NCBI RefSeq assembly: GCF_016906535.1
Contig: NC_057384.1
Coordinates: forward strand, 310,001-374,000
Length of the DNA stretch: 64,000 bases
Source: Rhizoctonia solani
Taxonomy: Eukaryota > Basidiomycota > Agaricomycetes > Cantharellales > Ceratobasidiaceae
Reading direction: 5' to 3'
Part shown: positions 1 through 64,000 of the stretch, piece after piece
Layout of the letters: each line of letters starts with the position of its first letter
How positions within the stretch are numbered: the first letter of the stretch is position 1
Made by a program: the position numbers and the translations under genes
The notes under the pieces: model-generated
Told to the model about the DNA's origin: nothing
Database searches by the model: none
The model's input: the letters and a program-made list of their open reading frames with translations, nothing else

Positions 1-761
1 GTCTGCCCCTTGACCCTCGGTATCGAGACCACTGGTGGTGTCTTCACCAAGCTCATCCCCCGTAATACTGTCGTCCCCACCAAGAAGTCTCAGATCTTCT
101 CTACCGCCGCCGACAACCAGCCCACTGTCTTGATTCAGGTCTTTGAGGGTGAACGTTCGTTGACCAAGGACAACAACCTGCTCGGCAAGTTCGAGCTCTC
201 TGGTATTCCTCCCGCCCAACGCGGTGTTCCTCAGATCGAGGTCACCTTCGAGATCGATGCCAACGGTATCCTCAAGGTCGGCGCCGCTGACAAGGGAACG
301 TAAGTTATCCTTAGCTTTCTGTTCGCATACAGTCATTGATTCTATTTGATTACAGTGGCAAGTCCGAATCTATCACCATTACCAATGAGAAGGGTCGCCT
401 CTCTCAAGAGGAAATTGACCGCATGGTCCGTGAAGCCGAGGAGTTCGCGTCTGAGGACGAGGCCCAACGCAAGCGTATCGAAGCTCTCAACGGCCTCCAG
501 AACTTTGTCTGGGGTCTCAAGTCTCAGCTCGGTGACCAGGAAGGTCTCGGTGGCAAGATCTCTGACGAGGACAAGAAGACCATTCTTGCCACCGTCAAGG
601 AGACCACCGACTGGATTGAGGAGAATGGCCAGACTGCCACTTCTGAGGACCTCGAGGAGAAACTCCAGGAAGTCCAGGCCGTTGTCAACCCCATCACCGG
701 TAAACTCTATGGCTCCGGTTCTGGGTCGAGCGAAGGATCGAGCTCGCATGATGAGCTCTAG
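1..761 (+). CDS. KAR2: ER-lumen Hsp70 chaperone (BiP/Kar2), 3' part
   Basis: The gene enters the window already in frame, so its ATPase domain lies upstream. What is visible is the Hsp70 substrate-binding domain ([20 protein letters not shown], then the [14 protein letters not shown] strand) followed by the helical lid ([18 protein letters not shown]). The protein ends in HDEL, the fungal ER-retention signal, which separates it from cytosolic and mitochondrial Hsp70s. One intron, 300–355 (GTAAGT…TACAG), splits a Thr codon; exons are 1–299 and 356–761, stop TAG at 759–761. The role, from the family, is ATP-driven folding and translocation of secretory proteins in the ER lumen. The next gene begins 265 bp downstream on the same strand. 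Identity is very secure; only the N-terminal half is unseen. Confidence 0.96.
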
Positions 762-1025
762 ACGGGAGGAGGTTAGATGGGGGGAGATACATGTATTAAT
801 TATTGGATTGTTACGCTGTTTTCTAGAGTACGCTAGCGTAGTTGTGCTCGACTAAAAATCAATAGTTCTGTTATTGACATTAACTTTACTCGCCCGAACC
901 TTGATTACGCTATTTTAAGCGCCGATAAGCCTTGTATCTTCCCCTTGATTTGGACGGCGACGTCACAATTGACTCTCGTCCAAGTTAAATTTAACTTTCG
1001 ACCGTTGGTATTAGGGAGATACAGA

Positions 1026-2893
1026 ATGGCCTTGAGTTCACCGCTAAATGTTTCAACCAAAGACGACCAGACTATTCGACCAGACCAAGTACCCAGCCCC
1101 CAGCGGTCAATAGCTCACCCTCCCGAAGACGCACCCACTGCAGCCAAAAAATTCGATGAATCAGCATCAGCTACTGAACCTAACAATGCCGAACCGGTAA
1201 CCCCGAGACCCACCTCGATCGACAGCTCCAACCCACCGAGCCTTCAACCTTACTCGACCTTTATTCTCCAGTCGTTTTCCACAAGTAATAATTTCTTCCG
1301 AAATGTCCAGTGGTGTATGGATGGGTCCAGTCTACTAGGCGTAACAGAGCATGCTTCACTCGAGATTCTTGATTTGTGAGTTCATTTCGGCTACCGCTGG
1401 TTTTGATATTGACCGAGCAACCTAGAACCGACCAAGACGACCGTATTGAACTCAAGCGTAAGCCTTAACTATTTGATTGAAGAGAAGGGGACTAATGATC
1501 CTAATTATGTAGACCGTCTCTCACTTCCCCAGCCTGCACCAATCTTGAGTACCGCATGGTTCCCTGCGGCCTCGTCCTCGGACCCAGCATCATTCTGTCT
1601 CGTTGCAGCTGTACGGGACACCCCAATAAAACTTTTCGACGCATCGGATGGTAGAGTATTATCTATACTATCCTACTAGAACGGAACATGGCACTGATTC
1701 AGCTATAGGTGAGGGCATCTTATAGAATCGTGGACCATCGAGAACGATTCATTGCGCCACATTGTATGGCATTTAACATGTATATGAATCGGTATGGTAA
1801 TCGAGGAGATATAGGAATATATATTGCTGACTAGTTATCCAGATTATACTGTGGTTTCGAAGACGCAATCGAAGTTTTTGATGTGCATTGCCCGGGAGAG
1901 GGCACCAGACTGCACACTATACCCACAAAAAAGAGTCGGGATGGAATGAGAGGCGAGTGTTTGTCCCTATTCCACTTTTGGCCCCAACCTTCTTACTAAT
2001 GTTTGTGACATCCTTTCAGGAATAATATCGAGTCTTGCATTTGCTCCTGATTGGTCCGGGACGTATGCGGCAGGCTCCTTTGGGGGTGTAATAGGTTTAT
2101 TCACGGAAGACACGGGCGGCCAAGTACAGAACTGGCTAGAGGGGACCGAAGGTGGCGTTACACAGGTATGATTATTATCACTTCTGTATGCACCTGCTAT
2201 TTCTGGCCTCTCGCCTCTGCCTTTTGGTTCGGCTTGCTCCATATTTTTCTCTGACTTGATCTTGACCAATGGATCCAACTTGAACTTCTTCTCGCACTAG
2301 ATCCGATTTAATCCCATCCAACCACATATCCTGTATGCCGCATTCCGTCGTACGCCGATGATAGCTCGGTGGGACCTCAGGAACCCTTCCGAACCTGACC
2401 TCTTATACGACCGAGGCCTGGCGTCCACGAATCAAAGGCTGGGCTTTGACTTGAGTCTGAATGGGCGCTGGCTCACTGCAGGAGATGAGGTGAGGACTCT
2501 CAAGAAGTGCTTGTTCCTAGCACACCAGGTTGATTTGGATACATGATTATTCACAGGGAGGGCAGATTTCAACTTTTGATGCACTTGGAGAGAGGGGCCA
2601 AGTAAGCACTATAAGCGCCCACAATGGTACGATCTCCACAATAACCAGATTCCTTGGCTAAATATGATGCAATAGATTCAATCGGAGCTATCAATTTCCA
2701 TCCTACGAAACCCTACCTTGTATCCACATCTGGATCTCGTCACTTTCGGGATACCGATTGGGTTACATCGGATTCGGATGACTCTGGAGAGCCAGAAAAT
2801 CCTGGGACAACCGTCATGTGCGGTCAAACCGTTTCACAGAGAGCAACAGCGCCAATGGTGATGGATAATTCCCTGAAACTTTGGAGCGTGTAG
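1026..2893 (+). CDS. WRAP53/TCAB1-like WD40 repeat protein
   Basis: Nine exons: 1026–1375, 1426–1457, 1513–1655, 1709–1791, 1843–1952, 2020–2165, 2301–2489, 2557–2626 and 2676–2893. Their sum is 1341 nt, giving 446 aa with no internal stop. After a low-complexity Pro/Ser-rich N-terminus come WD40 blades resembling human WRAP53: NFFRNVQWCMDGSSLLG, then RVRASYRIVDH, YCGFEDAIEVFDV, WDLRNPSEPD, and INFHPTKPYLVSTSGSRHF near the end, where animals have an ATGxGQRHF motif. The animal protein delivers scaRNAs and telomerase RNA to Cajal bodies; the fungal role is inferred to be a related RNP function. Intron 5 (1953–2019) begins with GC rather than GT; only this join keeps the frame. The family call is good, the precise function is not known. 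Confidence 0.82.
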
Positions 2894-3804
2894 TATGCCC
2901 ATATAGAAGTAAGATTAACGACCATGAGACCATCTTCTGCTCAATATGTTCGTAAACATGGAGTTAAGTGGAGCGTTCCACTTACACTAAGTCAGTTCTT
3001 ATTTAAAACAAGGAATAGATGCAGGTGCATTTCAAATGGTAGCGTCATCCAATCACTCCCGCATCCCTTTTTGCTCCCAGTGTTTAAATTTAAGAGTTGA
3101 ATACATTTTGATCTTTACATTATGTTGTCCAAAAGCTCAGCATTACCACCGTAAAAACTATGAGGAGGATGCACCTGAAGCCAGGTTAATCCGGGGCCGT
3201 ATCTCAAACCCGGTTCGCACATTGCAACCTGATTCGCCAGATGGGCACCCAGATCGTGAAGATGATTGCTGCGACAGCTATAACCAATCACTTCTCAGCG
3301 CGGAACATAGCAGTTACTGAATGATACCGAAACATATTGTTATATTACTTGTCTAGTAAGATTCTAGCATCTTGTATCACTCAATTCAGCCCGACCCCAA
3401 TGACTATGCCTATGAGCTTTGAAATGCGGTAAATTATTCTATTATCGCAAACTGTGTGGGTACCAGTAGTGAAGCTGGTCATTTCTTCTTAGGCGATACA
3501 TAAAAACATTGTTTACGCCACACACAGTGGCGATTGCCCATTACAATTGGTATGTAGAAATCCATTATACGATACCTAATTTACTAGGGAAGCCAACCCT
3601 ATCAGATTGACACGATAGATTTTCCATGCTACTTTTGGGGGCAGGTATCATATCATCTGATCATTAAGGGGTCGATCTCTATCAGTACGAGTGGCGGTTG
3701 CGGTTGTTTGCTCATGTAGGATCTCGGTAAACAGATTGGATCCGAGCTGCAGAGATATAAAGCGCCTCTAGGCATAGTGTCTACTTGCTCCAACTCGTAT
3801 CAAC
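2894..3804. other. Intergenic, no supported gene
   Basis: AT-rich spacer between the WD40 gene and the cyclophilin. A 94-codon open frame at 3036–3320 has no recognisable domain or splice context, so I do not call it. The last 150 bases before the cyclophilin start hold a TATA-like ATATAAAG near 3755, which could be its promoter. Confidence 0.5.
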
Positions 3805-4612
3805 ATGTAAGGGCTTCTATAGATGTTTGACCACACACACTCATACTATTCGAACGTCGTAGGGTGCAGACATTCGTGAGTAACCATTTTGTAAACGATG
3901 AGCTACCAACTAGATGATCGATCTGTAGTTTGATATCACAATCGGAGGTCAACCACCTCAGCGAGTTATCTTCGAACTCTACGACGGTGTCGTCCCAAAA
4001 ACCGCAGAAAATTTCCGTGCTTTGTGTACTGGCACGAAACAGAATGGTGATCCTCTTGACGGCTTTGCTCCAGGTGTAAAGCCGTATGCCGGCAGCACCT
4101 TCCATCGTATCATTCCAGGGGTCCGTCAATAACAACCGATTCGTATTAGTTACGTGCTGACATGGAATTAATATCTCTTATTAGTTTATGTGCCAAGGCG
4201 GCGACTTCACCAACCACAACGGCACCGGGGGCAAGTCGATCTATGGAAATAAATTTGCTGGTCAGCGCCCAGCTTTATCATTAGATATGATAACATTGAC
4301 TAACTCTTATTATAGACGAGAACTTCCAAATAAAGCACACAAAGCCTGGTCTTTTGTCGATGGCTAATGCGGGCCCCAACACCAACGGATCTCAATTCTT
4401 CATCACCACCGCAGCCACTTCATGGCTGGACGGGAAGCATGTTGTTTTCGGTAATACTCATATAAATCTATAACTAAAATAGAGTCTAACTATAACTTTC
4501 TCCAGGTGAGGTTGTGAAAGGGTTAGAAGTGGTTAAAGCAATGGAGGCGGTCGGCAGCGCTGATGGAAAAACTCGTCAGCCAGTGAAGATCGCTGACTGC
4601 GGTGTCCTCTAA
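3805..4612 (+). CDS. Cyclophilin (peptidyl-prolyl cis-trans isomerase), divergent-loop type
   Basis: Six exons: 3805–3806, 3863–3875, 3929–4120, 4185–4260, 4316–4450 and 4506–4612, total 525 nt, 174 aa. The start codon is interrupted: exon 1 is only AT, followed by GTAAGG, and the G comes from exon 2 at 3863, giving MVQTFFDITIGG. All catalytic residues of the fold are present: FHRIIPGF, the Gln and Phe of NGSQFFITT, and the Trp and His of [10 protein letters not shown]. An insertion ([20 protein letters not shown]) is the divergent loop seen in Cyp40-type and plant cyclophilins, but there is no TPR domain. No signal or transit peptide is seen, so a cytosolic/nuclear location is likely. The family bound by cyclosporin A catalyses proline isomerisation. 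Confidence 0.92.
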
Positions 4613-5413
4613 TCATACAATTCTCCGCCATAAACGAGGGCTTGGTTCTGAATTAAAGTACCAGCTTGAATCTCAATGAAATGGATAATAGCTCTTCGTA
4701 CATAATATTGTGTTAGACTCGCGTTGGCTAAGTGTATGGTTGAGTGGACATCGATCCTCCATAGATGTGAATATGCTATGATATCACTATGGCTTTATCC
4801 ACAATCAAAATATAATACTCGATCCGTAACCGGGGTTCCTTCCGAGGGTCAAACTCTGGGAACAAGAACTTTGGACATATGCGTGCGCTACTATCGTATC
4901 TCCAAACTTTCTCCCTCAAACTCTGGTGAGTAATTCGCAGGATCCCGCAGCGTTCTCAGCCCAACTCGTTTACAGCCCTTCGCGATGAGTTCCACCGCAA
5001 GTCCAAACTTCAATATAATCGTTTACTGGTTATTCGTTGAGACACAATTTCAGTAAGTCATTTTCTTAACATCTTCGCAAGCTTGGTCGTGCTGGTCGGT
5101 AGTACGACTATGATAGCCCGATCGGGTAGCTTCGGTGACACATCCCGGCGCTCGGGATTAGCAAGAGTCCCAGAATGTCAGACAGGGGCTTGTCGCACAC
5201 AATTTCTGCGCAGAACGACCACCAGCACTGCCCATACGGTCGTTGTTCCGCTAGCTTCTGGATTTAACCGTACGTATCTCTCGGATCGTGCGCCTTTGGC
5301 GACTGGTCTGATCCATAAGCAATGACGACAGTGCTAGCGCAGGATATAAGAGGACAACGGACTCTCTGAGGATCTGCCTTTTCCACTATCATACCTTTCG
5401 CTTTCTTGATCGT
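4613..5413. other. Intergenic, no supported gene
   Basis: Spacer between the cyclophilin and the kinase. Short open frames at 4724–4933 and 5083–5325 show no recognisable motif and no paired splice sites. It presumably holds the cyclophilin 3' UTR and the kinase promoter; I see no defined element. Confidence 0.4.
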
Positions 5414-7814
5414 ATGGATTTTGACATTATCCCGTTTGAAGTACGAGCCTACGAGGTTGGATGACTTTATACTGGCTAAATGATTTCATAGGATATCCAA
5501 GGGGACTGGAGAAGATTAGGGTCCGGGTCTTTTGGAAATGTATACAAAGGTCAGTCTTTTGTGTGGGAATTAATCAAGGCTCATATCGACTGTGCAGGAG
5601 TCTATTTGGGCATCGATGTAGCAATTAAGGAGGTCTTACCCTCAAAGGACTATGATGTCGCAAAGTACTTTGAGCGAGAATGGCGCTTGATGAAGTACGC
5701 CCCATGATCTATTTATGCTTGGTCTCGACTCATCATACCACCTCTAGGGAAGCCCGCCATCCCAATGTCGTTCTGTTTCTTGGATTGTCCCGTGCACCAC
5801 CCCCCGACAACCGAATCTTTATTGTTTCCGAATTTATCGACAACGGGAATCTTCGTCAGTTGATTCACGATACGCGACAACCCCTTGAGTGGCCACTTCG
5901 TTTATCTGTCCTTACGGATATTGCGAGAGCGATGGCCTACCTACATGCGCGTCGCTGTATCCACCGGGACCTCAAAGGCGAGAACTTGTTGATGACGGCG
6001 AACGGTCGCGTCAAGGTCACCGATTTTGGTTTTGCAAGAATTGCTGCTAGGAACGATGATGAAATGAGGCGCCTGACATTCTGCGGCACGGACAGCTATA
6101 TGAGCCCAGAGATCCTTAAAGGGGATGAATTTGATCTCCCGACTGATGTGTTCTCGATGGGTGTAATATTTTGCGAAGTCATCGCTCGTAAACTCGCGGA
6201 TGACTATGTGTTCAAGGTAAGTAATTCAACGTGCAGTATGATCCTGCTTTGACGTATTTTCTAGCGCTCAGCTCCGGATTGGGGAATGGACCCTGATGAA
6301 CTCAAGACTCGTGCTTCACCAGGATGTCCTCCTGAGCTTGTTGCTCTGGCTCTAGATATGTGTGCGGTCGATCCTCATGCCCGACCCTCTATGCGCGAAG
6401 TACTAGCTCGTCTTCGAACGATCGAACTTGGTGTGCTTGAGAAAGCTGGTGACGCGCATGTAGGAAGTGTCAAATTCTTCACAGCTGGACGCAAGCGACC
6501 AGGGCCAGCCCTCCGCATACCCAGTTTTGGTATGGGGGTTGGGAGTGAAATACGCAACAAGGATGGTGATGCCGAGTTAGACACCAAGCATGAAGCAGAC
6601 GCGGGCATAGGATCAGACAAGGAGCTCGATGACGCGGTCCGCAGCCTCGAGAATATTCGCATCAGCAAGGGTCCAGCCAATATTTTACCTCCTGAACACG
6701 GTTATACGCCTGCGTCTGAGAAAAGTCGATGGGAATCGCCGAGATGGGATGGGAATTCGATGTATTATACCCAACGCTCGGGTGACTTTGGTAAGATTGA
6801 GTCCATGTCGAAGGTAGTATATACACCTTACGGCCATGACATAGGTTACATTCCCAGCGAGCCAGGGTCCGACTCGACGTCACCTCTGTTGCACGAGACC
6901 CCGAATCCGGAAATAGACAATACTCACTCTCAATTATCGAGTTACAGTGAGACGGTGGTACAAATGCATAGGGGAGATCTGGGAACTTCAACTCCTTCGG
7001 TCAATACTGCTGTTCCTTCCGAGCTTCCTGCCACTGCTGCTTCTCATTCATCTCCTCAAAATTCAGTATCTGTTTTAACCGTTCGGGCTTCACCTGTGAT
7101 CACTACCAATGCGCTGCACGGACCAGCTATCCAATCCGAATCTTCATCCGTACACTAAATGACGCTGCCGCGGCTTCGAGGATTTTACAGGTCGATCCCA
7201 ATCAGGTATCCAAGATGTCGATGGATAGCTATCACACCGCATCATCTGCAATTACCTTACCAGCGCCTACCACCGACTCGGTTGCTCTGGGATCTATAGC
7301 CGCAGCAACAGAGGGCTCGACCGTCACGACCCGCCAAGTGGAAACGGAACCTTCGCTCATTCATCGATTCACGCTTATCAAGCCTGGTTCCACGCGCAGA
7401 GGATCCGTCACCTTTACTCCTGCCTCAAACGGCCGTGGGGCTAGCCCTCCTCCACCTGATAGCGCTCCAGGGTGGAGTCCGTTCGAATTCTTTTTCGGAA
7501 GTGGATATAGCGCCAAGTGTGACTTGTGCACGAAGCGTCTCGGTTGGGGTTGGAAACCCGTCTTGGAATGTGATGATTGTGGAATGAGGTACGTAATTTG
7601 CCTGTCAAAATAAGAAAGTAGGGTATTAATTTATGTCACGTCGATCAGGGCTCATATCAAGTGTGGAGAATTCGCACCAAGGGATTGTGGACTCCGAGGA
7701 CCAAGGCACGCTAGCCCTCCACCTTTCCCTGCATCGCCCACTTCGCCCACGTCGCCCAAATTCAAGCCGAACGTCAGGCGTAGGTCTGGAGAGGGTGCTA
7801 CAGCCTCGGCATGA
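5414..7814 (+). CDS. TKL/LISK-type protein kinase with C-terminal C1-like zinc finger
   Basis: Seven exons: 5414–5440, 5492–5549, 5598–5694, 5748–6216, 6265–7149, 7191–7588 and 7649–7814. They sum to 2100 nt, giving 699 aa. The N-terminal kinase domain has a Gly loop (LGSGSFGNVYKG), VAIKEV lysine, catalytic loop CIHRDLKGENLL, DFGFARI, a GTDSYMSPEIL activation segment and the PSMREVLARL end typical of LIM-kinase-like TKL kinases. A roughly 300-residue Ser/Thr/Pro-rich linker follows. Near the C-terminus is a Cys/His cluster (CDLC…CDDCGMRAHIKC…C) consistent with a C1-type zinc finger placed after, not before, the kinase. The RDLKGEN loop fits Ser/Thr or dual specificity. The 41 nt intron at 7150–7190 is the shortest in the gene. 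Substrate and pathway are unknown. Confidence 0.88.
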
Positions 7815-10403
7815 GAGGCCTCTGATAGTCGATTGTATCACGCGATGGATGGTGTATGCTCCAACATTCAACTTCTAGGATTTCCTTTCCCTCTTTCATT
7901 GATACATGCCATTTCATTTTCTCTATGCACCTTTTTTTTATATCGTTCACTTCGTTACACGTAACTTGGACTTTCCATCACTAATTCATTCATATTTGCG
8001 ATTGTACAAATAGTTGGTTTCCGGATATTTACGGCTTCTTTAATTTTTGAACTCGGGAACCACATATTCATGGGTTTATGTGTCGGTTGCCGTCCTTGGG
8101 TGTATTTGGCTCATACGGAAGACGTGTAATTTGCTTGTCGGTTAATTTGGAGCTCCGCAAGTTTAGGGCTTCCACTGCGAAAATGGTTTTTTATCGAGAA
8201 CTCGAAGAACGCTATCCTGAGTGGATGACGAGTATCTCAGGACGGAGATTGTGTATCCACCGATGGCACTTATGACTCGGCACCCAATTCAAACTCTCGC
8301 ACGGGCAATGAATGCCTATGGCCAATCGCGATCGTCCTTTCGGACACGGTTGAATTGATATTGTTCGCTATTGGCCGTGCAATGTATATGCAGCCATCAT
8401 GATTAAAAAAATGTAATATCATAGACATATTCAACACTGATCATCGTGTACAACTTGAAACCCTAAATTACACTGCAAACAATCCCACGAAAGGATAAAA
8501 ATACGAAAAATTGTGCAAGGCCACATCAAAACGCGACCTACTCTTCAAAAGAATATTTCGACAACAGACTCTCAGAAACGCTCGTATCTACCTCACCGAT
8601 CACCTCAACGCTCCGGAAAACAGACACAAGGAGTACACCTGACCAAACTCGGCTGATCCATTGACCCAGACCACTCGTCCAAACGCCACCACACCGAGGG
8701 AGACACGGGCTTCCATGGCAAGTCGACATGGTGCGCACAGCCCTTCGGTCATGCGACTTACCAGGGAAACCCTATGTGGCCCTGGACGCGGTAGTGTCTG
8801 GCCCTGGAGGAGCCAATAGTCCGGCCCAATAGGGACAACCATACCCCAAGGGCGCTCTCCAGCTAGCGAGGGAGCAACGTTCGCATATCGACACCTAAAT
8901 TCGACCTAAAGTCCCCCGGTAGCATACCAACTCTTTCCCGAACGAGTGATCCGGGAAGTGCGCATCTCTGAGAGCATGCACGGCGAGCGCGAGAGTGATG
9001 GATTCGATGGGTGATAGAACGCCATAGTTCCAAGGAGGTCATATTGCCATGTCCCTAAGCAAGGGTTTCCTAGCGCACATCCCTCGCCTACTGGGGTCTC
9101 TGGGAGATCAAAGCGCCGGTTGTCATTGCTCGAGCAGCTGCTCGGCCTGTCAAGGCAGTCTTCTCCGCGGAAGAAGATAGGGACATTCAGCTGGTAACCT
9201 GGGAAGGGAAGATGCTTTTCGCATCCTGTGCGTACTCAGATTGCTGTCTAGGCATGTTCAGTTGCTAGTTCGTTGGTTGAGTCATTCTCGCCACTTACCT
9301 GTGTGGCCGTTTGTCTCACGGATTTGATCGGCGCAAATTGATTTACGTATTGACCCACGTGACACTCGAAATATGTTCATCCAAGCTTTATATGCGCATG
9401 CAGAGTTAAGCTGGACAAATGATTGCATTCTCAACAGCCCAATCTTCTATACTTTCTACCTTGAGCGCTTACGATCCGCTCCCTTGGACCGCTTTGGAAG
9501 ATCCGACTCTCTCAGTCTCCTAAACCTTGTCTGCGTTAAGTACCCCCACTACCTCGCGAAATACAATACGCCGACTATCCAATCAAAAAATCAAAGTTTT
9601 GTAACGAAAACATATGAAATTGGCGCTAGATGAGCTCCGTGAACTAGAACTATGACATAACAGGGTATCGTGCTCAGTAAAATAATTTACTTCCAAGGTC
9701 GTTCGGAGCAAGACTTCTCTTTTGGGACATAAGGCGCACGAACAAGAGTTCGCATGTATGAGATGTAGATAATTTGCTTAATTACATGCGAATCTTTGAT
9801 TCCCTCTATTTCTGGCCAGTTGCAAACTTGAGCTCACGAAAACAATCGTAAAGACTATGATCAGTATCATGAATTCCAGTTACAATTTTGATACCGAGCT
9901 ATAACTACACATATAGCCTGTTACTCCCTTAATGATAGTCTACCAGTACTTCAAGCCAATGGATATGTGCGGGGACGATTTCCTGTGTGAAGACTCCATT
10001 CTATTAGCTTTTATCATGGCAGACAGTATTCAAAAATATATTAATATCACTCTAGATCCGCCATAACACCTATTTTTATGAATGTTGAGGTGATGGAGTT
10101 ACAAGAGGTCACAAACTGCTATGAGATGGGGCGGGTGCCGCGGTAACTCTAAATCTGGCGGACATAGACCCGCAGATCGCTGAGGCACGTGGCGAAATTG
10201 TAAATATGTATAGCTTCAAAAAGTAGCAAAGTAGGGATTCATTTAGTAGGGCGGGTACTCGCTCGAATGAGTTGTCATGAATCACTTGGCAGCCAAAAAT
10301 GTTCGAGTGACGGCGAAATAGAAATCGACGGCGAGCGTTGTTATTAGGAAAGAGCTTCATTAATTGGTGGAAAGTGCTAGCAAGAAGCTTGCAATCATCA
10401 AGA
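7815..10403. other. Long intergenic region without supported genes
   Basis: About 2.6 kb. Open frames at 8078–8275, 8538–8842 and 9373–9633 lack recognisable domains and splice-compatible continuations. The stretch 8540–9240 is visibly richer in G+C and in CTC/GAG words than the AT-rich flanks and could be a decayed coding or transposon fragment, but no frame stays open and I cannot name it. From 9650 to 10400 the sequence is AT-rich and featureless. Confidence 0.4.
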
Positions 10404-11223
10404 TCATTGCACCGTCCCACTTTCAACAATTTTAAGCTCCGCCTTTGGGCGCCCACTTTCAGACCCCTGTGACTCGATAGCCTTTACTATATCAAGACCC
10501 TCTACCACCTCGCCAAAGACCACATGCTTTCCGTCTAGCCATGAGGTTGGAACTGTTGTAATAAAGAACTAATCAAAGATATGTTAAATCAAAGGAATGG
10601 CAGATGATGGAAGAGCTTGCCTGAGAGCCATTGGTATTCGGTCCAGCATTCGCCATGGACAAAAGACCCGGCTTGGTATGCCTGAGCAGGAAGTTCTCGT
10701 CTTTAAAGAAGCCAGAATATAACTATTTGCTTTGGTACGTGAGAGATAGATACATACCTGCAAATCGTGGGCCATAGATCGATTTCCCCCCAGTACCGTT
10801 GTGTGCGGTGAAATCACCGCCTTGGATCATAAACTATGGCATATCAAAGAACGCAAGCTTAGAACCAGACAACTACATAGATGATATCAATACTCACACC
10901 GGGAATCACGCGGTGAAACGTCGATCCTTGATAACCATATCCATGTTGACCGGTTGCGAGTTCACGGAAGTTGCGAGCAGTTTTCGGAGTAGTCTCGTCA
11001 TAGAGCTTCATAACAATCCGGCCAGCATCTTTGGATCCAACACTGACTGTGAACTGAATCAAAAACCTTAGTTCAGGGGACAATTGGTCTGCATGGATTA
11101 GTGAGCACATACAAAAACATTTTTGCTGTAAAGAAGCGTCAGATCGTGTCATAGTGAACCACTTTAAATTGCTCACTTGGCCGAGGCAGTCGTACTGCTA
11201 AACCGCCGGAATATCATAGACAT
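10404..11223 (-). CDS. Mitochondrial cyclophilin (peptidyl-prolyl isomerase)
   Basis: Six exons on the minus strand: 11223–11177, 11125–11113, 11053–10898, 10833–10758, 10700–10621 and 10568–10404, total 537 nt, 178 aa. It starts [17 protein letters not shown], a basic Ser/Thr-rich presequence without acids, so I infer mitochondrial import (Cpr3/CypD-like). The isomerase core is complete: [43 protein letters not shown] and [11 protein letters not shown]. It lacks the divergent loop of the cyclophilin at 3.8 kb, so the two are not recent duplicates. Exon 2 is only 13 nt. The last intron (10620–10569) starts with GC; Gln of NGSQ must join Phe of FFITT at that exact point. Gene start and family are secure; location is inferred. 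Confidence 0.9.
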
Positions 11224-12565
11224 GGTTGGAGTAGTGAGAGGTTGATTGTGCGTTTGGTCAGGTGGTGGGATAGGAGTTAGAAAGACGATTGGAAATTTAG
11301 CGCCATGGATCTATAAGCAAGCTATACAGGACCAACCTTTCAGGTGCCATCGACGATTGGTTTTCGTAGAAAAGAGGCTGCATACTGCTGGTCTCTTCTT
11401 CCTGGGCCATGAGTTTATAATACTGCAGGCTCTATTCCGAAGAATGGATTTATCCTCAAAGCTCCGCCCTTGCATTCGATCACCCTGTCTTTATTTTTTT
11501 GATGCGATCTACTTCCTTGTCCACTATAGGAATTAAAAAATCGGTGAGACATGGTACTCGGACACGTGTACATCCAATACGCATGAAATCAAGGAGGTTT
11601 ACCTATTGGTGGCATGATGGAACTGAGTGCAGATCTGGCTTGGTACGCCCAATGTAAAGGATTATGGGGAAGCCCGTTGCACCGACATTGAGGGCAGACT
11701 AGCAAATGCACGACTAAACATGCATTCGGATTCGTAATGGCACCTATTATGTTAAACATGTTGCGACTTGTGGTGATTCTCTTAGCATATAGTCAAGTCT
11801 CGCGCAGAAAACAAGCCCATCGAACAAAGATGCCCAACTCCACGAAACGTTAGGGGTACCACGGGACATTGAACGCTGCCCACCATAGTAGGGCCGGATC
11901 GAAGAAAGAGCGGGGAAATAACATTGCCCACTTTTTTCAGGCATCCTTACCATGGCCTGAAGATAGCCTGGATGCACCATGTTTATAATTTCATATTCTG
12001 AAAAGGGTTAGCTGCCGCGGCAATATACCTCTGATGCACATCTAGTGCAAATTCAAGCCGAGGCCACGTTCAAAATGAATCGTGGCTGGACGTTTGAGTT
12101 CAGAGTGCGATATAATTCGGTTCGAGTGTCGCCCACCCCCGGCTCATGGCAAAGTGGTCCTTCAGGTGCCAAAAACCCACATCAACAAAGGATGCATTCA
12201 TGGCAACATTGAATTTGTTGAGTTGGTCAAATCGAGAATTTAATGGGTACGTTCAATTATTCACGTTGAATGCTTAGCAGCGGACCTATTGCAGCTTCGC
12301 ATATCGTCTGAATCATGTTACTGTAGGAGTGGGTTCATCGCAAGTACCTATCGAGCTCCGAGAATCACGTGCCATGATCGGCAAGCTGACGATCATCGCA
12401 ATTATGACCGCCTTGCATAAGCATAAGTGCCCGCAACTTACTAGGTTCAAGCCATCACTGGCCTCTCTTACCACGACTCACAAAAGTTAAATTCTGTAAG
12501 CTCTTACGCACTTGTGTTCGTTGCGACAATTGAATTGAGTTCTGTCCAAATCAAAACTATCCGCA
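11224..12565. other. Intergenic, no supported gene
   Basis: Spacer between the divergently oriented mitochondrial cyclophilin (minus) and RCF1 (plus), presumably including both promoters. Open frames at 11246–11536 and 11747–11980 have no recognisable motif. No repeat or RNA gene was seen. Confidence 0.4.
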
Positions 12566-13248
12566 ATGGCCAATAGCTATTACTTTCCGTCTGAAGAAAC
12601 TTATGCACAGAAAGGGTGGAGGAAATGTAAGGAACAGCCGCTGGTACCGATTGGTGGGTAATATTGCGTTCGGACCGCTGTCAATCAAAGCCACAATCAA
12701 TGAACAGGTATCTTCGCAACTTGCGTTGCGCTGATCGGGGCTACGAAGCATTTACGTTCAGGGGACCGGACCAACTTTAATAGGTTTTTGAGGTTCCGTG
12801 TGGTGGCACAAGGAATCACCGTTGCTGCATGTGTGGGTGGAACCCTAGTATATGGGCGTTATGTGAGTTCCAGAAATTTGTGCACCGAATTAAACTCAAG
12901 TACGATTATATCTTTTTACTATGCATCCGTTGTGTCAAATTGGACTCTACATCGCAGAACAAGCAGGAGAAGGATGCGGAGCGATTGCGAGATGAAGCGG
13001 AGTTTGCAGCGTACCAAGTTGCCAAGGCTACTGCAACAGAACCCCTCGGTCCACCTCCAACTACAGCAGCTCAACGAAGAGCGGAGGAAAGCATCGAAGA
13101 TCTTGTCGCCCGCGCCGAGGCTCTTGAAAGAGCGCAGTCACGGAAAGGGAGTGCTCGGGATACATTGATGGCCGCACTAGCGAAACAAAAGGCTGAGAAA
13201 GCCGAGTGGGCGAAGCAGAAGGAGCAAGCAGCGACAACAGACAAATAG
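12566..13248 (+). CDS. RCF1: HIG1-domain respiratory supercomplex factor (Rcf1-like)
   Basis: Three exons: 12566–12653, 12708–12862 and 12958–13248 (534 nt, 177 aa). The N-terminal half carries the HIG1 signature: EQPLVPIG, first membrane helix IFATCVALIGATKHLRSGDR, the RFLRFRVVAQG linker and second helix ITVAACVGGTLVYG. The C-terminal half is a charged Ala/Glu/Lys-rich helix with likely coiled coil, as in fungal Rcf1. Family members sit in the mitochondrial inner membrane and help cytochrome bc1–oxidase supercomplex assembly. The first intron donor is taken as GTGGGT at 12654, not the nearby GTAATA, because only that keeps the HIG1 frame. QCR6, another respiratory-chain gene, lies 10 kb away; no co-regulation is evident. 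Confidence 0.9.
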
Positions 13249-13464
13249 CTCAGTGAGGGCGGGAGTAATACGAATGGGCAATATACAACCAACCTATTCG
13301 AGAAAACCCGGGGGAAAATCCTCGTATGTCTCGTTAGACTTTCATTTTTATGATTTGTTCCGTACTCGATCGCATTTTGATGATCATTCTGTCTGTAAAT
13401 GAATCCTATTTTACTTGGTCGCTGAAGGTCACGTGTGAGCCCGTGTAATTATCACCACGCCCTC

Positions 13465-15708
13465 ATGTCCCTCAACCTCGCACCCAGCTATCCGCATCCC
13501 CCTTGGGATTTCAAGGATAAGGACAGGTGACTATTAAAAAAAATCGAAGCCTTAACCATCGTGACTCAAAATTCATGTCTTTCTAGTTTCGCGTGAGTAG
13601 CACTCCAGAGATCGCACACTATACTGGAAGCAACTATACTGTGTCATTTTGTATAGTTACGCAACGGTCGTCAAAAGATGGCCAGTTATAATTACTAATA
13701 TTATTGATACGGTCTACCGCGCGGTGGATGCCGAGGGTAACTCGAGTCCGGAGAAGGTTGCAGAGGGCAAGGCATTAATCTCACAGCTTTCCAAGCTGAA
13801 GTATGATATGAGCCATGATCGACCTCTAGCGTAAGCGTATCATAATCAGTAAATATGGCATTCATATCACCTGATCGCGACTAGGGAGATACCCGAAGAC
13901 GGAGGCCTCAATTCAAAAGTATATAATGACCGATTGCAAGATCTTGAAAAGTCGGGCAATAACACCTGGATGAAAATACCATGGTTATTTGGAGAGTACG
14001 TAGTACTTTTGAAACCAATTCTGTTCGCTATTAGATATATAAAAGTGACCGTTCAACTTGCTTGTAATACACAGGTGCTACCTTTATCGACTTTTCGATA
14101 GTATCTTTCGAGCAACGAAGCACTGGTCAAAATTCGACCCATTTTTTCAACAAAAGGAGGATACCTTTCGGGAGAGTGGGGCCGCAGTGCATCGTGAGTG
14201 ATATTAATTTAGAAATACGGGGCACTTGTAGGTGGTATTAACGGATTATGGCCGCTTTTTCATGTATTCAATCGTCTTGAAGAGCTTGCGCAAGTGATGG
14301 TTGATATTGAAGGCCGCCGCAAGGAGTTCGAACAGGGTGGGGATGGATGGGAAGATAAGCTTGCCATCGTATTTGCAGAAATGGTACAGATGTGTCTCTG
14401 GTGGGTCCAAGTTTTACATAGATGTGTGCAAGCTCCCGGACGAGCTTCAGTCTTTTGCAAATGCCTTCGCATCACTTGGGTCTTTCTACTCTGTCTCTTG
14501 AAGTTTCGTTAGGAACAAATTACTGATCTTTTGCCATGGATAGGGGAAACGCAACGGATTTATCGATGTTGCCATCCATGGATCCGGCAGATGTTGCACT
14601 TCTCCAGGCTGTTGGTGAGGACAAGGCCCATTTGATCCTACGCAACGACGCAGGCGCATTATGGAACCACGTTCGGAGTTTAAGAGATGCAAGGTTGGAC
14701 TTCGTTTTGGATAATGGTGTGTCTAAATATCACCAGTTTGGTGTACATGCTTGGCTGACTATTGGCTGTAAGCTGGATTTGAGGTAAGACATACGATGAC
14801 GTCGAATTTTATTAACTTAAAACCGCACCTCTAGCTGTTCACCGATTTAGTATTCGCAGATTTTCTCATCACATTTACTCCATACGCTAGCAAAGCAGTG
14901 TTCAGTGAGAAGTATCTTCCATGCGAGCAATCATCCGTATTAATATTCTTTCAAGTCCCAAGCCAATCCCCTGGTTTGTTTCTGACGTCACACCAAGGGA
15001 TTGGGATGCGATCTTTCGTGCGCTCAAGGATCCCGATTTTTTCACAATGCTCGATCCGTCTATGGCTCATCCCAATGCTCTAAAAAAGATGGTAGAACGA
15101 TGGGAGGCGTATACCCAAACTGGCCTTTTTGCTCTCGCGCCTGAAGAGACATACGCGTTCTGGGCTGCCCCTGGCGGATACTGGGAGTCGCTCCCGGAAT
15201 GGATGGAGAAGTAGTGGGTAAGATATTGGACGGAAGTGGGCTAGTCATCTTCAAGGTAACTATAATCGAAATCGGCTTGAAATTCAACTAGCTGATACTA
15301 GCTAATACTTTTAACTAGGGCGACCTGAAGTAAGCTTTGTGTTCTGTTAAAGGAAATGCCATAACTAAAGCGGTGGCATTTTAGCTATAGGAAACTTACT
15401 GGGGACATAAAATGGCCAAATACGACGCCATGGGAGGAAGCTATCGGTACGGTGAACCTAATTTCACTTATAGTTGATCCAATGCAGTGTTATCACACAG
15501 GGCCTTTGGCTGGACGATTTCCTTTGCTCTCGCTACGTACTTGCAAGGCTGACGTGGTGGTTGGGCTCGATAAAGACTTAGTGGAAAGACTTGATGGTGA
15601 CCCAAAGGAGAAGGGTTGGAGAGCAGGCGGAAAGTAAGTGACCTTATGCTATTGCAGAGCACTGTTAGACGTATTTTTAGATACGGTTTGATCAGCTTCT
15701 CGAAGTGA
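13465..15708 (+). CDS. ARMT1: ARMT1/DUF89-family metal-dependent damage-control phosphatase
   Basis: Fourteen exons: 13465–13526, 13587–13592, 13657–13830, 13885–13995, 14075–14193, 14232–14400, 14544–14716, 14773–14783, 14835–14911, 14956–15255, 15319–15329, 15385–15446, 15501–15633 and 15681–15708. Conserved DUF89 segments appear in order: [61 protein letters not shown] and LVIFKGDLNYRKLTGD. The DNAGFE and KGDLNYRK motifs bind the metal and phosphate. Exon 2 is 6 nt and supplies the Phe-Ala of SFAY; two other exons are 11 nt. Around 15205–15215 the frame must shift (2 nt extra or 1 missing) between ESLPEWME and [15 protein letters not shown], and the exon sum is 2 nt off a multiple of three. 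I treat that as a probable sequence error. Yeast and human relatives remove phosphate from sugar phosphates. Confidence 0.87.
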
Positions 15709-15916
15709 GAAATAGACAAACCTCAGATGGTGATCAAGAATAGAATACTATGAGCTACTAAACATCTGGTTTAAACGGTAGAGCTTGGTTACACCAATCA
15801 ATGTAGAGCTTATTGAAGAGTATTGATATATTCATGCTTTGTAAGAGAATGAATCTTATGTATGCTTCAGTTGTAGTATATGGAACGATTCGACGACAGG
15901 GGACACCGGTGCTGTA

Positions 15917-18900
15917 CTAAAGCCCAACACTGCTAACAGGAGAGACCAAGGCCATTTTGACTTTGCCCCGCAGCGTGTTTTTGTCTTGCTCTACGCGAAT
16001 TTTGACCCGGACTCGGTCAAATACAGCAACTTTGGCAGTGCCAGATGGACCAGGGAGAGTGACCGAATAAGACTCAGAATCGAATTCTTGCTCGTTCTTG
16101 AATGTGACAAGTCCTTCGATCCCCAACCTGTCACCCCCATGAGTATATAGGCTGGAGAGATGCCTTTTGAACTTACTTGGAAACAAATACCGCGAGACCA
16201 TTCCTGAATGCTCGGATCACAAAAGCTTCTTCCACTACTCCTTCATTATCTTGCTGGGCAAGGTTCCTCGCTTTGAGCGCAAGTCCCACATAGAACTCCA
16301 CACTGGCCCGCCCTGCCATTTGTGCCATACGATGACGACGATTAATTACAGACATAACTTGTTCTACGTGGGATTTGGTATGTAGCGTCGCGTGCAAAGG
16401 TGTGTATCCAATCGATGCTGCAAGTTGTCTATGGGCAAGTACGTCTGAGTGTGACAATCGTTTCATTATTTCAAGTACAAATTGTTTGTTAGGGACTCAC
16501 CGGCATATCGCCTGATAGGGCTGGTGAAATGAGTATAAATCGGACTCGCCAACCCGTAATGACCAAAGGTTTCCCTAGATACGCTCCCAGCACAGAAGTA
16601 CTCTGCTGACAACATGCAGCGGGTGGCCATGATACGAACAAGTGTATTAAATGCTGGTTCGTTCGGATCCTACGAAATCATTAGATGGTCCTTGGGATAT
16701 CGTAGACAGTCATCACGTACCACACATTTATCCAAGGACGCGGCTAAAGCCCCTGAACTAGAGACATCCAAGGTCATCCCCTTCAACTTCATGAGTAAGT
16801 CTTGCAATTTCTCAAAGTTGCTGTGTGGTGGTGGCAAATGCCGCCTGAATGCGCATATATGAGTATATGCGACTGGACCAAGAAATGAGTATCCTTACCT
16901 CAGTACGGCGGTCCCGGGGAACGATTCCTGAATCTGTCGAGCAACGCTCACGTTGGCGAGAAGCATAAACTCTTCGACCAACGAATTTGTCTCTCGAAGC
17001 TCCTTTTGTTCTACATCGATGGGATCCGAAGATTCAGCACTGTCGAGGTGAATCTTGACCTCAGGAGAAGCAAGGTTCAGCGCACCAGCCGCCATTCGTT
17101 TAGCTTTGAGCTTGAGTGCCAGGGAGTTGAGCAGGCGGATGGATTGGGTCAATTCGTCGCTCATGGTACTAAATTTTTGTTATTCACGAATGGTCCGGGA
17201 CTAGAGACACACTCACGGGTCGTCCTTTCGGATCTGAGCTTCCTCATATGTGAACGCTGCCTTGGAAGCATGACGATTTTGTGAATCGGACCTTGACAAT
17301 GTCTGCATCGGGAGTTAATTCCTAGCGGCGTCAAATCAATTAAAGTCCAGGCTGTAAATTCATCACTGCTCACCCAGATAGCGGAGAAGGCCAATCTCTC
17401 TACATATGGACGCAGTGAACAGAGGTTAGTGCCCAAAAGACTGGGCAACATGTCAATTCGTTTATCGACCAAATAGACGGTCGTTCCTCTAGATGCTGCT
17501 TCGTTGTCCATCGGAGTATCAGGGTGTACAAAGTGCGAAACGTCGGCAATGTCTGTAGCCATAGGAATCAGCGAAGTTGAAAAAGAGTCATCTTCAGCAC
17601 TCACGAACACCCGCCTCAATGTTTCCATTCGGAAGCTGCCTGGCATGAAGGGCATCATCGATATCCTGGCAGTCTACCAGAGTTCATTAATTTCGTCAAG
17701 ATAAGAACCGTATTCTGACTCACTAGGTGGGTCAATACTACAAACAATCAAATCCCGCAGATCTTCCCTATCCCTCCACTCAGGTCGACCGCTTTCCTTG
17801 GGAGGTACGACCCACTGGTCTCCCTCCTTGGGCAAACAATCCAAGATCGCTCTCCCAAAAGGACGATAGGGAACATCAAACTCGAGTAACAAACTCTCTC
17901 GTTCGGCCTCTTTACTTTCTGCTTTGCCCAATGCGCGAACAAAGTGTCCGTCCGGGTATCGGGAGTGAGGGTCCCATCTGTCAAGGACACTAGGATTTTT
18001 TGGCCAAGAAGCTCAGGGGCTTGTCGAGTCCGTAGGCGAATTCGCGGAAGGGCTCGATCGACGGGTGTTGCAAAGACGGTTTGGACAGAGAGGATTGAGG
18101 AAGTAGTGGAGAGTGATGATCGGTCTATGTGGCATACGTACCTAGAAATCATATGAGTTCAAGAAAAAACCAAGTAGAAATATGAATATCTTACGCTCTC
18201 CAGTTTCTCTTCATTACACCTACCACTCTGCCCGTTGGCTGCTTCTCCTTGGGGTTTCGAGCCGCGGCGTCCCGGGCCGCTTGGCGTTCCTTGGCCTGGA
18301 TAGCATCTTCATCGTCTGAATGCTCGCCTTCACTCGCCGAATCGTCAGGATTATCATTCCGCTGAGCAGCTATTCGACAAAATTAGAAACACCACAATGT
18401 GCAAGAAGAAAGGCTCTCACAATCAGCATCAATGACTGCATCTGCAGGGGCTTTCCATTCGATTCAGGTAAAAGCTCCACGACTACCAAATCACCCTGGA
18501 CAGATCGATTCATTGCTTCCCGCCCCAAGAGTAAAACTGGTTTCGGGAACCCTGGGACATTGACCGAACCCTAATAAAGGTGTGAGTACGCGCTTATAGG
18601 CAACAAATTTTGAACACACTTCGAGGTAATTGTACGAGTTTGCATTAAAATAGCCTTGGTGTAAATCACCGCTCTTGACACCCGCAACGAGAGTTGCTTG
18701 CGGAAGATACTAAACTCGTTATCAGTACCCCAAGTCCTTGCTCCAGCAATGATTCGTACCTCTTCATAAAGTACCTTTCTTCGCCCTTGTTTCATCTCTA
18801 CGTCTCCTTCGCCCCCCACACTCTCCGCGGCCAACAAATCCAACAACGCAGCGGAATTTTTCGTCCCGGTTACATATTCCCGAACTACCTCAAGCCTACA

Positions 18901-19907
18901 TCAGACAAAAGCATACCAGAGGTCCAAAGGAACAAGAACCAAGCGCACCTGACAAAGTCCTAGTACCCTCTTTCGAAGCTCTCCGCCTGTTCTCAGCGTC
19001 GTCCGTCAAGAGAACGATCTCGGGCGATGAAGCCTGTTGACCCCACGCAGCAGCATAATGTTTCGCATACCAAGAAGCAGACACCCGGATCCCTAGCGTC
19101 CGGTTTAAACCTCATCATCGTTTCCCCCAAACCAAAATACGAACCCACCTCGGTCGTTCCGATCGTTCGGAGTCTCGTCGCGCTGCCTCACCACGGCCGT
19201 CTGCCTAGCTCTCTCTGTGTCTCAATAACCCGCCGCACAATAGAGAATAGGAAAATCAAAGTGTGAAAAAAGGTACTCACACATGAAACTCGTTGTAAAA
19301 CACGTAAATCTGTTTATCTTCGCTCGCGATCAAACCCTTGAGTCTTGAATGCAGAGGCAACGATCGGTGTCGGACTTCGTCAATGACCGTTTGGAGGAGT
19401 ATGATCGGGGGGTTAAATAATGGAGATTCGACCAGGTCCATCTGCGTTGTATCAATATCGCGCACAAGGCACAAAAGGAGAAACGGGCGCACCTGGTGTA
19501 GAATTACATTCGTATCGGGAATGATAAAATGCCCATTCGGAAACTGGGTATGCGTCAAGTCTCCGGCAGGAGCCAAGGGCGACTTGTGAGCCTCGGTAAA
19601 ATTATAATAATTGACACTTTCAATTCCGCATTGGATATCATCCCGAACGTATCGTTCTCTCAAGACTGGGGTGCGGAAATTAAATGAGTAAATTTGACAC
19701 TTTCGTGGACAAGTCGGAAAGTGGTACTGACCTTTCTCTCAAGACTGGGGTGGGAAATTAAATGAGTAAATTTGACACTTTAACGTGGACAAGCCGGAAA
19801 GTGGTACTGACCTTTGAGGACTTTTCCCTCGCTGTCTTTTTGTAAAACTTTCTCTGGGAAGACTGGCCATCCGCCAACGGTCTCTTCCGAATCACAATTT
19901 CGGCCAT
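15917..19907 (-). CDS. DIS3: Exosome 3'-5' exoribonuclease/endonuclease Dis3 (Rrp44)
   Basis: About 17 exons on the minus strand. Order: N-terminus [14 protein letters not shown] (exon 19907–19812); PIN endonuclease domain with PDTNVILHQ and PNDRNDR (19665–19149); cold-shock region; RNB catalytic domain with CSIDPP…[10 protein letters not shown] holding the Asp cluster, [18 protein letters not shown] and [14 protein letters not shown]; and an S1-like C-terminus ending VSSVGL (stop 15919–15917). It degrades and processes RNA as the active subunit of the nuclear and cytoplasmic exosome. Reading needs frame corrections near 18460, 17975 and 17270 and at the first splice junction; downstream splice phases agree with the corrected frame. 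Since the protein is essential in yeasts, consensus errors are likelier than a dead gene. A 79–82 bp tandem repeat fills intron 1. Confidence 0.9.
19655..19812 (-). repeat. Tandem duplication covering DIS3 intron 1 and its splice sites
   Basis: Two copies of roughly 80 bp lie head to tail. On the minus strand each reads AAAG, donor GTCAGTACC…, then a CCCCAG acceptor and TCTTGAGAGAA. Copy differences include single-base indels (GGGGTG versus GGGGTGC; TTTAACG versus TTTCG). The outcome is two donors and two acceptors in series. Confidence 0.85.
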
Positions 19908-20183
19908 ACGGGTCCAAGTGGCGGTGGTCAGCTGGAAAGAAACAGAGATAATCCTCAAATCACGTGGTACTTTCGCAGACAATCAGTGGCGGCAATCCTC
20001 CAGTTCGTGGCTACATACATACTCTCATCCAAAAAATCAAATCAAATCAAAAGAAATCACTATAATACAGTCAATAATCAAGCGAGAAGAGCGGGTAATA
20101 TTATCTATCAGACAAAGGTATCCACTATTCCAGTTCAATGGGGTGGGGTGGGGGGGGGGCGTGCAAAAACTACGAAAGATCCT

Positions 20184-21690
20184 TCATATCTTCCGACCCA
20201 AGCACCACGGTCGGCCCAACGTCCTCCACGCCCCGTCGCCGCCATCATCTTCATAGGAGGAACGTAGCAGCTCCCGCACTCGTCTTGTAATCCAAAGTAC
20301 ATAACTCTCTTCACTGCGCCTGGAGACCCGAAATATACTGTCCCTCGTAGTCGGATCCGACTGGGAGTCTTCCCAGAGGAAATGGATTGAGTGGTGGACT
20401 ATAGGCGGGAGCGGCGCAGTTCGAATTGTTGGAGAGAGCGGACGGCCCAACGTCCTTCCACGCCCCGTCGCCGCCATCATTCAGTAGGAGGAATAGCAGC
20501 CCGCACTCGTCTTGTAATCCAAAGTACTCTCTTCACTGCGCCTGGAAGACCCGAAATATACTGTCCCTCGTAGTCAGGATCCGACTGGGAGTCTTCCCAG
20601 AGGAAATGGATTGAGTGGTGGACTATAGGCGGGAGCGGCGCAGTTCGAATTGTTGGAGAGAGCGGAACGACCGGATGGGCGTGTGGAAAGTGAGACGAAG
20701 GAATCGGAATGGATCCATAGGGTTCGCTACGATGTAAAATCCTCAACACTTGGATGTTCCCCAATAAATTCGCAAGCGACTAGACCCGTCAGACTCCCAA
20801 CTCAAATACAAACAGATCAAAAAAAAAAATCTCACAGGAAGCATCTCGTTACATCCCATATCAGCCACTCGAGGAGCCTGAGCACCTAAACCTAATACCC
20901 ACACATTCTCTATGAGTTCAAGGGTCAGGGTTTAAATAACAAAGACATACTCCCAAAAAACCATCTTCCACCCGTCCGTACGCTCCTCATCCTCACACGT
21001 CCCCGGTTTCGGCCAACACCACACGACCAACTCGGTCGCGCCCGGAAACAGAGGGACCATCCACGCCGAATGCGCATCGACACACAACGTCTTGATACCC
21101 CGCATCGGCAAACAACTCGAAAACGCAGATCGCAAGTCGGACGTGAGTGCGTCTCGGAAAACGCGAAATGTGGGGAGTCGGAGGGCGAACGAGTCGAGGT
21201 GGGCAAGGGAAGAGATGAATGTCGCGAGTTTGGTGCCCAATGAACTGGATCCGCGGGCGAACATCTCAATGTCGATCATTCTGTTGTTCTACTCGTTAAT
21301 GACCAGTTTATGGGGTAATAAGAGAGAGAGAAGGGGACGCACCGAATATACGGCCATAAATCATCCCTCGTCAAACCCACTCGATCCTCCTCTCCAACTC
21401 CCGCGCGCTCTCGCCAAGATCAGCCTATTCAGAGGCCTAGGCTCGTGGTTCCGGAATATCCGAATCGCAAGCGGGAAACACGCCGACGGAGGGCGTGGCA
21501 CGTCAAAGACGCGGCGAGCAGCGAACGGTGGGATTCTCGATACCCTGGGGGACGAAAGGTATTTTCAAGAGAGGCGGGGCCAGTAGTTCTGCGATGAGCA
21601 AGAGGACGAGGCGGGGAGGACTTGTAATGTCGTGGCAGGGAGAACCGGCAGCGTCGTGGCGGGAAGAGTGTGCAACGTTGTACCACAGGA
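20184..21690 (-). pseudogene. F-box/LRR-like gene, frame-broken
   Basis: Minus-strand fragments in sequence: LVLLLIAELLAPPLLKIPF and, in another frame, SHRSLLAASLTCHALRRRV (21690–21430), resembling the N-terminal F-box-like helices of basidiomycete proteins (LPPELLxxIAELL … LAACSLTCxAxR). Then comes MIDIEMFARGSSSLGTKLATF with leucine-rich text (21279–20925) and a tail around VHHSIHFLWEDSQSDP (20764–20184). The two N-terminal pieces meet only after a frame shift near 21540. The tail is duplicated in tandem (231 bp). I infer an SCF substrate-adaptor-like protein; domain assignment is by pattern only. It may be an intact gene with sequence errors rather than a true pseudogene. Confidence 0.4.
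20212..20667. repeat. 231-bp tandem duplication, two copies
   Basis: Copy 1 is 20212–20442, copy 2 20443–20667. Both start CGGCCCAACGTCC and end GTTGGAGAGAGCGGA. The period is a multiple of three. The copies differ mainly by short indels (for example GGAGACC versus GGAAGACC, GTCGGATCC versus GTCAGGATCC) rather than substitutions. It lies in the 3' part of the F-box-like gene. Confidence 0.93.
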
Positions 21691-22322
21691 CATCACACCA
21701 AAACAGCGCAGAAACCCTCGGATAACCAAACCTACAGACACACACACACACTTTCTTATATCTCTCTATCTATTCAAATACCGAGCACAAGGTCAGAACT
21801 CCCAAAAAGGACATATAGCAGACCCAAACCGGAACGGACTTACGACGGGGATTGGGAAATGGCAAGGAGTCTAAAAGAGGTGTGTGTGCGGGGGTGTTTA
21901 TAGGTTGTGATTGAGAGAGGAGGAAGGGGGGAGAGTCCGAGTCCGGTAGAATCGGAGTATCCCGCTCGAGACCGACCGAACGCGGCAGGTGGAGGAGATG
22001 ATAAAATGCAGGATGAGTAACCGAAAAGTAAATAAGCAGGATGCGATCGACGAGTGTACTAATTGGACCGAGGGGGGCAAGACAACTGATAATATAGATA
22101 CACGAGGTTGGACAAACGTTGATGGGGTGCGTATGTTATCAACGGATCCAAGACCCAACTGGACGGATTTAATTCGGCTGACTGGTGAATGAACAAATTC
22201 AAGTGGCAGATTCGACCAGGGAACGAATAAATGCATGCTGTAAAGGAATGAATGGAAGGTCTGGCCTTGAAATTTATGAATTGCATAGGATATGTCGATC
22301 ATAACGTAGGGAGACGTCACAT

Positions 22323-22902
22323 CTAGTGCTTGGACATCGGATCCGTCGAGTTTGGTCGCGACCGAGATCGCGGCCACACGCGCATCCTGATTGGGTCTAA
22401 AACACGCCTAGAGAATCCTGGGCAAGCCATAAAGAGAGACCTATCCTAAGTGGCAAAATGGCCTACGAGTCGATATGAGTTTGTGTCTTGATAAAGAAAC
22501 AAGAGTGACTCGCCTTGACTACTACATACGCCAAAACAGCGTTTGCCACATCTCCTACAATAGCCACCTCGGCTGGGGGATCGTCTTTACCCTTGTCCGT
22601 CTTTTCGAACCCGAACAAGCCATAGCGCCTGCCCACTCTTCCTGCCCACTGTTCTCCCTCTTGGATCCACTCGGCCGGAACGAGCTCAGCAACCTTGTCG
22701 CCCGCGCCCACAGCCCTCGCCCCAAAGAACACAGCCGCAAGGGGGATAATCGACGTGAGCTCATGTACCCCAAAGGAGAGAATAAGCGAGGGGAGCGGTG
22801 TCCCCGTTCGAGCCGATAGTCTCTGCAAAGCTGAACATACGGCCTGTTTCTCTCGGATACAGGAGGCCGATCCGTCGAATAGTATCTTCGCGTGAAACTC
22901 AT
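22323..22902 (-). CDS. Conserved fungal mitochondrial membrane protein, function unknown
   Basis: Exons 22902–22861, 22822–22514 and 22462 downward. The N-terminus MSFTRRYYSTDRPP is a typical short mitochondrial presequence. Then follow a hydrophobic block (LPSLILSFGVHELTSIIPLAAVFFGARAVG), a central Trp/Arg-containing part, and a second membrane-like segment (ANAVLAYVVVK joined to AILPLRIGLSLWLA). I recall this layout from fungal proteins with an HELTA-type core but cannot name a function. Intron 2 (22513–22463) starts with GC; only that join gives VVVKAILPLRIG. After SLWLA the literal frame stops at 22397–22399, while one extra C near 22421 restores PGFSRRVLDPIR, so the given end (22323) assumes a missing base. 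Intron 1 is 38 nt. Confidence 0.65.
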
Positions 22903-23122
22903 GTACAGTAGATCAAAGTTTAAACAGAAATCGGTCGACTCTTTATTGTTTATATTTATATTTCTTGGACAAGGGGCCGATTCGAAACGGACAAAATCCG
23001 ACCAACCCGATTTGCTGTGGGATGAACCCGGCTTCTCCCGGAGCACACATGTGCAAATTGCCACCTTGACATCTTCCCACTGTTCCGTACACACAACACT
23101 AAACTCTCCTTCGTCTATAGAA

Positions 23123-23710
23123 ATGACGTTCTGGTCGAGCCTGTTCCCTACGCTCCACGCAGACGAGGAGCCCCCCAAGGAAGAGGAAGCTCAGGCTGAG
23201 GAGGAGGAAGAGGAAGAGGAGCCCGAGGATGATGTGCATTTATCCCCTACAATCTCTCCCCATCGAGTTAAATGTCATTTGCAGCCTCTTCCCGAGTTGC
23301 GTGAGGAGTGCAAGCAGACTGCCGCGTGCTCTGGGCTAGATAAGCACTTTGCGCATTGCACCGAAAAGGTCACGTCCGGTCAGGGGTTCAAGGGTGAAGA
23401 TTGCGTCGAGGAATTGTGAGTGCCCTTTTCTTTTCCATTTCATTTTAATTCACCTGTTGATCAATTGGATTGGCAGCTGTAAGTGACAGGTTTTAGATGA
23501 AGAGAATATGTCTAACAAGAACTGTTTGACGCGTTGGTTGGTTAGTCCAGTGAGTATTTTGTATCTTTATGCAATGATCTACACACTGATCCGCATCTAG
23601 CCTCATGCACTGCGTAGACGTACGTCCATCCACACCACTGACAACGCTCATCTCACCCACACCTCACACAGAACTGCGTCGCCCCAAAACTATTCAGCAA
23701 ACTCCGCTAG
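23123..23710 (+). CDS. QCR6: Cytochrome bc1 complex hinge subunit (Qcr6/UQCRH)
   Basis: Six exons: 23123–23233, 23285–23415, 23477–23478, 23546–23549, 23601–23619 and 23672–23710, total 306 nt, 101 aa. A Glu-rich acidic N-terminal half (residues about 12–37) precedes the hinge domain PLPELREECKQTAACSGL, KHFAHCTEKV and GFKGEDCVEE, then FFHLMHCVDNCVAPKLFSKLR at the end. The paired cysteines of the helical hairpin are all present. The family stabilises cytochrome c1–cytochrome c interaction at the inner-membrane surface. Exons 3 and 4 are just CT and TCCA, each flanked by AG and GT; together they encode part of FFH and are the only way I found to reach the conserved EEFFHLMHC. ATG 23123 is the first Met before the acidic stretch. 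Confidence 0.9.
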
Positions 23711-23903
23711 ACCCCTAGACTTGTCATACTTTAAACGAATTGATCACATGCCGGGGTTTTGAACCAAGAAGACGTAGGGGGAAAAAGAGTGAAAAAATAA
23801 GATTTCGAAAACTAGAGTGCATTACATCGCGAGATAAAATGGATAGTCCGTTACACAAGCAAAATACCACCATTCCCCCACTTCCTCTCTTCTAAGATCA
23901 AGC

Positions 23904-24784
23904 CTACCAAACGGTCAAGACACAACCGAGAACCACGCCGACAGCACCCATGCCAATACCGACGCCCCTCGACACCCACTCGTTCCTCCACCCACCGAGC
24001 GCAGCATTCTCGCTCACAAACGTATACGCAAACTGCGCAGTCGGATTCGGTCCTCCCTTGAGCGTCACTTCGTTGGCGCCCGCATTGGCAGCTGCAACCG
24101 TTCCGGATGTGGGCGTCGAACCCGCGGCGAGGATGGAAAAGCGCTCGGACATCGAGTAGACGTTGCCGTGCGTAGAGTCGAGGAAGAGTACATAGTAGTC
24201 GTCGCCCGTGGGTACACTATCCAAGTGGATATTCAGATGTTCCATGATGTCGAGACTAGAATAAACCAGAGTCAGTGGCCATGCCGAATTGAAAAAAAGG
24301 GCCGAGTAAAAATAGACGTGGATTCGGTAATCCAATTGGGAGACATGGTTGCAGTCACCGGTGCGGCATCTCCCCTTGAACAAGCAACGCAAATCACTCA
24401 CCGTTCCGCGCAACAAACAGCAGTCCATCCGTCTTTAGTCTCGCAAGCTCAATGTCGAACTGCGTCACGCCCTCAAAGGCAGATACCCAGCTCAGACCGT
24501 TTGATTGCCCGATTTGCCAGGGATGTTGTGGAGACGGCGTTTTAATTTTGAGATAGGCTGTCCAGGATACGTTTTTTTATAGCACAGAGAGACGAGCGAG
24601 CGAGCGCGTAACCAGGTCGTGACCAAGTGTCAAAACGAGAGAGAAAAACCACAAGCGATATATAGTCAGCTCTAGAACACACATGCACACTCGAGATAAA
24701 ACTTTAAAACGCACTCGGACTTCCTCCCAACACACATGGCACAACGGCCATAACTACGGCCAGCGCCCAAGTCAAGCAACGCAT
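23904..24784 (-). CDS. Secreted GPI-anchored Kre9/Knh1-like protein
   Basis: Three exons: 24784–24721, 24557–24402 and 24255–23904. Signal peptide MRCLTWALAVVMAVVPCVLG; then an Ig-like N-terminal domain with PSPQHPWQIGQSNGLSW and ELARLKTDGLLFVARN. Next come LNIHLDSVPTGDDYYVLFLDST and YSMSERFSIL, the hallmarks of the Kre9/Knh1-type family. A short Ala/Ser/Thr/Gly linker and a C-terminal hydrophobic tail (VGIGMGAVGVVLGCVLTVW) suggest GPI anchoring at the cell surface. Yeast relatives act in beta-1,6-glucan assembly; here the role is inferred as cell-wall related. The exon 2–exon 3 join is one base out of phase; an extra G at 24401 would fix it. The exon 1 donor (GTCCGAG) is weak. Confidence 0.72.
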
Positions 24785-25639
24785 CTTTTTCGGTGTGTGG
24801 TAAAATGAACAGCTGAACGGTGGTATTGCTGTGGTTCAAAACTGGCCGTCCTCTTTTTTTTTTTTTTTTTTCCTTCTGTTTCTCCCGTCGAGACGTGAAA
24901 GTTTGACCTAGACCGATTAAGATAGAGCGAATGACAAGGTTGTGATAGATGGCTGAAAGACCTAATTCAAAAAAGGGGTCTGTTCTCTTGCGTCGGGTAA
25001 AGTGGGGTGTCACGTGCAAAATGGGGAATTTCAGCGCGTGGAAGAGCAAAGATGTCACCAACGAACCGCTCCGTAGTTGCACTCGGAGTCGCGATGGAGA
25101 TATGGGGTTGATACGACTCTAGAATAGCGACGGAGAGAGTAGGAGGTTAATGCTGTAGGCATTCTGGCTGTCAGATCCTAGGTAAATTCATTGTGGTGGG
25201 TCCCATACATATATCAATCTGGGCAGGCACGAGGGACCAGTCAAGCTCGCACCCAATAGTACCGCTGCATATTGGACGCAACCACCTGAAAGCATACTAC
25301 CAGGGCATATGTAGAACAAAATCCAATCATTTGCCAGGAAGTCCCTTAACTGGATAAAAGTAACCTCTTGCATCTGGTGCTTAGTTTCTGAAGGCATCGC
25401 AAACGCATAACCCTATGATTTGTAGAAGAAAATAGTCTTTTCAAGACACCTGAAGTTTCATAAATACATTCGACACTCCTTCAGACTAGAAATACATCAC
25501 TCAAAGCTCATTCAGTCGCATATAGCACTTTGTCCACTCTTTTCCCAGGAGGAGTTTCTGTTTGGGAATAATAAGAGAGCCACTGCCGGTGATAGACGGA
25601 ATGATTGAGTAGTAGTGTTGATTTCGAGTATGATGTCAT

Positions 25640-28490
25640 CTAGGTTCCACACTCGAATACATAACTCGGGCTCTCATCAAGTGAGAATGTCACTGAATTA
25701 ATCTTGTCGGTACAGCCTGTAAACGGGCCCGAGGCGAGCTCGCCGGATTCGATACTGCAGACCCGGACGGTACGATCCTTGGAGGCCGTTGCGAGGCGTG
25801 TATCATCATGAGAGAAGCTCGCGGTAGTGACCATGTCTGGATGCCCTTGAACGGCCCGACAACGGCGCTGGCATCCTCGGTACTCAGCACAGCCGTGTTC
25901 AATGATGGGATAACGTTGATTGACATTTTGAGTGGGGTCTGCACTCGCATTATCTTGGAAGTAAGCGATCCTTGCTGGGATTCCCATATCCAAATGCTTT
26001 GGTCCCGCTGAGAATATAGCCGTCTGCATGTCCGACATCTGATCTTCAAACCAGCGAGGAAGTATCAGACCTTTGCTGAAGTTCCAGACACGAACAGTGT
26101 GATAGAGGATCCAGAGATGACGCGAGTTCCATCGTTCGAGTAGGTCACCGAGTGTACTTTATTGGTGTGGCCAGAAAATGGGCCTGCAAAGGGTGTGCCG
26201 TCGTCAATGTCCAATATCTAATGGTTGCGTCGTCCGATCCCGAGGTAGCATACGCGCCATCGGGCGAGATTGCCACCGAGTTCACGGGGCAGTGTGGGCC
26301 TTCCAATGGTTTCGTCGCCGGTGTTCCGTCAGATACGTTCCGGGTCCGGGTGGCGCCATCACTTGAGCCTAAAAAAAGGTGTTTGCTGCTGCGGGTGAAG
26401 ACCAGCGATGTAACATAGGCAGTATGGTCCTTCAATGGGGTGAGAACGGGAGCACCGTTAGACCCATTGACGAATCGGATGGTGCTGTCTTCTTGGCCAA
26501 AAATGGAATGTATTTGCCGTCTGGAGAGTAAGTCGCGCAGCATGCAAGTTTGATATCTTAGACCGGGTGCTGCGTGGAACGTATACCGCCGGTAGCGTTC
26601 CAGAAACGGGTCGAGTCCTGGCGTGAGGCTGAGACAGCATAGCTACCATCCGACGAGAACGCAGTCGAACAAGCATAAGGTTTGTCTCCACAAAATGGGT
26701 CTGCCAGGATCTTCCCATTACGAGTGCTGCATATCCGCAGCCTTCCACCTCTTGATGCGGTGGCTATGCGTGTGCCGTCGCAGAAATAGGAGGTGGGACA
26801 ACGCAGCCGGTGATCGTCAAAGGCCCCATTAAGAAACCAGTGTCGTCTCCCAAATCGCGCCCATTGATCTCGAAGGGTCCTAGTACCAGGTCGCCACCGT
26901 GAGCGTTGCGGGTGCTGAGATTGTCACCATAGCATCCAACAGGGGCATGTGCACCTTGAGGGTCGTATGCGACCGAACATACTAGCGATAGAGTGCTCCA
27001 GGTCGCTAACATAGCACATTCTCTGCTATCCATAAGGCTAACCTACACTTGCAGCAGCCCACGCGTGCACTTCCAGTAGTGCTGATACACCAGACTGGAC
27101 CTCGGACAAGACGGAAGCGATGAGACGTAAATGTGGGGCGTCAAGCGCGAGACTGAGTTCGCAGTAAGGCCTGTGAAAAGTTGAGACAGTCTTCGACCAG
27201 AGTCATGAATTCTCGGCCTAGTCCGACATCCTATGTTCTGCGCTCGGTCAGGCTAAATAACAACTGAGCCGAAGCTATAATCTCACCACCAGCCAGTCCT
27301 TTGCCTTTATAAGCGTCCCGATCTCCATGGTCGTCTCTTGCCTGATATCTATCACGTCCATCCAGAACAGGAACTGGTTCGACAGGAAATCTCCCAGGAT
27401 CTCCAGTAGATAGTCCGTTCTCAGAGCCAGCTCAAGACGGTTGCCCCCGTAGCGGCACGTGCGCATCAAAGTTGACGGTATATGCGTTCTGATTCGGTCT
27501 TCGATATCGACCGCATCCTTGTCTACCACAAGCGAGGACTGGAGGTTACATATATTGAACCGCAGCTGCTCCTGCATTGCCGAGAAGCATCGGCGAGCGA
27601 GTCACTGGCTGTACTCGATTTGATCAAAAAAGTCCGAGCCGGCACGCTCGTTACTGAACACGAAGTCAGGGAACGAGGCGTGGAGTATGGAAACGAGCTT
27701 GGTTTGGTTTGACTGATGGACGACAGACCGTAGAGACCGAAGCGCATATACTCTCGCTCCAGGCCATTGATCTCGGCAAGAATGACGATTATCTCGATGC
27801 CATTCGGCTCCTGTGCGACCAAGACGGTCTGAAGCACGAATCGTATATCCTCTTTCTCGCCATCCTCCGGGGCATACTCTTCGCCCGAGGCTGATTGAAT
27901 ATCTGTTTATACAGTGTATCAAGGTGTGCGTGCTTTTCGAGGCACTGGGTGTCAACACTGGGACAGTCTCCAGTCGTTTCTGGGGCTCTCCCGATGTTAC
28001 AAAGCGTACTAGCATGGATGCATAGGTGAATAGCGCCCCCGATCGTTCGACAAGCTGATCAATTTCCAAGGGAGTGGCTGACGTAGACGATAGTTCTCCT
28101 TTCAGGAATAGCTCGATGTCTGTTCGTACCAGTGACCTCTCGATCTTGTGAAGGTGTATAACCACGCGAGACTGGCTGTTGTGCTGCATCATACTGGGAT
28201 ATATCGGGCTCTGGTCGACTGGTCACTAGTAATTCAGCGGCACGCCTGTTGTGCATCGGAATATCAGGTCCGCCACCCGCTCCACTTCCATCTGGGTTTC
28301 ATACTCATTGAGCGCATCGATCACCAAAAGGGTGTTTTCTGGTAGTGCGTCCTTCACTTTGCTAGTGAATTTGAGCAAGATTGCGCACGGAGGGTTTCTG
28401 ACCGCAGCTTGCGCAGTCTTCTCTTCTTTGTCCACCAGGCGAGGACATTGCCGGATAGATGGGTGCAAATAGTCGTCAAGTTGCTCTTCC
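25640..28490 (-). pseudogene. NACHT–WD40 (fungal NLR-type) gene, 5'-truncated and frame-broken
   Basis: Read 28490 to 25640. The NACHT domain appears from after the P-loop: FTSKVKDALPENTLLVIDALNEYE is the Walker B region and VTSRPEPDISQYDA the following sensor motif. No Walker A GxxxxGKT is seen upstream. Downstream is a helical linker with HTLIHCINRYSIS-like text, then WD40 repeats: HTAYVTSLVFTRSSKHLFLGSSDG, CPVNSVAISPDGAYATSGSDD, and HPDMVTTASFSHDDTRLATASKDRTVRV. Pieces sit in at least three frames, with several stops. Fungal NLRs of this class work in non-self recognition and regulated cell death, with the WD40 repeats as sensor. With no P-loop and many breaks, this copy is likely dead or badly assembled. 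Confidence 0.75.
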
Positions 28491-29817
28491 TGTTACCTCC
28501 GCGGACCAACCCATAACGTATTGGTGTTTGACAGTAAGAGGGAGCCCAAGTCTATATATGTTCAGCTTGTCCATGAGATCCAATGAAAATGTATGAGCCA
28601 AGCAGTATGTGTACTGTGAGTAGCTAGCTAAAATTGGAGATGAAGCTTGTTGTGGTTAGAATCCAACAAACCAAACGTTGGCACAACCATTGGGTGCCGG
28701 GTGGCGCCCATCTTCGGCAATAAGTTCTGGGACAGCACACCGGAAAATCCAGGTAAACTATAGATTAGATATGATTCCTTTTTCACATCAAGTCCCTTGA
28801 TTCTTAATCCCGGTACTTCACCACCATAGTAATTGCCAACCATAGTTATACTGTATCTTCAGTTGAATACTGGATCCATGGAATGGCGCCAACTCCTTGT
28901 GCTGACTGCTAAAAGATATGACCCAACAAAGGGTAGATATGACTGTTCCAGTTATTGTGGGTCTCTTGCTATCTTGACACTGGACCAGGGATTTAATTTC
29001 CGGACGGAAGTGAATTAAGTGTCATTATGCCATGTATCGGTGTCTCAAAAAAGGACTACACTAGAGCAATCACAAGAAAAAATCAAAGTCTAATCCCACG
29101 GAGATTGATATGATATCATCCGTGTCTATCAGGTCAAAGCCAAAATAGGGATTACGAGGCTTATTGAAGGTGCTATCATCTCATTCTCGCTTCAAATCAC
29201 CTTTCAAGTCACCTGTTGAAGACCGTTCAGTCCAGTCGTCTACAAGTGCCGAGCCCACTTCTCCTAATATAAATTATGTATAATTTCACGTCCAGGGAGG
29301 ATGCGCGGAATGTACCTCAGGCAATCTTATCACCCAACCTTGCTTGGTCCAGACTTCGACACCCGTCATGATACCTTAAAGGCACTTTGAGTTTCGGCTC
29401 TCTAAGGTGCTGTAAAATATATGCGTTCTGTTTGATTTTATGTATCTGCATTTTTGTGTCAGATAGTCCTGATTTTGGGCCCAAGGTATTCGTTGGCTTG
29501 GTATAAAAATCAGCACGTTTTATCTTTATTTATAGCCAATGTATGTTGAAGCAGTCAACTGGTGATTCCATATGCGTTTTCTTGCAAATTTCTTCCTAAT
29601 AATATGGATACTCAGATTGGATCATAGCAAGTTATACATGCATATATGAGGACTTTACAAAGCCTGTGCATTTTGACATCACATATATCGCAGTGCAATA
29701 CAAGCACCAAACTTACATAGGCCCAAGGTAAACTAAGATTGTTAAGCTATACCCATAAAATTCCCTTTTTGAAGAATCAACACATGTCTTTAGCTCAGAA
29801 ATTGAGTGAAAAAAGAA
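28491..29817. other. Intergenic, no supported gene
   Basis: AT-rich. Open frames at 28628–28843 and 28833–29018 show nothing recognisable. The missing 5' part of the NLR gene (P-loop and N-terminal effector domain) would be expected here and is absent. Confidence 0.5.
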
Positions 29818-29917
29818 TGCCACGAACCTGGATTGAACAGGTGACCTGTAGATTGCTACCCAGCAAGTCTCCTTGCTTAGCTTCAGTCTAACGCTCTCCC
29901 AGCTGAGCTACCGCGGC
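29818..29917 (-). tRNA. tRNA-Phe (anticodon GAA) with 27-nt intron
   Basis: The minus strand folds as a cloverleaf of 73 exonic nt: acceptor GCCGCGG pairing with TCGTGGC (two G·T pairs), D stem GCTC/GAGC, anticodon loop CTGAAGA with anticodon GAA, and T stem ACCTG/CAGGT around TTCAATC. Discriminator is A. The intron, 29854–29880, sits one base 3' of the anticodon (position 37/38), the standard eukaryotic site. The outermost anticodon-stem pair is a T·C mismatch. No CCA is encoded, as expected for a nuclear gene. Confidence 0.93.
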
Positions 29918-31972
29918 TTGTCGTCTACCTGCTATCAAAATACTATATCACGTGCAAATTGACTGAGCTGATTGATAGCTGCGGGTAGTAATCCTTCTTA
30001 TGACACGCGCTGGAAGGTTTCCCTATGAACGATCACCAAATATTGACGATCGACTCTCCCCAGAGATGCTGCATATCCCATATTCGTTCCGTGGAAACTG
30101 GACTTCGATAGCGCCGAAGACCGAACAGTACAATTTGGCTGAGCTTCAGTATTCACAGAAAACCTCGATCGTTGGCGCTTGCATGTACTCTCGCAGGACA
30201 AAACGCTGCGAGAAACTAGTTGAATTTATGAGTATATTTATGCTTACAATGGAATACTAGATGTTTTGGGATGAAGATTGTTGGATTATGGGAAAGTAGC
30301 AGCCTCGCAATGCAAGTACAGAACTTCACTGAACAGAATAACCTGTGGTAAACATGATAAACGCCAAAAAGACATAAAATCCGCATGACGTCTAGATCTT
30401 TACAGACACATCCGCTCAAAAACGCAGAATCAGCAACTCGATGGCGCGCAGGGATGAGCCCGTCATGAGGATTCGTGGGACCACTGATCGGATTTTACCG
30501 GCACTCCGCATACAACGCCCGATTTTTATATCCAAAAAATCCGTGCTTTTGGGGCTCGCCGCGAAGCAAGAGGCAGGTCTTAAGCTCTTCTTCTTCTTGA
30601 ACCTTTTTTCTGTAGACTAAAATTATTGGCTGGTATATACGTGTGCAGACGGTCACGGAAAGAGTGCGCAGCACAGTTAGCTTCAGTGGTCAATGTGGGT
30701 TCCACGTGCAAACAAAGTTTACCATAAGCAATATTATGAGCGCTATCAATCGAATCCTTCAATTAGACGCCACTTCAGACAACGAGGGTTTGGCACAGAG
30801 GTCTGCTGTGACTTTTCACGGTTACATTTGTAGTGTGTGAGCCACAAACTTGGTATGCCATGCATTCGGAGTTTCGGGGATACACTTGGATCTCAATCGC
30901 TCTCGCGTGAAATCTGTTCTTTGTATTCCAATGGATGGGTTATTCTCCTTTCGTGGCCTTCATCAAACCGTCCTGAATCTAAGTACCCCAGACAATCTTC
31001 TCGCGTGAAATCTGTTCTTTGTATTCCAATGGATGGGTTATTCTCCTTTCGTGGCCTTCATCAAACCGTCCTGAATCTAAGTACCCCAGACAATGGCTAG
31101 TATACTAGGGTAATTGAAGGTCCGTTGGGCCGTCGCCTTGTTCAGGGGGCTGGTAAGGACCAAGTGGTATGGGGCTCGCCGATCGGCGTGACTTGGTGCA
31201 TCTGTTACCTCGTTGTCCCACCCCACAGATTTACCCGATCGTTCTTGTCACGCACTTCCAACGGTCAATCAAACACTATAGACTTGAGGGGTGTGGTAAT
31301 CCAGCCTTTTTCGCTAAATTGGCGAAGAGCCCACGTGAAATCACGACTTTCTATCTTTAGATGTCCGTCAGGTAGGTTCATATCTTGAAAATATACAATT
31401 AAAATCGGATTTTGACAGACGTTGGAGTGCAACAGTTTTCGCCATGGATGAAACCCAGACCAACGTATCTCTCGGATGGAATCGAGGCCCCACTTGGTGC
31501 ACACGTTCCAATATCACGATACCGATAGGCGCTGTGCACATTTGACAAGACTCCACATATATAATCAGCACGACCAGCCTCGTGTTTTACTCGTGTTGCT
31601 TCCTGGTAATCACGGAGCATGCCCAAATATGAAGCACGTATGAGCTTAAATCTTTGTGTTCTGTAATACTTATTGCCAGGCAAATAGCTTACACGAATAC
31701 ATATATATTCGCATTTTGCTATCGCCTGTGTCACTAAAACACAGACTCCAATCCTCGGTAGCTCGGTATTGCAGTAATGTCTAATCATGTAAGTTGGCCA
31801 GGCGGTGTGATAGTAGTTATCTAGCTGAGATATTTCTTCTAGTTGAACCACGCTCCATATCCTCGAATGTCTACGAGGACGGACTTGATTCACGATGTAA
31901 GCTATGCCGCGGCCTGAAGCTTTAAGTTAACAGCCTTTCTAGCTCTCTCAGTCCAAGAAGCTCATACCATGG
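29918..31972. other. Intergenic with one tandem repeat, no supported gene
   Basis: About 2 kb upstream of the bestrophin genes. It contains the 98-bp tandem duplication at 30901–31094. Open frames at 30000–30260, 31125–31388 (plus) and 31399–31893 (minus, 164 codons) have no domain I recognise; the last is the longest but shows no splice-linked extension. Confidence 0.4.
30901..31094. repeat. 98-bp tandem duplication, two copies
   Basis: TCGCGTGAAATCTGTTC begins at 30903 and again at 31001, and both copies run through to CCCCAGACAAT without visible substitutions, so the event is recent. No gene is recognised here. Confidence 0.93.
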
Positions 31973-34217
31973 ATGTGTCGCTCTATTCTCGCTACGGCCC
32001 TGTTTCGCTGCTGGTATCTGATTGTATTGATCACCGCATGGGCTGCATGTGTCAGTATCATCAACGACAAAATTCGTAATCTGAGTACAGCCCACTCTCC
32101 TCACCGCGTGAGTCCCTTAATAGCTCTTGATATCTTGGTTTTGTGTCAATGGTGGTATTAGGTTCGGTACCATCCTTGGCTTTGTCATCTCGGTATGTGA
32201 GCTATGCCGTGCTCAATATTTTTATGACCCATTTATTCTTCCTTAGTACCGCACGTCATCAGCCTTCGAGAGATATAATGAAGGTAGAAGGTTATGGTCA
32301 ACTATCATTCTGGCAAGTAGAACCTTTTCTAGAACAGGTTAGTCCAGTTAAATAGTTCTCTCGCAACCTAAACCTAACGTACAATAAACGACAGTCTGGT
32401 TTCATATTCCGGATGAGCCTAAAATACCAACTGCTGCGTCTAGGCCTCCGAGTGCAGCTGCAGACGCAACGCTGGCATCGCATGAAGGCCAACCGACAGG
32501 TTTGAGATTGGCTCGCGCCCGAGTGCTGATTGAAAAACGTACAACAATCATCTGATTGAAGCATTCAGCATCGCAGTAAAACACTACCTCCGAGGCGAGG
32601 ATGGGATTTATTATGAAGATTATATAAGCTTGTTAAATTCTTGCCTGCATACGCACTTCCTAACAGCACCAAGATGCAAGACGATTGTGAGTGCTCCGGC
32701 GGGGGCGATGGAGCAGTTAGCGAAAGCCCTGTAAGGGGGACAAGACACTTGCCTGCATACGCACTTCCTAACAGCACCAAGATGCAAGACGATTGTGAGT
32801 GCTCCGGCGGGGGCGATGGAGCAGTTAGCGAAAGCCCTGTAAGGGGGACAAGACAGCAGAGTTGGACATCAGGATCCACCGCCCTTCCTGAACTACCTGA
32901 TGAAGTTCGGATTACGATACCTGATGTCCAAGAGAAATTCGTTTCCCCCGGCGAGGAGCCACGCTGCGAAACCATACCCAACCAAACGCCAAGCAGGCCG
33001 ACGGACAGGATAAAGAACCTGTTTATCTCTACCCGTCAAAAAATCCCCCAAATGGGCCATTCATGATATTTGGCCCTTGAGTCTGTTGATACAAGCGTTT
33101 CCACATAGATTTGTCTCCGGTAAGACGGCAGCAAGGTTGCGGAGGACAAATTGTCCGATTACCTTGAATGTTCCTTTGGAGATTACATTCTACCTAGTAG
33201 GTCAAACAAACAAAGCCAGAAAGGTTAATTTCAATTTGGCCGTTTAGAGCTCGTATATTGCTGCGCTGCAGCATAGACAGGCAATTGATGTACCTACCAC
33301 AAGTAAGTTGTCAATCAAATAAGTTGGTGAACTCTATAGATCTACTTATTCATTACCCGCAGATACTCTACTTCTAGGGCTTAACCAGCTGGTTGATTCG
33401 CTATCGGGCCTAGAAAGGATATTGACAACACCTATACCTTTTTCGTGAGTATCCCATCGCCTTGTTGTCTTATGGTAAGAAACCAATATGAATAGCTATG
33501 GAACCCAACTGTGGATATCGTGTTTCCTTTACCTAGGCGTCCTAGTAAGCACTCAAATACCTATAGTGATACTCGAACCTAACTCATTCTTGCGCATATA
33601 GCCGTTTCAAACTGTGGCAATCAATGGGGTATATTACGATCCCGGCAACGGCTATAGCGGTACGTTAAATGTGTATTTATGCCTTAGAACTGACCCCAAT
33701 TGTCGAGTTATTTGCTAGTCGTTCATATTCTTTGGGTTCCTGGCTGCAGGGGAGGAAATTGAAAGTGAGTGATTGATATGATCCAGCTCAGTTGATCAAG
33801 TTTCTTGATGCTGATGCGGTTGGTGATATTGCTAGATCCCTTTGGTAAGACTTAGTCATTCAATCATGTATTACTATCAGCCAACGATTCCGCACAATGG
33901 CAGGATACGACAAGGTGATCATCACTGTTGTGGATAATAGTTTATCAGGCTAACCATGCACATAGAACGATCTTGACATGGATTACTTTTGTAAAATCCT
34001 GATCCGGGCTGAACTTGATGCATTAATGAGCGTGCCAGTTCCAAAACCAGAAGAATGGGCGTTTTCAGAAGATAACAACTATCTTTTCGAGAGCGATGAC
34101 GCTGAAATCCCTGGGAGGTCCCCCGAAGAATGGTTAGAGGAAACAAATCCAGAAGAGGCGATGAGAAACGCGTTAATGGATTATGAGCTTGGCTTGTACA
34201 CAGATTCAAGAAGCTAG
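31973..34217 (+). CDS. Bestrophin-family anion channel, copy 1
   Basis: Recognised exons include 31973–32107, 32162–32192, 32247–32337, 32395–33196, 33248–33302, 33363–33444 and 33496 onward, ending at 34217. Bestrophin/RFP-TM landmarks: first membrane helix ending AWAACVSIINDK; FGTILGFVISYRTSSAFERYNEG; RRLWSTIILASRTFSRTVWF; AFSIAVKHYLRG; DIWPLSLLIQAFPHRF; VPLEITFYLSSYIAAL; PFSYGTQLWISCFLYLG; FIFFGFLAAGEEIENPFGYDKNDLDMD. Fungal relatives are thought to be membrane chloride/bicarbonate-type channels. The acidic C-tail runs to YTDSRS. Reading needs single-base corrections near 32090, 32550, 32620, 33050 and 33609, nearly all in homopolymers. The true start may lie in an upstream exon joined at the acceptor before SKKLIPW (about 31951). 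Confidence 0.82.
32641..32856. repeat. 108-bp in-frame tandem duplication inside bestrophin copy 1
   Basis: TTGCCTGCATACGCAC starts at 32641 and 32749. The period of 108 bp equals 36 codons, so the frame is kept and the segment LPAYALPNSTKM … SPVRGTRH is repeated. It sits in the cytoplasmic loop after the conserved FLPAYALP motif. The two copies look identical. Confidence 0.95.
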
Positions 34218-34930
34218 GCCTCCTCTCTGAAATTTCGGAGGTCTATGTGCATATAGGCAAATGATGTGTCACGGTCTTTTACCACGTCCAAAGGCTTTAT
34301 CCTACTACTTCCATCAATCTCTGGTCCAGATATACCCGGAAAGGATGATCGTGTATGCGGGGTAGGTTATCCACTAAGCGCTTGTTTGGTGGATCCACGG
34401 TGAGTTCTTTGCTCTTGTTATATGTATTCGACACTCGAGAGACGCCGGGCTCTGTAGTGTGATTTAGAGGTTGCATCGTGGTTGTATTCCGCCTCGTGTC
34501 TTACTCGTACCCGCTTATAGGCTATACCAGACTTATCGGTGTTTGTGATAGTACTCGCCCCTGGCTACTGCGGTCGGTACCGAAACTGGGGGACCAAAGG
34601 TATCCGTATTTAAGAGCTGGGTTGAGTGGGAAGGGTGTATACAGAGATACCTCTGATAGACAACCCACCCCCCTCCTAAGGCATGTTCCTAGTATTCTGG
34701 TTTTACATTTTATCTCATCGTATCGTTTGCAGGGTTTTAACCGGCCACAGATATTGGCTATTAAATTCCGGCCTAACGAAACTCAAATCGCTCACGTGCA
34801 TACAATACATTTAGCAAGTAACGGCTCGTGTAAGGATAGGCCAGAATAGTAATGTGAGCCTTTCCAGAATCATAGGGGTATACGCAATATAGCGACGGAT
34901 TCTAATGGCTGAAAATGTCTGCAGCGCAAA

Positions 34931-36784
34931 ATGCCTTGGCCATTTAAAATTTCGGTGCTCTCTCCTTACAACATCACTGTTGCAATCTTGGGCCTACATT
35001 CTCTTATTCACTGGGCTGCATGTGTCTCTATCATTTCAGACAAGGTTTATGACTTGAGTATCGAGACCACTCTTCTTACTGTGTAAGCTTCGAATAAAAC
35101 TCAATCTGATCTAATCCCATCCTCACACTTGCGCGTTTGCAGATTCGGAACTATTCTCGGCTTTGTAATTTCAGTAAGTTTATTGATTACCAGTGATCTT
35201 TGGCCTACTAATCATGTATTAGTTTCGCACTTCGTCTGCGTTTGAGAGGTACAATGAAGGCAAGAAGCTGCTGTCGAGTATAGCCTATTCAAGTAGAATA
35301 TTTGCTCGGATAGGTCAGTCGTGTGTCGAACATCAGCTCCCTCCCATGATTGATTGTTGGCTCCCACATGTCAGTTTGGTTCCATACTCCCTCCGCTGAA
35401 AGTTCTGGAGTGAATGGACTTGAAGAAAAACATAACGCGATTAGCTTGATCCAAAAATTCAGCGTCGCAATCAAGCAACATCTCCGTGAACCCCCGCGCA
35501 AGCAAGACAAAGTAGTAGAGCAACTTGTTGAGTCTTTGCTCCTTCATAGTATTGTAAACTGTATCCTCAATGGTAGCAGATTTCCTACCAGGACAGGAGT
35601 ACTGGCGAAAGGAAACACGCAGATAAGAGTGGCGAGCCTACTGCGGGGAGTACTACACCTTCAATCGGTGACGCCGTGATCGCATTTGAGTTGCCCAAAT
35701 CTCAAGGCGCGAATGATTTGCACGATGAAGAAAAGCCGGTCGATCGTGGCTCACAAGGTCAAATGTCCGGGTTAAGAGATGGGTCCGGTGTACCAAGACT
35801 CAGCGTTCCTCTTGAAATTACTTTTCATTTGGTGGGCATTTATATAAAGGTGGACTTGAATAAACTTGAAGACTCCAATTATTAGAGCTCTTACATTTCG
35901 ATGCTTCAAAAGCAAGAAAATAATGCACAAAACACAAGTAACTTAGTATTTTCTCTCTTGTATCTAAATCCAATCGCTGACATACTTGAAGACATTCTAC
36001 TTAACACATTAAACGAACTTGTCAAGTCATTCACGGACCTTGAAAAAGTATCGGCTGATCAGATTCCGTTCTCGTGAGTACATACACTGTGACTTGTCGA
36101 GCTTTGTAACTGACGGACGCTCTCTATCTCGCTTGATCAGATATCGATCTCAACTTTGGGGCTGTACTTTCCTCTATATATTTTTCCTGGTGCGCTGAGC
36201 CTGTGTCAGAGTGAGAGTTATGGGGATACTTAGCTTGTGCTTTATATAGCCTTTCCAGCTATGGAGATCGCTGCGGTACATCACTATCCCGGGAACTTTC
36301 CTTGCCGTACGTGTTGGTGCGCTACCTCCCAGAATCTATTACTGAGCATTTCCACTAGGCAATAATATTCTGGGACTTCTTTCCGCAGGAGAGGAAATCG
36401 AAAGTAAGTGGTTGAAGCTAGCTTGCCAGTGAATATGTCACTAATGAATACATTCGTGCCGAGTAGACCCTTTTGGTGAGGCCCAGCAACTGGGTATATT
36501 CTAGGTGTATGCGATTGCTAATATTTCGCACGTACTTACCCGCCACCCTCAATAGATGATGATCGGGTGAGTTAAAGCTTCCAATCAGCTATTTGACCCT
36601 ACTCACGTTTCATATTAAATAGAACGACTTGGACATGAAAACGTTTTGCGACGATCTCAAGGGAGAACTTGACCTATTCTTGAACGGTCAGATACCGGCC
36701 CCTGATCCGGAAGAGTGGAAAGTTCCGATCGACGGGATCTCTCAGCGTCTGAAAGACAAGGAACAGGAGCATTCGAATTCCTAG
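34931..36784 (+). CDS. Bestrophin-family anion channel, copy 2 (tandem paralogue, partly degenerate)
   Basis: Recognised exons: 34931–35082, 35143–35173, 35223–35313, 35375 onward, then 35886 onward, ending at 36784. It matches copy 1 in order and intron positions: HWAACVSIISDK, FGTILGFVISFRTSSAFERYNEGKKLL, SSRIFARIVWF, KFSVAIKQHLRE, VPLEITFHL joined to SSYISMLQKQ, and PFSYRSQLWGCTFLY. Near the end are GDDRNDLDMKTFCDDL and the short tail EHSNS. The DIWPLSLLIQAFPHRF segment of copy 1 is not found and the loop after position 35480 is in changing frames, so the product may be altered or the gene decaying. It lies 0.7 kb downstream of copy 1 in the same direction. A further 5' exon is possible. 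Confidence 0.72.
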
Positions 36785-37522
36785 TTGAATGGGTGTTGGA
36801 TGAACATTTGAGTACCGAGGGGTTAGTGAAAAGGGCTCGAGTGACACGGCAATGATTGGGAAAAAATGCACAAGTAGCGATGGGGCTATGTTTTCAAGTC
36901 GGAATTATAAGATCATGATTAGGCATATGTATATTTGCATCACTCTGAGCGCGCGGTCCCAAGTCGAGTATACAAAACGATAGATGTAGTTGACTCTGAA
37001 AGGATATGAGATGATAGGGCTCAAGCGGTGCATATCGTCTCATCAGCGATTAAAACCAAAGATAGATACTGTGCAACTTTGGGTCCCTAGATGCAAGCCC
37101 GCTTGGCAGGTTTGAGTTTCAAAGTACAAAAGTGACAAAAGGCTCGGTGACTGGTAATAGTCTCGTGGCTAATTATATTTAACAATACCATTCAGCAGAG
37201 AGCCACCGTCAAATGCTTACGAATGTTTGCAGTGGTCCTGCGCTTATAGAAGCATAGCCACCTGATCGTGAGCCACGAGAAAAGTTACCGAGTCGAGCGT
37301 GACAACTTGTAAGCGCCCAAGTTGTTTTCATCACGTGGGACCAAACGTTACGCGCTCTCTCTTGTCTCCTTTGCCTCGCCTCTCACAAACATAAGCGTCA
37401 CAGGGCCAGGAGTGGGTGGCCGTGTCGCTGGAAGATATCCGAATCTCGCTTGCTGGGATCACTAATGTGAGTTGAATGAAATAGGCAGTAGTAGAGTATG
37501 AGCTAATGAGGAAAGTAGTAAA
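36785..37522. other. Intergenic, no supported gene
   Basis: Spacer between bestrophin copy 2 and NUP192. It presumably holds the NUP192 promoter; 37330–37420 has pyrimidine-rich tracts (TCTCTCTTGTCTCC) common in fungal promoters. No other element was seen. Confidence 0.4.
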
Positions 37523-40500
37523 ATGGAGGTGTCATACTGGGATAACCTGAATGCATTCCTTGCCAAGGCTCTGCGTGAACCGACAAGGCAACTGGAACAA
37601 GAACTATACTACAAGCTTGAAGATGCAAAACCCCGCTTCCTGGCGCTATTGGATGTGCCACCACGGAACTCGGGGGAAGAGGCAGAACTCAAGAGTGGTA
37701 TGTCCTATTTATTTCTGCTTGTATCTCCTCATTGTTCCCTAGGCAAAGCAACGATCAGCGGTGTACAAAAAACATACAATAATGACTTTGTTCAAGTCGC
37801 TCTCTTTCTCGCTCAGCAACTCGACTGCTCCGAGCGCCATGTCGCTGGCATACTAGACCATGTCTTATCTGATGATCCCGTGGAGAGTGCGTTACGAGCT
37901 GTCCAGCAGTTCTACGAGAGCAGACAGAATGTTCTCTCTACTCTTCAGCTCATACTCGACAGCGCCATGGGCATGAACATGGTTGAGCCCACTATACGCA
38001 CGAGACTCGTCGACTATGTCATTGGCCTAGCCTCGACTGGAACATTGGCCGAGAAGATTCTCAAGCAGATCGACACGAGTGGTGCTCTCATGCAGCGCCA
38101 GATGGCCAACCAGCGGAATGCGGGATCTACAACTGCCATTGGTATGTTGGCTATTGTCATTTCGACCCGTGCTAATGTGTTTGCAGGAACCGGCTTTTCG
38201 GCTGATCTCTATGCCCAAGTCGTCTCGGCTCTCCAATCCGAACGGCAGCAACTGGGTAATTTGCTGTTTGTGCTTGCAGGCTCGGGCGAACTGCGAGGCT
38301 CAGAAGTCGCCAAGATGGTTTCGTGGATATCCACTGTCTCACCAGATGAACCTATCATGGTCTATGTTCTCGCCGCGTGCCTCGCCGCTTTCGATGCTTC
38401 CTCACAGGTCGCTTCGGAAACTTCGTTCGTCAATCTCATCAAAACCGAACTCGCCAAACCCACATGGAAGATCCCCGAAACAAAAGCAGTCCTGACTATC
38501 AAGTGGTGTCTCTTTCTCATCGAAGCCTCCAATGGCGACGGACGCACTACCGACGCATACTCGGAATCCGATATCGAAAAACTTGTTACCGACTCGGTCC
38601 GTGCCGACGCCTTCCGCTACTTATCTGTGCTCCTCCACTCCTCGAGACCCCTGGACGCTGTGTCTCAAGATACGCTCGAGCTTGAATACGACCCTCTCCC
38701 TACTCCTACACCCGTCGATGGCCTTTTCTACAAATACTTGTTGAAGCAGGTCGAAATATTTTTGATCGCATTTGTCACCAGTCTCTCTCCAGTCCTCCGA
38801 AGAATGCGCCACGCAGATGAAGATACCAGCTCTCTCGCCGCATCTCGCTCCCAAGCCCCCCAAGCCAGCCCACATCCGTCACGCCTGGCCGACTTTTTCG
38901 TTCTCATAGCTCTTGTTTATTCTGATCAATCTCCGGACGAGGGTCTCAAGTGGTGGGATGACCGGCTGTACTCTTTCCTTCGATGGAGTGCCGAAGCCCG
39001 TGTCCCCTCATTGCTTAAACCACTATACAACATGTTTGGCTCTCTGGCACGCGGACAGAGCTGCGCAACCTATGCCTACAACTTTTTGTCTACCAACGGC
39101 GGACAGCGGGCTGGAACTACGGGCTGGTGCTCCTGGGCTGGTCTGTTTGGATCTCTCGACTGGTTGCTCACGTCTGTTCCAGACCAACGAACTGTGGACT
39201 CGGCGCTCGGAGGACGAGAACGCCAACCTCTGCCCGTTGATCCTGAGGAAATTCGCTCGATCATGGCCTTTCTCAGGGTACTCAGAGTCGTAGCTCGATA
39301 TTCGACAGCAGCTCGAGCGGCCCTTCTCGAAAACACACAATACAGGGCCGTGGCGGTCATGCTCGACCTCGTCCGTTCTCCCGTCGCCTTGGAACTCAAG
39401 GGCAAACTGTTCGACACTTTGGCAGCCTTTTGCGATGGGCCAGAACTGGGAGGTGAAGTCGCCCGATTGATGTGGGTCAGCCTGGAGCGATACGAAGTGT
39501 TGCCTGTGCGGTCCACAACCACGATGACGACCGGCGGGTGGAAGAAGAGTCGAGGTGTCCCTGCTGAACTGGAAGAAATCGAGGCCCCCGCGCGGACATA
39601 CCCCGCCACACTATCCTTCCTCCATCTCCTCAATGCGCTAGTCCCCTTCCCACCCGACAACCTCGGCTCGGGCCACCGTGTGGTCGGAACTGGCCCGTAC
39701 GTCAAGTTTGTGGTCGAGGACGTGCTGCTCAAGATCGACGCTCGTGAATACGCAGATCCGAGCGAGCGATGGAAGGTCACCGATGCCGCCCTCGAGTTTG
39801 TTCAACGCAGCTTGGACGGGTTTGATTTGGCTACGTTGGCCATTGGGGGTCAGGACGCTGTTCAAAAATTAGTGCAACACCCTGGGTTTGGCGTCTTGCT
39901 CCGTGTACTTGTCGACTCCGCAACCCGAGACGTCTTGTTTGGTATACTCGCTCTATCCGAATCGAACCAGGACCCGTACTTCGTTTCGTCCCTCGTGAGG
40001 ACGTTGAGGATCATCTCTCGCACGCTGGAGATTCAAGACTTGTTTATTGATTTGCTCATACCCTCTGCTCGTGCACTTTCGCTGGATGTGGATATCCCCG
40101 CGGTCGTCTCGACTGCCGACCAAATACTCCTGTGGCGCCCCGAAAGCGTCGTTCATATTGCCGGACTGGTCAACTACCGCCTATCACGCGAGGTCGTCCT
40201 TCTCTCTGTCAAACTCACGACCAAGCTCTCCCAGTCAACCTACTTCAACTCGATGGAAACCAGTGCGCTGTTCCCGCACCGCGTGAGCCGGTTGTTGGGT
40301 ATCCTCGGAGACGCGCCCACCGACGGATACGTGCGCGGGCTCAGGCTCGAGCCGGGCGAAGAGCAGCAGTCGGTGGAGGACCAAGTGCGGGATGCGATAA
40401 TCGATTTCTTGCTGGTGAATACGCTCCCCACGTCCCCCTCACCCAACTTTGCGCATCTCCTGCTTGGCTTCGACGTCAGTCACTCAACTACGGGCGGTGC

Positions 40501-43500
40501 GATGCCGATTCATGATTCACGTGCGATCGGAGCAAGGGAGACTTGTCTCGGTGTAGTGCTCGATATGGTCGGCGAAGGGATTCCACGACTCGATCGAAAA
40601 AAGACCAGAGCGGGGAAAACGGTGCAAGACCCGCTATTCGAGCGGCACCCCGTGTTTGCTGAAAAGTGCTACCGGCTCATCCACCAACTGTGCACCCACT
40701 CGCTCACGTTCGGGACCACGATCCGCTACCTCCGGACCCACGAAGACTTTTTCGCGCGTCAGCTGAGCGTCGTCTCGATGCGCCCACCGAGCGGGGACGA
40801 ACCCGACGGCACGATCCGACTAGTCGACAACTCGTCGTCGCGACGAGCTGCTTAGCCCTGGCTGCGTTTTTGAGGCTCCGAAGTTGGGTCCTCGACTTGG
40901 TCTCGCTCGAGTTGCATATCATGTCCGGCGTTGAACAGGACCCGCGCGCCTCGCGAATCTTGTCCATCTTGTTCCAAAAGCCGTCGGCTGGCTCAGGGCC
41001 GGGGACTGAAAACGCGCTGACTATTTTCGAAGAAGCGATGAATGTGCCTGCGCCCGGACAGGGCCTCATGCGTGTGCTCGAGCTCTTGGAGTCGCTCGCG
41101 TTCCATTGGACAGACGCCAAGGCGATCGAGCCCGTTCAGCTTTCATTATTTGCCGACCTCAATTTCGACTCGTGTTTGCGTCCGGACCCGACGGGATGCT
41201 ATGTCGTGGACGCCACTGCGCTCTTGAATCTCCTCACCCAACATAAACGAAATCTTCAAAACAAGGGTACTTGCCCACGCCCGAACACCACGCGCAGCTC
41301 AAGGCCGAGATGCGGTACTTGCTCGAGTGTTGTGCGCTGGAGAACAATCGACGGTTGATCGCCCATGCACGCGCGGCGGGGTACGAATCGTGGACCCGGT
41401 TGTGCAATGTGGCCTTGACGAGGTGTTTCGATTCCCTCCCGGACGAACATAGAGAGATGATCCTATTCGACGTTGTCCAAGCTTTACCGCCCGTCATCCT
41501 CTCAGCCGCCGAACCCGAAACGGCCATTTACTTATGCGAAACGCTGCTTTCCCTAGTTGCTAAACTCCGAGACGACCGGCACCACCAAGTTGTTCTTCAG
41601 TCGATTGTGGATGACCCAGTCGCTGCTACGTTACCCCCCGAGCGATTGAACGCGCTGTTGGGTGCGATTATGGACTGTGTTCTCCAGCCTGGGACGACGG
41701 AGCGTCAGAGAGGAAACTTGTACAGCGCGATGGTGCATTACGTCCAACTTGCGTTCTCGGCTGAAGAGAGAAGTTCACGAGAACACTCCAAGCTCGGTCA
41801 ATCGCAATCAAAACTCGCCCAATCCCAGTCTAAACTCGCCCAATCCCGACTGGACACATCAGCCGCCAACGCCGTCGTCCTCTTTGGCTCGTCTCCGAAC
41901 CCGACGACGGGCCGACGCTCGGGGCTCGAATCCAGCACGCTTCTGGTGCTCAACAAGTTTGTCGACCGACTCGTCCCGCTTGTCTGCCGAGACGCCATCG
42001 ACGGGTCCGACGTTTGGAAAACGATCGCGTTTACGTTTTTGGAGTCGCTGGTCAGGGTGTCGAGGATGGAAAAGGCGCATCGGGTGTTGGGGATCATGTC
42101 CCGTCAAGGATTCTTGGCTCATTTCGTGCAGAGCGTGGCGGAGAGCGAGGACCAGATTTTGGCTGTTCTAAAGCCTGATCCAGGTGCGATTTCCTCTTTC
42201 CCTTTAATGAAAATGTGCTAACTTTTGGTTTATTGTCGGTGGTATTAGAGAGTTTGAATGCGTTGTATGTGTACGAGGCCAAGATGTCCTTGCTTATCAA
42301 GATTGCGCAAACGAGACAGGGGGCGGACCGGTTACAGGACGCAAGGGTGCTTAGCGTCTTGTCCCAGTGCGACTTTTTGGATGCCAGGCCCGAAAAGGAT
42401 GTTGATTTCCGAAGTGAGTGCGAGTTGGAGAACGGCGAATGGGTACTAACTGTGGCAATAGATCTAGAATCATTCCTCCCCTCTGCACTTGAAAGGTACC
42501 ACCAATTCTTGTACCGGCTCTCGAAATCGCAACGAGCGTAGTATCCACGATTGGCTCCGACTCGCCGAATGTGGCCAAGCAGGTGGGCCATTATTGATTA
42601 ATCCTTTTTCAGGTTTGGTTGCTGACGACAAGCAGGCACTTAATTTCATTCTTGCGCACCGAGAAACGTGCTTGATGTTGTTCACGACCGAGGAGACTTA
42701 TCTCCCTCTAGCAAGTGTTCGAGAGTTGCATTTGTTCGTGGCATTGTGCGCTTTGGTAGCACCTCATGTGGATTCTAAAGATTTGGTGGGTTTCCTAATT
42801 GTTTCTCAGAGTGTCATTGTCTAATTATGGACCAGAATGATGCTCGTTCGTTCGGCCAAGTTCATGCTGCTGTGCTCGAGCTCGCTTCTCGTATTTTGAG
42901 CCAAGGAGGCTGGAGAATGAATGTTGTGCCCGTGACAGAGTCGGAGATGATCGATGCGAACCGAAAAGCCAAGGGTAAGTCGATAAATTTAAGACACTTG
43001 AAGCATCGACTGATCGATTTGGCAGGCATTGCGCACAGTAAAATGTCTGTGTTTGATCGACGAGCTCGAGAAGCGACGGATTACCTTCACAAGTGGATCT
43101 TGGTCTATTTATCTGCTATTAGCGAGAGGTCTATTGGTACGTGTTTTTGCATACTCTTTCAGAACTTGGCTTATGGAGATGTTTTAGGCACCACCGAATC
43201 GTTCCACCCTGTGCTGACTGCTGTTGCATCGACCGCACGTGAACCAGCCGCCATTGCCACCGGCAAACCATACCTTGCCGACGCGATCGCTGCTCTAAAA
43301 GCCAGTGTAGCCCGTTTATCATCGTTATTGGCCGAGCTCAAAGAGATACCAACCCAAACTGGGAGACTGAGCTTGGATGAGGTTGATGAGGTAAGCTTTT
43401 GGACTTTCTAAATTGGGTTCGGTATTAATCTCGGCACGAGTAGATTGTCCAAGCTGCCCAAGTCTCATTCTTCGACGATCTTGACATTCCACAACGGCGT

Positions 43501-44002
43501 GCATTTGCTGCACGCGAATTGGCCCTTGCGGCGGATGGATATCAGAGTGAAGTGAGGTCCATCTTGCGTATGTTCCCAATCTCTTATTTGTTGGAGTGAC
43601 TACTAAACAATTTTTTACAGATACCATCGAAATACTGCTACTTCTTTTGTGGCGGCACCTCAAACATTTCCTTTCCCCCAATAACCCAAGTGCAGAAGAC
43701 GCCGGCTCGTTTATGCGCAGTGTGAGCGCACCTATGCGCAGACCGGCCGTGATAGAACATCTACGCGCCGATGCAGAAGTCGCAATTCGGGAGATCACAC
43801 TCGAATTGGATGAGATTCAAGTGGTACGTTTTACACTCAAGGCCCCACTATGTGCAACTAACTCAATATCATTTAGCCCAAGGATGTCCTCGGAGCTACT
43901 GCTGATGCCGGCGCACGAGAATCCTACGTACACGTCTTGACACGGATGTTACGGACCGTGACTACGTTGGGTGGGCAGGACATGGATGAGGAGGATGACT
44001 AG
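37523..44002 (+). CDS. NUP192: Inner-ring nucleoporin Nup192/Nup205
   Basis: A very large alpha-helical protein of nearly 2,000 residues. It opens MEVSYWDNLNAFLAKALREP and runs as one long frame for 1,110 codons. That frame is only possible because two 45-nt introns (37698–37742, 38142–38186) are multiples of three without stops; both have clean GTATGT…AG sites and should be spliced. Typical Nup192 text follows: ALRAVQQFYESRQNVLSTLQ, LHLLNALVPFP, SLELHIMSG, MRYLLECCALENNRRLIAHA. It ends after several small introns (from 42184) with TTLGGQDMDEEDD. It scaffolds the inner ring of the nuclear pore. Frame corrections are needed near 40835, 41269 (ACTTG for ACTTTG), 42508 and 42583. Identity is secure despite those breaks. 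Confidence 0.92.
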
Positions 44003-45544
44003 ATAGGAAGCATTTATTTCTGAGGCTTACCAAAATAGTTTTGTAATGTTTATTGCTTGTTGTGTTAACGATTTTATCGGCAATATGAGACATAATTTCG
44101 GGGTCTCCGTTTTCTCAAGGCGTGGACTACTATGTGATGCAAGTGTACTTCAAATGGATAAAAATAATTGCAAGAGGAAACATTGACTGGCTTGGATCAT
44201 CCAAGGCCCTTCAGTAGTTTAACGACCATTTCCATTGTTTCACAGTGGGTGGTCTTTCGTGCTCCACTACTTCGATTACTTAGCATCGTAATCCAGTGAC
44301 GGCTGGCTACTTCGTTCAATCATACGCAGTAAATGTATGATATCCTCTTGGGGCACCCCCTACCACTCTAAATGTCGTGATGTGGCTGAAGACCCTACCT
44401 GTTCTAATTATCGATGGTTATCACTCAAAAAGCCTTTGGCTCCGCACAATGCCTTGCGATCTCATGCCAAAAAGGTATGCCTTCGTGTCTAAAAATCGAA
44501 TCCGATTCACAAACTCATACTCACGGCAGTGCTTAAAGAGATCAGAGTCATCGAATTCACCATGCATAGGGGGATGGTATCTCACAGGGAGAAGTATAAG
44601 TGGAAATCTTGTCCTTCCAGTGTGATTCAGTCGCGAGTTGGATTGAGGTTTTGAGATCACCCGTTCGGCATACATCCGAGTGCAGAAAAATGGCCCGCGA
44701 TTATTCAGTCGACTGCAGAAATTCCGTGAAATCGTCATCTTTTCCGTGCCCACGGGCCAGTTAACCAGCATAGCGAACTGCCTTACGAGTCGTAGACCCA
44801 TTTGTCGGAGCTTGGTAACACCTCGGTACGCGTCCCTACCACACATGCGCGTCGGGCATTGGTTGGCAACCCCCACTGTGGTGTGATAAGATCCTGAAAA
44901 TCAGTACATCAGTAAAAGTTTCCTTTTTTCAGTAGGATATGGCCTGAAAATTACAATGTTAGTATGCCTCCCTCAGCATGAATCAGACTATGGAAGAATT
45001 GATACCTAAAATCAGTATGTGTTGATCTTGATTTCAGCTCAATTCTCACTTAAACACACGCACTGATTTTCAGTATTATAACCTTGTACAGTGTCAGCGT
45101 GGCCTTACGCTCTTCACAACTGGGAAATCATGACTCGTTCAATCTACAGTTCTCGATGGTCGGATCATGGTGAACACACTATCTCACTAGTATAATATAA
45201 TTTTGCTGTGCGCATATACAAGGGGATGTGGGTGGGTATGCAATCTAATTGGTACTAATGATAGCGAACGACAAAACCGGAAAACGAACGACAAAAAGAA
45301 ACAAAACAAGACGAAACACCAACACTAACACATCCCACTCGTCTATCACGCATGTCTAGGTAGCGAATCAGGGAGCAGCCTGGCCCCATCATCGTTGTCC
45401 GAAAAGGTTGACATGGCTGTAGACAAGCTGATCTGACTCCGTTGCGTATTTTGGTCACTCGCGGACAGCACTCGACCCAAGCCCACGAATCCAGTTGGAC
45501 GTCTGGCTGCTTCCCAAGTTTGAATTACACCACTGCTCATCGTG
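44003..45544. other. Intergenic with a decayed gene fragment and a MITE-like element
   Basis: From 44860 to 44400 on the minus strand, a fragment reads QSNSRLNHTGRTRFPLILLP then YHPPMHGEFDDSDLF. It is clearly related to SRLSRIRRTTCPTALLPTRY and YQPPTYDELDDPDVF of the coiled-coil gene at 52.8 kb, so it is the remnant of a third copy. A MITE-like element follows at 44884–45082. No intact gene was seen. Confidence 0.55.
44884..45082. mobile_element. MITE-like short inverted-repeat element
   Basis: Left end GATAAGATCCTGAAAATCAGT (about 44885) is matched in inverse orientation by the right end ACTGATTTTCAGTATTATAAC (about 45062), an imperfect terminal repeat of about 20 bp enclosing roughly 160 bp without coding potential. 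A related sequence lies at 52070–52205, inside a decayed RING gene. I did not find clear target-site duplications. Confidence 0.45.
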
Positions 45545-48500
45545 CTATCCCATCCCCGGAAGTGGACGTATCTTGAGTAAGTGTGCTGAGACGGTTTGGG
45601 TTGGGCGCCACACGTAGGTGAGTGTCGGGAGGAGGAAGGGGGAGAGTTTCGGAAATGTGAGCTTCAGTATGAAGAGGGTGCACCCAGTGTACACTTCTGG
45701 TGCGTTCGCAGGATACGCAGGAGGACTGGGTCCATCCTCTTCGGATGAAGTGGGGGTGGGCGAAGTCTCGACTATGAGCTGAACGCCCGCGTCTACTTCT
45801 TGCTGATAGCTCCCTGAATCTGTCCGAGGTTCACGCCTTTCCCCGCTGGCTCCTGCATCGTTGGCCCCGGGTGTCTGAACAGGCGTAGGAGCTGAATGTC
45901 CATGCGCAGAGAAATAAACAGAAGTGACGTCCGATCCTTGAGCTGAATCCTCTGACCTTCCTCGCGTCATGACTGTGGACCCCGACCGGTTGCGCGAAAG
46001 CAGATTGGGGAGACGTTGTTGCCATGCAGAAGGTGGGACGGGTGCAACATCGACGCTACTAGATCGAGCACTGGAGCGATTCCCCGATATGTTAGATCGA
46101 CTCGAGCGAGCGCTAAGTAGACCGCGTGCACGAGCGAGCAAACTCGTCTGGGGGCGGAGTGTAGAATTGGGACGGTTATCCCTGTCCGAATCCGATTGCG
46201 CTGGATTCGCTACTCGAAGTGGAGAACGAGGAGGCTTGCTTGGCATGCCGCTCGGGACAGATGTGGGTGGCCCCGAGCTGGTTGTCGTCGTCAGAGGCAT
46301 GGGAGACGAGTCGGCATCATCATAGTCCTGGATAACCATATCAATATCGCAAGACAGGCGAGCCGACTGAGATCGCTGTCGGAGATGCTGTTGGTGAGGG
46401 CCTCGACTGACGCCAGAGGCAGTGGCCTCAGAATGATGTGGGGGTTCTCCAGCACTCGAGGTGGTAACCCCTGAAGGTCGAGGAGGCACATCGACACTTT
46501 CTTCTTCGTCCCCTTCGTTCCCCTGCTGCTGCTCCCGGTCCTCGTCACCTTCACTGAGGCTCGCTTTTCGGTACAAGTCCCGGCTACGATGACCTGGATC
46601 ACCACTACGACGACCCCATCCATCGGCCTTGCTGAATCTCGGCTCCTCTCGACTACGCCTATCTCCCTCCCCCCTATCCAAGCTAAACCGGCCACCGTCC
46701 ATACTACCCCTTCCACCCTCTGCAATTTTTACAAACCTCCGTCCATCTCCACTCCTTCTTGTTGAATCCATCGAAGCATGGCGAGGTCCGGAACGAACGC
46801 TCATCCGCTTGCGCTCAGTAGAGGGGCGAGGACGTATTGAGAATTGACCAGATACAGGACGAGAGCCAGACTGAACGGGAGGCGCATCAAAGTCAACAGG
46901 TACCTGGTAAAAGTCGAACTGGCCAGAACGAGGGCGGGCTGCAAACTGTCCAGATGCAGGGCGAGAACCGGGACGAGAGCCAGGACGGGGGCGAGGTGGG
47001 GTGTCGAAATCTACGGGCACCTGGTAAAAGTCGAACTGACCAGACGCAGGACGAGAGCCAAACTGGCCGGATCGAGGACGGGCGTTGAATTGACCGGATA
47101 AGGGCCGTGAAACAAAGTGTCCGCTCTGAGGTCGTTCCCTACTCTGTCGACGGTCCACACTTGGTCTATGCTGGCTATAGTTTCCTGAAACTGGCCGTCG
47201 TGATCGTTCCTCGAATCCGTATCCATCTCGACTGGATCTATACCTCGGGTCATCGCGGACCAAGGGGCTTTCACCAGGGTGGAACCCGGTGTACCGACCG
47301 TCTTGGCTTGCATGGCGACCGGGGGAGTATATGTCGGGTGATTCGATGTACGACGGAGTCCGAGGTGCACTATAAGACAAGGTCCGTGAGTCGGTGCGGG
47401 ACTGGGAGCGCAAAGGACGCAGAGCGCCAAACGTATCGTCCTCGTATTCGGATTGACCGCGACCGGAATAATCAGATACACCGCCGAGTTCGGGCTGTTG
47501 AACGTGTTGCGATTCTATTGACCATTGAGTGGTATGAACTCTAATTTAAATATTGAATTCATACCTCGTCGTAACGTGTACCGACGGCCGCCATGGGTCC
47601 AACACTGTCCTGAAGGGCTTCCGGCCGAACATAGATGTACTCTCCGTCAAGGTAACCCATTTGCTCTCCAACGCGAATATCATCGTTCTGTCTACGGTTC
47701 CGGCGACAACCTGGCCCAATTGTTCCCCATAAAACTAGCGCTGCGAGGATAAACATAAGGGAAGTTCCGAAGACCGAACCAACAATAATGCCGATGATGG
47801 CTGCAGAGGATAAGGTGTTGGCATTTGGTATTGGATAGTTTGTCGGAACCGGGGGAGCAGCTGTGGGGATATCAGGCGTTGCATTCCTGAAGGCAGCTGC
47901 AGGAGTATGAGTCTGGGTTTGTGGATCGAATCATGGCTACACACCCGTGAGATCCCACCTTCCGGCAGATGGGACCATATGAGCCCACAGTGGGATGTTT
48001 ACTTGGTCGGTGCGGGATCGAATGATTGGGTCGTAGCTAGGGCCAGAATTATTAAGTATCATTTGGCTCTTCTCGCAAGGGACCTACTCAGTCAAGGGTG
48101 TCGGTAGGGATGAACAGTCTTTCTCAAATGAGGTAAAGGTTGTAGATACAACATCCATTGTATAGTTATACTGGCATGACCTAAATAAGCCAAATTAACA
48201 TAATTAACGCGTATTCAGGTCAGGTATTACGCACCAGCACGCACTAAACAGCGCAAACGTAGGGCTTCCGCAACAACATGCAGCGGTCATTGCAGTGGGC
48301 GAATTGTCGCACGAATAGGAAGGTGTGAGCCAGTCGACAGCATACGAAGGGTTGCATATCTGCATTACATCCTGCAATACCTGACACGGAGTCTCTCCAG
48401 CCGAGTTGAGCATCCATCTACGTTCGGCACCTTAGTGAACCGAAATGGGATACACACGTTCGAAATAAATTATTCACCTCGTCATTACTGGATCATGGCA

Positions 48501-48581
48501 CTGCAATGACGTCTGTTGAGCGAGTGTGGTTCGGGCCGCCGTAAAGAGTGAGGCGAGCGCCAGTATTACTGTCTGATACAT
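45545..48581 (-). CDS. Cysteine-rich single-pass membrane protein A, receptor-like
   Basis: Signal peptide MYQTVILALASLFTAARTTLA (ATG 48581–48579). The ectodomain has spaced cysteines: CHDPVMTRWMLNSAGETPC, CNPSYAVDW, CDNSPTAMTAACCCGSPTF, ALFSACWSCQ, then NIPLWAHMVPSAGRWDLT and a Pro/Thr-rich stalk. One membrane helix (IIGIIVGSVFGTSLMFILAALVLW) is followed by Arg-rich CRRNRRQ. The cytoplasmic tail of about 600 residues (ending at 45545) is Ser/Arg/Pro-rich and disordered, with SGQF repeats. Paralogue of the protein at 60–62.5 kb. I recognise the AC-x2-CQ and PLW…W pattern from basidiomycete surface proteins of unknown function. Single-base frame problems occur near 48088 and 47565. The last about 45 residues look unlike the rest and may be mis-spliced. 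Confidence 0.7.
46810..47125 (-). repeat. Degenerate SGQF-type amino-acid repeat array in membrane protein A
   Basis: At least seven units of the form R-P-x-S-G-Q-F/H occur between about residues 95 and 205 of the tail frame starting at 47413, and a longer unit, GQFDFYQVPVDFD, appears twice with Pro/Arg-rich spacers. The DNA units are similar but not identical, so the array has diverged. Confidence 0.85.
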
Positions 48582-49267
48582 TGTAGTAGGGGATATGAGT
48601 GCATATCAAACAGTAAGGCCAAGTTTACTCGTGTCGTTTTTCTTCATTTTTTGCCTCCGGCGACGAGTTGACAGCTGTCAAAACGTTCGAGTACAGGCTA
48701 AACTATAATGATCGTCGTCGATTGGTCAAGTCTTGATATATACAACCTCCAACAACGACAATGTAAGGGTTCAACACACATAATAGGAACATAATCTATC
48801 ACGGATGATCCTGACTCTCTACCCCATTCAGCGCGCCCCTGTCTAAATGACCAATTTCTTGGCGTAATAGATGTGCCGTTCGTATATAAATCCGCTTCAT
48901 TTGACTCTTCCTGGACGTTCTTCAACCAGATTCCGTGGCACGTTTCCTGAGTCCAACCAATCTAACCAGTCCAAATTCCGAGCAAAACGCGCATTTGACA
49001 CGGTTCCTCGTAACCACAAATGAGTTGTGGTTCCAATAACGGTTCTCCAGGTTCGACTTGGTGGTTAACAGCTCTCACGCCCAAACCTCTGGCGTCTGAC
49101 CAGAAACAAATCGATGTTGGGATTGTAAGGGTTGTGGCGCTCTCGGAACTGTGTGGCGGCAGAGCTAGCACCCCCTATTCAGCTACCCCAATCCATCAAA
49201 ATTCTATCACACAAAGCAATCAATAAACATAGCCATAAGATGCCCATAAATGAACACCAATTAAATA
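48582..49267. other. Intergenic, no supported gene
   Basis: Upstream region of membrane protein A. From about 49190 the sequence begins to match 52740 onward (ATTCTATCACACAAAGCAAT at both), the left edge of the segmental duplication. Confidence 0.5.
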
Positions 49268-51404
49268 GTTCCAAACTAAGATTACAAAAAGCACATAATT
49301 CGGGCAGGCGTGGGTCTACCCCCCAACCTCCAGCATACTCACCAACCACATTACTGCAGATTGAATTTCATCCACTGGTGGACCGAGCTCAAGCCCGAGT
49401 TCTTCGCAGACGAGTGTGGTCAGTCCAGTCACATCCGTCCGAATCTTCCCCGATTAGTCCAAGTTCTCGGGACATGCTGGGCCTCTCAGGTAATTCAGGA
49501 AACGACCCAATCCTATCATGTAGACCAACGTCCCTGCGATAAAAGGGTTCGCCATAGATGCAGAACTGTGGTCGCCTGCTGAAATCGAAAGGATCATCCC
49601 ATTCCGAGAACACAACGTCCGAGAGGAGATGAGTTATCGAATTCATCCCTCGCCGTTCTTCAAAAGTATAGTCCGGATGGCGGAACCAGGATGAGTCGTG
49701 TATCGAGAGTTCCTCTCGGCATTCCGGAAGGCTCTCGGCCTGTGGTTCGATGGGGTTCCTCTTGGGATCTAGTACATGTTTCAAGATCTGGGTTCGTGCG
49801 GCGCCGAGTTGGCGACGTCGAATTTCGAGCGTTTTCTCGGCCTGAGCAGAAGGGTAAAGTCAAAAAAGGGGGGGGGGGAAATCCACAGCTTTAACATACT
49901 AATTTAATCGATGAGTCAGCCCGCGACTTTAAATACCTAACCTCACTTGCTAAGGTCTGGATCTGGGTGTTTGATATGCAAGCATTGTCAAAAAGCTTGT
50001 ATCCTAGACCCCTTGCATCTTGGACCACAACTATATAACGGACTCAATTTAGCGGGAAAGCAGAACACCCAACAGCTAAGCTTACATTCTTTGGACGACG
50101 CCCGGGAGAACAATCTATACCAATGATGTTAGACTAGCCTTTCTTCCGAATCTCTAATATACTAACCCAACCAGTTCTATAGCTTCAAACTGAGGAATTG
50201 TGTCTATAACATCTGGCGAGAGGGTTGTAGTAGAGTGTTCGTCTAAGTATTGAACGGCTGATGCTTTCCACGCCCGGCACCGGTTTGCGACCACCGGAAG
50301 TCGGTACTTCATATGCTAAAAGGTGGGGGAAAGAGGTAAATTTCACGATATATGAGAGATTTAGACCCAAAAATTAACATACAGTCTCCCAATACTCCTT
50401 CAGGCGGGAGATGCTAGGCAGCGACTGGGATTTGTCCTCAATTTTTGCGCACATATAGACGATATCTTGGTAGATCTAGCCAGGTGATGATTATAAGCAT
50501 ACTGTAAGGACCAAGTTGATTTCAACTCACGTTCCATAAGTCGATCTTTACTTCGTTTGCGGTGTATGCTAACATGAGCAATGCATCGTGTTGGCCTAGT
50601 GCATCAAAAGTAGCTTGTTCTCCTTTAAGCGCGTTTTCCGCTGCTTTGACAAGCCCTTCAAGGTGATCTTCGTGAGGAAATTCTGGCTCAGAATTGAGTA
50701 TGCAGATAGTAGATCAAGCTAAGGAGGGACAAACCAGGAGTATCTCCATCAAATGCAGCCGCATGCAATTCTTCAATGGACTTCAAAATCTCTCCCTTCC
50801 GAGCAACCTGCTTGTTGTATTCGCTCCCCTGCTCCCGAATATTCGTCAACCATCACACACCAGCAACGTTAACGTGTGCTGAAATACATACCGGATTTTC
50901 GAGCTCTTTGATGCGCTTCACAACGGCCCGTAAAGCATCCGAGTCTGCATTCTTCTTCCCCACAAGGCACTTCGTTGCTTGATCACCCTCTTCCGTTGAC
51001 TCTTCTGGGTATTGCATTTGGGTCTCTGGCCTCCCTTGACTGAGAGGGACTCCCTGCTTGGTCGAACCTCCGTACTTGGTGGGGTGAAATTTATTGGTGC
51101 AATCGTTTATCCCGGTTATTCTAGCATATTAATCAGTAGTGCGCCGCACAAATTGATGTACACACAAACCTAAGGAGGCCGTATGATTCAATTCTCTTCC
51201 GTAAATTATGTTCTTTCGATTTGAGTTCCTTAAGCTCGGTCTCGTAAGGGGAAATATCGTCTTCGACAGAGACGAGTGCAAGTCGTAAACGGTCATGCTG
51301 ACAAGAAATTAGGCCATTAATTAGGTGGTACCTCAATATACCAGAGCGGAACATACGTCTTTAGCATATGGCATCAGTCGAGATGAGCTATGTATCGTAT
51401 CCAT
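49268..51404 (-). CDS. Coiled-coil protein of unknown function, duplicate 1
   Basis: Minus strand, start MDTIHSSSRLMPYAKD at 51404. Recognisable exons: HDRLRLALVSVEDDISPYETELKELKSKE (coiled coil), KFHPTKYGGSTK, DALRAVVKRIKELENP, then ILKSIEELHAAAFDGDTPG. The last open segment (49784–49389) includes DPKRNPIEPQAESLPECREE and ends at a stop at 49389. It parallels the gene at 52.8–55 kb exon for exon, but its C-terminal part has drifted and lost the PPTY motif region in a readable frame. I recognise no known domain. It may be a decaying copy; several small introns with GT–AG ends are plausible but were not all resolved. Confidence 0.5.
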
Positions 51405-51949
51405 GATGGTAAATGTTGACAAATATATGTTGTTGGTTGCTGAGGAAGGATCCAAGGTAAAGTGATTGAAGGTTGCTCGAGCCTCGGGGTTCATTTATGT
51501 ACTGTTTGCGCATTGACCATATGCCATCTTCCTTTATGGGTAACATGGCCACAGTACGAGGAAGTGGGTCAATGCGCTCTGAATATTCAAACCCCGACTC
51601 CTATATTTGATGAGTGAACAATAAAGATCCCTTAAGCTTCATGAACGCTATTAAAACACAGGTGGCAATCCAACAAATGATGTTGCAAGGAGTGGGCTTA
51701 CGGTCTCAGTTTTCGGTTTTCAATCAGTACTACTTTTTGTTCCTTCATTCAACAACTGTAGGGCCCCTTTCCAGTCCATTCAATACCTTTTATTGATTTA
51801 TTTCAAAAACCTCCTGCAGTATATTAGCATAGGGCTAACTACGGGACTTCTGTGATCGTAGAAGTTACCTATTGTTATCCACAAACAATCACATGCATGC
51901 TGATAGATTCACATACCATCAAAATAGACCCAAACACATCCCGAGCTTC

Positions 51950-52470
51950 CGATGTTGCAACCCATGAGTCCCTCTGTCTTTGCGTCTCAGCAGATTAATG
52001 TTCTTGCAGTGTCCTGATCACCTCTTCCTCAATACAAGGCCTGTGATGGCAACTCTACTGTGATGTAATTAATAAGATCCTGAAGTTCGGTATGTTGGTG
52101 AATAATGTCTTTTTTCAGTATCATATCGCCTGAAAACTCTGAACTCAGTATGTCTTCCTCGGCATGAGTCAGACTGAGAGATGTTTGATGCCCAAAATCA
52201 GTGTACAATGAACTTCATTTCCTTCCGAGACCATACTCCTGAACGCACCTGCGAGTTTGGCACCAGGATGGGAGTCATATCATCATTCGTTGTCGAAAGC
52301 TTGACCAATATCAAAGCCATGAGACACGCCACCCTCGTTAAATATAGCCACAAGAAGCTAGATTCTTCGAACTTTAAAATTTGTATGATGCCCAGCGTAT
52401 CCAGTGAAATGCGTGGCTGCAGGTAGGCATCATAACGCTATCGATTTCCTCAATATCTGACAAAATTGAC
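51950..52470 (-). pseudogene. Remnant of RING-like/ankyrin-type gene with inserted short element
   Basis: Matches the intact gene at 55609–56223 in DNA, with many indels: CCCATGAGTCCCTCTGTCTTTG (51960) against CCCATAAGTCCTTCTGTCTTTG (55613), and TTCCGAGACCATACTCCTGAAC (52220) against TTCCGAGACCATACTCCTAAAT (55811). No long minus-strand frame survives. About 130 bp at 52070–52205 has no counterpart in the intact gene and resembles the MITE-like element at 44.9 kb. Confidence 0.7.
52070..52205. mobile_element. Second copy of the MITE-like short element, partial
   Basis: AAGATCCTGAAG… TTTTTTCAGTATCATAT…GCCTGAAAA … TCGGCATGAGTCAGACT … CCCAAAATCAGTG parallels 44888–45015 in the same orientation. 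It interrupts the decayed RING gene, as judged by comparison with the uninterrupted copy at 55.7 kb. Confidence 0.5.
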
Positions 52471-52822
52471 TGAGAGTCACATTCCACACCACACCCAGCC
52501 GATCCTAGACCGATCGTGGAACCATGAATAGTACTAGATTTAGTATATCGAGAACGGGCTACAGTAAATTGTGCGAACTTGGCACTACTATAGTTATTTT
52601 CGTCTCTACGGGGTCCCGCAAAGTCCGCGAGCCTACCGCAACCAATCCCCCAACGTTATGCGACCTAACTGGGACATGTACTATATATTCGAATTATGAT
52701 TCCTGGAGAATTTTCTCTACCATTTCACCCACTCCATCAAAATTCTATCACACAAAGCAATAGATAAATATGGCTATAAGGCGGTCGTAAATAAACACGA
52801 ATTAAATAGTTCCAAACCAAGA

Positions 52823-54985
52823 TTACAAAAAGCGCATAATTCGGACAGGTGCGGGTCTATCCCCGACCCCTAGCATATCCACCAACGACATTATTAAAGT
52901 TTGAACTTCATCCGCTGGCGGCGGACTGTTCCCGAGCCCAAGTTGCGCCCGTGCTTCGGAGAGAGTTTCCTGCAGCTCTCGTTGGACGATTGGCGTCAGT
53001 TCATTCGCATCCACCTGAATCCTCCCTCCATAGTTCGGCTCCTCAGAGTATGTTGGAGCCTCCCCATCTATAGGAGGAACCTCAATCTGATTGCGTCGAT
53101 TAAAGACATCGGGATCATCGAGTTCGTCATACGTGGGGGGCTGGTATCGTGTGGGGAGAAGAGCAGTAGGACACGTTGTCCTTCGAATCCGACTCAATCG
53201 CGACTGGACGATCTCCCTAACGTAGGCATTTATCGAGTATGTCTCGGCTTTTGATAATAAACGAGAGACCATAGGGTGGAACTGGGATAAGCCGTGTATC
53301 GTGACCAGCTCTGGGTATCCGGGAAGGCGCTCAGACAATTGTTCAACGGGACACCTATTTGGGTCAATTACATGATCCAAGATCTGGCTTCGTGCAGCAT
53401 TAAGTTGGCGACGTCGGAGTTCGAGCACTTTCTCGGCCTAGATAGAAGGGGAGGTCAATAAGAGTGCAGCACGTATATATATGAGATTTAACGTACTACT
53501 GTAACTGATTTCTCAGCCCGTAACCTTAATCCCTCGATCCGCTTCACTGCATCCTCAATCTCGGCCCTTGCATAGTAAGCGTCGCTGGAAAGCTTGAATC
53601 CTATATCTTTTGCTTTCTCAATCACATCTGTGTCACATGTTCAAATTAGCTGAAAAGGACGGTAGAATAGGTACGCTTACGTTCTTTGGGTGTCACCCGA
53701 GAGAATAATCTATATCAATCTTGTTAGGCTAACATTTCATCCAAAGCTGTAAAGTACTGACCCAGCCAATTCCATAGCTTCGAATTGAGGAATCTTGTCT
53801 AGAACATGCTCTGAGAACAATGGATCAGAATGCTCATCAAAGTACTGCTGGGTCAGCCTTTTCCACGTCTGGCACTGCTGTGCAGCCAATCGACATTGGT
53901 CGATCATATTCTAAAGAAGAAAAAAAAGTTAAAATTAGTGATATATTGGAGCTTTAGACTCAGAAATCGACGTACGATCTTCCAGAACTCTTTTATTATG
54001 TAGACCCTAGGTAATGACCAAGACTGGGTCTCGAGATCTTCGCACATATCAATAATCTTTTCAAAAATCTAGCCGGTAGATGAGTATAAGTGTACTGTGA
54101 GCACCAAGTTTGTTCGAACTCACATCACTCAAATGAATATTTGCTTCCCTTGCGACATGCTCTAATTTAAGGAGCCCATCTTGGTCCAGTTTCTCAAGAG
54201 CGGCTTGTTCTCCCTTTACCGCAATTTTAGCTACTTCGACAAGTAATTCAAGCTGGTCTTCATGAGGAAATTCTGCCTCATACATGAGCGTACGGACGAG
54301 AGAAAAAAATAAGGAGGGACAAACCAGGAGTATTTCCATCGAACGCGGTTGCATACAATTCTTCAATTGACTTTATAAGTTCTTCTCTCTGAGCAACACG
54401 TTCGTTATATTTGATTTTCTATTCCCAGACACTTATCAGCCATGTGATACCATCAAAGCGCGCTGAGATACTTACTGCATCCTCAGCTTTTTTTATGCGT
54501 TCCAAAACGGCGGCCAAAACGTCCGCGCCAATCCCCTCCATGGTAAAAGGAAACTCCTGCGTCTGCTCGTCTCTTCCTGTCGATTCCTTCGGGCCTTTGT
54601 TTTGGATCCACGGTGTCCTGGGACTAAAAACGACTACCTTTCCAGTCGAATCTACGTACTCGGCGGGATGAAATTCGTCCATGTATTCCTTTATCTTGGC
54701 TTGCCTAAGATATTAATGAGTAGTGTGTTGCCTAATTCACTATACATACAAACCGAATATCGGAGAAACTTTTGAGGCTTTTTCGTATAACTTCTTCTTC
54801 CTCTCGGAGCGCCTTAAGACTAGCTATATCGGCTTCATAACGGTGGATCTCGCTTTCAACGCAGAGGAGTGCAAGTTGTAGACGGTCGTGCTGGCGAGGT
54901 ATCGGAATATTAGCTAGGTAACACCTTAATATAGGATAGAGTATACATCTTTGGCATATGGTATCAGTCGAGATGAATCATGCAT
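52823..54985 (-). CDS. Coiled-coil protein of unknown function, duplicate 2
   Basis: Start MHDSSRLIPYAKD (ATG 54985–54983), then HDRLQLALLCVESEIHRYEADIASLKAL (coiled coil), EYMDEFHPAEYVDSTGKVVV, LAAVLERIKKAEDA, YATAFDGNTPG, and DQLELLVEVAKIAVKGEQAALEKLDQDGLLKL. The 201-codon last exon (53428–52823) contains LELRRRQLNAARSQILDHVIDP, ERLPGYPEL and YQPPTYDELDDPD, a PPxY motif that could bind WW domains. It ends with a Gln/Leu-rich helix and VGDRPAPVRIMRFL. No signal peptide or membrane helix. No family recognised; likely cytoplasmic and lineage-specific. Better preserved than duplicate 1. Confidence 0.6.
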
Positions 54986-55608
54986 CGTATTTTCGATGTT
55001 AAATGTCGACGGGGATATGTTGTCGGTTATCGAGAAAGAAATCCGGGTAAAGTGAGCAAAGAGCTTTTCGAGCCTGGGATCCATTTATATGCTACTTGTG
55101 CATTGGCCATGTACCAACTTCCTTTATGCGTAACGCGGGTCATAGCACAAGGAAGTGAGGTCAATGTGCACTGGATGTTTGAACTCCGAAAATCACTACT
55201 AATGTTCGTTACCACAAGAACCTATATTGCAAACTCCACATCCGACGGAGCAATTAATGTGTCCTGTGTTTCATGGGTACAGCCAAAATCCAAGTGGCAA
55301 GTCAACAACTGCTGGCGCAAGAAACGATCTTAAGCTTACGGTCCCGGATGTTTGGTTTTTGGTCAACGCAGCTTTTTGTTCCTTGATTCCATGACTGTAG
55401 AGGCCCTTTTCAAAATATCCAATCTTTTTTTAAGTACGTAGTGAAAGCCTTCTTGAGTATATTGCGGTGTGGCTAACTATGATACATGATTTCTGTGATT
55501 GTTGAAAGTACTTATTGTTATCCGGAAACAATGACATAGGTGAGGACGTGCATACCATCAAAATAGACCTAAACACATCTCGAGCTTCCAGAAAATCTTC
55601 GTGTTGCT

Positions 55609-56223
55609 TCAACCCATAAGTCCTTCTGTCTTTGCGCCCCAGGATATTAGTGTTCTTGCAGTCTCCTCATCGCCCCTTCCCAAAGCTAAGACCAATGATG
55701 TCAGCCCGCCCGTTGCACCTTCTTCTCGTTCGTCCAAGCAATCGACACTCAGCCCCATTTCTTTCCACTCCTCAGATATCATAATCTCCTGAGCCGCATC
55801 TAGATCTCCTTCCGAGACCATACTCCTAAATGCACGTGCGAGTTTGGCATCGGGATGGGAGTCATAGTAGCGTTCGTCGTCAAGAGCTTGGCCAAGATCA
55901 AAGCCCTCAGAGATGCCACCCTCATTATATAGAGTCACAAGAAGCTTGCCGGCATTTGATGAGGATCCGGACTGGAGCGGATAAGTAAGAGTAGCCGCGC
56001 CACAATTAGGGCTTGGACAAAGTGGCCGATTGGTCGGGCTTTGAATTTCGTACGATGCCCAGCACGTCCAGTGAAATGTGTGGCCACAGCTGGGCAGCCT
56101 AATACTGTCGATTTCCTCAATATCTGACGAAATTGACTGTGAGTCGAATTCGACATCAGGCGTGGGTATATAAATTGGATGTGAACAGAGGGAGCAGGCA
56201 GCGGCAGATGTAGTGGACTGCAT
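55609..56223 (-). CDS. RING-like zinc-finger protein with C-terminal ankyrin-like helices
   Basis: A single open frame of about 204 codons from MQSTTSAAACSLC (ATG 56223–56221) to the stop at 55609; the frame stays open upstream to 56274 but without an ATG. The N-terminal finger has CSLC, then after an acidic insertion LPSCGHTFHWTCW and RPLCPSPNC, a C/H pattern like RING-type E3 domains but with unusual spacing. The C-terminal half (LARAFRSMVSEGDLDAAQEIM … LVLALGRGDEETARTLISWGAK) resembles ankyrin-like helical pairs. A ubiquitin-ligase role is inferred only. It lies just upstream of coiled-coil duplicate 2 on the same strand, and the same pair occurs in the other duplicated block, where this gene is broken. 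Confidence 0.72.
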   Translation of the reverse strand: MQSTTSAAACSLCSHPIYIPTPDVEFDSQSISSDIEEIDSIRLPSCGHTFHWTCWASYEIQSPTNRPLCPSPNCGAATLTYPLQSGSSSNAGKLLVTLYNEGGISEGFDLGQALDDERYYDSHPDAKLARAFRSMVSEGDLDAAQEIMISEEWKEMGLSVDCLDEREEGATGGLTSLVLALGRGDEETARTLISWGAKTEGLMG

Positions 56224-56475
56224 CCTGCCTTGGTATCTCTTCGAGTATTTATGAGTTCTTCGAATTGGATTCACGAGACTGAGGGGGCAAGCTGCTTGTC
56301 TTGTTGAATACCCACTGGAGTCCAGTGGGAGATCGTCAACGTACGGGGAATTAAAATTAAAGAGTCCTTTGGCGCTTGGCGCTTATCTCGGTCAAGAGCA
56401 ACACCCCATAACCCCAGCGCTGGCGGGTTACATTATCCAGTACCAACTCTTCTGTAGTTACAACAATCTTGTTCT

Positions 56476-57685
56476 CTAAGCAATACTTGCTCCACCATCA
56501 ACGACAAGGACCTGTCCTGTGAGATATGTACACTGGACCAATATAAGTTAGTATTTAGAATAGTAACGAGAAACCACGACCATCTACCTTCATTGCGAAA
56601 AGATACGCCTCCGCAAGCTCTTCCGGCTTTCCAATGTGTCCAACGGGGGTGGTCTTCTCTTGTCTACCAAACATGTCTTTCCTAATATCTTCAGGCATAG
56701 ACGCAAAAAGTTCAGTATCAACCAGTCCTGGGCAACTATTTAACACGTTAGCTGTCAAATAAGCGCTTTAGCCATCGAGAACAAACATGGTGTTAATGCT
56801 ATAAATCGCAAAAGATAGAATTTATTCAGAGACCGAGTGCCCATATGCTCTGCAGGCCTGTACATACCGGATAGGTTTGAGATCGATAGCGAGACCTCGG
56901 GTAGAGCTTTCTACGGCACCAGCTAGTCCAGATACGAGCCCCCAGCCGGGAATTGGCCTGTAAACCGAAGTCCCGATGGTTAATGTAATTGAACCCCCAG
57001 GATTGATCAATTTGTTCTTATGGATGTGTTGAGCTTAAATTTACACCAGTGAGCATTTTCATTATTGATGGACTCCTATGGATTGTGGTATCACCTGCAA
57101 TTATAGTGGACCAGTACCGAGTACTATTTAGATAACTAGGATTGAAAAAATATATCAAAAATCTGGACAAAATCACTCACTCGAAGAAACTCTGCGAACT
57201 CGCGAGGTCAATGTCTTGCTCAGGAAAGTTCACGTTTGCGGGTCTATCTCCGCCAGTAATAACCTAGGATGGGGTTAGGTGAGAGCATGCTATACCCAGA
57301 AGCAAAAGGGCATGCCAAATGATCGAATGGTCCCTCTTTAGTCAGAAAGGCCTTGAGCACGTCGAAATCTTTAAGATTGATTACTTGGCCAGTGACAGTA
57401 ACATTCGATTGGGGCGGGACACCTTGCTTCAGTCTGCCCAGAGCGATATTGACCTTGTCTTGGGACGAGGAAGCTATTACTACCGAGGCACCGTGGCTGA
57501 GTGTAGCAGCAGCTACCGAGCGCCCAATGCCTAGGAGTAGTAATCACAAGTAAGTTATTTGTGAAATCCGAGAAACAAGGCATATATATACCGGAGGATC
57601 CCCCGATGACAATAACTTTCTTTCCTGACAGTATAGTTGTGTTGCTGGACATGGTGAAGATAGAATACGATTTGCTTTGATCCAT
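56476..57685 (-). CDS. Short-chain dehydrogenase/reductase (SDR)
   Basis: Start MDQSKSYSIFTMSS (ATG 57685; the internal Met at 57652 is an alternative). The cofactor motif is complete after splicing: KKVIVIGGSSG joined to IGRSVAAATLSHGASVVIAS, a TGxxxGIG-like Rossmann start. Then QVINLKDFDVLKAFL, DHL joined to VITGGDRP, GGSITLTIGTSVYRPIPGWG (the position of the catalytic Ser and Tyr region) and AVESSTRGLAIDLKPIR. The C-terminus has CPGLVDTELF and TGQVLVVDGGASIA. The usual YxxxK is not clearly present at the expected spot; Tyr and Lys placement should be checked. The second intron (57315–57259) begins with GC. NAD(P)H-dependent; substrate unknown. Likely cytosolic. Confidence 0.82.
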
Positions 57686-59976
57686 TACCTCAATGATCCT
57701 CTGTTTTTATATTGCTAGGGGATCCATGCCCACCTTGTGTGCGTCGTAAGTTTAGAGTATGCTCGGAAGCCGAGATCTAGATAGACACATAGGCCACAAG
57801 TAATGCGCAATGGGGATTTGTAACTTGCTATTACTAGATTCTGATAGAGAAAGAAGGGAAAGACAATCTGGGCTACCGCAGTCACGAACTTGCCCTAATC
57901 AGCGCCCTTGAAGTGGCATAATATGGTCCATTTACGACATCATCGCGCATGTAGATATGTAATTTCCTGAATGCGCGCGCTGGTTTGCCATATGCTTATT
58001 CAAACTTCCGCGACCAAGACAGCCCACACCTGTATGCTGAGTAACGGATCACCAACCGAGTCGAGCGTTACGCAGGAGGCGATGTTACCTCGAGATCAAG
58101 GGTCTTAATCTGAACTTGAGCCCTACGATGGTGACGAAAAATCAGCCAGTTGATTTACCTGTATTTGAAAATCGTCTTGGATAGTAGTGGATTTGTTCGT
58201 TTTCGACCGTCAGCTATCCAATGGATAATTGTGCTCACGCTCTGGAATTATTTTGCCAAAGTATACTATCGTAGTGCATGTCCTGTATGCGCAAATGAGC
58301 TTAAATAGTTGTTATAATCCATCGTTTAGCATTGCCTCAATTAACCAGGTGCCCAATTTCTCATAATCTCCGCAAATCCATTACTACGTTTACACTCAAA
58401 GTCTGGCCTTCAAGCCAAAGGGTTTGCGACTATAGTATCCTTTCCGACATATACACTACCGTCGGCTTTAAGTATACGCTTGACCGGTGCCAACAGGCCT
58501 TTGCGTATGATACGTGTAGTCTCGCTGTTTGACGGAACGCGCGAGTCTAACATACTACTTACTTAGCCTATCGACTCATAGAACTACGTTTGAATGAGAC
58601 ACAGCGAGCTTTACGATGGAAGAATCGACCAAGACTCAAAACACCAAAAATAGTCATGCCTTTGATTCAAAACCATCCGTGCTTGATCGTGCAGGTCACC
58701 CAAGTAGTTATTGGATAAAAAACTGAGTATGGACTCTCTGCAGGGTACCGACGGTGCTGAAATCTGACGTCAGTGACTCGTGGTCATGTTTCCTTGATAA
58801 ATTTATTTTCGCCCAGACCAAAGCCGATGCCAGCCATAGGAGTGTATGTGCAGACATTTTCCCAGCAGACCGGTATTCTACTGTGACGCCTGCGGTCCTA
58901 CGTCAACCATGTATGTATGCTCTGGTTTTTTGGGACTACCGCGTTGCGTGAGACTAGAAGCTGGAACCACAACGCGGATGCTACGCCCTTGCTTCAGTCA
59001 AGAATAGCAAGCGGTTCTCCTACTATTCCTGTAGATATCTTCAGGCCCCAGGCACTCGGAGCGTAAAGACATGCTCAATCATACAAATCCGTGATTGATC
59101 TCATCGTCCTATCATACGGCTGAAATCTAATGCGCATCATGAACAGCTACCAACACCTAAACGTTAACGCAATAGACGTTCACCACGATGAATTTCAAAT
59201 GTTTGTATCAGCAAGATGAGTGGAATACGCCCTTGCGGCTACAGAGCACCGCCGGCGTAGGCACCCGAGGTATTCTGACGGTGGGCATGACCCACATGTT
59301 TCACTGACATCACTTATCTCCAGTGTGAATTGACATGGTGGGGCCGTGAGCGCGTATGTAACCACGGAACAACCCAATGCTTGTGTGCATCTGGGAAAAT
59401 AGGAGCCCACGGTATGGTTAGATTCGGGGGTAGGCTCGTGGTATCAAACACACAAAGGGTACAGGCTCCCATTCAGTAAAGTCTAGAAAGTCTGATTGAC
59501 GCTTGTCAACCTAAATGAATCGTTGAGTCGCTGAATTGCATACATAGAGCCAGTAGATCGGTTGCATATATCGCGTTCCAGAGGAATCCCGTAATGAACA
59601 TGAGGCACGGTAAGTGTGTATGAGCCTATTTGGGAAGTACACGTAACTTTGTTTTCTTTTTATTGTAGTGTGTTACAACAAACCCGTACATGTAAATCAA
59701 TATAAAACAGCAAGTGTATAACATAAATCAATGAAAATCCGGCCTACAGAGCATGAGTCTCATCCGACACAAAGTCAAAAAATTGTCATACGCGCCTTAT
59801 CCGAACAAAAATGTTCTATAGCACCTACGAGAAACAACCGGAAAACAAAGGTGTTTAGCGGAATAAAAAGAAAAAAACAGGAACAGTATGGAAACAGCAA
59901 ACCATCAAATACATGAGGCGAAGAGAACTAATGAATAAGGGTATTTTGATGCGTATCGCTGGTAGATAGGCATGCG
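57686..59976. other. Long intergenic region without supported genes
   Basis: About 2.3 kb, AT-rich, with only short open frames (for example 58332–58532, 58754–58951, 59195–59410) lacking recognisable domains or splice context. No tRNA, inverted repeat or tandem array was noticed. Confidence 0.45.
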
Positions 59977-62460
59977 TTATGAGCCAGAAGGACTCGCTCC
60001 TCCTAGCCCAAAGGCGCCTAGTGCGCGGCCCCAGCTCCAAGGGGCTGGGCTTGCAGCGGCCTGCGGGGGATCGTTCTTGGGAGGGGAGATATCACCCGAG
60101 GTCTTAGGATCGTCTTGTTCTGAACTATCATGGCCTTGAGGCATGGGGTCTGCGAAAGTAACTCCGGCGGGGGCCGAAGTGTGAGTAGCATGCGATGGGC
60201 GAGCCGTATGATAAGAAGCGTTCGAGCCCGATGTAGTCGGACGATTGGCTGCAGTATTGGCAGCGGTGAGAGCTGCAAGATCCGAGGTGCTTGAACGTTC
60301 AATTGGCCCGGGGTTTCCAAGTTCCGCGGGGGGCTTTATTGTCGCGGCTCCTTCAGAATCACCAGATTCAGTCCTGTCTCGATGGTCAGGTTCCGTTAGA
60401 GGTTCTCGGACCGTGTTGGTTTCGGTCATTGTCTTAGCATCAATCGTGTCCGTATCGTGAGCCTCGGCATCTTGCTTCTTTGGACTCGAGGGGCCAGAAT
60501 GGTTCGAGGATGAGTTTATACATGTTGTGCTAGTGTTGTCGCTAGTCCCGCCAGGTCTTCCCGTTTCGCTCACAGCAGATCCACTGCTTCCTTCGTGAGT
60601 ATTATTACTTCCATCTGCTTGCGCACTATCTTGACGAGTGAGACTTCTCTTGTCCAGACGTGCATTTGAATATCCTTTCCGATAGTCTACGTATGCAGGC
60701 GGTACGCTTCGAACAACTTCTTGCCCCCCGCTCCCATCTTCGATCACAATGCGGTAACCGGCATCGTCTTCTTGATACCTTGTCCCTGAACCGGAGCCCG
60801 TCGAAGCAGAGTGGCCATGTAAATCAGAGGTCGAGGTTGAATCTGCGTGTGAAGTGGATCGTGAAGCCATCGCTAGCATTGGAGGGGAATTTAATACGGC
60901 GGCTGGCGAACCAGGGCCGGAAGAAGTGGAGGGAGGGCGAGGAAGAAGCGCGGGTTGAGGTGCCGGAGCACGATTCTCTTCGTCACTAGTTGTGCCCCCG
61001 TTATTGGCAACGTGAAGTGTCATAGAGTGCGATCGCCTCCGTTCACGCGCCTTTTCACTCTCAACTCGCCCTTGGCTAGGAAAATAGGGAGTTACCTGAG
61101 CTTCTCTAGGCATGTTTTGTCCAGAAGGTGTGTTATGCGGGCTAAGTTCTTGCTGGCCAGGAATTGGAGAGCCGCTATCTGCCGAGGAAGGAGAATGAAA
61201 CGATGTTGGCTGGAGGTAAGAAGGTACGCCAAGCCAGCGAGAAGAGCGTGGAGAAGCGGTGTCTTCATCGAGGTCGACATGCGCACGGGAGCCTAACGGA
61301 ACAGTAAGTAATGATAGTCACGCTGGCATTATGAGAACGATTGAAATTCAACTCGCCCTTTCTGGAACGTCTGGTCACGGCCCTCCTTGGATATTTTGGC
61401 TCACCAAACACATGATGAACGTATCCTCTCTCATTATCTTCGCCATTATGGCCGGGTTGCTTCTTCCACCAGCGATAGAAAAGATAGCCCGCCAGCATAA
61501 ATAGGAGCTTTGAGCCGAGAATTGCACCCACGATCGCGCCTATAGTCAGGGCGAGGTACCGACGGAGATCGAAGCATAATAGAGATCGAAGTTTGTTTGA
61601 AATGAGATAAGATGGAAGAGGCCGAATCGTGAGACAAGGTATGACTAATACATCGTTAGGGCTTACCGGCCAAAGCGCCCTTGGAGATACCAGTGGAGTT
61701 GAACTGAATGGGGTATCCCGTAGGCACAGGGGGCGCCACGGTCGGAGAGGGCGTTGAATTGCGCCACGCGCCTAAGTTCGTAACGGCGCCGGTAAGTATA
61801 CTTGCTTTGACCACCCACGAACACAAACACCTACCTGTGAAATCCCATTTTCCTGCCAAAGGCTCAACTTGAGACCAGAGAGGCAAGCCAAGAGCTGTGA
61901 TGTTACTTCGCACTCTCGTATCATACCTGGTTCTGAGTCAGTAATTGCTCTTGCGCACGCGAGCGATGAGCCAAACTCACGATGTGATAGGGTTTGGCAG
62001 AGTTTGGCAGTCCTTCACAAAGCCAGTAAACGTTGTGGATACCAGTTCGAACGTGATGTTATACTGGCAAGACCTGGAAACTTCGAGTTGGTGTCGTAAT
62101 AACCAATACATGATGATGTGAACCTTACCAGCACGCGCTCATAAGTGCAAATGTTGGACTACCGCAACAACACGGCGCGAGCGTAGACCCATACGAATTA
62201 TCGCAGGTGTAACCCCGTGGAAGAAACTCAAGGCTAAACGAGGGGTCACATACACGCAGAACGTCCTGGACAAGTTCACATGGATTTTTGCCGTCACTAT
62301 TTTGCATCCATCTACAACAATCTCAGTCAACTAATAGATCAAAGTATTAATCCACATACAAAGTCATAGATCCATCAGCACATTCCGTCGGAGACTGTCG
62401 GGAAGTAGCGCACCGAGCGCTACCCACCGCTATTGCGAGCACCAAGAGCGTGAATCCCAT
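59977..62460 (-). CDS. Cysteine-rich single-pass membrane protein B, receptor-like
   Basis: Start MGFTLLVLAIAVGSARC (ATG 62460–62458), a signal peptide. The ectodomain parallels protein A cysteine for cysteine: SMTLWMQNSDGKNPC, VCDPSFSLEFLPRGYTC, APCCCGSPTFALMSACW joined to SCQYNITFELVSTTFTGF, DCQTLPNP, and ITALGLPLWSQVEPLAGKWDFT. A Pro/Thr stalk (STPSPTVAPPVPTGYP) leads to one helix, AIVGAILGSKLLFMLAGYLFYRWW, then basic WKKQPGH. The cytoplasmic tail is Ser/Pro-rich and disordered; its last exon is about 370 codons ending SPSGS (stop 59979–59977). It has no kinase or other known domain. Intron positions match protein A. Possibly a cell-wall or surface sensor; function unknown. Confidence 0.72.
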
Positions 62461-64000
62461 GGTCGATGCGAGCCCGGTAGCAGACAGAGATAAACGGGGT
62501 GGTCCCGGAGTGGCTTGTATCGTCCCATGTAGAGGTTTTGTAGCTTGGCAGATGGCCAAGGTGTGGGATTACGCCATGATCGACCCACTCTGACAGCGAG
62601 GTCGCTGGAGCTGACACCACGTGGCTAATTGGATAGTAAGATTATTGCAACCTCCCAAACAGGGACACAAACCCGAAGGCGCATAGACTCGTTCATCGAA
62701 GCGCGCGCGGTCGTTTGTCAAAGGGACCAGGAAATTATTGTGAGAAGGTTCGATGGGAACTGACCAGATAGTTGCGTATACAAATCGACCTTGAAGCACA
62801 GGGCCCCATCAACTCATGCACAGTGCGTAAACCGAGTAGCCTTTTAAGGAAGTATTACTATGCGGAGACTGTATTGCCGGCGTCGGCTCCGCGCGTATAG
62901 GTTTATGAAACATGAGGCACCGAAGTCGGGGGTGTATTATCTGTTGAAAATATGCCGTCTACATCCACTAAGTACGAACAAGTAATAGGAACAACTAAGC
63001 GGTGGTCAGTTACGGTCAGGAGTGAAGCGAGTACCCTATCAAAGCTTTTTGACAAGCTGTGATGATATAATTATTTGACAAGGAGCTGTGGTGGCGCTTT
63101 CCGGACCGTCCTCCCACTACACCACCACCTTGCTTCCATATTTCAACGTTCCAAAAGACGATACCACTGAAAGTGGAGCGTGCTCCACAATGCTATCATA
63201 TTTTGCTGGTTGCAACGGGCACTCTATAGCTTGTAGTTATCGTCTGGTACGATCTTGGGTGCAGTTTAAGTATGTTATTCCTGGCGGGTCCAGAATCACA
63301 GTGCTATATTAGGACTTGGAACATTCCCGGGACCGAACTCTAAGTTTATCAACAGGCAAGCTTTGATCTTTGAGTCAAGCAATCCTGAAGCACCCTAAAG
63401 CTTTTATCCTGACTTCTGTGACTCCTAGATCGTCTACCGATAAATCGCATCACGTCTTTTCGTTGCCGATGCCGTACTGAGATTTGCGTCGCAATCGGTA
63501 AACACCCACCTTCGCCAGTTGTCTATTTGGAACTTTCACATGCCCTGATGCTAACGCTATCTACTTCAACAAACATTCTCTATCTTGTTCGGAAGCGCAG
63601 TCTGAGCTCGAAATTTTTGCTGATATGTTCAACGCCGTTAAATGCCATATAAATGCATCATGTCACCCCATAAGCCAAGCCTGCGCGCTGTATCGATAGA
63701 CGCTGCGAACGAGGCTATGGGATGTGGCACTGAATGTTTTCACACAGCGCGTGGACGCAACAAGGTGCCAGAGCATATTTGTGACCAATGCATGTTTGTA
63801 AGTGCCATTTCACTAACCCTAGATTAAAGTAACTGTATAAACGCAGGTCCATGAATCGAGACTCGATAATCGTATACATTTATGCTGCTCTTTCGAAGCT
63901 GAACCATGCAGTGCATACAGTCTAGAACCAAGGCCTGAATTGGCCCTAATCTAATTGAGAGCCATCACACTGTGGGGGTGAATCGCCGATGAACATGTAG
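62461..64000. other. Intergenic to window end, no supported gene
   Basis: Open frames at 63088–63312 and 63642–63827 show no recognisable domain; the second ends near 63827 with two Cys pairs (ICDQC) but no clear finger. The region may hold the promoter of membrane protein B and the edge of an unseen gene. Confidence 0.4.

What the first reader, a model, noticed from the sequence alone, without database searches (positions are those of the whole stretch)
23416..23600. Consecutive 2-nt and 4-nt micro-exons in QCR6
Seen: between the exon ending GAGGAATT (23415) and the exon starting CCTCATGCAC (23601) lie CT at 23477–23478, framed by GGCAG and GTAAGT, and TCCA at 23546–23549, framed by GTTAG and GTGAGT. 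Joining TT+CT+TCCA+C gives codons for Phe-Phe-His-Leu, completing the conserved EEFFHLMHC of Qcr6; skipping both gives EEFLMHC, and including one alone breaks the frame. The exon total becomes 306 nt. Exons this small are too short for exon definition and would need intron definition or recursive, stepwise splicing. Two in a row would be very unusual.
Basis: partly seen in the sequence, partly recalled or inferred. Interest (0 to 1): 0.88.

Follow-up and report, generated by a model that had tools for sequence, protein, structure and literature searches.

The report
Two tiny consecutive exons in QCR6
A respiratory-chain gene of a mushroom-class fungus appears to need two exons of only 2 and 4 letters, side by side, to encode two conserved amino acids, and many public gene models of its relatives go wrong at exactly this place.

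Summary
QCR6 (complex III hinge protein, UCR_hinge) at 23123-23710 (+) needs CT (23477-23478) and TCCA (23546-23549), between GT-AG introns of 61, 67 and 51 nt, to read EEFFHLMHC. Of six in-frame chains in the gap only this one restores Phe-His, and it scores best (21.6 against 8.6 bits). A two-microexon FH/YH chain arises in 24 of 20,000 shuffles with bare GT/AG, in 0 with +5G and YAG.

The public model of this gene (P0002, 119 aa) is reproduced letter for letter by skipping both exons and keeping intron 5. Of 139 annotated Agaricomycete relatives seen, 111 depart from Phe-His here, 69 by losing exactly two residues; 61 of 64 environmental sequences, 20 of 20 Tremellomycetes and 7 of 7 Pucciniomycotina are intact. 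The faulty models betray the hidden splice sites (Met turned Ile; F-C-K/E/T; V-H or D-H), so the pair is probably old and widespread in the class.

Most likely both are constitutive exons, spliced one intron at a time. No RNA was available. Exons of 1-5 nt are known; a conserved consecutive 2+4-nt pair is a new variant.

The parts
23123..23233 (+). QCR6 exon 1 (111 nt, from ATG)
   Evidence: Spliced translation; PF02320 match of the joined protein
23234..23284 (+). Intron 1 (51 nt, GTGCAT...TTGCAG)
   Evidence: weakest donor of the five (3.4 bits) and no YTRAY motif
23285..23415 (+). QCR6 exon 2 (131 nt, ends ...GAGGAATT, phase 2)
   Evidence: PF02320 match in the genome scan
23416..23476 (+). 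Intron 2 (61 nt, GTGAGT...TGGCAG)
   Evidence: retention gives EEL-stop
23477..23478 (+). Microexon 1, CT (2 nt): third base of the first Phe codon and first base of the second
   Evidence: F-C-x read-through signature in relatives
23479..23545 (+). Intron 3 (67 nt, GTAAGT...GGTTAG, phase 1)
   Evidence: retention gives EEFCK-stop
23546..23549 (+). Microexon 2, TCCA (4 nt): rest of the second Phe codon and two bases of the His codon
   Evidence: V-H / D-H read-through signature in relatives; TCCA-only pattern of public model P0011
23550..23600 (+). Intron 4 (51 nt, GTGAGT...ATCTAG, phase 2)
   Evidence: retention gives EEFFQ-stop
23601..23619 (+). QCR6 exon 5 (19 nt, CCTCATGCACTGCGTAGAC)
23620..23671 (+). 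Intron 5 (52 nt, GTACGT...ACACAG); kept in the public model P0002
23672..23710 (+). QCR6 exon 6 (39 nt, to the stop codon TAG)

Best explanation
CT and TCCA are two real, normally included exons of the QCR6 gene, for which I found one intact copy. The three flanking introns (61, 67, 51 nt) are of the usual size for this genome and each has its own donor, acceptor and branch-point-like motif, so each can be recognised across the intron (intron definition). Since 2 or 4 nt cannot hold two splicing complexes at once, neighbouring introns must be removed one after another; each removal leaves the next intron with usable exon ends. The result supplies Phe-His of EE(F/L/M)FH(L/M)MHC. The pair probably goes back to an early Agaricomycete, and automatic annotation misses it because such exons fall below what gene finders and read aligners handle. 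Shown here: sequence, frame, uniqueness of the chain, pattern of annotation errors. Inferred: inclusion in RNA of this organism, stepwise removal and its order, age.
For: Only chain of six in frame that gives Phe-His, best splice-site score; chance small; three of three flanking donors are GTRAGT against 6 of 26 reference introns. Full protein 102.6 bits to UCR_hinge against 88.5 for the joint skip. Public model of this very gene reproduced letter for letter by skipping both and keeping intron 5. 111 of 139 annotated Agaricomycetes depart at the site, 61 of 64 environmental sequences are intact. Met 0 of 69 and Ile 11 of 69 in minus-two models against 28 of 89 and 1 of 89 in intact ones. Read-throughs that expose the 2-nt exon's donor (10 of 11) and the 4-nt exon's acceptor (9 of 13). 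One match above cut-off to the family in the genome.
Against: No transcript of this organism was seen. By weight matrix the three donors are ordinary (8.2, 6.3, 5.9 bits; reference 1.3 to 11.0), two of them below the middle of the reference set. YTRAY motifs are no strong sign: 14 of 26 reference introns have one near the 3' end. 28 of 139 annotated Agaricomycetes are intact, so the difficulty is not universal, or some lineages lost an intron. Four of 13 and one of 11 read-through models do not fit. That environmental sequences are cDNA is inferred; their contigs were not read. For human MPC1 the authors argue for exon definition, not intron definition (PMC9929638, passages).
Confidence: 0.92

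Rival explanations
1. Both microexons are always skipped; the real protein has EEFLMHC and CT/TCCA are chance matches inside one 185-nt intron.
For: In frame; it is what many public models show (69 of 139 annotated Agaricomycetes lack exactly two residues), including P0001 and P0002. The joint-skip protein still scores 88.5 bits to the family.
Against: 61 of 64 environmental sequences have the two residues. Met turned to Ile in skipped models means the models, not the genes, lost them. Lentinula edodes is annotated both ways. Chance of the chain is small.
Confidence: 0.03
2. Phe-His comes from a different exon chain, for example one 6-nt exon, in the same gap.
For: Two other 6-nt candidates exist with bare GT/AG, CTGTAA and TGACAG. 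Heliocybe P0119 reads S-F-H, as a single 6-nt exon after AG would.
Against: These candidates encode Cys-Asn and Asp-Ser, not Phe-His, and score 6.3 and 0.7 bits against 21.6. The read-through signatures in several relatives need a splice site inside the six bases.
Confidence: 0.01
3. The pair is a regulated cassette: both included in one isoform, both skipped in frame in another, giving two hinge proteins.
For: Joint skipping keeps the frame while single skipping breaks it; switch-like microexons exist in fungi (Trichoderma Xlr2, PMC11121469, passages).
Against: No second isoform among the environmental sequences: 61 of 64 intact, 0 of 64 minus two, though these are few and similarity-ranked. 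The skip removes residues between conserved cysteines, which probably harms the fold (inference).
Confidence: 0.04

Closest known systems
Single-nucleotide exon of Arabidopsis APC11 (PMC4674806; abstract and Discussion read)
   Same: Constitutive exon far below exon-definition size; authors propose intron definition plus stepwise removal
   Different: One microexon of 1 nt, in a plant; experimentally shown
Single-nucleotide exon of Fusarium CYP621A (PMC12940212; parts 1 and 2 of 3 of the text read)
   Same: Fungal, restores a conserved motif, gene models wrong at the site, supported by 18 RNA reads in that paper
   Different: Ascomycete, one microexon, in a P450 gene
Adjacent microexons of 5 and 12 nt in a plant Peptidase M1 gene (PMC8831610, PMC11096116; passages read)
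   Same: Two consecutive, conserved microexons missed by annotation
   Different: Larger exons, plants and Zygnema; not both below 5 nt
Human MPC1 4-nt exon (PMC9929638; passages read)
   Same: Constitutive non-triplet microexon in a mitochondrial-protein gene; shortened to 2, 1 or 0 nt it is still spliced in two steps in a minigene
   Different: Single, between introns over 12 and 3 kb; authors argue for exon definition. The same paper lists human 2-nt exons only in GRK6 and SEPT7
Human RPS24 consecutive microexons of 3, 18 and 22 nt (PMC11162997; passages read)
   Same: Consecutive microexons
   Different: Alternatively spliced, combined in various ways
Microexons of Phanerochaete P450 genes, shortest 6 nt (PMC1184071; passages read)
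   Same: Agaricomycete, small exons between small introns
   Different: Not below 6 nt in the passages seen; no consecutive sub-codon pair mentioned there

Membership tests
Microexon (internal exon of at most about 15-30 nt) | Internal exon bounded by AG and GT of two introns | tested here: met
   Both exons; splice-site scores
Microexon (internal exon of at most about 15-30 nt) | Included in mature RNA | not testable with these tools
   No RNA; indirect support from environmental proteins (61 of 64 intact)
Microexon (internal exon of at most about 15-30 nt) | Conserved in relatives | tested here: inconclusive
   Read only through protein models: splice-site signatures in several orders; no DNA of relatives
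QCR6 / UCR_hinge (PF02320) | Match over the whole profile above the curated cut-off | tested here: met
   102.6 bits against cut-off 27.2, profile 1-65 of 65; 35 PDB sequences matched at E up to 1, nearly all named complex III subunit 6 or hinge protein
Recursive splicing (ratchet) site | 3' and 5' splice site abut with no exon left in the mRNA | tested here: not met
   2 and 4 nt lie between the sites and are needed in the frame; works like it in being stepwise (inference)
Stwintron (intron nested in a splice site of another; definition recalled) | An internal intron splits the donor or acceptor of an outer intron | tested here: not met
   Each of introns 2, 3 and 4 has its own complete GT and AG, separated by coding bases

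The most novel reading that the evidence does not exclude
A pair of sub-codon exons (2 nt, then 4 nt; three introns inside two codons) was fixed in QCR6 early in Agaricomycete history and has been kept in Cantharellales, Boletales, Agaricales and Polyporales, faithfully enough for a respiratory-chain gene, hidden by systematic misannotation.
Probability: 0.78. Interest if true: 0.75.

Novelty: new variant of a known kind. Interest (0 to 1): 0.66.

Why it matters
It would be a natural, conserved test of how small exons can be and still be spliced faithfully: two consecutive exons too short for exon definition, each fatal to the frame if used alone. The order of intron removal and the part played by intron definition become testable in laboratory mushrooms. 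In practice, 111 of the 139 annotated Agaricomycete models seen here depart at this site, and the same error signatures may serve to find other hidden microexons from protein databases alone.

Tried and rejected
A de novo intron training set from long open frames gave no clear splice consensus and was dropped. It was replaced by introns lying between Actin and Ras profile fragments: 26 in all, six of them doubtful because their profile fragments do not join within one residue; all 26 entered the matrix used. The first sorting of relatives took the last CxEE match and misread Lentinula and others; it was replaced, where one Tremellomycete (P0126) is still misparsed although its sequence is intact.

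Searches for relatives' DNA in viral contigs and genome contigs confirmed none. Secondary structure of the region is unremarkable (z 0.68, 153 of 200 shuffles fold as well), so help by a stem is not supported. A weak second UCR_hinge match on C6 (22.4 bits, below the cut-off, two stops) is no usable copy. A search for the spliced junction elsewhere in the genome was empty, which by the tool's own words shows nothing.

Full report
WHAT IS THERE. The window lies in a 40.7-Mb genome of 16 contigs, on contig C15 of 1,669,390 bases. Its nearest named relatives are Rhizoctonia solani, and a public R. solani protein, P0002, comes from a contig of exactly that length. The gene at 23123-23710 (+) is QCR6, the hinge subunit of complex III: 102.6 bits to PF02320 over the whole profile, with solved relatives. 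It has six exons of 111, 131, 2, 4, 19 and 39 nt and five GT-AG introns of 51, 61, 67, 51 and 52 nt. Introns interrupt the coding sequence after nt 111, 242, 244, 248 and 267, so four introns fall within 25 coding bases, three of them within six.

IS IT MORE THAN CHANCE. I enumerated the chains of one or two microexons (total up to 12 nt, introns at least 42 nt) in the 185-nt gap: 16, of which six are in frame without a stop. Only CT + TCCA gives Phe-His, and its inner splice sites score 21.6 bits, the next chain 8.6. In 20,000 dinucleotide shuffles of the gap, 24 gave a two-microexon FH or YH chain with bare GT/AG, and none with a G at +5 and a YAG acceptor; in 40,000 genomic segments 14 and none. 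A single 6-nt exon giving FH or YH arose in 74 of 20,000 shuffles and 7 of 40,000 segments with bare GT/AG, and in 10 of 20,000 and 0 of 40,000 with the stricter sites. In 264 kb of this genome, both strands, a pair of 1-6-nt exons with YAG acceptors and GTRAGT donors at suitable spacing occurs once: here. Single YAG-(1-6 nt)-GTRAGT sites occur 45 times there, so one such site alone would mean little.

SPLICE SITES. A reference set of 26 introns between profile fragments of Actin and Ras genes in the same genome gives roughly AAG|GTRAGT...YAG. Six of the 26 have GTRAGT donors; all three introns that flank the microexons do. By full matrix score these three donors are ordinary: 8.2, 6.3 and 5.9 bits against 1.3 to 11.0 in the reference set, two of them below its middle, because the exon bases do not fit. 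Twenty of the 26 join their profile fragments within one residue (picked by eye); they are 47-104 nt long, median 55. Introns 2, 3 and 4 each hold YTRAY branch-point-like motifs near the 3' end, intron 1 none; 14 of the 26 reference introns hold one in the corresponding stretch, so this is weak evidence. Retention of intron 2, 3 or 4 meets a stop at once: EEL-stop, EEFCK-stop, EEFFQ-stop.

THE PUBLIC MODEL OF THIS GENE. Skipping both microexons and keeping intron 5 reproduces P0002 letter for letter, 119 aa. The public model thus misses the doublet and has a foreign C-terminus.

RELATIVES. Three protein searches gave 252 distinct proteins (best 120 of 247; all 89; best 120 of 321). I sorted them by the organism name given; clade and order assignments are recalled, not looked up. 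At the site EE-x-FH-(L/M)MHC: annotated Agaricomycetes, n = 139: 28 intact, 69 lacking exactly two residues, 12 of right length with other residues, 15 with extra residues, 15 truncated or frameshifted. Some of the 12 may be true variants. Environmental sequences, n = 64 (one of them a transcript of the MMETSP collection): 61 intact, 3 truncated or divergent. Tremellomycetes: 20 of 20 intact (19 by the script, P0126 by eye). Pucciniomycotina: 7 of 7. Ascomycota: 20 of 22. The lists are ranked by similarity, the lower ranks of two of them were not shown, and species and genera are repeated, so the fractions are not independent samples.

READING THE ERRORS. (a) If the exon before ends in NN and the exon after begins with C, skipping turns the third residue of EEx into NN+C, for example Met (ATG) into Ile (ATC). 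In minus-two models Met occurs in 0 of 69, in intact sequences in 28 of 89 (19 of 28 annotated Agaricomycetes, 9 of 61 environmental); Ile in 11 of 69 against 1 of 89 (Fisher p 1.4e-8 and 5e-4, not corrected for relatedness). Lentinula edodes is annotated both as EEMFHMMHC (P0107) and as EEIMMHC (P0225, P0227), though these proteins differ elsewhere too; species of Lactarius likewise. (b) A model that enters the 2-nt exon and runs on into intron 3 should read x-C-(NNG)-(T..), T|GT being Cys. Of 17 models with EExC, 11 run on; 10 of these 11 fit a GTNNGT donor and P0015 does not. The other six return to MMHC or LMHC after one residue and are not counted. For EELC and EEMC, running into intron 2 is a possible other reading; EEFC excludes it, since intron 2 begins with G and would give EEL. 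EEFC is seen in five of the 17: R. solani P0012 and P0017, Sparassis P0042, Taiwanofungus P0164, Trametes P0167. (c) A model that starts inside intron 3 and runs through the 4-nt exon should replace the first T of the Phe or Tyr codon by the G of AG, giving Val-His, or Asp-His where polypores have Tyr-His (P0028, P0046). Nine of 13 such models fit, the preceding codon being able to end in CA or TA: R. solani P0006, Suillus P0102 and P0105, Laccaria P0108, Mycena P0162, Tricholoma P0230, Plicaturopsis P0249 (V-H), Ganoderma P0103 and Trametes P0109 (D-H). P0077, P0119, P0237 and P0252 do not fit; P0041 and P0118, also with extra residues, have no such His. (d) The product of using TCCA alone, EEFPPHALRRQLRR, is the pattern of public model P0011. 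Together these recover the inner splice sites of both exons from different mistakes in several orders. That is the ground for thinking the doublet old; it rests on back-reading predicted proteins, not on DNA.

ENVIRONMENTAL SEQUENCES. P0007, P0008 and P0009 (contigs of 1.5-2.3 kb) resemble Ceratobasidiaceae and read EELFHLMHC; P0008 shares 90 of 102 aligned residues with annotated Ceratobasidium P0010, which reads EELLMHC. An unbroken frame over several intron sites on short contigs suggests cDNA; the contigs themselves were not read.

HOW IT PROBABLY WORKS. Introns of 51-67 nt are of usual length here, and intron definition can act on each by itself. Splicing complexes cannot sit on both sides of 2 nt at once, so removal should be stepwise; either order leaves intact sites for the next step. 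Guo and Liu argue the same for the 1-nt exon of APC11 (PMC4674806, Discussion). For human MPC1, minigenes with the 4-nt exon cut to 2, 1 or 0 nt are still spliced, and the 0-nt construct still gives both separate lariats; its authors, however, argue for exon definition (PMC9929638, passages). Order, speed and any regulated joint skip are unknown here. The alignment A1, made of sequences that I chose as intact, cannot show conservation of Phe-His; but the two best-matching chains of solved structures read FFHL at this place and the two animal-type chains shown keep the length with another residue for His. The two residues lie between conserved cysteines, so the joint skip probably harms the protein (inference).

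NOVELTY. Exons of 1-5 nt are known in plants, animals and Fusarium (PMC4674806, PMC8831610, PMC9929638, PMC12940212), consecutive microexons in plants (5 and 12 nt; PMC8831610, PMC11096116) and human RPS24 (3, 18, 22 nt; PMC11162997), and microexons of 6 nt and more in Phanerochaete P450 genes (PMC1184071). What I read of each is given under Closest known systems. Ten literature searches listed no report of microexons in QCR6, nor of two consecutive exons of 4 nt or less. The library lacks most subscription journals, and only the top of each longer list was seen. I rate it a new variant of a known kind.

LIMITS. No transcript of this organism and no DNA of relatives could be read. The claim for the class rests on predicted proteins.

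Noticed in passing
23123-23710 (+), protein P0002: The public protein of this gene (119 aa) skips both microexons and keeps intron 5, so its C-terminus is intron sequence in a shifted frame.
   Followed up: yes
23601-23619: A further small exon of 19 nt follows the doublet, so four introns fall within 25 coding bases.
   Followed up: partly
P0119 (Heliocybe), P0237 and P0252 (Candolleomyces): These models keep F-H but carry extra residues before it, unlike the other read-throughs; perhaps an inner intron was lost there.
   Followed up: partly
Agaricomycete models with EEM (19 of 28 annotated intact ones): Intact annotated models are mostly of the EEM type, although environmental ones are mostly EEL (41 of 61); whether these lineages lost an intron is open.
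   Followed up: no
L044, G000:C6:210496-210639 (-): A weak, stop-ridden UCR_hinge-like stretch (22.4 bits, below cut-off), perhaps a decayed copy or chance.
   Followed up: partly
29818-29917 (-): A tRNA matched by Rfam (45.9 bits) but not by ARAGORN; its 100-nt span suggests an intron.
   Followed up: no
37523-42221 (+): Open frames matching the nuclear pore scaffold Nup192 (439.3 and 128.8 bits).
   Followed up: no
5680-6252 (+): Open frame matching protein kinase domains (123.8 bits).
   Followed up: no
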